A DNA stretch of 32,224 nucleotides from Bacteroidota bacterium (lineage in GTDB: Bacteria; Bacteroidota; Ignavibacteria; Ignavibacteriales; Ignavibacteriaceae), in NCBI GenBank assembly GCA_023475265.1, contig JAMCWE010000011.1, positions 1 through 32,224 of the forward strand. Reading direction: 5' to 3'. A program made the position numbers and the translations under genes. The notes beneath the pieces are model-generated. The model did no database searches, was not told the DNA's origin, and was given only the letters and a program-made list of their open reading frames with translations. Positions 1 through 32,224 of this stretch are shown here, piece after piece. Position 1 is the first letter of the stretch. Each line of letters opens with the position of its first letter.

Positions 1-189
1 GAGGCTAAATTGGTTTCAGGAACTACGGTCTTCCTTACAGCCTATATAATTCCCTGTGTACGCTTCATGTATTTCGTTCGTTCATAATGAACTCCTCCAT
101 ACATGCAACACTCGGTATGGGTGTACTGCTAATACTTACCCAATAAAGACTTTCACTCTATAAGAAGCATCAAGCTTCGCTTGACGCAC
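1..189 (-). mobile_element. Group II intron, 5' end (partial, runs off the left edge)
   Basis: Read on the minus strand, this begins at 189 with GTGCG, the conserved 5' start of group II introns (GUGYG). A short hairpin follows (CAAGC/GCTTG around TTCG-like loop bases), and then a TATAGAGTGAAAGTC segment of the kind found in domain I of bacterial group II introns. The DNA immediately 5' of the intron on this strand (CACGCCGTTA) is the core end of an attC-like site. The intron is therefore inserted at or within an attC core, as known for some group II introns in integrons. No reverse-transcriptase ORF is inside the window; if present it lies to the left. Identification is from remembered family features, not an alignment. 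Confidence 0.55.
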
Positions 190-373
190 TAACGGCGTGG
201 CCGATAAGCGGCGCCCCAGAAAAGGAATGCCACTTAAAATAAGACTGCCAAAAATTTTAAAACATTTATTTAACAGAACTACTTTTTAAATCAACATTAC
301 ACGGAAGAAAAATGTCTATAATTACTAAAATGTCGAATGCGAAAACGGCGTCCGCTTGATTGGCTTGTTATAT
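187..373 (-). repeat. attC-like cassette recombination site A
   Basis: The ends are CACTAAC (187-193) and GTTATAT (367-373), matching the inverse-core/core layout of integron attC sites. The inner arms pair: GGCCGATAAGCGG (199-211) is nearly the reverse complement of CCGCTTGATTGGC (352-364), with one extra base in the right arm. In attC sites the extra base lies in the L'' box, so the site would read on the minus strand, matching the direction of most genes in the array. The left core is interrupted by the group II intron at 189. The 140-bp interior is AT-rich and holds no gene. Confidence 0.6.
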
Positions 374-392
374 GGCGCTTTTAATTATTGTA

Positions 393-419
393 TTGCATAT
401 ATCAGAATAATGATATAAT
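393..419 (+). promoter_or_regulatory. Sigma70-like promoter of the Phd/RelE toxin-antitoxin pair
   Basis: A perfect -10 hexamer TATAAT lies at 414-419 with a -35-like TTGCAT at 393-398 (15-bp spacing, slightly short). An AAGGA ribosome-binding site follows at 436-440, seven bases before the ATG at 448. A self-contained promoter is expected for a toxin-antitoxin cassette that does not rely on an integron promoter. Confidence 0.5.
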
Positions 420-447
420 TTCGATATAAATTAAAAAGGAAAATAAA

Positions 448-720
448 ATGCCAATTATAAAACCGATTTCTGATTTAAGAAATAAATCTAATGAAATTTC
501 AGAGCTTGCTAATAATTCTAATGAGCCAATATTTATTACAAAAAACGGAGAAGGTGATTTAGTAGTAATGTCTATGGCTCATTATTCCAATATTCAATTA
601 AAACTTGATTTACTTAGCAAATTGGCTGTTGCGCAAAAACAAAAATCCGAGGGTGACAAAGGAAAAACTCTGAAACAAGTAATGTCCAATATTAGAGAAA
701 CAATTAATGCCAATAGATAA
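448..720 (+). CDS. Phd/YefM-family antitoxin
   Basis: A 90-residue antitoxin of the Phd/YefM type. The N-terminal segment MPIIKPISDLRN...ISELANNSNEPIFITKNG...VVMSMAHY is the typical Phd/YefM DNA-binding fold: an early PISDLR-like strand/helix, then PIFITKNG and a VVMS strand. The C-terminal tail (about residues 55-90) is charged and lysine-rich and would be the toxin-neutralising part. Such antitoxins bind the toxin and repress their own promoter. The gene has a good promoter and RBS and overlaps the downstream toxin gene by 14 bases, so the two are translationally coupled. It is the only gene pair in the left array on the plus strand, so its cassette is inverted relative to its neighbours. 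Family assignment is confident; the exact named type (relB, yefM or phd) is not. Confidence 0.85.
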   Translation: MPIIKPISDLRNKSNEISELANNSNEPIFITKNGEGDLVVMSMAHYSNIQLKLDLLSKLAVAQKQKSEGDKGKTLKQVMSNIRETINANR

Positions 721-1015
721 ATATCAAGTTCGACTGCTTAGTATTGCGGAAGAAGATTTTGCAGAAATTATATCATTCATTGCAGCAGACAATCCAACTG
801 CAGCAGATGCAATTGCAAACAAAATTGAAAAAAACTTAGAATCATTATCAAAAAATCCAAATCTCGGTAGAATTCCAAGAGAAGAAGAACTAAGGAATTT
901 AGGTTACAGATATTTGATAGTCCAAAATTATCTTATTTTCTATACAATAGAAGAAAGAACAATTTTTATTCATAGAATCCTACACGGAGCTAGAAACTAT
1001 AAATCACTTCTCTAA
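707..1015 (+). CDS. RelE/ParE-family toxin
   Basis: A 102-residue toxin of the RelE/ParE superfamily, downstream of and overlapping its antitoxin. Visible family features are the N-terminal VRLLSIAEEDFAEIISFIA helix pair, the central helix NKIEKNLESLSKNPNLGRIPREEELR, and the C-terminal strands YRYLIVQNYLIFYTIEERTIFIHRILHGARNY, where the IHRILHGARNY ending is diagnostic. RelE-like members cleave ribosome-bound mRNA while ParE-like members poison gyrase; sequence alone does not decide between them. The length is normal. Its TAA stop overlaps a CTCTAAC motif (1010-1016) that forms one end of attC-like site B, a common arrangement in cassettes. Confidence 0.87.
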   Translation: MPIDKYQVRLLSIAEEDFAEIISFIAADNPTAADAIANKIEKNLESLSKNPNLGRIPREEELRNLGYRYLIVQNYLIFYTIEERTIFIHRILHGARNYKSLL

Positions 1016-1031
1016 CCAATTAGCAATAGTT

Positions 1032-1284
1032 ATGGTAGGAATGCCTGTTACCAGACATCCCCCACACAGATCCCGGCGTGCAGTATTACCGCACCGGGCT
1101 CCTCAATGATACTCGTTTCCGCATTGAGCAGAAACATTATTTAATATTCCTACCTTGTTACTATTACTCGCAGTGAGGTTTGCATTAGTTATTTCGTCAT
1201 AACATTACGGTTAATGTTTCCTTTGCAAGTTACGTATCACTGTCAACTCCTTCCCCTTGCCTGCAAGCCGAAGCTTTGCGTAGG
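1032..1284 (-). mobile_element. Group II intron remnant with domains V and VI, no ORF
   Basis: Read on the minus strand, 1101-1069 folds as a canonical domain V: it starts GAGC (the AGC catalytic triad), has the arms GAGCCCGG/CCGGGATC, and an upper TGC/GCA stem with a CG bulge. Domain VI follows (ATGTCTG-GTAA-CAGGCAT, about 1058-1041), ending near TCCTACC. Upstream, CTCAATG/CATTGAG (1103-1129) forms a short stem where domain IV would be, and further upstream are GGAAAC-type segments fitting domain II/III. The whole element is only about 250 bp, so domain I and the reverse-transcriptase ORF are missing. It could still be mobilised in trans by a related intron such as the one at 1-189, but more likely it is dead. 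The exact ends are uncertain. Confidence 0.6.
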
Positions 1285-1358
1285 CGTGTGGCTAAGGCGC
1301 AGCCCCAAACTACAATACCGAACTTGTTAAACAATTTTTATAATTACAAAAAACTTTT

Positions 1359-1454
1359 AGGGGGTGGGATAAATTTTGGGATAACTTTGCATTTGCTTAT
1401 GTATAATTGTTTATTGATAGTTCTGCTATGTGCAAGACACTTATCCCACCCCCT
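1359..1454. repeat. 14-bp perfect inverted repeat within site B
   Basis: AGGGGGTGGGATAA (1359-1372) and TTATCCCACCCCCT (1441-1454) are exact reverse complements separated by 68 bases. The flanks are AT-rich, so the G-run arms stand out. They could be the apical stem of an attC hairpin or the termini of a tiny mobile element. No obvious target-site duplication was seen. Confidence 0.6.
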
Positions 1455-1575
1455 GAATAGCACGACTACCTTGGACAACACTGCTGATACGGAGCGATAA
1501 ACTCCAAAATCTATAAAATGCCGAATACGATTACGTTGCCGCCCTTAAGCCACGGGTTAGCCCACGCATTGGATT

Positions 1576-1854
1576 TTATAATATTCTAAGACTAAGTTTT
1601 TTCCCTACTGCTTCCAAATATTGTTTTAAAGTTGAAAGACGCATATCCTCTGAATGATTTTCTATTCTCGATATTGCTGATTTTTTTGTCCTTAACTTTT
1701 TGGCTAATTCTTCTTGTGTAACTCCGGCTTCTTCTCTTGCCTGCTTTAGTAGTACTCCAATTTTGAAGTTCTCATATCCTTCTTCAAATCCTTTTGCAAA
1801 TTTTTTATCCTTTGCTTTACGTTTTGATATATATATTTCTAAATCATCCATCAT
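1576..1854 (-). CDS. higA: HigA-type helix-turn-helix antitoxin
   Basis: A 92-residue XRE-family DNA-binding protein. Residues about 35-85 ([20 protein letters not shown] ... [34 protein letters not shown]) form a standard HTH_3 domain, with the recognition helix around [11 protein letters not shown]. The N-terminal part is charged. The gene lies directly downstream of a Gp49/HigB-like toxin ORF with a 4-base overlap (toxin stop, antitoxin start), the toxin-first order typical of higBA. It would bind and neutralise the toxin and repress the pair. Its stop codon lies just before the right core of attC-like site B, so this is the 3' gene of a minus-strand cassette. Intact in length. Confidence 0.82.
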
Positions 1855-2198
1855 TTTTTCCTCTCGTAATATTCTTTTTTCCTTTGTTTCGCTAATTCGA
1901 TTTCTTTTCCCGGTGTCTTCTGAGTCTTCTTTGAAAATGCATTTGTAAAGATTATTTTATTTGATTCATAGAAACCAAGAAATCTAAAAATATTGTTTCC
2001 AAATTGAACTCTAATTTCCCAAATATCATCAGAGTTTTTTAATTTTTTCAAGTATTCTTCGGGAACCCTTTCTAAATCTCTGACTAATCTTAATGTCCAA
2101 GTTACCTTTTTTGATTCCTTTACATTCAGAGAATCAATAAATTCTGCAACTGGTGAATGCCCGCTTGATGTCTTATAAAATATTATTTCTTTTACATC
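1851..2198 (-). CDS. higB: HigB/Gp49-type toxin, start codon disrupted (probable pseudogene)
   Basis: The open frame codes for a phage-derived Gp49/HigB-like protein (RelE superfamily, mRNA interferase). Family motifs are [18 protein letters not shown] near the N-terminus, [22 protein letters not shown] in the middle, and [19 protein letters not shown] followed by [15 protein letters not shown] at the end. A full-length protein of about 115 residues needs a start near 2198. There, on the minus strand, the sequence reads ATGATG then TA then AAAGAAATAATA. The two ATGs are in another frame and stop at once, while the coding frame has no ATG, GTG or TTG before codon 50 (TTG at 2051). A 2-base insertion or 1-base deletion after ATGATG would explain this. 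A start at 2051 would remove the N-terminal half, so the toxin is probably inactive unless the sequence has an error. Confidence 0.65.
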
Positions 2199-2253
2199 AT
2201 AAGGTGAACATATTTGTGAACATTAACAATAATATAAACTCACTACTTTTGGT

Positions 2254-2757
2254 GGCTAACGATTTCTATCTTACTTATAGTTAATTAAAAATTAAATATT
2301 GTGCCTTTTTACCCCGCATTGCGGCGGCCTGCTTTCATGAGTAATTTTTGTTTAACCAAACCAAAAATATTTAGGAGTATTATTATGAACTCTAAATCCC
2401 TCGAAGCTAAAAGGCACTTTATAAACGGCAAAACTATTATCTGTATTTACCCGGCTAAGGAATATTTATTACTATTGCCGTGGCGTTTACGCCGTGGGTA
2501 AAATACCAAAACCATTCCTCCGGCTTTAGCCTCATTTTCTATGCGGCTGAAGCCTTTGCTGTTTTACTTCTTCTTTCCCGCGCCTTACCCGTCTCGCCAC
2601 GGCAAGCCGGGCGGAAAAGACGCGGCTATATTTATTTTTTAAGAACTATTTTTTACAAAACATTTTGTCTTGGGATAATACCTGTCCGTCCTTTGGCGGA
2701 TTATCCTATTGCCTGCCCCGCACTGCGGGGACTCTTTACTTATTAAAGAGGTTAGTC
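2254..2757. repeat. attC-like site C, long and hairpin-rich
   Basis: The ends are GGCTAAC (2254-2260) and GTTAGTC (2751-2757), seven bases outside the HepT stop codon. Its left 85 bp (CTAACGATTTCTATCTTAC onwards, through TTGTGCCTTTTTACCCCG and GCGGCGGCCTGCTTTCA) is repeated almost exactly at site D and in shortened form at site E. Its right end (TTTACTTATTAAAGAGGTTAG) recurs at site E. The 500-bp length is unusual for attC. The middle is full of GC-rich palindromes, for example around GGCGTTTACGCC, GGCTTTAGCC and CCCCGCACTGCGGGG. The two plus-strand ORFs crossing it look non-coding. The arms beside the cores pair only weakly. Confidence 0.4.
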
Positions 2758-2763
2758 CTTGTT

Positions 2764-3108
2764 TTATATTTGTTTGATAATTTCTTCTACTTGAACTTTA
2801 AGTTTTGGTAAATCTACTTGTAAAATATCCCAAACTATTTTTGTATCTATTCCAAAGTATTCGTGAATTAATATATTTCTCAAGCCAACTATTTCTCGCC
2901 ACTTGACTTCTTTATATAATTTCCTAAAATGTTCGGTAAGTTGATTTGATGCTTCGCCAATTATTTCTAATTGTTTTACAGTAGCAAACTGCATCATTGA
3001 ATTGGATTGAAAATCTTCATAGGAGCTATTTGAAATATAATTCTCAATTTCTTTAATAGCTTCAGCGATATGTTGAAGTCTTGCTCTATCCCCAAGTTCA
3101 CTTTTCAT
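2764..3108 (-). CDS. hepT: HepT-type HEPN toxin (DUF86)
   Basis: A 114-residue all-helical HEPN-domain protein. The defining RX4HXY motif is present near residue 77 onwards as RNILIHEY, the putative RNase active site. The preceding KQLEIIGEASNQLTEHFRKLY and KWREIVGLR segments are typical of HepT/DUF86 proteins. In this family the partner MntA silences HepT by adding AMP to the tyrosine of the motif. The gene overlaps mntA by 11 bases on the same strand, in the usual order (nucleotidyltransferase first). The stop codon is seven bases from the core end of attC-like site C, so the pair behaves as one cassette. Length and motifs are intact. Confidence 0.88.
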   Translation of the reverse strand: MKSELGDRARLQHIAEAIKEIENYISNSSYEDFQSNSMMQFATVKQLEIIGEASNQLTEHFRKLYKEVKWREIVGLRNILIHEYFGIDTKIVWDILQVDLPKLKVQVEEIIKQI

Positions 3109-3388
3109 AAATTAATATTTTATCTTGGTTTATATATGGCTGGATATATTTCGAAACTCCTTTGCTTGAAAGTAAGTCTACTTTTTTATTTAGTATTTCT
3201 TCAAGCTCGAGTTGCATCTTAACAAACTCTAAACCAATTGGTTTCGAATAATCTAATTCAACCAAAATATCAATGTCACTATTTATTTCAGATTCGTTCC
3301 TTGCTTCTGAGCCGAATAAATATGCACGCAAAACGGGTTTACTTCTGAAAAAAACTTTTATTTGTTTTTTAATATTTCTATTCATCAT
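3098..3388 (-). CDS. mntA: MntA-type minimal nucleotidyltransferase antitoxin
   Basis: A 96-residue minimal nucleotidyltransferase. It carries the hallmark GSX10DXD motif (GSEARNESEINSDID, about residues 26-40) and a third acidic residue downstream (NKKVDLL). The N-terminal FFRSKPVLRAYLFGSEARN is typical of MNT proteins. MntA transfers AMP from ATP to the HEPN toxin encoded next to it and so neutralises it; such pairs also act in phage defence in some bacteria. The first codons read MM; either ATG could start. The start is followed upstream, after about 70 AT-rich bases, by the core of attC-like site D. All catalytic residues expected of an active enzyme are visible. Confidence 0.88.
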   Translation of the reverse strand: MMNRNIKKQIKVFFRSKPVLRAYLFGSEARNESEINSDIDILVELDYSKPIGLEFVKMQLELEEILNKKVDLLSSKGVSKYIQPYINQDKILIYEK

Positions 3389-3455
3389 TAAAACTTCTTA
3401 TTAAGAATAACAAAAATATCCTAAAATATTTTGAAAACCACAAATCTCTATAAAA

Positions 3456-3715
3456 GCCTAACGATTTCTATCTTACACAATAATTAATTAAAAATTAACT
3501 ATTGTGCCTTTTTACCCCGCATTGCGGCGGCCTGCTTTCAAGAGTAATTTTTGTCTGCCCGACACAGGCAGTTACCAAACCAATCATATTTTAGGAGAAC
3601 AATTATGTACTCTACCGCCTTCGACAGGCTGCATCGAGCCGGTGAATATTATTCTTTTTCTCCGACTTGACTTTTAACTTATCTGTCCCGCTTTGATGGA
3701 TTAAAGATGTTAGGA
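3456..3715. repeat. attC-like site D
   Basis: The ends are GCCTAAC (3456-3462, an exact RYYYAAC match) and GTTAGGA (3709-3715). The first 85 bases repeat the left part of site C (ACGATTTCTATCTTAC, then TTAATTAAAAATTAA, TTGTGCCTTTTTACCCCG and GCGGCGGCCTGCTTTCA), with only a few changes. The right part (CGAGCCGGTGAATATTATTC, then CTCCGACTTGACTTTT) is shared with site E. The interval lies between the thsB2 stop and the mntA start and holds no credible gene. Confidence 0.45.
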
Positions 3716-3744
3716 CACATTCATTAGATTTATTCCATAAGCAT

Positions 3745-4353
3745 TTATTTCTGTTTTGTTAACTTGTAACCGTCCACATTTTCGCTTTTTTCGTATGCAT
3801 TCTCAATAAATTCCTCATACTCTTTTAGAAATTTTTCTTCTTCAACATAAGATATATAGGAACCTGTCAAGGTATTAACAGTTTTGCAATTATTGCAAGA
3901 AAATACTTTGGGATTCTGATTGTATCTGTTCTTACTAATGATATCATAAACTAACTTTTCGTAATAGGATGAATATGAACATCCATCAGTTTGCTTATTA
4001 GTAGATTTGAACCATCCATAACCCTTATTTACTTTTTGAATTACTCCAACAATACCGTTCGTCTTTGACGATCTTTCTTTCCGGGTTATTTCTTTTAAAC
4101 AGTATTCGATTTCCCAATCAATCCATTTGCTTTGTTTGATGTGGGGAGAAATGATAACAATTGTAACTGATGTATTATACATCATATCGGTTAAATTTTT
4201 TTTGATGTTTTCTGTTGAAGTATCAGTTAGGTCAGGGGAATCACTTGTTTCCCCCTGATAATAAGCTGCATCGTCGCCCAAAGTTTCAAGAATTGTGTCG
4301 CGAAGGTCTTGCGCTTCGCTGTACTTGTATGAAATAAATGTTTTTCGTGCCAC
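3745..4353 (-). CDS. thsB: Thoeris ThsB-type TIR-like protein (second copy, with C-terminal extension)
   Basis: A 202-residue protein of the ThsB/TIR-like (DUF1863) family. The N-terminus MARKTFISYKYSEAQDLRD, the VTIVIISPHI strand and the WIDWEIEYCL helix (candidate catalytic glutamate E81 or E83) match the TIR-like fold of ThsB. In Thoeris, ThsB senses phage infection and makes a cyclic ADP-ribose isomer from NAD that activates ThsA. The start codon is GTG (4351-4353), with GAGAGG eight bases upstream. It follows thsB1 by 70 bases on the same strand. Unlike the first copy it has a C-terminal extension of about 60 residues with a CNNC pair (C153, C156). Only the N-terminal half resembles thsB1, so this is not a recent duplicate. 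Divergent ThsB copies are known to widen the range of phages sensed. Confidence 0.82.
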   Translation of the reverse strand: MARKTFISYKYSEAQDLRDTILETLGDDAAYYQGETSDSPDLTDTSTENIKKNLTDMMYNTSVTIVIISPHIKQSKWIDWEIEYCLKEITRKERSSKTNGIVGVIQKVNKGYGWFKSTNKQTDGCSYSSYYEKLVYDIISKNRYNQNPKVFSCNNCKTVNTLTGSYISYVEEEKFLKEYEEFIENAYEKSENVDGYKLTKQK

Positions 4354-4423
4354 TATTTTCCTCTCTTTCTATTAGATCTACTTTTTATAATGGTATCTAT
4401 CAAAGTAATGTTAGCTGATTTTC

Positions 4424-4870
4424 TTATTTACCGGCATTCGTAGCTGCTTCTTCGATTCTTTTACTAAGTGTTTCGTGGTCGACATATTTATAAACTTTAT
4501 AATTATTCGCAGTTAGTTTATAGGGTGTATCACCAGCAGAATCGATTGTTCCATCTTTGTCCTTTAAATGATGTATCTGAATACCAACAATTCCATTCCC
4601 TCTCTTTATGGATTCTTCTATTTCATAATTGATGAATTTTCTTCCAGCAGTTTTTTCTCCAATACATACAACTGTTACACTTGTATTTTCGAGACCCTTG
4701 TCAATCAATTTCTTTATAGAATTATCACCCTTCTTCTTTGCTTCTTCCCAAAGAGATGCATCTTGGAAACCAGCCGCCGAACAACCAGTAATATTTGGAA
4801 TACTCCGAATTTGATTTACACGCCAAATATCTCTTTGATAATGAAAACTAAAAAATACTCTTCGTGCCAT
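4424..4870 (-). CDS. thsB: Thoeris ThsB TIR-like cADPR-isomer synthase (first copy)
   Basis: A 148-residue protein with the signature ThsB N-terminus ARRVFFSFHYQRDIWRVNQIR, then TSVTVVCIGEKTAGRKFINYEIEESIKRG. The last segment carries the candidate catalytic glutamate (E83 or E85) of the TIR-like NAD-processing site. By family knowledge it is the infection sensor that converts NAD into a cyclic ADP-ribose isomer to switch on ThsA. An excellent RBS (AGGAGG, six bases before ATG) precedes it, stronger than any other in this module. It begins 14 bases after the thsA stop, so thsA-thsB1 are an operon. The protein is slightly shorter than many ThsB proteins, but the core fold appears complete. Confidence 0.88.
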   Translation of the reverse strand: MARRVFFSFHYQRDIWRVNQIRSIPNITGCSAAGFQDASLWEEAKKKGDNSIKKLIDKGLENTSVTVVCIGEKTAGRKFINYEIEESIKRGNGIVGIQIHHLKDKDGTIDSAGDTPYKLTANNYKVYKYVDHETLSKRIEEAATNAGK

Positions 4871-4884
4871 TGTAACCTCCTAAA

Positions 4885-6312
4885 TTAATTAAGATATTCT
4901 TTTGTCTCTGAAGTAATTATTTGGACAATTGATCCAATAATTTCTTTGGTGTTTTTTGAGTTTTGTAAGACCTTTAAATATTTTTTTAAGTATGGATACT
5001 TTTTTATATCTCTTTTAATTTCATCAAATATTTTTTGAGCTGCAAATCCAGTCGAACCGATAGGAATAATAATTAGATCTTTGTCTTTTGCAATTTCATA
5101 TTCGCGATATACACCGTTAGCATCAATTATTTTCTCATCTTCTCCTTTTTTATTACCAAATAAGAAAATTGCAATTCCACATTTAGATATCATTTCTTGA
5201 CGATATGATTCCCACAGTTCTGAAAGTTTTATTCCTCCGCTCGATATTTGAGGAAATGGTTTCAATTCCAAGTAATCAGCAGAATTACCAAATTTAGATT
5301 TATAAATTTCTGATAAGGCACCATTTATAACAATGCTTCCAACGCCTAGTCCAAAACCAGTAACTATTTTAAATTCGCTCTTGATTAATTGTTCGGATAA
5401 CTTATGCATAAGTTCAATGGCATTTTTGTAATCCCAATCCTCATAACTTTCCGCACTTCCAGATATAAATACTTTATTTAAGTAGTAGAGTTTTTCAATA
5501 TCAGCGAGTATTTCATCAATTTCATCATAACTATCGACTAATACAGAAAAGATTGAATATCTTTTTAAATCTTTAATCCTTAATTCTTGTTTAACTTGAG
5601 CATACTTAAAATCTTGAAGTTTATCAAAATCTTTTCTATTAACCCTTTTGAAAAAAGCAAAATGTTCTCGGGTATTTTCACCTAATAAAATTCTTATTCT
5701 ACTTAAAATATATTCAAGGTTTGGGTCCTCAAAGCTAAAGCCAATAAACAAAAACGTTTTAGAAATTAAATCTCCTTGTAACGTTGTAGTAAATAGTTGA
5801 CGTTTTAAATTATATGATTCATAGTCATCTTTTGTAACTACTGCAGAACTTGGATGATTAACGTCGCCGTGCATTTTATATACAATTACATCTGTTTTAG
5901 GTTTATTCGTTGCTAAATTTTCTTGTGTAATTTTAACATCAATTTTCTTGTTCGCGTTTATTAAAGCTTCTTCTATTAGTTGGTCGTAGTTTGTAGTCCA
6001 ATACCATTTAATAGGCAATCGAGTGAGTAATAGGTGTTTGTTATTCAGTTTAATGTCTTCTGTAAAATGTTCTATTATTTCTTGATTTATAGTCGCCCTA
6101 CCTATCCTTTCATTTTTATGATATTGTGCAACTGCAACTAAATCAGTTTCTTTTTTTATATCTAAACCAATATCCTCAGCAATTTCTTTTAGAAGTTCTT
6201 TCCAATTCACCATACCACTTTCTACAGACAAACCAGCTCCCGCAAAAAGGGCGGCATTATTATCAAGTAATGCCTTCAAATATTTTTTTTTGAATTCTTT
6301 CTGAGTAATCAT
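4885..6312 (-). CDS. thsA: Thoeris ThsA, SIR2 NADase with SLOG sensor domain
   Basis: A 475-residue protein with the two-domain layout of type I ThsA. Residues 1 to about 275 are a SIR2-like NAD-hydrolysing domain: ALFAGAGLSVESG nucleotide-binding loop (22-33), WTTNYDQLIE with N108, and VYKMHGDVNHPSS with H148. N108 and H148 are the positions expected for catalysis, and FLFIGFSFEDPNLEYIL closes the fold. Residues about 280-475 are a SLOG domain (VFISGSAES, IVTGFGLGVGSIVING, IAIFLFGNKKG), which binds the signal made by ThsB. When activated it depletes NAD and aborts infection. Length agrees with characterised ThsA proteins. It starts 35 bases from attC-like site E and is followed by two thsB genes, so a complete Thoeris system is present. 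Confidence 0.92.
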   Translation of the reverse strand: MITQKEFKKKYLKALLDNNAALFAGAGLSVESGMVNWKELLKEIAEDIGLDIKKETDLVAVAQYHKNERIGRATINQEIIEHFTEDIKLNNKHLLLTRLPIKWYWTTNYDQLIEEALINANKKIDVKITQENLATNKPKTDVIVYKMHGDVNHPSSAVVTKDDYESYNLKRQLFTTTLQGDLISKTFLFIGFSFEDPNLEYILSRIRILLGENTREHFAFFKRVNRKDFDKLQDFKYAQVKQELRIKDLKRYSIFSVLVDSYDEIDEILADIEKLYYLNKVFISGSAESYEDWDYKNAIELMHKLSEQLIKSEFKIVTGFGLGVGSIVINGALSEIYKSKFGNSADYLELKPFPQISSGGIKLSELWESYRQEMISKCGIAIFLFGNKKGEDEKIIDANGVYREYEIAKDKDLIIIPIGSTGFAAQKIFDEIKRDIKKYPYLKKYLKVLQNSKNTKEIIGSIVQIITSETKEYLN

Positions 6313-6346
6313 TTTTTAACTTCAATATTTCTATGAATATTTAACC

Positions 6347-6489
6347 AGCTAACGATTTCTATCTTACTTATAGTTAATTAAAAATTAACTATTGTTCCTT
6401 CTTGCCCCACACTGCGGCGGTCTGCTTCGAGCCGGTGAATATTATTCTTTATCTCCGACTTGACTTTTTACTTATTAAAGAGGTTAGGC
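6347..6489. repeat. attC-like site E
   Basis: The ends are AGCTAAC (6347-6353) and GTTAGGC (6483-6489, an exact core match). Its 143-bp length falls in the normal attC range. It shares the CTAACGATTTCTATCTTACT start with sites C and D, CGAGCCGGTGAATATTATTC with site D, and the TTTACTTATTAAAGAGGTTAG end with site C. It sits between the thsA start and the stop of the 309-aa gene, which ends only three bases from the core, as cassette genes often do. Arm pairing near the cores is weak, so this is supported mainly by the cores and by recurrence. Confidence 0.5.
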
Positions 6490-6492
6490 ATT

Positions 6493-7422
6493 TCAATCAT
6501 TATTTTTTGCCTTCAGTTGTTTTAACTCTTTATACTCGAGCAATAAATCTGTTTTTGAAATCTCGATTTCTTGTTCTGCAACCACTTTAGGAACAAGATT
6601 CAAATCAAGTAAATCATTTATTCTTGTCTTGATTGTATGTACCAATGTTTTCGCTTCATCACTATTAATAACACTTTTTTGTTCGTATTCTTTAATCTTT
6701 TCCAACACATCAAGATTCTCAAGTAAAGATTGATTCTCTATTCTACTTTTATAATGTTTTTTGTTTATCAACCAATCCCATATTTCCTTAAAAGCAAGAA
6801 ACAATGATTTTGCTACTTCGGCTGTAGTCTTTATACCGATATTAGTATTGCTTCCACTATCTAAAAGGGTAATTATAGCTGGTTCACATGGTGTTTGGGG
6901 GTTGTGTCCTTTGCTAATGGCAGTCATTAATTCATCCAAAAGATTAAAAATCTTTGAATATAAGTTTATATTAAGATTACTATCCGAAAATAATTCAAAA
7001 ATAATAATTCCGTCTTCATAGTTATCATTATAATTGTTTTCTTTTTCTTCAAAAAATAATTTTTGCGATGCAAAGTATATTTTATCTAAAGCTTGATGAA
7101 AGCAATAAAAATCATATACTATTTTATTATAATAAATACCGTAGGTGTCTCTTTTGCTTAAAAAATTGTTAAGAAGGTCGGAAATGTATTTTGATTCATA
7201 TAGTGGCGTACCTCCCAAAGTTTCAATTATTTTATTTGCATCAGATTCTTCAATAATCCTATCAAAATTACTTTTTGATTCCATTATCAAAGAAGTTAGA
7301 TTTCTCCCGTCATAATTGGCAACATTTGTTTTTAGAGATTCATTAAATATTTTTAACAATGAATCTGTCTTAAGTTTATCTCTAACAACATCAACTGCCT
7401 TCGTAAAATCTAATTTTTGCAT
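6493..7422 (-). CDS. Hypothetical 309-aa protein in its own cassette next to Thoeris
   Basis: I do not recognise a family. The protein is acidic to neutral, apparently mostly helical, without a signal peptide or membrane segment, so probably cytoplasmic. It has a helical N-terminal part (MQKLDFTKAVDVVRDKL), a glutamate- and asparagine-rich middle (EEKENNYNDNYEDG), a GHNPQTPCEPAI stretch near residue 170, and a long charged C-terminal helix ending EIEISKTDLLLEYKELKQLK. A GAGGT ribosome-binding site precedes the ATG by about seven bases. It is flanked by attC-like sites E and F and lies just upstream of Thoeris in the same direction but separated by a site, so it is a separate module. A defence or stress role is only guilt by association. 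Confidence 0.75.
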   Translation of the reverse strand: MQKLDFTKAVDVVRDKLKTDSLLKIFNESLKTNVANYDGRNLTSLIMESKSNFDRIIEESDANKIIETLGGTPLYESKYISDLLNNFLSKRDTYGIYYNKIVYDFYCFHQALDKIYFASQKLFFEEKENNYNDNYEDGIIIFELFSDSNLNINLYSKIFNLLDELMTAISKGHNPQTPCEPAIITLLDSGSNTNIGIKTTAEVAKSLFLAFKEIWDWLINKKHYKSRIENQSLLENLDVLEKIKEYEQKSVINSDEAKTLVHTIKTRINDLLDLNLVPKVVAEQEIEISKTDLLLEYKELKQLKAKNND

Positions 7423-7447
7423 ATCTATTACCTCGAATAACTTGAAT

Positions 7448-7675
7448 GCCTAACTATTACTTATACTGCAAGTGATTAGTGTCTTTGGATTATAGATATG
7501 CATGTGCCTGCATATCTATATTCCGGTTTCTTAAAAAAACAATTAAATTTCATAACATTTAAAAATATCCTCTGCTTATCTATCATCCTGAAAAAAATAT
7601 TTCTCTTCGGTTTGTTCTCATCGCAGCTCGCCCAATTCACATTCCCTGTCATCATTTTGCATAGTGGCGTTACAC
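7448..7675. repeat. attC-like site F
   Basis: GCCTAAC (7448-7454, exact RYYYAAC) and GTTACAC (7669-7675) bound 228 bp. The flanking arms show partial pairing: ACTTATACTGCAAGTGAT on the left against the reverse complement of ATCATTTTGCATAGT on the right. It is the last candidate on the right; no integrase gene lies beyond it in the window. The following stretch to 7893 is AT-rich and shows no gene. Confidence 0.35.
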
Positions 7676-7893
7676 AAGCAGACATAACTTAATTAATTCC
7701 TAAACCAAAAACAGAAATAAATTTAATTTGCTTATTTTTTTCTCTTAGCTTATAAATGCACCCTGCGATGGAATTTTCTTCTCCACCACAGGGTAACTCA
7801 TACTAACTTTCATAACACATTAACACTGCCGCTTGCATTTTCTTTTTTCCACTTCCAGCCTGCAGTCTTACATCTTCCATCAAACATCTTCCA

Positions 7894-8598
7894 TCATTTC
7901 GGAGGTTCCGGCGCCGCCGGGGGAGTTTCATCTTCCCCGCCGTTATGATTTCCGCCGAGATTCTTTACCACTCGTGCTGCTTTATATTTATTATAAAAAT
8001 CCACATGATCGTCATGCGTACACTCAGCTATTGCATCAAGATGGATTGTTAAAATTTCATGTGTCTTTTCCAGTTCCTTATTTAACGACATCCATAATGA
8101 ATTGCGGTTTGTAAAGCCCGTACTCTGCTCGTCTTCCTTTCCATGCAGCAAATCTAAGTTGGCTTTTATCCCGTCTAACTTTTCAGTCGTTATTTTATAT
8201 TTTCCAAGCGGTGTTATATTGTCATAACCTGCTTGCAGTATTACCCCCGCACCTTCTATAAACTTTTCTTCCCTTAATTTTTTTAATTTACTGTCAGTCA
8301 TGGAAACCAATGCTTTAAGCTTTTCATCTGAAAGCTTGTGCGAAATTGAAAACAACGCCGCTTTTACAGGATGAATACCGTTAAAGACTGCTTCAAGGGC
8401 ATCATGCTTTGCCTTCGTTAATCCCTTGGTTGCTTTTTCGTATTCCATGTTAAGCCTTTTTACTTCTGCAATAGAAGCCCCAAATAAAGGAATAAACTCG
8501 CCGAATGCTTCAAATTCTGCTGTAACTGTAGGTTCGCTTTGAAGCATTGCATAAACAGTTTTTTCCATTTCATAATCATTAAATTGACTGTTTGTCAT
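7894..8598 (-). CDS. Hypothetical 234-aa protein with Pro-rich C-terminus
   Basis: Family not recognised. The protein is mostly helical with many Lys/Glu pairs, no signal peptide and no membrane segment. Visible features are an N-terminal helix (NDYEMEKTVYAMLQSEPTVTAEFEAF), repeated charged helices (KRLNMEYEKATKGLTKAKHDALEAVF; MTDSKLKKLREEKFIEGAG), a segment with clustered His/Asp (ECTHDDHVDFYNKY), and a low-complexity tail GGNHNGGEDETPPAAPEPPK. Codon use is less AT-biased than in the cassette genes to the left. The remarkable context is the upstream DNA: a regular tandem array of 20-21 bp units at 8710-8931 lies about 110 bases before the ATG. The array may control this gene, but that is inference. 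Confidence 0.7.
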   Translation of the reverse strand: MTNSQFNDYEMEKTVYAMLQSEPTVTAEFEAFGEFIPLFGASIAEVKRLNMEYEKATKGLTKAKHDALEAVFNGIHPVKAALFSISHKLSDEKLKALVSMTDSKLKKLREEKFIEGAGVILQAGYDNITPLGKYKITTEKLDGIKANLDLLHGKEDEQSTGFTNRNSLWMSLNKELEKTHEILTIHLDAIAECTHDDHVDFYNKYKAARVVKNLGGNHNGGEDETPPAAPEPPK

Positions 8599-8709
8599 TG
8601 TATCTCGCTTTCCAACAAGTTTGTAAAAAATTTCTGGTTTTTTAATTTATTTTTTCATTCTGAAAACCTCAAAGTTGCGTTTTTTGATTAAAAAAAGGCT
8701 TTCCGTTAA

Positions 8710-8931
8710 TAAATCTCATTTTTCGAAAAAATATCCGGCATTTCCACGTTAAATTCTGCCGTTTCTTTATTAAACCCGGTATTTCTTTTTTTAATCTCGC
8801 ATTTCTATTCTTAAATCCGGCATTTCTAATTAAAATCTCTCATTTCAATAAAAAACCCGGCATTTCTATTTTGAAACCTCGCATTTCTTTTTTTTATCCG
8901 GGATTTCAAATTTTTTTTTTGGCATTTCAGA
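8710..8931. repeat. Tandem array of 20-21 bp units with alternating core
   Basis: On the minus strand, a unit GAAATGCCGGRTTT plus six or seven A/T bases is repeated about eleven times. On the plus strand the ATTTC segment recurs near 8737, 8758, 8778, 8798, 8819, 8839, 8859, 8880, 8900 and 8921, a spacing of 20 or 21. Units alternate between a CCGG core and a CGAG/GAGAG core, giving a 41-bp higher-order period. More decayed units may extend down to about 8655. The period is close to two DNA helical turns, so the conserved boxes and A/T tracts lie on one face. It is not coding: the period is not a multiple of three. It is not a CRISPR, as there are no unique spacers. Confidence 0.8.
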
Positions 8932-9339
8932 AAATAGAATTACGTCTTCCTACCGGTAAATAGGGTTTCATAAATTCAATTTGGCATCGCGTTATTTTAA
9001 ATTCTTTCGCCTCTTTAGAAAAGACTTTTCAAGTATAAAAGAATTTAGAACGTAACGGAAAATATTGGACAGCTTTTTTTAGGATTAACCGCAAATAATA
9101 TTTTCAGCGGTGCAGCTAATCCCAAAGTTATATATACTTATTAGCCGTCCCGGTGATCAAGTGGCGTGCAGTAAAAGAGAAGAAGCTTCGGTAAGCATCT
9201 ATTAGTAAACCGATCCTATTTAATTCTTTACTTAAAATAATAACTATCCCCGGTCAAATATTAATCTAAGAGCAATTTTAAAAATGAAAGGAAAGAGCTC
9301 CCTTTCCCTAATCCAAATTATAAAAAAATATTTTCTAAA
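8932..9339. other. Gene-free interval between the tandem array and the Kir channel gene
   Basis: No convincing ORF, tRNA or rRNA is seen. It contains an imperfect hairpin at 9082-9122 (arms GGATTA/TAATCC and ACCGC/GCGGT, with a five-base bulge) and the probable terminator of the Kir gene at 9291-9309. The rest is unstructured AT-rich DNA. Confidence 0.5.
9291..9309 (-). terminator. Probable terminator of the KirBac gene
   Basis: GGAAAG / CTTTCC arms around AGCTCC. Read on the minus strand, a T-rich tract (TTTCATTTTT) follows the hairpin, about 30 bases after the channel gene's stop codon. Confidence 0.5.
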
Positions 9340-10398
9340 TCAAAAAGAAATTTTAATTCTCCGTGTAAGAATTTTTTGTTTCACGGAGAAACGCAGAGAG
9401 GTAAATTGTCCCAAAGAAATCTTAAACTTGATCTTGAACTTACCTTGAACTTGAACTTTTTCTATCTCATTAAACTTGCTCATTTCCACTATAGTAATTC
9501 CTTTTTCAGACTCGTTGTAAATATTAGAGAATCGCGCGTTCCATGTTATTTCTTCTATCGTATAAGATGTTCTTGAATGAACTGACTGTGAAAAAGTTTC
9601 GTCGTATGCTTTTATTAAAATTAGAAATTCTGCTTTTGCTTCTTTAAGATCATCAGGTGTTAAATCTTTTAATGGACTGTCTTCATCAATTGGATGCACA
9701 ATAGTCCATGTAAGCGGTAAAAAATTTACACGGTTTCTTTCCAGCGTTAAGGGATAATATTTCCGCAAAGCTTTTCCGTTGGAAGATTCTTTCATTGTAA
9801 GCATAACTTGTGCTTCAACTTCAATTAATTGATTCTTTCTGGCATTAGCAATTTTAAATTCGAAAGCGGTCATACCGTGGTAAGGCGCTATAATTGCATT
9901 CTTGCTATAAAATAATTTTGCATTCGGTCTTGAGAATCTTCCGTAAAGAAGTCCTGTAGCAAGCGCAAATCCTAAAAGCCCCGCCATTGATTCGATCAAT
10001 GAAATAAAGCTTGCCCAAAATCCAATCGGATGAATTACGCCGTAGCCGACAGTTGTTATTGTTTGTCCGCTGAAAAAGAATGCATCGAGAAATTTTTCCA
10101 ATAATGTTGTTCCGGTAATGCCTCCGAGATGCTCAACTCCGATAAGCATATACAGTGAAGCAAAAATCAAATTGATTACAACATAAGCAAGCAGTACAAC
10201 ACCGTTAAACTTTAACCACGACATTTCAAGAAGCCAATGGTAAAAGCTTAATGATTCAAGAAACGGAAGCCCGCGTCTTTCAACATTGAATGAGCCGTCT
10301 TTATTTATAAGTCTTTTTGACTGTGCCGATATTTTCGTCCCGAATCCAAGATCTTTAAATTCATCTTCCGGCAAAGAAGGTTTGCTTTTCAATTTCAT
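9340..10398 (-). CDS. KirBac-type inward-rectifier potassium channel
   Basis: A 352-residue Kir-family channel. In order: a cytoplasmic N-terminus with a GFGTKI motif, a slide helix around 45-60 (PFLESLSFYHWLLEMSW), TM1 about 66-88, a pore helix and selectivity filter TVGYG (116-120), TM2 about 125-152 (SFISLIESMAGLLGFALATGLLYGRFSRP), then the cytoplasmic immunoglobulin-like domain (AKLFYSKNAIIAPYHGMTAFEFKIANARKNQLIEV ... LPLTWTIVHPID). It would conduct potassium across the inner membrane, gated by the C-terminal domain. The family-like part ends near SKFNEIEKVQ (about residue 315). The last 37 residues are basic, repetitive in lysine and encoded across a 9-bp inverted repeat, so this tail is unlikely to be ancestral. 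The gene is monocistronic and divergent from the lipoprotein gene at 10693. Confidence 0.9.
   Translation of the reverse strand: MKLKSKPSLPEDEFKDLGFGTKISAQSKRLINKDGSFNVERRGLPFLESLSFYHWLLEMSWLKFNGVVLLAYVVINLIFASLYMLIGVEHLGGITGTTLLEKFLDAFFFSGQTITTVGYGVIHPIGFWASFISLIESMAGLLGFALATGLLYGRFSRPNAKLFYSKNAIIAPYHGMTAFEFKIANARKNQLIEVEAQVMLTMKESSNGKALRKYYPLTLERNRVNFLPLTWTIVHPIDEDSPLKDLTPDDLKEAKAEFLILIKAYDETFSQSVHSRTSYTIEEITWNARFSNIYNESEKGITIVEMSKFNEIEKVQVQGKFKIKFKISLGQFTSLRFSVKQKILTRRIKISF
9357..9390. repeat. Inverted repeat inside the 3' end of the channel gene
   Basis: TTCTCCGTG (9357-9365) and CACGGAGAA (9382-9390) are perfect 9-bp arms around 16 bases. The adjoining ACGCAGAGAGG gives a motif (CACGGAGAAACGCAGAG) of the kind seen as dispersed intergenic repeats in many genomes. 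Here it lies within the last codons of the Kir ORF. Confidence 0.55.
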
Positions 10399-10692
10399 AT
10401 AATTAAAAGTTTAACTGATGAAGAATTGAGTCTATAAATTTTTATAAATTAAAATTAAGATATGATTTTTGAAATAGCTTTGTGAATATTGAAAAACAAT
10501 TTGCTCTGTGTTATAAATCTCAGTACTAATTTTATTCCCGGGTTCTTTTTAAATCGAAAATTGAAGCATGTTAAATTTTCAAAATTAACTTCGACATTCT
10601 GATTTAGTTAAAAATTATTTACTTATTTTTAAACAGTAATATTTTTTTTATAACTATTTAAAAAATGCTCAAAAAAACTTCGGAGGTAAAAA

Positions 10693-11142
10693 ATGAAGTC
10701 AATTCTTACCGGTTTACTTATTGCATTATCTTTGTTTTCTTTTGCTTGCAAGTCGAATTCAGACAACCCTGTTAGTTCTACAGACACATTTAGCGGTACA
10801 TTTAATCTTAGCTCTTTCACAACAACCGGAACAACTTACGACAGCTTAATTGTTTCAATGAATCTTACCGGCAATAATGATATCCTAAGCGGGACAGGAT
10901 CAATAACCTATGGAAAGCATCAAGCCGGAAATGATTTGAAGATTGTAATTAATGGAAACGCAGCCGGCAGTTATTCTGATTCAAACATTGGGGTAACAAT
11001 AACAGATAAAGTTACCAACAATAGATTTATTTACACCGGGACGAAGACATCATCATCGTCAAGTTATCAGGGCAGTGCTTTGATAATAACTGCAACTGAT
11101 ACGCTTACATTTGCAAGCGAAACTGTTTATAAAAGTAATTAG
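10693..11142 (+). CDS. Small secreted lipoprotein, unknown function
   Basis: A 149-residue protein with a lipoprotein signal peptide (MKSILTGLLIALSLFSFAC, lipidation at Cys19), followed by a short linker KSNSDNPVSS. The mature part is rich in Ser, Thr and Asn and looks all-beta (TFSGTFNLSSFTTTGTTYDSLIVSMNLTGNNDILSGTGSITYG), like many small lipocalin- or beta-sandwich-type lipoproteins of this phylum; no family can be named. A GGAGG ribosome-binding site lies nine bases before the ATG. It is the only right-side gene on the plus strand, converging on ftsK, with the shared palindromic terminator between them. The upstream 290 bases to the Kir gene are AT-rich and must hold two divergent promoters. 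Confidence 0.8.
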   Translation: MKSILTGLLIALSLFSFACKSNSDNPVSSTDTFSGTFNLSSFTTTGTTYDSLIVSMNLTGNNDILSGTGSITYGKHQAGNDLKIVINGNAAGSYSDSNIGVTITDKVTNNRFIYTGTKTSSSSSYQGSALIITATDTLTFASETVYKSN

Positions 11143-11155
11143 TGTATTTAAAAAA

Positions 11156-11183
11156 AGATGACATCTTTTAAAAGATGTCATCT
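11156..11183. terminator. 28-bp perfect palindrome, terminator between convergent genes
   Basis: AGATGACATCTTTT joined directly to its reverse complement AAAAGATGTCATCT. On the minus strand it is followed by a run of seven T's, 20 bases after the ftsK stop: a strong rho-independent terminator for the long minus-strand run. It may also stop transcripts from the lipoprotein gene, though the plus-strand tail is less T-rich. Confidence 0.85.
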
Positions 11184-11203
11184 GAAATTTATTAATCTTC
11201 TTG

Positions 11204-13627
11204 TTATAAATTTCTAAGAATTGTTTCGAGCTGTTCGTCATTTTCAACAAGAACTGTTCGAGCTTTACTTCCGTCATTCGGTCCGACAATTCCTGCTTCT
11301 TCTAGCTGGTCAACAATTCGTGCTGCTCTTGAATAACCAAGCTTCAATCTTCTTTGCAAAAGTGAAACAGAACCTTGCTGATGCCTGACAATAACTCGCG
11401 CCGCATCTTCAAACATTGGATCGAGGTCAGCTAAAAATCCTGCGGAAGTTTCTTTCTTCTTATCATACAGCGAAGGAAGGAAATATGGTTTTGAATATCC
11501 AGGTTGAGTGAAAATATAATTTGTAATTTCTTCTACTTCTTCTGTGGAAATAAAAGCATTTTGAATTCTTATCGGTTTCGGCGAACCGGTTGGAAGGAAA
11601 AGCATATCACCTCGTCCAAGCAATTGTTCTGCACCGTTCATATCCAGGATTGTACGCGAATCAATTTTAGTTGCAACTTGATATGCAACCCTCGCACTGA
11701 AGTTCGCTTTGATAACTCCGGTAATGACATTTACCGAAGGGCGCTGTGTTGCAAGTACCAAATGAATTCCAACTGCCCTTGCAAGCTGAGCAAGACGAGC
11801 GATCGGTTCTTCGACTTCTTTGCCTGCGGTTATCATTAAATCCGCAAGCTCATCGATGATAACAACCAAATATGGGATCGGATGATGTTTTATTTCATCA
11901 GTATCTTTTGGTCTTTTCTTTGGATCTAAAACTTTCTGATTATAATCAACAATATTTCTTACACCCGCTTTAGCAAGCTTATCGTAACGTCTTTCCATTT
12001 CATATTCAACCGACTTAAGAAGAATTACTGCATTCTGCGGATTAGTAATTATTTCTTCTTCAAGGTCAGGAGAAACAGCAAGATAATGGCGGCGGAGTTT
12101 GTTGTAGAATGAAAGCTCAATTTTTTTCGGATCAATCATTATCAGCTTTACTTCGGAAGGATGTTTAGAGTACAGCAAGCTTGTAATTATCATATTGATT
12201 CCAACGCTTTTACCGGAACCAGTTGAACCGGCAATAAGCAGATGCGGCATTTTAGAAAGATCAGTTACATAAACATCGCCGTTAATTGTTTTACCAAGTG
12301 CGACAGGTAGTTCGGCTTTTGATTCGGAAATTTTTCCCAGCACCGAACGGGCGTTAACTAAAGAAGCTTCCGCATTCGGTATTTCAACACCAATTGCGCT
12401 CTTGCCCGGAATTGGCGCAATAATTCTTATTCCTCTTGCAGCAAGCGCAAGTGCAATATCGTGTTCAAGCCCGACAATGCGGCTTATCTTAACGCCGGGA
12501 GCGGGAACAATTTCGTAAAGCGTAACAACCGGTCCCGGTGTAACAGAAATATCTTGGATGTCGATATCAAATAATTTTAGTTTTTCTTTAAGAAGCTCAG
12601 CGTTGCGTTTCAATTCTTCTTCTGCAACTTTGAAATTTTCTTCGGGGGCTTGGTCAAGGAGATCCAATCCTGGTCTTTTATAATTGATTTGTTCATCCCA
12701 TTGATTTGGAAGTTCAGCTTCTTTCTCTCTATCTATTTCCTTTGCCGGTATTTCTTTAACTTTTCCTAAATCTACTTTTTTGTTCTCTTCATTTTGAACT
12801 TCGTTTACTTCCTGCTTTGCGGGCGCTTCATCCTTGCGAATAATTCTGATTCGTGTTTGTTCTTCGGCTTCGGCTTCCATTAATTTTTCTGCTGCTGCGG
12901 ATTTATCTTTAGAAAAAAGTTTTTTCTTTTTCTTCTCTTTGCCAAGCTCTTTGATCTTTTTAAGATTTTCTTTTTCTGTTTCAACTTTATCTTCTGCAGC
13001 AGTAATTTCTTCATTGTCTCCAGCAGAAGAAAATAGTTCATGGAAGAAATGGAAAATCGTTTCAATCTTAATATCAAATGCAACAACTAAAAGAATAACC
13101 GAAGCAGCAAAAAGAAAAATCAAGCTTCCAATTCCGCCTACAAGTCTGCTGAAAAATTCACCTAAATAATTTCCGACAGAACCAGACAATTCATAAATGT
13201 CAGAAAATAAATTATAGTGTTTTCCTAAAACACCGAAGAATGAACAGAGAATTAATCCGGATAGTAAAAGGAAATTAGAAATGTTTAACAATTTGCGGAA
13301 ATTAATTTTTATGAAGAAAGAAATTCCCCAGATAAATAAAATTGCAGGGAATATTACTGAGAAAAATCCGATTGTTGATTTAACAAAAAACAATGCAGTG
13401 TAAGCGCCGACAATTCCAAGCCAGTTTCTTATAACATCCGCCTGGTTTAGTAAATTTTTTGCTTGTAGGTTTGCTTCATCAAAACGTGAATATGAAATTA
13501 TGCTCAGTAAAATTAAGATAGAAAATAAAATGAGAAGTACGCCGAGAATTTTTTTCTTTTTCGCGGAGGTTGTTGGCTTTTGATTTTCTCCGTTGGCAGG
13601 TTTACTTGTTTTTGTTTTCTTCTTCAC
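11204..13627 (-). CDS. ftsK: DNA translocase FtsK
   Basis: An 807-residue SpoIIIE/FtsK translocase that pumps chromosomal DNA at the division septum and helps resolve dimers. A basic N-terminus is followed by four membrane segments within about residues 27-200 (ILGVLLILFSILILLSIISY first). Then comes a Lys/Glu-rich linker to about 330, the alpha/beta motor with Walker A GSTGSGKSVGIN (about 465) and Walker B VVIIDELADLM (about 585), and the FATQRPSVNVITG-type region. The C-terminal gamma winged helix (FEDAARVIVRHQQGSVSLLQ ... RAARIVDQLEEAGIVG) reads orientation sequences. The start is a GTG (13625-13627); no in-frame ATG lies nearby upstream. It begins 34 bases after comB and is the last gene of the co-directional run. 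Confidence 0.95.
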   Translation of the reverse strand: MKKKTKTSKPANGENQKPTTSAKKKKILGVLLILFSILILLSIISYSRFDEANLQAKNLLNQADVIRNWLGIVGAYTALFFVKSTIGFFSVIFPAILFIWGISFFIKINFRKLLNISNFLLLSGLILCSFFGVLGKHYNLFSDIYELSGSVGNYLGEFFSRLVGGIGSLIFLFAASVILLVVAFDIKIETIFHFFHELFSSAGDNEEITAAEDKVETEKENLKKIKELGKEKKKKKLFSKDKSAAAEKLMEAEAEEQTRIRIIRKDEAPAKQEVNEVQNEENKKVDLGKVKEIPAKEIDREKEAELPNQWDEQINYKRPGLDLLDQAPEENFKVAEEELKRNAELLKEKLKLFDIDIQDISVTPGPVVTLYEIVPAPGVKISRIVGLEHDIALALAARGIRIIAPIPGKSAIGVEIPNAEASLVNARSVLGKISESKAELPVALGKTINGDVYVTDLSKMPHLLIAGSTGSGKSVGINMIITSLLYSKHPSEVKLIMIDPKKIELSFYNKLRRHYLAVSPDLEEEIITNPQNAVILLKSVEYEMERRYDKLAKAGVRNIVDYNQKVLDPKKRPKDTDEIKHHPIPYLVVIIDELADLMITAGKEVEEPIARLAQLARAVGIHLVLATQRPSVNVITGVIKANFSARVAYQVATKIDSRTILDMNGAEQLLGRGDMLFLPTGSPKPIRIQNAFISTEEVEEITNYIFTQPGYSKPYFLPSLYDKKKETSAGFLADLDPMFEDAARVIVRHQQGSVSLLQRRLKLGYSRAARIVDQLEEAGIVGPNDGSKARTVLVENDEQLETILRNL

Positions 13628-13661
13628 AGCCTTCTTTGTTTTTTCGTCATTCCAAAAAGAA

Positions 13662-14435
13662 TTACGTTGTTCCTGTACTTTTAGAGACTGAAACAGTAGA
13701 AGCGATAATGTTTTCCGGCAGCAGCTTCAAAACATTTCCGGTAAAATAAGGAATTGCATTTGTATTGTTCAACTTGCTGCAAAAATTCAAATCTTCCGTA
13801 AAGCCGTTTTCTATCAATATTTTTCCGTGTTCGCTTTCTTTCAACATTTTTAAAATACTTTTGCCGAATGATTTATTCAAAGCCTGGCTTGCGCGGGCAG
13901 AGTCAGAAAGAATAATATCGGTATTTAGCTTTTCGATTTCTGAAATTAATTTTCCAGCGCAAACAGTATCTTCCATTGAGAAATTATTCGATCTTCCCGA
14001 ACATACAATTTCAAAATCTTTATTCAACACAGCGAGATGATTTGCGAGTGCATTAACATTTAAGAGAGCGCAAATAAAAAGGTCAGCGGAAAACTTAGCT
14101 TTTACAATTGCTTTGGTTCCATTTGTCGTATAAAGGATTACCGATTTGCCGGAGACTACATCTTCGGAATATTCAAAAGGAGAATTGCCAAGAGCAAAAC
14201 CTTCAATCTTTTTTGTATTACGCTCACCGCCAAGAAGTGTTTGCCCGCCGAACATTCCTCCGGAAACCTTAACAGCAAACTCAACAGTGCCGACCGGGAT
14301 AATTTCCTTAGCTCCGTTTTGCAGTGCAGTAATTATAGTTGTCGAAGCGCGCAGCACATCAATTACAACTGTAGTTTTACCGGTAAAATATAATTCATCA
14401 ACGCTTAGCGGCGTAAAGTGTACGTTTATTTTCAT
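13662..14435 (-). CDS. comB: 2-phosphosulfolactate phosphatase (ComB family)
   Basis: A 257-residue ComB-family protein. Family features include TVVIDVLRASTTIITALQNGAKEIIPV near the N-terminus, GGERNTKKIEGFALGNSPFEY, and LYTTNGTKAI around residues 100-110. The acidic VIDVLRAST and GGERN segments form the metal/phosphate site. The enzyme hydrolyses 2-phosphosulfolactate to sulfolactate, known from coenzyme M synthesis in methanogens; in bacteria it is linked to sulfolactate formation or has an unassigned role. Nothing else of coenzyme M synthesis is near. The gene lies 23 bases after gcvT and 34 before ftsK in one transcription unit. Length is normal for the family. Confidence 0.88.
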   Translation of the reverse strand: MKINVHFTPLSVDELYFTGKTTVVIDVLRASTTIITALQNGAKEIIPVGTVEFAVKVSGGMFGGQTLLGGERNTKKIEGFALGNSPFEYSEDVVSGKSVILYTTNGTKAIVKAKFSADLFICALLNVNALANHLAVLNKDFEIVCSGRSNNFSMEDTVCAGKLISEIEKLNTDIILSDSARASQALNKSFGKSILKMLKESEHGKILIENGFTEDLNFCSKLNNTNAIPYFTGNVLKLLPENIIASTVSVSKSTGTT

Positions 14436-14458
14436 AAAATAAAATTAAAGGCCATTTT

Positions 14459-15541
14459 TTATTTTTTTACAAAAGGAAGTTTAACAATTTTTGCCGGAAT
14501 TTCCTTACCTCTTATAAAAAAATTAATTTTAGAATTTCCATTTGTGTATTCAGATTCAACATAACCAAGAGCAATTGGTTTTTCAAGCACCGGACTTACA
14601 GTGCCGCTGGTTATTGTACCTATTTTTTTGCTGTCAACAGTAAGATCATAACCATGCCTCGGAAAAGCTTTTTCATCTGATGAGAGTGAAATAAGTTTTC
14701 TTTTTAAACCGTTCGATTTAACTTTTAACAAAGCATCTTTGCCGATGAAATTTTCTTTTGATAATTTTGTTATCCATCCCAACCCGGCTTCAAGTGGATT
14801 TGTAGTTTGATCAATATCGTTGCCGTAAAGACAAAATCCCATTTCAAGTCTTAATGAATCTCTTGCGCCTAACCCAACTGGTTGAATATCAAATTCTTTC
14901 CCTGCTTCAAAAATTTTGTTCCAAACTTCTTCAGCAATTTTATCATCGCCTTTAAAATAAATTTCAAATCCAAGTTCGCCTGTATAACCTGTTCTTGAAA
15001 CTATCATATCATAACCGGCAATTTTAGCTTCGAAGAAATTGTAATATTCAAGATCCAATTCTTTATCGCAAATTTTCTGCAATGTATCTTTTGACTTTGG
15101 ACCTTGAATAGCTAGAAGAGAATATTCATCGCTTTTATTTTCTAACTTAACTACAAACTTATTATTCTGAAGCATCCAGTTAAAATCTTTTTCAGTATTG
15201 GATGCGTTTATAACCAGCATAAATTGAGTGTCAGAAATTTTATAAACCAGAAGATCATCAACAATACCGCCATCCGGATAACACATTGCTGAATACTGCA
15301 CTCTTCCCGGAATTAGTTTTGAAGCATCGTTGATCGTTATATGTTGAACGAAATCTAAAGCCTTCTCACCGGTAACAAAAACTTCACCCATGTGAGAAAC
15401 ATCGAAAACGCCGACGGAATTTCGCACGGCTTTGTGTTCTGCAATTATTGAAGAATATTGTACCGGCATAAGAAAGCCGGCAAACTCTACAATCTTTGCG
15501 CCTAATTTTTCATGAATGTTGTATAGTGTTGTCTTTTTCAT
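14459..15541 (-). CDS. gcvT: Aminomethyltransferase, glycine cleavage T protein
   Basis: A 360-residue GcvT. It takes the aminomethyl group from the lipoylated H protein and passes the carbon to tetrahydrofolate, releasing ammonia. Diagnostic motifs are [35 protein letters not shown] at the N-terminus, the [18 protein letters not shown] folate region (about 85-105), [15 protein letters not shown] (about 180-195), and the C-terminal barrel with FPRHGYDL and [21 protein letters not shown]. The start overlaps the upstream transaldolase stop by four bases, so translation is coupled. The H and P proteins of the system are not in the window. Full length. Confidence 0.95.
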
Positions 15542-16185
15542 TTGGGATTCAACTTATTCCAATCTTTCAAAAATTTTTCCAGACCAATATCTGTTAAAGG
15601 ATGATTGAATAATTTATTAATTACTTCGAACGGCATTGTACAAACATCAGCTCCGATCAAAGCTGCTTCAACAAGATGAAGCGGATGGCGAATACTTGCA
15701 ACCAATACTTGAGTTGTGTAATTGTAGTTTTTATAGATTTGAACTATTTGAGAAATTAAATCCATACCTGATGTGCTTATATCATCAAGCCTGCCGACAA
15801 ACGGACTAATATAAGTTGCGCCTGCCTTTGCCGCAAGTAATGCTTGTGAGGGAGAAAAGCAAAGAGTTACATTAGTTTTTATTCCTTCGTCGCTTAAAGA
15901 TTTTACAGCTTTTAATCCTTCTTTGATGAGCGGAACTTTTACTACAATATTTTTATGAATTTTAGAATATTCAACTGCTTCTTTCATTATTCCGTTGTAA
16001 TCAGTTGAAATAACTTCTGCGCTGACAGGGCCATCGACTAGTGCAAGAATTTCATCAAGAAGTTTTCTGAAATCTTTTCCTTCTTTTGAAACAAGCGACG
16101 GATTTGTAGTAACTCCATCAAGTATTCCGAGAGCAGCGGCTTCTTTAATCTCGTTGATGTTGGCGGTATCTATAAAAAATTTCAT
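15538..16185 (-). CDS. tal: Transaldolase, short (TalC/MipB/FSA-like) type
   Basis: A 215-residue class I aldolase of the short transaldolase group. Motifs are [36 protein letters not shown] at the N-terminus, [18 protein letters not shown] with the Schiff-base lysine (about residue 83), [31 protein letters not shown], and [31 protein letters not shown]. It moves a dihydroxyacetone unit between sugar phosphates in the pentose phosphate pathway; close relatives act as fructose-6-phosphate aldolase, and the sequence does not settle which activity dominates. It lies 53 bases after rng and overlaps gcvT by four bases. Length agrees with the short subfamily. Confidence 0.93.
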
Positions 16186-16237
16186 CTATTTCCCTTATTT
16201 ATGATTGATAGAATATATTTTATGATTCAAAATTAAT

Positions 16238-17833
16238 TTAAACATTTCCTAATTCTTCAGTAAGTTCTTTTTGAGTTTTCTTTGAAAAGAATTTTACCTG
16301 TCCTATCGGCATTTTTTCATCTTCTTCAATTCTTAATCGAACTCCATATTTAAACCGGAATTTAAAAAACATTTTTAATTTTCCAACTCGTAATTTTGAA
16401 GCGAAAGTCGGATGACATCGGATAATGAGAGATTTTTCTTTTGAATGTCTTTTAAATTTCTTTATCCATTCTTCAAGATCGTAAACTAAATGAGAATGTT
16501 TGGTTAACATTCCTGTTCCAAGGCAGTAAGGACAAACTTCCTTCATTGCCTGCATAATATTTTGTCTAATTCTTTGGCGTGTAATTTGAACCAATCCAAA
16601 ATCAGACATTGGAAGAATCGAAACTTTTGCACGGTCTCTTCGGAATTCTTTTCTTAATTCGTCATAAATCTTTTTGCGGTTTTTTTCATCCTCAAGATCA
16701 ATAAAATCAATAACTATTATTCCGCCGATATCACGCAATCTAAGCTGACGTGCTACTTCTCTTGCGGCTTCTAGATCAGTTTTTAATGAGTTTAATTCCT
16801 GCTCTTTACTTTTCGCATATCTTCCGCTGTTAACGTCGATGACAACCATTGCCTCGGTGTGCTCGATTATCAAATAACCGCCGCTGGGAAGTGGAACTTT
16901 TCTTCCCATTAAAGTTTTAATTTGTTCTTCAATTTTGAATGCATCAAAAATTGAGTTTGTTGATTTGAACGACTCGATTTTATCAATCAAACTCGGTTGA
17001 ACAAGCTGCACATAATTTTTTATTTGTTTGTAAAGTTTCTTCGAATCAATAAAAACTTTTGATACATCCTGCGTAAACAGATCTCTAATTACGCTTGACG
17101 TTGTATTAAGATCTTGATAAATGAGTGCCGGCGGTTTTTCTGTTTTTATAGTTGCCTGAATTTCTTCCCAAGTTTTTAGAAGATTGCGCAAGTCGTCCCG
17201 CAGCGCTTCTTCTGGTTGATTCCTGGCAACTGTGCGGATTATAAGCCCAAATTTTTGAGGAAGAATACTTCTCGCAATATGTCTCAGGCGTTTTCTTTCA
17301 CGGAAGTCGGAGATTTTTTTACTTACACCAACTTTATTATCAAATGGCAGTAACACACAAAATCTTCCTGCCAAGGAGACTGAAGAAGTTACACGAACAC
17401 CTTTATTGTTAACCGGCTCTTTAGTAATTTGAATTAAAATGTCCTGTCCTTTGTGAAGCTTAGGTATTGTAGGAATATCATGTGCTACACTAACGGCTTC
17501 TTTTGCAGGCTTGTTTTGATGGTTCTCTTTTAATTGTGGATCATCTTCATCTTCTTCATCAACATCACTATCGTCCTCACCAAGCATATCCTGGAATTGT
17601 TGTGTGCGGGCGCCAATGTCTGAGAAGTGAAGGAAGGCATCGTGCTTCATTCCGATGTCTATAAATGCAGCTTTAATGCCAGGTAAAACTCTTGCAACTT
17701 TCCCTAAATATATGTCACCGACCATTCGTCGGTTTTCAGGATAATCGACAAAGAAGTCGACTAAATTTCCATCTTCCGTGATGGCTACACGTGTTTGCGT
17801 AGTAGAGGAATTGATTATAATTTCTTTTATCAT
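16238..17833 (-). CDS. rng: Ribonuclease G/E family endoribonuclease
   Basis: An RNase G/E of about 531 residues from the preferred ATG at 17833, which gives the family-like start MIKEIIINSSTTQTRVAITEDGNL; an ATG five codons upstream (17848, MSLFY) is also open. It cleaves AU-rich single-stranded RNA, matures rRNA ends and starts mRNA decay. The S1 domain (MVGDIYLGKVARVLPGIKAAFIDIG) has an acidic insertion (DDSDVDEEDEDDP). The catalytic metal-binding aspartates are in VVIDVNSGRY and IGGIIVIDFIDLED (about 330-380), and the zinc-link CPYCLGTG is near 435. No RNase E-like degradosome scaffold follows, so it is RNase G-like. A terminator-like hairpin lies in its leader at 17922-17946. Confidence 0.93.
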   Translation of the reverse strand: MIKEIIINSSTTQTRVAITEDGNLVDFFVDYPENRRMVGDIYLGKVARVLPGIKAAFIDIGMKHDAFLHFSDIGARTQQFQDMLGEDDSDVDEEDEDDPQLKENHQNKPAKEAVSVAHDIPTIPKLHKGQDILIQITKEPVNNKGVRVTSSVSLAGRFCVLLPFDNKVGVSKKISDFRERKRLRHIARSILPQKFGLIIRTVARNQPEEALRDDLRNLLKTWEEIQATIKTEKPPALIYQDLNTTSSVIRDLFTQDVSKVFIDSKKLYKQIKNYVQLVQPSLIDKIESFKSTNSIFDAFKIEEQIKTLMGRKVPLPSGGYLIIEHTEAMVVIDVNSGRYAKSKEQELNSLKTDLEAAREVARQLRLRDIGGIIVIDFIDLEDEKNRKKIYDELRKEFRRDRAKVSILPMSDFGLVQITRQRIRQNIMQAMKEVCPYCLGTGMLTKHSHLVYDLEEWIKKFKRHSKEKSLIIRCHPTFASKLRVGKLKMFFKFRFKYGVRLRIEEDEKMPIGQVKFFSKKTQKELTEELGNV

Positions 17834-17921
17834 ATAAAACAAACTCATTTAATGAAATATTATATTTCATAATAAAAACTTTGAAGGTGTTTAATTCTGC
17901 CTGTCCCAAATTGAAGGCGGC

Positions 17922-17946
17922 AAAAACAATCCGTAAGCCCGGACTG
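17922..17946 (-). terminator. Terminator-like hairpin in the rng leader
   Basis: On the minus strand CAGTCCG-GGCTTA-CGGATTG forms a 7-bp stem (one G-T pair), followed at once by five T's. It lies about 75 bases before the rng start. It could end readthrough from pnp or act as an attenuator of rng. Confidence 0.45.
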
Positions 17947-18162
17947 TAGATAGAAAATGATTGTAGATTTTCCTCAATCTCTTCTACGTTTTCTTCGCTG
18001 TTGATCTTAATAAAGATCAACAAATACAAAAGCGCAAAAATATTTAATCTTTTTTCTTCCACAGTTGAACTTTAATTTTTAATACTAAAAAATCAGTAAA
18101 CCTTTGAAAAATTTACCTTTCTTTTTTTTAAATCGACTGGCAATTAAAATTTTGTTACCATT

Positions 18163-18198
18163 TTCTCTTCCTAACTTTTTTAAAAGAAAGGAAGAGAA
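18163..18198. repeat. Inverted repeat downstream of pnp
   Basis: TTCTCTTCCT and AGGAAGAGAA are perfect 10-bp arms around 16 bases that also partly pair (TTTT/AAAA). It lies about 40 bases after the pnp stop. No T-run follows on the minus strand, so it looks like a 3' stabilising stem rather than a rho-independent terminator. Confidence 0.55.
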
Positions 18199-18235
18199 GT
18201 AAAAACAAAAAATTTTATAACGAAAAAAAACTAAT

Positions 18236-20347
18236 TTATTTTTCTTCAACAATTTGTGTATCTCGACCGTTTTCTTTAAGTAATTCTTTGCGGCTTAAAG
18301 AAAATTTACCGTTTTCAATTTTAATTAACTTAACGGTAACCTTATCTCCTTCTTTGAAATAATCAGTCACTTTATTAACGCGTTTGTTGTCGATCTGCGA
18401 AATATGAAGCAAACCTTCTTTGCCAGGAAGAATTTCAACAAAAGCGCCGAAGTCCATAATTTTTGTAATTATTCCATCGTAAACTTCGCCGACTTCCGGA
18501 GTTGCGGTCATTTTTCTAATATATTCTTTACACTTTGTTGCATTTTCTTTATTTGGTGAAGCGATGTTTATCGTTCCATCGTCATCAATATTTATATCAA
18601 CGCCAAATAATCTTTGCATGCCTTGAATAGTTTTTCCGCCGGGGCCGATAATTAATCCAATTTGATCTTGATCGACTTTCATTGTAATTAATCTTGGCGC
18701 TAATGGCGACAAAGATTCGCGTGGGTTTTGAATAGCTTCACCCATAATTCCAAGAATATGCAAGCGGCCTTCTTTTGCTTGGGCAAGAGCATTTTCCATA
18801 ATCTCAAAGGATATTCCTTTAATTTTAATATCCATTTGGAAAGCAGTAATCCCATCAACTGTTCCGGTAACTTTAAAATCCATATCACCTAAATGATCTT
18901 CGTTACCAAGAATGTCAGAAAGAATTGCGTATTGGTTTCCTTCCTTGACTAAACCCATTGCAATACCTGCGCAAGGTTTTTTCAAAGGTACGCCTGCATC
19001 CATTAATCCAAGCGAACCGGCACAAACCGTAGCCATTGAAGATGAGCCGTTGGATTCAAGAATATCGGAATTAACTCGAACAGTATAAGGGAAAACTTCT
19101 TCTGCCGGCATTAAAATTTTTAACGCTCTTTCAGCTAGATTGCCATGACCAATTTCTCTTCTGCCGACACCGGACATTCTTCCAACTTCGCCAACACTAA
19201 AAGGCGGGAAGTTGTAATGAAGCATAAACTTTTTGGTATATTCGTCAACAAGCCCATCAATAATTTGCTCATCGTTTTTGGTGCCGAGAGTAACTGTTGT
19301 TAAGCTTTGAGTTTCTCCACGAGTAAATAATGCTGAACCATGAGTCCTTGGAAGAAGTCCAAGTTCAATAGTAATTGGACGAATTTGTTTTGTGTTTCTT
19401 CCGTCCAAACGAATTCCTTCAGTTAGAATTCTGGTTCTCATTAATTCTTTTTCAAGATCGTGAAGAATTTCGCCGATTGCTTTTTCTTTTTCGGGATATT
19501 TTTCTGCAAGTGAAGTTTTAACGAATTCAACTAGCTCTTTATTTTTTGCACTGCGTTCTTCTTTGGCAAGAACCGAATAAACGATTACCTTAAATTTTTC
19601 AAGCGCTAAATCGTAAATATCTTTTTTTAGTGTTTCATCTACTTCAACTACTTTAGCATCTCGTTTTTTCTTGCCGGCTTCGTTGCGAAGATCAATTTGA
19701 AGCTGAATAATTTTCTTAATTTCTTCATGAGCAAATTTAAGAGCTTCAAGTAATTCGCTTTCATTAATTTCTTTCGATTCACCTTCAACCATCATGATTG
19801 AATCTGAAGTTCCGGCAACTACTAATTCAACATCGCTTTCTTTTAATTGCTGAATGGTAGGATTAATAACAAACTGACCATTTATTCTACCAACTCTAAC
19901 TTCTGCGGCTGGTCCATCAAACGGAATATCTGAAATTGTTAAAGCAGCCGAAGCTCCGACAGCCGCAAGAACGTCAGCATCATTTTCTCCATCATGCGAA
20001 AAAACAAATGCTATTACTTGTGTTTCGTTTTTAAAATTTTCTGGGAAGAGCGGCCTTATCGGTCTGTCAATCAATCTTGAGCTTAAGATTTCTTTTTCAG
20101 TCGGTCTTCCTTCTCTTTTAATATATCCACCAGGGAATTTTCCGGCAGCCGAAGTTTTTTCTCTATATTCAACTTGCAGCGGAAAGAAATCTTGATCTTC
20201 TTTTGCTTCTTCTGTAGCAACTGCGGTAACCAAAACCATCGTATCTGCGTATCGTACCATAACAGCGCCGTTGGATTGTTTTGCGAATCTGCCAGTTTCT
20301 ATTGAATAAATTTTACCGCCAATTTCTACTTCTTTTCTAACTATCAT
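18236..20347 (-). CDS. pnp: Polyribonucleotide nucleotidyltransferase (PNPase)
   Basis: A 703-residue PNPase, the 3'-to-5' phosphorolytic exoribonuclease that degrades mRNA and can also add tails. Domains in order: first RNase PH-like domain (VMVRYADTMVLVTAVATEEAKEDQDFFPLQVEYREK ... FPGGYIKREGRPTEKEILSSRLIDRPIRPLFP), a helical linker, second RNase PH-like domain (RTHGSALFTRGETQSLTTVTLGT; catalytic segment near SDILGNEDHLGDMDFKVTGT), a KH domain with GXXG loop IIGPGGKTI (about 566), and a C-terminal S1 domain (GEVYDGIITKIMDFGAFVEILPGKEGLLHISQI). It starts 12 bases after rpsO, the widely conserved rpsO-pnp pair. Full length. Confidence 0.97.
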   Translation of the reverse strand: MIVRKEVEIGGKIYSIETGRFAKQSNGAVMVRYADTMVLVTAVATEEAKEDQDFFPLQVEYREKTSAAGKFPGGYIKREGRPTEKEILSSRLIDRPIRPLFPENFKNETQVIAFVFSHDGENDADVLAAVGASAALTISDIPFDGPAAEVRVGRINGQFVINPTIQQLKESDVELVVAGTSDSIMMVEGESKEINESELLEALKFAHEEIKKIIQLQIDLRNEAGKKKRDAKVVEVDETLKKDIYDLALEKFKVIVYSVLAKEERSAKNKELVEFVKTSLAEKYPEKEKAIGEILHDLEKELMRTRILTEGIRLDGRNTKQIRPITIELGLLPRTHGSALFTRGETQSLTTVTLGTKNDEQIIDGLVDEYTKKFMLHYNFPPFSVGEVGRMSGVGRREIGHGNLAERALKILMPAEEVFPYTVRVNSDILESNGSSSMATVCAGSLGLMDAGVPLKKPCAGIAMGLVKEGNQYAILSDILGNEDHLGDMDFKVTGTVDGITAFQMDIKIKGISFEIMENALAQAKEGRLHILGIMGEAIQNPRESLSPLAPRLITMKVDQDQIGLIIGPGGKTIQGMQRLFGVDINIDDDGTINIASPNKENATKCKEYIRKMTATPEVGEVYDGIITKIMDFGAFVEILPGKEGLLHISQIDNKRVNKVTDYFKEGDKVTVKLIKIENGKFSLSRKELLKENGRDTQIVEEK

Positions 20348-20359
20348 TTACTTACCTTT

Positions 20360-20623
20360 TTACTTTCTAATATTCAATTCTTTAATTATTGATCTATATC
20401 TTTCAATATCTTTCTTTGCAAGATAATCTAAAAGTCTTCTTCGTTTTCCAACCATCATCATAAGGCCGCGTCTTGAGTGATGATCTTTTTTATGCACATT
20501 AAAATGATCTGTTAGATCATTAATCCTTTTTGTTATTATTGCAATCTGAACTTCCGGTTTTCCGGAATCTTTTTCGTTTGCCCCATATTGCTTGACGATA
20601 CCAAGCTTTTCTTCTTTTGTCAT
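20360..20623 (-). CDS. rpsO: 30S ribosomal protein S15
   Basis: An 87-residue S15, close to the usual 88-89. The typical sequence is visible: [56 protein letters not shown], with the [11 protein letters not shown] signature that contacts 16S rRNA helices 20-22. It binds early in assembly of the small-subunit platform. An AAGGAAAG ribosome-binding site precedes the ATG. Its short leader holds a hairpin and a TATAAT-like -10, so it may have its own promoter and the S15 feedback control known from other bacteria; the latter is inference. It sits between ribF and pnp. Confidence 0.97.
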
Positions 20624-20644
20624 TATGTCTTTCCTTTTATTTTT

Positions 20645-20678
20645 ATTATACTATATAATCCCAGAATTAACCGGGATT
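20645..20678 (-). promoter_or_regulatory. rpsO leader: TATAAT-like box and small hairpin
   Basis: On the minus strand AATCCC-GGTTAATTCT-GGGATT forms a 6-bp hairpin (20678-20657), followed by a TATAAT match (20650-20645) about 22 bases before the rpsO ATG. This may be a promoter -10 box, an S15 regulatory fold or a weak ribF terminator; the sequence does not decide. Confidence 0.3.
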
Positions 20679-20692
20679 AATTAATTTAAAAT

Positions 20693-21628
20693 TTAATTTG
20701 TCAGTTTGGTTAAAATTTCCAGCCCGACATTTTTATCTTTATTCATTTGAATAATTAATTCATCTGCTGAAGAAAATTTTTCTTCTCCTCTAATTCTTTC
20801 AATCATATTTACTTTTACATTCTTATCATAAATATTTTCTTCAAAATCAAAAACATAAACTTCGGTTGTTAATTGGCCATCATTATAAAATGTGGGCCTT
20901 TTGCCGATGCTCATCAAACCGTAATATTTATTATTTTCAACTATCAATTCAACCACATAAATTCCGATTGCCGGTAAAAGCTTGGTTTCATCTTCCAATT
21001 TTATATTTGCTGTTGGAAAACCAAGTTCTTTTCCTCTGCCGTCGCCTTTAATTACAATTCCTGCAAATGAATAATATCTTCCAAGTAAAAGGTTTGCAAG
21101 TTTAACATCTCCGTTGTTAAGCGCATTTCTAACTTTAGTGCTGCTTACAGTAATATTACCGATGTTTACAGCTTCAACACGAGAGACATTAAAATTAAAT
21201 TCTAAGCCTAATTCTTTAAGAGTATTTTCATCACCACCTCTGCCTTTACCGAAATGATGATCATAACCAATAATTATTTCTCTAATTCCAATCTTATCGA
21301 TAATATAATTTTTAAAGAAATCTTCCGAACTATTTTGAGAAAATTCTTTTGTAAAATTAATGACTAAAACATTTTCGACACCAAAACTATTTAATATTTC
21401 AAGCTTTTCGGATAAAGTATTCAATAGTTTTATTTTACTATCAGAAATAACATTCCTTGGATGAGGATCGAAAGTTATAAGAAGGCTTCTACCATTATTT
21501 TGTGAAGCTTTTTCAATAAGGCGATCTATTATCTTTTTATGTCCAAGATGAATTCCGTCGAAAGTGCCTAAAGTTAAAACAGTATTATTATCCTTTTTCA
21601 CTTCCGATAAGTTATAAAACACTTTCAT
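20693..21628 (-). CDS. ribF: Bifunctional riboflavin kinase / FAD synthetase
   Basis: A 311-residue RibF. The N-terminal FAD synthetase (nucleotidyltransferase) domain shows LTLGTFDGIHLGHKKIIDRL (17-36, HIGH-like GIHLGH), LLITFDPHPRNVI, IIIGYDHHFGKGRGGD, and VSSTKVRNALNNGDV, which replaces the usual ISSTxIR. The C-terminal flavokinase domain starts near GRYYSFAGIVIKGDGRGKELGFPTANIKLE and includes GIYVVELIV and TTEVYVFDFEENIYDKNVKV. The enzyme makes FMN and then FAD. The truB-ribF-rpsO-pnp order is common in bacteria. It starts 84 bases after truB. Confidence 0.96.
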   Translation of the reverse strand: MKVFYNLSEVKKDNNTVLTLGTFDGIHLGHKKIIDRLIEKASQNNGRSLLITFDPHPRNVISDSKIKLLNTLSEKLEILNSFGVENVLVINFTKEFSQNSSEDFFKNYIIDKIGIREIIIGYDHHFGKGRGGDENTLKELGLEFNFNVSRVEAVNIGNITVSSTKVRNALNNGDVKLANLLLGRYYSFAGIVIKGDGRGKELGFPTANIKLEDETKLLPAIGIYVVELIVENNKYYGLMSIGKRPTFYNDGQLTTEVYVFDFEENIYDKNVKVNMIERIRGEEKFSSADELIIQMNKDKNVGLEILTKLTN

Positions 21629-21712
21629 AACAATATTTTATGTAAACAAAAGTCTATAAATATAATCCTTTTCTTACAGAAATGGAAATTCGGTGATCAC
21701 TCGCAAGACTTA

Positions 21713-22438
21713 TCATGGATTTTCAGTCACTAATTTTTCTGTTTTAATCTTAAATTCAGATATGAATTCCGAAACATTCCAAGCATCATCTACCGAATAA
21801 TTACCTATTTTTGTTCGTCTTAACGAACTAAGCAAACCTCCGCAGCCAAGTTTTTCGCCAAAATCATTTGCAATTGCTCTAATATATGTTCCTTTTGAAC
21901 AAACTATTTCGAATTCAATTTCAGGTAAATTTATTCTTTTCAATTCGAATTTATGAATTACAACTTCTCTAGGTTCTCTTTCTATGGTTTTACCTTTACG
22001 AGCAAGTTTATAAAGAGACTTCCCATGCATTTTCACTGCAGAAAACATTGGTGGTGTCTGCAAAATGTTTCCTAGAAAGGAATCTCTTGTCTTTAGAATT
22101 TGATCGGCGGTTATATTCTCTACAGGTTTACTTTCGGTTATTGAACTTTCCAAATCCATTGATGCAGAAGTTTTTCCGAGTAAAATTGTACCTGAATAAG
22201 TTTTTTCAAAATCTTGAAACTTTGAAATTTCTTTAGTTTTCTTTCCGGTACAAATTATCAGCAAGCCGGTTGCTAAGGGATCAAGCGTTCCAGCATGGCC
22301 AATTTTTTTTTCATGGATTGCTTGTCTTATTTTATATACTACTTTAAAAGATGACCATCCGGATGGTTTGTCAATAAGAATTGCTTCGCCGGAATGGAAA
22401 TCTATTGTAGAAAAATCAATCGTTCCCTTTGTTATCAT
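21713..22438 (-). CDS. truB: tRNA pseudouridine(55) synthase
   Basis: A 241-residue TruB that isomerises U55 in the T-loop of tRNAs. Key motifs are LIDKPSGWSSFKVVYKIRQ, the catalytic GHAGTLDPLATGLL (aspartate D53), KTYSGTILLGKTSASMDLES, QTPPMFSAVKMHGKSLYKLARKGKTIER, and CSKGTYIRAIANDFGEKLGCGGLLSSLRRTKIG. It lacks the extra C-terminal PUA domain of longer homologues, as many Bacteroidota-type TruB proteins do. Its start overlaps the end of rbfA by 23 bases, so the two are translationally coupled. Confidence 0.96.
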   Translation of the reverse strand: MITKGTIDFSTIDFHSGEAILIDKPSGWSSFKVVYKIRQAIHEKKIGHAGTLDPLATGLLIICTGKKTKEISKFQDFEKTYSGTILLGKTSASMDLESSITESKPVENITADQILKTRDSFLGNILQTPPMFSAVKMHGKSLYKLARKGKTIEREPREVVIHKFELKRINLPEIEFEIVCSKGTYIRAIANDFGEKLGCGGLLSSLRRTKIGNYSVDDAWNVSEFISEFKIKTEKLVTENP

Positions 22439-22784
22439 CTTCGTGAATTTTCTTAATTAAACCTTCAATCTTTTCAACATAATCAAGCGTATCGTCTATA
22501 AAAAATTTTAATTCCGGTACAAATTTAATTCGGATTCTTGATGCAAGCTCGGATCGTATATAACCGGAAATAGATTTTATCTTTTCTAAAGCTTCTTCGC
22601 GCTTTTCTCTTTCAAGAACAGAAATATAAATTTTTGCTATCTTTAAATCCGGGCTTATTTTTACAGAAGTAATAGTTATAAATCCGAATGAAATATTTTG
22701 GAATTTATTCTGGAGTTTATATAAAAAGATTAAACTAATTTCCTCTTTTATTAAATGTTCAACCCGATCAATTCTGTGAGTCAT
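22416..22784 (-). CDS. rbfA: Ribosome-binding factor A
   Basis: A 122-residue RbfA, a KH-fold factor needed for late 30S maturation and cold adaptation. It shows the family start HRIDRVEHLIKEEISLIF, the VKISPDLKIAKIYISVL core strand, and YIRSELASRIRIKFVPELKFFIDDTLDYVEKIEGLIKKI. It follows infB by about 90 bases containing a strong inverted repeat, and overlaps truB. The C-terminal tail HEDDNKGND is short and acidic. Confidence 0.94.
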   Translation of the reverse strand: MTHRIDRVEHLIKEEISLIFLYKLQNKFQNISFGFITITSVKISPDLKIAKIYISVLEREKREEALEKIKSISGYIRSELASRIRIKFVPELKFFIDDTLDYVEKIEGLIKKIHEDDNKGND

Positions 22785-22820
22785 CTTATCATCTCCTATT
22801 CACATGGCTAAAGCAAAATT

Positions 22821-22870
22821 TATAAACCGGATTTTATGTTTCATCTTAAATTCGATCGAACCGGTTTATA
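22821..22870. repeat. Inverted repeat between infB and rbfA
   Basis: TATAAACCGG (22821-22830) and CCGGTTTATA (22861-22870) are perfect 10-bp arms around 30 bases, which include the palindrome TTCGATCGAA. It begins right after the infB stop. The minus-strand 3' side is moderately T-rich (AAATTTTGCTTT), so it may be a weak internal terminator or an RNA processing stem. Confidence 0.6.
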
Positions 22871-22875
22871 ATTTA

Positions 22876-25524
22876 TTAAGCCAGTTTTTTCTTGGTTTCG
22901 ATTATCTTAAATGCTTCGATTGTATCGCCAACTTTTATATCATTGAAGTTTGCGATATTCAATCCGCATTCATAACCGGAATCGACTTCTCTAACATCAT
23001 CTTTAAAGCGTTTAAGAGAAGCTATTTCACCCTCGTGAATCACAATACCATCACGAACTATTCTTACTTTGCTGTTTCTTGAAATCTTTCCATCTTGGAC
23101 ATAACAGCCTGCAATTGTTCCGAATTTCGGAATTTTAAAAGTATCTCTTATCTCAACAGTTGCAGTTACTTCTTCTGATAGAACCGGAGAGAGTAACCCT
23201 TCGAGGGCTGACTTTACTTCATTTATTGCATCATAAATTACATTGTAAAGACGGATATCTACATTTTGAGTTTCAGCAAGTTTCCGTGCATTTAAATTTG
23301 GCCTTACGTGGAAACCAATTATAATTGCATCTGAAGCTGACGCAAGCAATACATCACTCTCGGAGATTCCACCAACGCCCTTGTGAATAACTTTTACAAT
23401 TACTTCTTCATTTGAAAGTTTCATCAATGAATCTGAAAGAGCTTCCACAGATCCGTCAACATCGCCTTTAACAATTAGCGGAAGATCTTTCACTCCGCCA
23501 ATGCTAATTTGTTTTGCAATTTCATCAAGTGTAACATGATGAACCTGCTTCTGATCCTGTTCGCGTTTCAATTGCTGTCTTTTAATTCCAATTTCTCTGG
23601 CCATTCTATCTGATTCAACGACAACAAAAGTATCGCCCGCCTGAGGCGCTCCTTCAAAGCCTAATACAAGAACCGGTGTTGATGGAGGAGCTTCGATAAC
23701 TTTATTTCCTCTTTCATCAAACATTGCGCGAACTTTGCCTTGGTAAATTCCGGCAATAAATGGATCACCAATTCTTAAAATCCCTTTTTGAACTAGAATT
23801 GTACCTGTTATACCTCTGCCTTTATCAAGCTGAGATTCAATTACAACTCCGCGGGCTTGTCTATTTGGATTAGCTTTTAAGTCAAGTATTTCAGCTTCAA
23901 GAAGAATCTTTTCAAGCAGAAGATCTACATTTAATCCGGTCTTTGCCGAGATTTCAACGCACTGATATTTTCCGCCCCAATCTTCTACAAGAATATTTCT
24001 TTCAGCAAGCTGTTGTTTTATTCTTTCAATGTTTGAGCCTGGTTTGTCGATTTTATTTATTGCAATAACGATTGGAACATTTGCAGCCTGGGCGTGATTT
24101 ATTGCTTCAACTGTTTGAGGCATTACGGCGTCATCTGCAGCTACAACTAGAACAACGATGTCTGTTAATTGAGCTCCACGGGCGCGCATTGCAGTGAAAG
24201 CTTCATGGCCTGGTGTGTCAAGAAAAGAAATGTATTTCCCATTTCCTACATCAACTCTATAAGCGCCGATATGTTGTGTAATACCTCCAGCTTCACCGGC
24301 AACAACGTTTGTTCTTCTAATATAATCGAGAAGTGAAGTTTTACCGTGATCTACATGGCCCATTATAGTTACGACAGGCGGCCTAAATAATAATGTTGAC
24401 GAATCATCTTCAGTATCTTCTAAAACTTCAGCAGTATATTCTTTAAGAAATTCAACTTCAAAACCGAACTCATCGGCAACCAAAGTAATTGTTTCAACAT
24501 CGAGCCTCTGATTGATTGATACCATTAAGCCAAGTTCTATACATTTTGATATTACATCAGCGACAGGAACGCTCATCAAATTAGCTAATTCATTAACTGC
24601 TATAAATTCTGTAACAGCAATTTTATTCTGCTCAAGCGCTTTCAATTCCAATTTACGTTCTTCTTCGGCTTCGCGTTCTTTTCTCTTTTTCTTTCTTTGA
24701 ACTGCTCTGCCGGAGATAACAGAATCATCCATGCTGAGGAGTGTTTTTCTAATGGCTTCTTTTACTTCACGTTGATCAATTTCGAAACGCTTAACTCTCT
24801 TTTTCTTTTTTGAAATAATTGGTTCATCGGAAGAAGCTTCTGTGGCTTTCTTTTTAGCTTTTGGTTTTTTCTTTTTCTTCGGAGCTTCAGCCGGATGTGA
24901 AGTTACAGTTCCCCTGTTAGTTACAATTTCTTTGTTTTCGGTTTTCTTCCTTTCGTCCAAATCAATTTTGCCGACAACTTTTAATCCTTTTTTTCTTCCG
25001 GCTTCAATTTCTTTGGGAGAAAGGAATGCTTTGGTTTCTTCTTTGGCAGTTTCTTCTTCTTTTACAGAAACTTCTTCAGCGGCTGCTTCTTCTAATACTA
25101 CCGGCTCTTCAATTTTATCTTCTTCTGATACTACAGCTTCCTGATTTTCTTCATGAATATTTTCGATTGTTTGTTCGGAAACTTCCTCGTGAGCATGTTT
25201 TAATTCTTCAATATTAGGATGTTCAACTTCAATTTGTTTCTCATGAACTTTTTCTTCACCATGAACTGGTTTTTCTTCTTGTTCAGATTTTTCAGTTCTT
25301 TTCTTATTGAATTCAGCAATCTTCTTATAATGTTTTTCGGCTTTTTCAATATCCTTTTTAAAATGATCATTGATTTCTTTTATCATATCATCTGTAAGCA
25401 AAGACATATGAGATTTAACATCATGTCCTTTCTTTTTCAGAAATTCCATGAGGTTTTCTGCTGACAGATTATACTCAGATGCTAATTTATAAACTCGAAC
25501 TTTTTTCTCTTTAGTTTCCGACAT
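22876..25524 (-). CDS. infB: Translation initiation factor IF-2
   Basis: An 882-residue IF2, the GTPase that brings initiator fMet-tRNA to the 30S subunit and promotes subunit joining. In order: an IF2_N motif (VRVYKLASEYNLSAENLMEFLKKKGHDV), a very long Lys/Glu-rich disordered linker to about 270, a second N-terminal subdomain (VTEFIAVNELANLMSVPVADVISKCIELGLMVSINQRLD), the G domain with GHVDHGKT (about 388), DTPGHEAF, NKID and SAKTG, then domains II, III and the C-terminal fMet-tRNA-binding barrel (KIPKFGTIAGCYVQDGKISRNSKVRIVRDG). It starts 23 bases after nusA. Confidence 0.97.
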   Translation of the reverse strand: MSETKEKKVRVYKLASEYNLSAENLMEFLKKKGHDVKSHMSLLTDDMIKEINDHFKKDIEKAEKHYKKIAEFNKKRTEKSEQEEKPVHGEEKVHEKQIEVEHPNIEELKHAHEEVSEQTIENIHEENQEAVVSEEDKIEEPVVLEEAAAEEVSVKEEETAKEETKAFLSPKEIEAGRKKGLKVVGKIDLDERKKTENKEIVTNRGTVTSHPAEAPKKKKKPKAKKKATEASSDEPIISKKKKRVKRFEIDQREVKEAIRKTLLSMDDSVISGRAVQRKKKRKEREAEEERKLELKALEQNKIAVTEFIAVNELANLMSVPVADVISKCIELGLMVSINQRLDVETITLVADEFGFEVEFLKEYTAEVLEDTEDDSSTLLFRPPVVTIMGHVDHGKTSLLDYIRRTNVVAGEAGGITQHIGAYRVDVGNGKYISFLDTPGHEAFTAMRARGAQLTDIVVLVVAADDAVMPQTVEAINHAQAANVPIVIAINKIDKPGSNIERIKQQLAERNILVEDWGGKYQCVEISAKTGLNVDLLLEKILLEAEILDLKANPNRQARGVVIESQLDKGRGITGTILVQKGILRIGDPFIAGIYQGKVRAMFDERGNKVIEAPPSTPVLVLGFEGAPQAGDTFVVVESDRMAREIGIKRQQLKREQDQKQVHHVTLDEIAKQISIGGVKDLPLIVKGDVDGSVEALSDSLMKLSNEEVIVKVIHKGVGGISESDVLLASASDAIIIGFHVRPNLNARKLAETQNVDIRLYNVIYDAINEVKSALEGLLSPVLSEEVTATVEIRDTFKIPKFGTIAGCYVQDGKISRNSKVRIVRDGIVIHEGEIASLKRFKDDVREVDSGYECGLNIANFNDIKVGDTIEAFKIIETKKKLA

Positions 25525-25547
25525 ATACTGCTTACCTATAATTTAAG

Positions 25548-26795
25548 CTACTCTTCTTCTTCAAATTGAGATTTAATTATTTCTAATATTTCGTTTATTT
25601 TTGCCTCATCTAAGCCTTCAATTTCTTTAAGCTTTTCCGGACCGGCAGTTAATACTTCGAGAGCGGTATCATATCGATTGTTTATTAATAATTCGTAAAT
25701 ATCAACGCCTAATTCATCTTTCAAATCGATAAGTTCGATATCCTCTTCATATTCTTCAAACGGTTTTTCTTCTCTAAGTATTTCTATTTCATAACCTGTT
25801 AGCTTCATTGCAAGCCTAATATTAACGCCATTTCTTCCAACAATTAGAGAAACCTGATCGCTGTCGGCAGTTACTATGGCTTTTTTTGCTGCGTTATTCA
25901 GCTCGATTTTTTTCAACTTTGCCGGCGCTAAAGCTCTCTGAATAAAAGCCGCTGGTTCATCTGAATAACTAATAACATCGATGTTCTCATTATTTAATTC
26001 TCTAACTATTGCATGAATACGAACGCCTTTCATTCCAACGCAAGCGCCAACTGCATCAATACGAGCATCTTGAGATTCAACAGCTACCTTAGCACGTTCG
26101 CCGGGTTCGCGGGCTATTGCTTTTATATCAATTATCCCATCATAAATTTCAGGTATTTCAATTTCAAATAATCTTCTTAGAAAAGTATTATCTGCTCTGG
26201 AAATTATTATCACCGGACCGCTGTTGCTCTTTTTAACTTCTTTTACAATTGAACGAACGGTCTCTCCTTTTTTATATCTTTCATAAGGTATTTGTTCATT
26301 TCTTGGGAGAATCAATTCGTTTTTATTGTGGTTAACAAGTATATCATTCTTTCTAATTTGGTAAATGTCGCCAACAACAATTTCACCTAATAATTCTTTG
26401 TATTCATTATAAACAAGGTCTTTTTCAATCTCACGAATTTTCTGATTCAAACCTTGCTTTGCTAAAGTAATTAATCTTCTACCGAAGGAAGCAAGCGCAA
26501 GCTTTTCAACAAAATCATCGCCAACTTCAAGCTCTTCGTCATTACCGCGGCGGTTTACTTCTTCAATACTTATTTGAGTATTTGGATTTTCAACTACATC
26601 TACTATTTCTCTTTCCAAAAATATTTCAATGTCGCCTCTATCCATATTTACCACAACATCGTGTTTAGCATCTTCGCCGAATTTCTTTTTTACAAGCATA
26701 CCAAATATTTCTTCGATAATGCCTGCTAAAACATCTTTATCAACCCCTTTTTCCCTCACCATCTGAGCAAAGGATTCAACGATATCTACGTTCAT
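25548..26795 (-). CDS. nusA: Transcription termination/antitermination protein NusA
   Basis: A 415-residue NusA. It contains the N-terminal RNA polymerase-binding domain (IVESFAQMVREKGVDKDVLAGIIEEIFGMLVKKKFG), an S1 domain (GEIVVGDIYQIRKNDILVNHNKNELILPRNEQIP), two KH domains (KVAVESQDARIDAVGACVGMKGVRIHAIVRELNNENIDVISYS and VSLIVGRNGVNIRLAMKLTG), and a C-terminal helix-hairpin-helix segment (LLINNRYDTALEVLTAGPEKLKEIEGLDEAKINEIL) ending in an acidic EEEE tail. It modulates pausing, termination and antitermination. It lies 16 bases after rimP in the conserved order. Confidence 0.96.
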   Translation of the reverse strand: MNVDIVESFAQMVREKGVDKDVLAGIIEEIFGMLVKKKFGEDAKHDVVVNMDRGDIEIFLEREIVDVVENPNTQISIEEVNRRGNDEELEVGDDFVEKLALASFGRRLITLAKQGLNQKIREIEKDLVYNEYKELLGEIVVGDIYQIRKNDILVNHNKNELILPRNEQIPYERYKKGETVRSIVKEVKKSNSGPVIIISRADNTFLRRLFEIEIPEIYDGIIDIKAIAREPGERAKVAVESQDARIDAVGACVGMKGVRIHAIVRELNNENIDVISYSDEPAAFIQRALAPAKLKKIELNNAAKKAIVTADSDQVSLIVGRNGVNIRLAMKLTGYEIEILREEKPFEEYEEDIELIDLKDELGVDIYELLINNRYDTALEVLTAGPEKLKEIEGLDEAKINEILEIIKSQFEEEE

Positions 26796-26811
26796 GTCTA
26801 ACTTCCTCCGT

Positions 26812-27267
26812 TTAAGAAAAACTGATTAATACTTTAGCTTTTATAATGTTATTAAATTTAATTTTAATTTCTGTTCCACTTGAAGTAAAGGTTAATTCTT
26901 CACCTTCAATTTTTATAAACTTAGCTATTGCTTTTTTTGTTTCATTGTCAAGTTTATAGGTAATTTCGAATTTTCGATTTATATGTTTTGGATATTGCCT
27001 TAAGAATTTCAGTGGTCTATCAACTCCGGGAGATGAAACTTCAAGGTTATAATTAAGGCCTATATCCGGAAGATTTTCTAGCTGTGAATTAATTTCTTGA
27101 CTTATAATTGCACAATCATCTGCAGAAACGTTTTTTTCTCCATCAATAAAAACTTCAATTGAACGGCTTCCACGGTTTCCGTGAATTAATAAATCAATTA
27201 GAAAGAATTTATTCCTTTCGACAATTTCAGTGGTAATATTTTTTATTTCTTCTTCTAACAAATTCAT
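26812..27267 (-). CDS. rimP: Ribosome maturation factor RimP
   Basis: A 151-residue RimP from the preferred ATG at 27265-27267 (MNLLEEEIKNITTEIVERNKFFLIDLLIHG). The frame is open 21 codons further upstream, but that extension is encoded by a terminator-like hairpin and reads unlike RimP, so I reject it. Family features are SIEVFIDGEKNVSADDCAIISQEINSQLE, YNLEVSSPGVDRPLKFLRQYPKHINRKFEI and the C-terminal SH3-like strand IKIKFNNIIKAKVLI. RimP assists 30S maturation. It heads the rimP-nusA-infB-rbfA-truB block. No clear ribosome-binding site precedes this ATG. Confidence 0.92.
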   Translation of the reverse strand: MNLLEEEIKNITTEIVERNKFFLIDLLIHGNRGSRSIEVFIDGEKNVSADDCAIISQEINSQLENLPDIGLNYNLEVSSPGVDRPLKFLRQYPKHINRKFEITYKLDNETKKAIAKFIKIEGEELTFTSSGTEIKIKFNNIIKAKVLISFS

Positions 27268-27273
27268 ACAAAC

Positions 27274-27296
27274 AAAAATCGCCCTCAAGAGGGCGA
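27274..27296 (-). terminator. Terminator/attenuator hairpin abutting the rimP start
   Basis: On the minus strand TCGCCCTC-TT-GAGGGCGA forms an 8-bp GC-rich stem, followed at once by TTTTT. The T-run ends seven bases before the rimP ATG. This is a textbook intrinsic terminator placed at the very start of a gene, so it may be an attenuator of the rimP-nusA-infB operon. Confidence 0.75.
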
Positions 27297-27462
27297 AATA
27301 ACTGAACAAAATTAGTATTATTTTATCCAATAAGCAAGAAGCTAGTTTTGAACTTACCTAATTTGTTCTTAAACACAGTTCGAAATATACTATAAAGAAG
27401 TATTAACACTTTTTTTCAGAACCACGTATAAACTTCTCTTTAAGAACTATTAATAAATTAGA

Positions 27463-28146
27463 TTATTTCTGAGTTAGTTTAGTAGCAAGTATTTCTAATT
27501 TATTTTTTACAATTTCTTTTTGATCAACGGATAATTTTAAAGTTTGGATTGATTTAAATTCATCAAATGCGTCTTCATTCAATCCGAAATCGAAAAGAAT
27601 ATTTGCAAAGTAAATTCTGAATGATGAAATGCTTTTCGTTTCCGGATATTTACGATAAGTTTCACGAGCATCAACTACTGCGGATTCTTTATAACCGCTT
27701 TCGGCAAGCTGCACAGCTCCGTTTAATTTTTTTATTCCGAAGTTATCTGTTTCAACAATCGGATCTTTAATACCATTTATTTGAGCTCCGTAAACCGCGG
27801 TGTTTTTAGATGTTGCTTCTTCTTTTTTCTTTGGTGCATTTAGCATGTCTTCCATTGCTAAAGCAAGTATTAAATCATTCACACTCATCTTTTTAATATT
27901 AGATAGTTGAAGTGCCGATGAACTTTTTAAAGTAAATTTTGAATTATCTCTGCTTAAAATTACAAGTGAATTTTTTCCGGTTTCAACAATTGAGTTTGTA
28001 TTTAGATTTTGATTGTCAGCAACGCTCGACCAATTTTCATTTGTACCTATTTGCGCTTTTACTGTTCCCTGAACTTTATCTACATGGAACGTCTGCGCTA
28101 AAATTATTCCTGCAGAAAAAATCATTATTAAAAATATCTTTTTCAT
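27463..28146 (-). CDS. Exported FecR-like domain protein
   Basis: A 227-residue protein with an N-terminal signal peptide (MKKIFLIMIFSAGIILAQTF). Residues about 22-85 resemble a FecR-type beta domain: VDKVQGTVKAQIGTNENWSSVADNQNLNTNSIVETGKNSLVILSRDNSKFTLKSSSALQLSNI. A short linker with KKKEEATSK follows. The C-terminal half (LNGAVQLAESGYKESAVVDARETYRKYPE ... FANILFDFGLNEDAFDEFKSI) looks like tetratricopeptide-type helices. The role is probably structural or sensing in the periplasm; no enzyme activity is evident. A GAGGT ribosome-binding site precedes the ATG. It follows the barrel/transglutaminase gene by 57 bases and is the last gene of the envelope cluster. Confidence 0.75.
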   Translation of the reverse strand: MKKIFLIMIFSAGIILAQTFHVDKVQGTVKAQIGTNENWSSVADNQNLNTNSIVETGKNSLVILSRDNSKFTLKSSSALQLSNIKKMSVNDLILALAMEDMLNAPKKKEEATSKNTAVYGAQINGIKDPIVETDNFGIKKLNGAVQLAESGYKESAVVDARETYRKYPETKSISSFRIYFANILFDFGLNEDAFDEFKSIQTLKLSVDQKEIVKNKLEILATKLTQK

Positions 28147-28202
28147 TTTTGACCTCGAGTAAACTTTTTCAATTTTAAAATCAACAATTAAATTTTAAAA
28201 AG

Positions 28203-30194
28203 CTAATAGACATCAACAATGGCTACGCTTCCTTTTGCCAAACCAAGATTGTTGAGTGCATCTTCATTAAATTTTTGAGCGCCCAAATCCCACGCTGTGT
28301 TAAAGTCTGTCAATGTTGTTGTTTCAATTGGAATCCAAACTTCATCAATACCGGATTCATTTTTGCGGATAAAATATTTGCTTTCATTTTGAGTGATTAA
28401 CTTTGCTTGTTCCGGTGACAGCTGTGTATTCACCAAAACATTAACATGGCCAATTCCGTTTATAGGTTTGTAATCTACCAAAGCAGTTTGAATTCCAACG
28501 CTTTCCATTAGAGAGCTGAAACATACGCTCAAGTCATCGCAATTTCCTCCTTTTAGTTTCATAGTTTCGTGTGGAAACTGGACGTAATCAGCTTCAGCTC
28601 TTGGATTGGCGGTGTAAACAAGATTTTTAACAAAATTATTAAATACAAATTTTGTCTTATAAAAAATTGAAAGCGCATAAGACATTGTATCCAGTTCACT
28701 TTTATAGTTGCTTAAAATTTCTTTTGCATAATTCATCGAGAAGTCATAATCTCTTTTAATAAAATATCTGAGGTTAATAACTTTTCCATCCCACGAATTA
28801 ATTCCATTAATCAAAATCGGTTTCTGAGTTTGATCTTGCGGTTCCAGGTTTGCTGAAGCTAAATAAAAATCCGCATAAGAAATTCCAGCTTTTTGTTTGT
28901 CGTAAGATTGAGGAATAATTGTGTAGAAGGGAATCTTAACCGTATCTCCAGGCGGAATTGTAATAACCGGCGATTCTATCTTGTCATTATTTATTCCTTC
29001 AATCTTGCTCGAAGGTTTTATTTGGACAAAATGATCAGTTAGATTTACAACTTTCCCAACTGCGAAAGGTTTGTCTAAATAATTTTCTGTTAAGGTCGGA
29101 TAAATTTCATTTAAAATATCAACATCCAAAAATTCAACCGATCTTTCCGGGATAGTATTAATTGTGAAAGTTAGTGTGAGAACAGCTTTATCAAAGCTAT
29201 ACCGGTTATTAATTATGTTGCTAATTCCTTGATCCTGAAATACAGAAAATGATTGCGGCGTATTTCTATTAGAAAAATATTTTATTCCGGAAAATGAAAT
29301 TCCAAATAAATTATTGGAATATGTTATTGCTGGAATAATTCCGGCAAAGTATGGCGACTGATATTTATCGTGAAAAGCAGTAATTCCAATTCCTAAGTTT
29401 CCGCCGAAAGCATTTATAAAATTATTAAGTCCGATTTGAAGATTGTTTCCCGACTCATACAAAAAATTTAGATCTAATGAACTAATTGGATTTACAGACA
29501 CGCCGAACAAAATATTTTTTTCTCTCTTGATATTATACTGTGAAATATCCGGATCGATTGAATTTTCATTTATGTTAATCAGATTAATTGAAGAAAGAGA
29601 AAAAGAAATTTTTTCAGAAGGCGAATAATTTATACCCAAGTCACCACGCCAAAAATTTACTTTGTAGTCCTGACTTTGTCTTACCAAATATAAAGTATCG
29701 GAAAAAACAGGCAATACGCCTTCTTGATTAAAATCCTGGGTAAAATACCGGAACGAAAGTCCGGCAGAAAACTGATTTGAAATTTTGTAAGAATAACCTA
29801 ATCCAAATAATTCTTTATAAGTAAATTTTGAATCTAACGATTGCGAAGTTGAATCTTGCAGAACAATTGATTGACCATTGTTAAAAACAAATTCTTTTTG
29901 ATAACCCGGAGTGTATCTGACAGTTATAAAATGATCGCCAAGTCTTTTTGATATTGAAATCAAATATAAGTTTGAATTAACATTGGACGAAAACTCACCG
30001 CCATATGAAAGTGCTATTCCCCAATCTTTGAGTGAAATAAAATTTGATGGATTACTTTCAAAACTATTCATCAAAGATGTGGAATTAAGGCCAGGGAACC
30101 AATATCCTGTTAGCCCAAATGAGCTCTGTGCCGACATCTTAACTGACATAAGCATAATTAACGCAATTAAAATTTTAAATAATTTTCTTCTCAA
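28203..30194 (-). CDS. Outer-membrane-like beta-barrel fused to a transglutaminase-like domain
   Basis: A 663-residue exported protein starting with TTG (30192-30194), whose TGA-overlapping start couples it to the upstream lipoprotein gene. After a signal peptide (KILIALIMLMSVKMSAQS), residues about 25-345 show alternating beta strands typical of a Bacteroidota-type membrane barrel (LISISKRLGDHFITVRYTPG, FGLGYSYKISNQFSAGLSFRYF, GNLGIGITAFHDKY). A beta-sandwich-like stretch follows to about 450 (VNLTDHFVQIKPSSK ... IPPGDTVKIPFYTIIPQ). The C-terminal part has a transglutaminase-like core: GGNCDDLSVCFSSLMESVGIQTALV (Cys about 550), GHVNVLV (His about 582) and VWIPIETT, with Glu where Asp is usual. 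Such a domain could be a cysteine peptidase or amidase; the substrate is unknown. Confidence 0.72.
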   Translation of the reverse strand: MRRKLFKILIALIMLMSVKMSAQSSFGLTGYWFPGLNSTSLMNSFESNPSNFISLKDWGIALSYGGEFSSNVNSNLYLISISKRLGDHFITVRYTPGYQKEFVFNNGQSIVLQDSTSQSLDSKFTYKELFGLGYSYKISNQFSAGLSFRYFTQDFNQEGVLPVFSDTLYLVRQSQDYKVNFWRGDLGINYSPSEKISFSLSSINLININENSIDPDISQYNIKREKNILFGVSVNPISSLDLNFLYESGNNLQIGLNNFINAFGGNLGIGITAFHDKYQSPYFAGIIPAITYSNNLFGISFSGIKYFSNRNTPQSFSVFQDQGISNIINNRYSFDKAVLTLTFTINTIPERSVEFLDVDILNEIYPTLTENYLDKPFAVGKVVNLTDHFVQIKPSSKIEGINNDKIESPVITIPPGDTVKIPFYTIIPQSYDKQKAGISYADFYLASANLEPQDQTQKPILINGINSWDGKVINLRYFIKRDYDFSMNYAKEILSNYKSELDTMSYALSIFYKTKFVFNNFVKNLVYTANPRAEADYVQFPHETMKLKGGNCDDLSVCFSSLMESVGIQTALVDYKPINGIGHVNVLVNTQLSPEQAKLITQNESKYFIRKNESGIDEVWIPIETTTLTDFNTAWDLGAQKFNEDALNNLGLAKGSVAIVDVY

Positions 30195-31132
30195 GGAATA
30201 TCTAGAGTTATGCTATGAATGCTTTGGGATAATACGAATAAATCATTTCCATAATCAGTATAATGAATTTGATATTTTCTTATAAACGTTAAAACTACCT
30301 TACCAAATTTGCTTTGCGGAATTTCATTCACCAGCTTTGGTGGGATTAATAATCTACCGGTATCGCGAGTTTTGATTTTATATAATGGCAATATAGAATT
30401 TGTTCCATTGGGATTTTGGGCTTTTGTAACTACGCCTAAAATTATTTCAATACTATCGCTTTGATTTAAACTATTCCAATCTAATAAACAATTGAGAGTT
30501 TTATTTTCGATTCTTCCTGTTAAAATTACTTTGCCAATTATTTCTCTCGGAGTAGGAATATTAAAATTGACTGAATTGCCGTGCATCGGAATATATTGGA
30601 AATTAATCGATGAATTATAATCGAAATTAAATTGTCCGCTGGGCCCCATCATTCCGCGAGTTAAGGCAAACATGTTGCCTAAAGTTGTATCAGCATGCAT
30701 ACCATGGCTGTTGTATCTAATTTTATAAGGAATTGTCATCGCCATAATATTATTAAACTTCACTTTACCTGGTGTAACAGTTTGATAGCCAATTAATCTT
30801 CCGCCTGGCTCTTTGATAGGTAAGTTTTTATTGTAAAAGATTGCCTGCGCAAATGAAATCTTTGTTGTTACATTGTTGGTAGTTATCTTAATGCCGCTTA
30901 CGTTGATTACGTTTGAATAATTCATGACGGGAGCAGCAACGCCGGTTGTGTCAAATCCATTGTTATAAAATTCATCGGTTGGATCTTTTGTAATTACCTC
31001 AATCTGAACCGGAGTTTGTGTTGATGAATTATCTTGAACGAGTTCAGTTGGAGCTGGATTATCGCAGCCGTTAAGAATTATCCCAGCAGCTAGAAAAATA
31101 AAGCAATATATAAACGTAATTAACTTTTTCAT
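30191..31132 (-). CDS. Exported lipoprotein, unknown function
   Basis: A 313-residue protein with a clear lipoprotein signal (MKKLITFIYCFIFLAAGIILNGC, lipidation at Cys23), followed by DNPAPTELVQDNSSTQTP, a linker style common in this phylum. The mature part looks beta-rich, with no recognised domain; notable are a Met-rich central segment (TLGNMFALTRGMMGPSGQFNFDYN) and a His/Met cluster (YIPMHGNSVNF). These could bind a metal, but this is only a suggestion. Its stop codon overlaps the start of the barrel/transglutaminase gene by four bases, so the two are co-translated and likely work together at the envelope. Confidence 0.75.
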   Translation of the reverse strand: MKKLITFIYCFIFLAAGIILNGCDNPAPTELVQDNSSTQTPVQIEVITKDPTDEFYNNGFDTTGVAAPVMNYSNVINVSGIKITTNNVTTKISFAQAIFYNKNLPIKEPGGRLIGYQTVTPGKVKFNNIMAMTIPYKIRYNSHGMHADTTLGNMFALTRGMMGPSGQFNFDYNSSINFQYIPMHGNSVNFNIPTPREIIGKVILTGRIENKTLNCLLDWNSLNQSDSIEIILGVVTKAQNPNGTNSILPLYKIKTRDTGRLLIPPKLVNEIPQSKFGKVVLTFIRKYQIHYTDYGNDLFVLSQSIHSITLDIP

Positions 31133-31226
31133 TTGATAAACTTAATATTGAGATCGATTATTTGCAATCTATTTTATTCGTGTTATCTGGCATTGTGCTT
31201 AATGCTCTAGAAATTTTAAAAAAATA

Positions 31227-31253
31227 AATCTCTCCGCCCGCCTCGGAGAGATT
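31227..31253 (-). terminator. Rho-independent terminator after the right-edge lipoprotein gene
   Basis: Arms AATCTCTCCG and CGGAGAGATT (10 bp, perfect) around a 7-base loop. On the minus strand, ATTTATTTTTTT follows. It lies about 30 bases after the stop of the 31285 gene, so that gene and the next lipoprotein gene are separate transcription units. Confidence 0.8.
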
Positions 31254-31284
31254 ACACCTAAGTTCAAATATTTAAATAATACTT

Positions 31285-32224
31285 TCATCTTTGAACATAA
31301 TAAGGAATACCCCATGTATTCGATTCCACGGGTGTTGAGTCATCATAAATAACTTGTTTTGGGAATGCATTTATTACAGCATGGAAATAACCAGGCCAAG
31401 TATGTGCAACAAATGTTTGTTGATAAACTTTAGCATAAATATTTCCCATTGGTGTAGAAGAAACAAGATCAAATTTAATTTTTTCCCTGTGTAATCCATG
31501 CATATCAGCACCATTAGTTAATGTTACAAAATCGGTATCGGCATAAGCGCTTGTAACATTTAATTGAATAGTTATTTTTTGTCCGTTTCTGAAATGCGGG
31601 ACTTCTTTCCATCGCCCTTGGCCTAAAGCTAAATAATAATCATTCAGATCATTTATTATAAGAATCTCGCCCGTTGGCAATGTAATTGTCATTTGAGTAA
31701 TGTTAACATTTGAATTTAAAGTCCCGCCTTCAGGTAATGAAACCGCTAAAACTTTCCAATCGAAATTAACAGTATCTAAAGGATTATTTTGTCGATTTAC
31801 TAAAACCACTTTTCTTGTGATAACGGTGGTAAATGGCTTTTGAATTATTGTATCCTGTTTACGCGATGACGAACCATATGTAGCCGAAATATATAAAACG
31901 CCTTCAAATGTTCTTGAATAAGTGCCATAAGCTGTATCGCCTACCATTGTATAAGTAAAATTCTTAGATACAACTCTCATTTTTTGTCCAACCTGCAATG
32001 GATAAATTGCCACGGCAGTTTTGCCTAATATATTCATTGCCGATTCTTCATCATAATTAAAATCGAAGGAAGAAATTGCAGAATCACCTTCCACAGCTTT
32101 TAACATTGCCTGCTGATTTGTATTGCTTTGAATGCTTCCCGGACTTGTTGGAGAATCTTTACATCCTACAACAAGAATCATCATTGCAGAAATTAAGATT
32201 ACAAACAAGTTCCTTATTTGTGTT
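31285..32224 (-). CDS. Exported lipoprotein, N-terminus cut by the window edge
   Basis: The reading frame stays open to the right edge (codons TQIRNLFVILISAMMILVVGC at the start), so the true start, probably within a few codons, lies beyond 32224; a TTG at 32208 is a weak alternative. The signal peptide ends in a lipobox VVGC followed by KDSPTSPG. The mature protein (about 290 residues) is beta-rich without a recognised domain. Notable are KTAVAIYPLQVGQKMRVVSKNFTYTMVGDTAYGTYSRTFEGVLYI near the N-terminus and a His-containing middle/end (NGADMHGLHREKIKF, VAHTWPGYFHAVI). It shares length, lipobox style and MHG motif with the gene at 30191, so the two may be distant paralogues. Confidence 0.75.
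   Translation of the reverse strand, partial: TQIRNLFVILISAMMILVVGCKDSPTSPGSIQSNTNQQAMLKAVEGDSAISSFDFNYDEESAMNILGKTAVAIYPLQVGQKMRVVSKNFTYTMVGDTAYGTYSRTFEGVLYISATYGSSSRKQDTIIQKPFTTVITRKVVLVNRQNNPLDTVNFDWKVLAVSLPEGGTLNSNVNITQMTITLPTGEILIINDLNDYYLALGQGRWKEVPHFRNGQKITIQLNVTSAYADTDFVTLTNGADMHGLHREKIKFDLVSSTPMGNIYAKVYQQTFVAHTWPGYFHAVINAFPKQVIYDDSTPVESNTWGIPYYVQR

Follow-up and report, generated by a model that had tools for sequence, protein, structure and literature searches.

The operon and its three proteins

The window analysed here, a stretch of 32,224 nucleotides from an Ignavibacteriaceae genome (contig JAMCWE010000011.1), encodes a complete Thoeris system of type I, with intact frames, at positions 3745-6312 of the minus strand. 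ORF calling returned all three reading frames as complete, in the order thsA-thsB-thsB. The first gene, thsA (4885..6312), encodes 475 residues and is followed after 14 bp by a class a thsB (4424..4870; 148 residues) and, after a further 70 bp, by a class b thsB (3745..4353; 202 residues), which starts with GTG. The original prediction had proposed a complete type I system with two divergent ThsBs, and Pfam, PADLOC, PDB alignments, class alignments and structural models all agree with this view.

ThsA combines a SIR2 NADase domain with a STALD/SLOG sensor domain (Pfam SIR2_2, E = 1.1e-31; STALD, E = 1.2e-71). The PADLOC ThsA profile matched near full length (1.2e-195) and the solved ThsA structure (PDB 6lhx) aligned to residues 7-465 (E = 7.2e-129), placing the protein inside ThsA, as had been proposed. 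The SIR2 pair, N108 and H148, lines up with N112 and H152 of BcThsA, while R371, K388 and E404 line up with the SLOG ligand residues R371, K388 and E403; the roles of these residues are those given in the relevant sections of PMC7272460 and PMC10022894. Among 97 genomes, a ThsA homologue at E<=1e-40 was present in two, the genome under study included, and the second belongs to a different family, a sparse distribution that points to acquisition.

Both smaller proteins matched Pfam ThsB_TIR (1.6e-24 and 1e-12) and PADLOC ThsB profiles near full length (6.1e-57 and 3.7e-83), and models of both match solved ThsB folds. The AlphaFold2 model of class a, a BcThsB/EcThsB-like TIR protein, resembles EcThsB (8wcf; TMq 0.81, E = 4.3e-12) and also matches BcThsB (6lhy), and that of class b resembles BdThsB1 (9vyl; TMq 0.83, E = 2.8e-14). 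Each protein was expected to keep a candidate catalytic glutamate, and both do, together with Phe6. In class a this is E83, which lines up with BcThsB E85 and is invariant in 32/32 members of an alignment built from a hand-picked subset of the matches. In class b, E81 and F6 are invariant in all 35 members picked for alignment, a set from which the strong matches L088, L096 and the second copy in L098 were omitted. The claim that the second ThsB shares only the N-terminal fold and carries an additional tail did not hold, as the protein fits a known ThsB class over its whole length (PADLOC PDLC00428, residues 1-201; PDB 9vyl, residues 1-200) and its C-terminal part is standard in the BdThsB1-type class. 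The CNNC pair noted in that region is present, and CxxC occurs in 9 of the 35 aligned members, this protein included (counted by eye).

The closest point of reference is type I Thoeris of Bacillus (BcThsA/BcThsB, 6lhx/6lhy; BdThsB1, 9vyl), which has the same ThsA SIR2-SLOG catalytic and ligand residues. Each of the two ThsB classes has a solved relative; in contrast to the Bacillus systems, however, the window holds both classes in one operon and in an integron-array setting.

Two ThsB classes with one ThsA

Thoeris loci were surveyed as the best 80 of 226 loci retrieved by two ThsA peptide patterns. The combination of one thsA with both ThsB classes, which it had been suggested to look for elsewhere, recurs in 17 of these 80 loci. 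In 47 of the same 80 a single ThsB match was found, which belonged to class a in some loci and to class b in others; the number of ThsBs at each locus is a minimum value, as many contigs stop near the operon. The operon itself is thus an addition to a well-studied family, in which thsA with both ThsB classes is already recurrent.

We give an even chance to independent sensing, the view behind the original prediction, in which each ThsB signals in response to different phages. This is consistent with the retention of Phe6 and the catalytic glutamate in both proteins and with the occurrence of each class singly beside thsA. A conserved glutamate is, however, no proof that its activity is needed; the active-site changes tested in S. 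aureus ThsB1 left immunity intact, according to the part of PMC12578639 that deals with them. That system, Sau-Thoeris, likewise combines one ThsA with two TIR sensors, described as a single co-sensor in which ThsB1, the partner that binds the major head protein, activates ThsB2, and ThsB2 requires an E81/F6 pair (PMC12578639). By analogy, the window ThsBs may form one co-sensor, in which one protein would bind the phage trigger and recruit its catalytic partner, a possibility that we take seriously but hold short of probable. It is favoured by the joint occurrence of the two classes in the loci counted above and by the numbering of the class b E81/F6 pair, equal to that of the S. aureus ThsB2 active pair, a comparison of numbers alone. 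By contrast, either class is also found alone with thsA, and S. aureus ThsB1 is longer than both window ThsBs, since its glutamate sits at position 318 (PMC12578639).

An integron-type array without an integrase in cis

Within an integron-type array, Thoeris occupies the second place; all elements of the array lie on the minus strand except where stated. At one end is a gene (7894..8598) whose homologue precedes intI on contig C134 of the same genome; the platform is the same but intI is missing. It is followed by a putative attI-like site, AAGTAATAGTTAGGCAT (7446..7462), whose 17 bases are identical to the site after intI on C134. By itself this match has a BLAST E value of 0.13, and it is its position relative to the homologous flank that supports an attI-like site. 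The first unit (6493..7422) encodes a 309-residue protein with no Pfam match at E<=0.1 and no PADLOC match, and its start and end are complementary over 10 bp in the fashion of a gene cassette. Beyond Thoeris, the third unit is an MNT/HepT toxin-antitoxin pair (2764..3388; Pfam) and the fourth an HTH antitoxin with a Gp49/HigB-like toxin (1576..2222). Next comes an attC (1265..1562; arm pairing p = 0.098) whose L-box motif is the canonical one of this genome; its GTTA end was not seen, and near it lies a group II intron match (RF00029, 1029-1103) below the gathering score. A Phd/YefM-ParE pair (448..1015, plus strand) is reversed within the array, and a canonical-type attC (180..385; arm pairing p = 0.028) precedes a group II intron (RF02005, 1-153) that runs off the contig. 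Both canonical-type attC sites score weakly.

No integrase or integrase remnant was found within the window (best tblastn E = 0.78), while three integrases above the cut-off are encoded on other contigs of the same genome. Further contents of the integron arrays in this genome include a UG34-type defence reverse transcriptase and an Abi_C-domain protein, together with a type II methyltransferase. A regex-plus-fold search for attC returned zero sites in the window, and also missed most of the sites accepted later. A stricter blind scan found none in the window, in L003 and L019, or in seven congener and G050 loci; it returned two places in L016, outside the three tested by arm pairing, and three in L018.

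Border repeats beside the operon

Three repeats border the units around Thoeris, all on the minus strand. The repeat upstream of thsA (6347..6489) has GCCTAAC and GTTAGCT ends, and that downstream of the class b thsB (3456..3715) has TCCTAAC and GTTAGGC ends; the third occupies 2254..2757. The R-box consensus is RYYYAAC/GTTRRRY. Both Thoeris-side repeats have CTAAC and GTTAG cores, and TCCTAAC and GTTAGCT are each one base from this consensus. The attC L-box stem is missing from all three. In an arm-pairing test of 14 places chosen by eye rather than by blind scan, the two Thoeris-side repeats gave p = 0.53 and 0.58 and the third p = 0.11, whereas 9/9 eye-picked sites on integrase-bearing contigs of the same genome passed (p = 0.004-0.034). 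The downstream Thoeris repeat folds better than its shuffles (z = -3.05, 0/200 as good), forming several local hairpins, and the fold of the upstream one is unremarkable (z = -1.36, 18/200 as good). The reading of these repeats as ordinary attC was rejected because the stem is missing. The proposal that the operon lies between attC-like sites survives in part: the repeats exist, in three copies with R-box-like ends, but they have no L-box stem and their sequence is partly IS110-associated.

Pieces of the repeats, 25-106 bases long, match a stretch upstream of an IS110 transposase with 84-96% identity, and two of the three repeats contain sequence known from upstream of an IS110-family transposase. 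The downstream Thoeris repeat agrees over 81 bases with the sequence preceding the IS110 transposase in the congener G009, and the upstream repeat has 26 bases, at its GTTA end, in common with it. The third repeat holds the opening 25 codons of an IS110 transposase gene (2385-2459, plus strand). These codons are all that is left in the window of the full IS110 DEDD transposase, whose full-length relative in G009 matches DEDD_Tnp_IS110 at 2.4e-23.

Given this association, the flanking repeats could be dispersed IS110-derived elements unrelated to integrons, in which case the operon was never a cassette. The missing stem and the matches upstream of the transposase favour this view, as does G009, in which the repeat has 13 matches (13 of 45 candidates scored) and a search for integrases at E<=1e-40 found none. 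We nevertheless consider it unlikely. Although AAC is missing before 2 of the 12 five-prime arms, it precedes the other 10. In a search whose pattern fixed no bases after the arm, [AG]TT[AG] lay three bases after it in 14/14 copies in repeat context as judged by eye (GTT in 12), compared with none of 17 other occurrences of the 8-base arm. In addition, G009 arrays combine such repeats with attC sites that look canonical by eye, and the window's own array runs from an attI-like site to canonical-type attC.

It is conceivable, if distinctly improbable, that cassettes in the genus can have borders of a second type, with an IS110-type element, complete or as a shortened derivative, occupying the space between the attC R boxes. 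If so, an integrase in trans, or the IS110 transposase, could still act at these hybrid R-box/IS110 sites and move toxin-antitoxin pairs as well as defence units of several genes, Thoeris among them. A partial parallel is the IS1111-attC group, for which PMC11187229 describes, in the section concerned, IS110/IS1111-type elements placed at one attC end. The likeness lies in IS110/IS1111-type sequence at an attC end; the window, by contrast, retains only upstream sequence and 25 codons, with full-length transposases in G009 and G050.

Thoeris as possible integron cargo

The same blind attC scan, run on the 80 Thoeris loci (the best 80 of 226), gave 18 matches, mostly one place on both strands, compared with 5 for shuffles. 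Certain unpaired bases are a classic trait of attC. Among these matches only that in L067 adjoins the operon and has such bases. L117 (Aliivibrio) has a site with the classic unpaired bases ~4 kb from thsB. Inverted repeats near the operon in L085, L121, L122 and L137 were not accepted as attC, and scan matches elsewhere in L102 and L107 were not counted. Short recombinase-like C-terminal pieces lie upstream of Thoeris in L097 and L110, where no attC was seen by eye.

L067, an Ignavibacteriales MAG contig (JAFGID010000113.1), carries thsA-thsB in an integron setting, with a ThsA 53% identical to that of the window, and shows that cassettes can carry Thoeris. Unlike the window, it has one ThsB; a canonical attC lies downstream and, shortly before the contig ends, a matching 3' end of an attC lies upstream. 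The literature found on Thoeris and integrons, as far as its accessible text goes, describes no Thoeris cassette; published cases may still exist. Phage-defence libraries are reported in integrons of Vibrio and in mobile integrons (work cited in PMC12444791), and, as summarized there, carry defence genes as cassettes, a parallel to the setting of the window. The window differs from these in that its system comprises three genes, its array lacks an integrase in cis and the borders are IS110-associated.

That the Thoeris operon would move as one cassette, as originally predicted, is plausible but unproven. The attI-like site, the canonical-type attC further along, the integrases elsewhere in the genome and L067 are consistent with this proposal; the lack of an integrase in cis and the stemless repeats on both sides of Thoeris weigh against it. 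As the ends of the Thoeris unit have only CTAAC (5 bp) in common, against 10 complementary bp in the first unit of the array, a history as a single circularised cassette is weakly supported.

A probable stranded defence system

The absence of an integrase in cis and the eroded appearance of the array borders might suggest that the operon is a decayed relic, which is highly improbable given three open frames in which catalytic, ligand and class-wide invariant residues are kept. Judged from sequence, the most likely reading is that the system still works by abortive infection, although the array that holds it is stranded. From its close homology to characterized systems, phage infection would activate one or both ThsB TIR proteins, which would convert NAD+ to a cyclic ADP-ribose isomer. 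Binding of this isomer to the SLOG domain of ThsA would then lead the SIR2 domain to destroy NAD+, so that the cell would be killed or arrested and phage production stopped.

We are highly confident that the locus is an intact type I Thoeris forming the second unit of an integron-type array without a cis integrase. The operon was probably brought in as a cassette by an integron of the same lineage, and IS110-family elements may later have entered and eroded the neighbouring attC sites. With no integrase in cis and attC sites that were probably eroded, re-mobilisation would now depend on an integrase encoded in another part of the genome and might be hampered. The setting is more informative than the operon, linking Thoeris as integron cargo, the contents of the integron arrays in this genome and the rewriting of cassette borders by insertion sequences. 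This raises the question of whether a three-gene immune system may still be released from a stranded array if the cell has an integrase at another site.

ThsA and two classes of ThsB

The window is the entire 32,224-base contig C156, one of the 270 contigs of a 4.77 Mb genome. Its minus strand carries three complete ORFs that match the Thoeris families. The first, thsA (6312-4885), which had been predicted to encode ThsA, is assigned to that family by both profile libraries (Pfam STALD and SIR2_2, above curated cut-offs; PADLOC ThsA, 1.2e-195). The two genes that follow, thsB of class a (148 aa, 4870-4424) and of class b (202 aa, 4353-3745), both match Pfam ThsB_TIR above its curated cut-off and PADLOC ThsB (6.1e-57 and 3.7e-83, respectively). 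At the level of sequence profiles these scores leave no room for a chance match, and membership of Thoeris is secure, for both ThsBs also by predicted fold. The original prediction of a complete system with one ThsA and two ThsBs is thus upheld, and the defence operon itself is a further example of the already known type I Thoeris kind. A third ThsB_TIR match in this genome (C200:17939-18172, 31.7 bits, within a 389-aa frame) is not on the contig of the genome's only ThsA match.

Residues 7-465 of ThsA align with BcThsA (6lhx; E 7.2e-129). The predicted SIR2 residues, N108 and H148, align with BcThsA N112 and H152, the mutation of which abolishes NAD+ cleavage according to PMC7272460. R371, K388 and E404 align with R371, K388 and E403, described as SLOG-domain residues of BcThsA in PMC10022894 and PMC7272460. 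By alignment, the SIR2 and SLOG residues are common to the two proteins, consistent with the domains proposed from the sequence.

Class a ThsB aligns with BcThsB (E 1.1e-31) and EcThsB (8wcf; E 8e-19), and its AlphaFold2 model (mean pLDDT 83.6) resembles the latter with a TMq of 0.81. Residues 1-200 of class b align with 9vyl (E 8.1e-17), titled BdThsB1 with NAD in the structure library, and the class b model (mean pLDDT 84.1) has a TMq of 0.83 to the same structure. In hand-picked sets, E83 and F6 are invariant in all 32 class a sequences, and E81 and F6 in all 35 of class b, in agreement with a candidate catalytic Glu in each protein. The second ThsB had been thought to share only the N-terminal fold and to carry an extra 60-residue tail; the match over residues 1-200 contradicts the former view, and the tail belongs to the usual make-up of class b proteins. 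The CNNC pair noted there is present. A CxxC occupies this position in 9/35 aligned class b members, window counted in (by eye), and therefore marks part of the class rather than being a class requirement; putative metal binding by this motif is possible. In two other genomes class b ThsBs adjoin a protein that appears SLOG-like by eye (L057:5824-8336, on G106 C46, and L058:7080-8332, on G266 C1). The former contig, which ends nearby, also holds a class a ThsB and a further TIR-like protein. ThsA is absent among the listed ORFs at L057, close to that contig end, and at L058.

By homology, a phage trigger would act on ThsB, which would produce a cyclic ADP-ribose isomer; this would be bound by the SLOG domain of ThsA, whose SIR2 domain would destroy NAD+. 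The residues and predicted folds needed for each enzymatic step are present in the window proteins. The two ThsBs may constitute one joint sensor, an arrangement displayed by the S. aureus Thoeris system, whose two ThsBs form a single sensor (PMC12578639). Alternatively, the two proteins may be sensors of different phages.

Distribution of the system

Alignment of ThsA against named species genomes yielded 226 relatives, and ThsBs were counted at the best 80 of these loci with profiles built from sequences gathered in the analysis. When weak matches are included, at least two ThsBs occur at 31/80 loci, one at 47 and none at two. When only operon-strand matches of ≥100 bits count, at least two are found at 20/80, and both classes, as in the window, at 17/80, including Clostridiaceae and Chitinophagales records. 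Possession of two ThsBs is thus ordinary. ThsA (E≤1e-40) is found in 2/97 relatives and the class b family (E≤1e-20) in 3/395 genomes of the phylum sample, own genome counted in both cases. As Thoeris is rare within the lineage, we infer that it reached this genome by horizontal transfer.

Thoeris in a cassette array

On contig C134 of the same genome, the gene upstream of intI has a homologue in the window (7894-8598; 82.7% over 75 bp, E 1.8e-16), and a spacer is common to both contigs (66.7% over 126 columns, E 5.8e-10). Past the spacer on the minus strand is an attI-like site, AAGTAATAGTTAGGCAT, which over 17 bases is identical to the one immediately following intI in C134 (E 0.13 alone); it lies ∼140 bases from the spacer match in the window, compared with ∼1.26 kb, including intI, in C134. 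No integrase was found anywhere in the window (best E 0.78); three above the family cut-off are encoded elsewhere in the genome. Read on the minus strand, the attI-like site is followed by a 309-aa orphan, the Thoeris operon, an MNT/HepT pair, an HTH/HigB-like pair and a reversed YefM/ParE pair. Next comes a group II intron (RF02005 at 1-153, minus strand) that runs off the contig; near it, GTGCG directly follows the attC CGCCGTTA at 193 (by eye). A second match, RF00029 (1029-1103, minus), scores 37.3 bits, below the gathering threshold of 40, and is near an attC (region 1029-1290). Both resemble attC-targeting group IIC introns.

The gene upstream of both arrays (window 7894-8598; L016:10444-11145, on C134) has a GGxHNGGED-like C-terminus, with short repeats nearby (window 8711-8914; L016 11433-11729). 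On C134, unit 1 after attI is a UG34-type defence reverse transcriptase (L016:7236-8873, minus; PADLOC 6.4e-165), and the third integron unit has an Abi_C domain (L016:5215-6099; 8.3e-12). An integron unit on contig C232 (L018:2946-4731) encodes a type II methyltransferase (PADLOC 6.4e-131) beside a 292-aa protein that matches no family and is possibly the cognate restriction enzyme.

An Ignavibacteriales MAG contig (L067) provides the clearest evidence, from sequence, that integrons can carry Thoeris as a cassette. Directly after its thsA and thsB is a site whose arms pair with attC-typical unpaired bases, and the sequence upstream of thsA ends in the same attC 3′ end, GGTTAAGCAAATGTTAGGTGGA. 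No published description of Thoeris as an integron cassette was found in a literature search covering few subscription journals. Before this cassette, L067:1-60 reads KIRDLKRYGIDF, ThsA-like by eye, as though the cassette were preceded by another, truncated unit of thsA type.

Possible hybrid borders of the Thoeris unit

Repeats lie upstream of thsA (6347-6489) and downstream of the class b gene (3456-3715), with a third at 2254-2757. At nine reference attC sites, picked by eye on the integrase-bearing contigs C134, C232, C54 and C178, the arms pair in every case (p 0.004 to 0.034), with the unpaired C and A bases that are a feature of attC; two window sites with the same motif give p 0.028 and 0.098. 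The three repeats show no such end-to-end pairing (p 0.53, 0.58 and 0.11, respectively). The proposal that Thoeris sits between attC-like sites is not supported by arm pairing, yet the repeat ends are R-box-like. Folded as single-stranded DNA, the downstream repeat is more stable than shuffled sequences (z −3.05), via several local hairpins; the upstream repeat is not (z −1.36). A search for the 8-base arm, with no requirement on the bases after it, located 31 places in 18 sequences; [AG]TT[AG] stands three bases past the arm at 14/14 places in repeat context (by eye; GTT in 12) versus 0/17 others. AAC precedes ten of the 12 five-prime arms in repeat context and is absent at two. The ends are complementary over 10 bp in the first array unit and 5 bp in the Thoeris unit. 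The congener G009, without an integrase match at E≤1e-40, contains at least 13 matches to the border repeat (13/45 candidates scored); on five of its contigs (C82, C83, C105, C125 and C136; L041-L045) several repeats lie between toxin-antitoxin-like units, near contig ends.

In G009, a full-length IS110-family transposase (DEDD_Tnp_IS110, 2.4e-23) is preceded by sequence that matches pieces of all three repeats (84-96% identity, 25-106 bases). The match extends into the interior of 3456-3715 and 2254-2757, the latter retaining the first 25 codons of the transposase (88% identical), while in 6347-6489, which resembles the other two, it is confined to 26 bases at the GTTA end. A transposase that is 64% identical, from a genome of another family of the same order (G050), has the same end sequence directly beside GTTA, with which a cassette begins there whose attC looks canonical (both by eye). 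Our reading is that IS110-type elements inserted into attC sites here and then decayed; in the window both remaining ends abut R boxes, and the L boxes are gone. These putative hybrid borders, the least understood aspect of the find, are also its newest.
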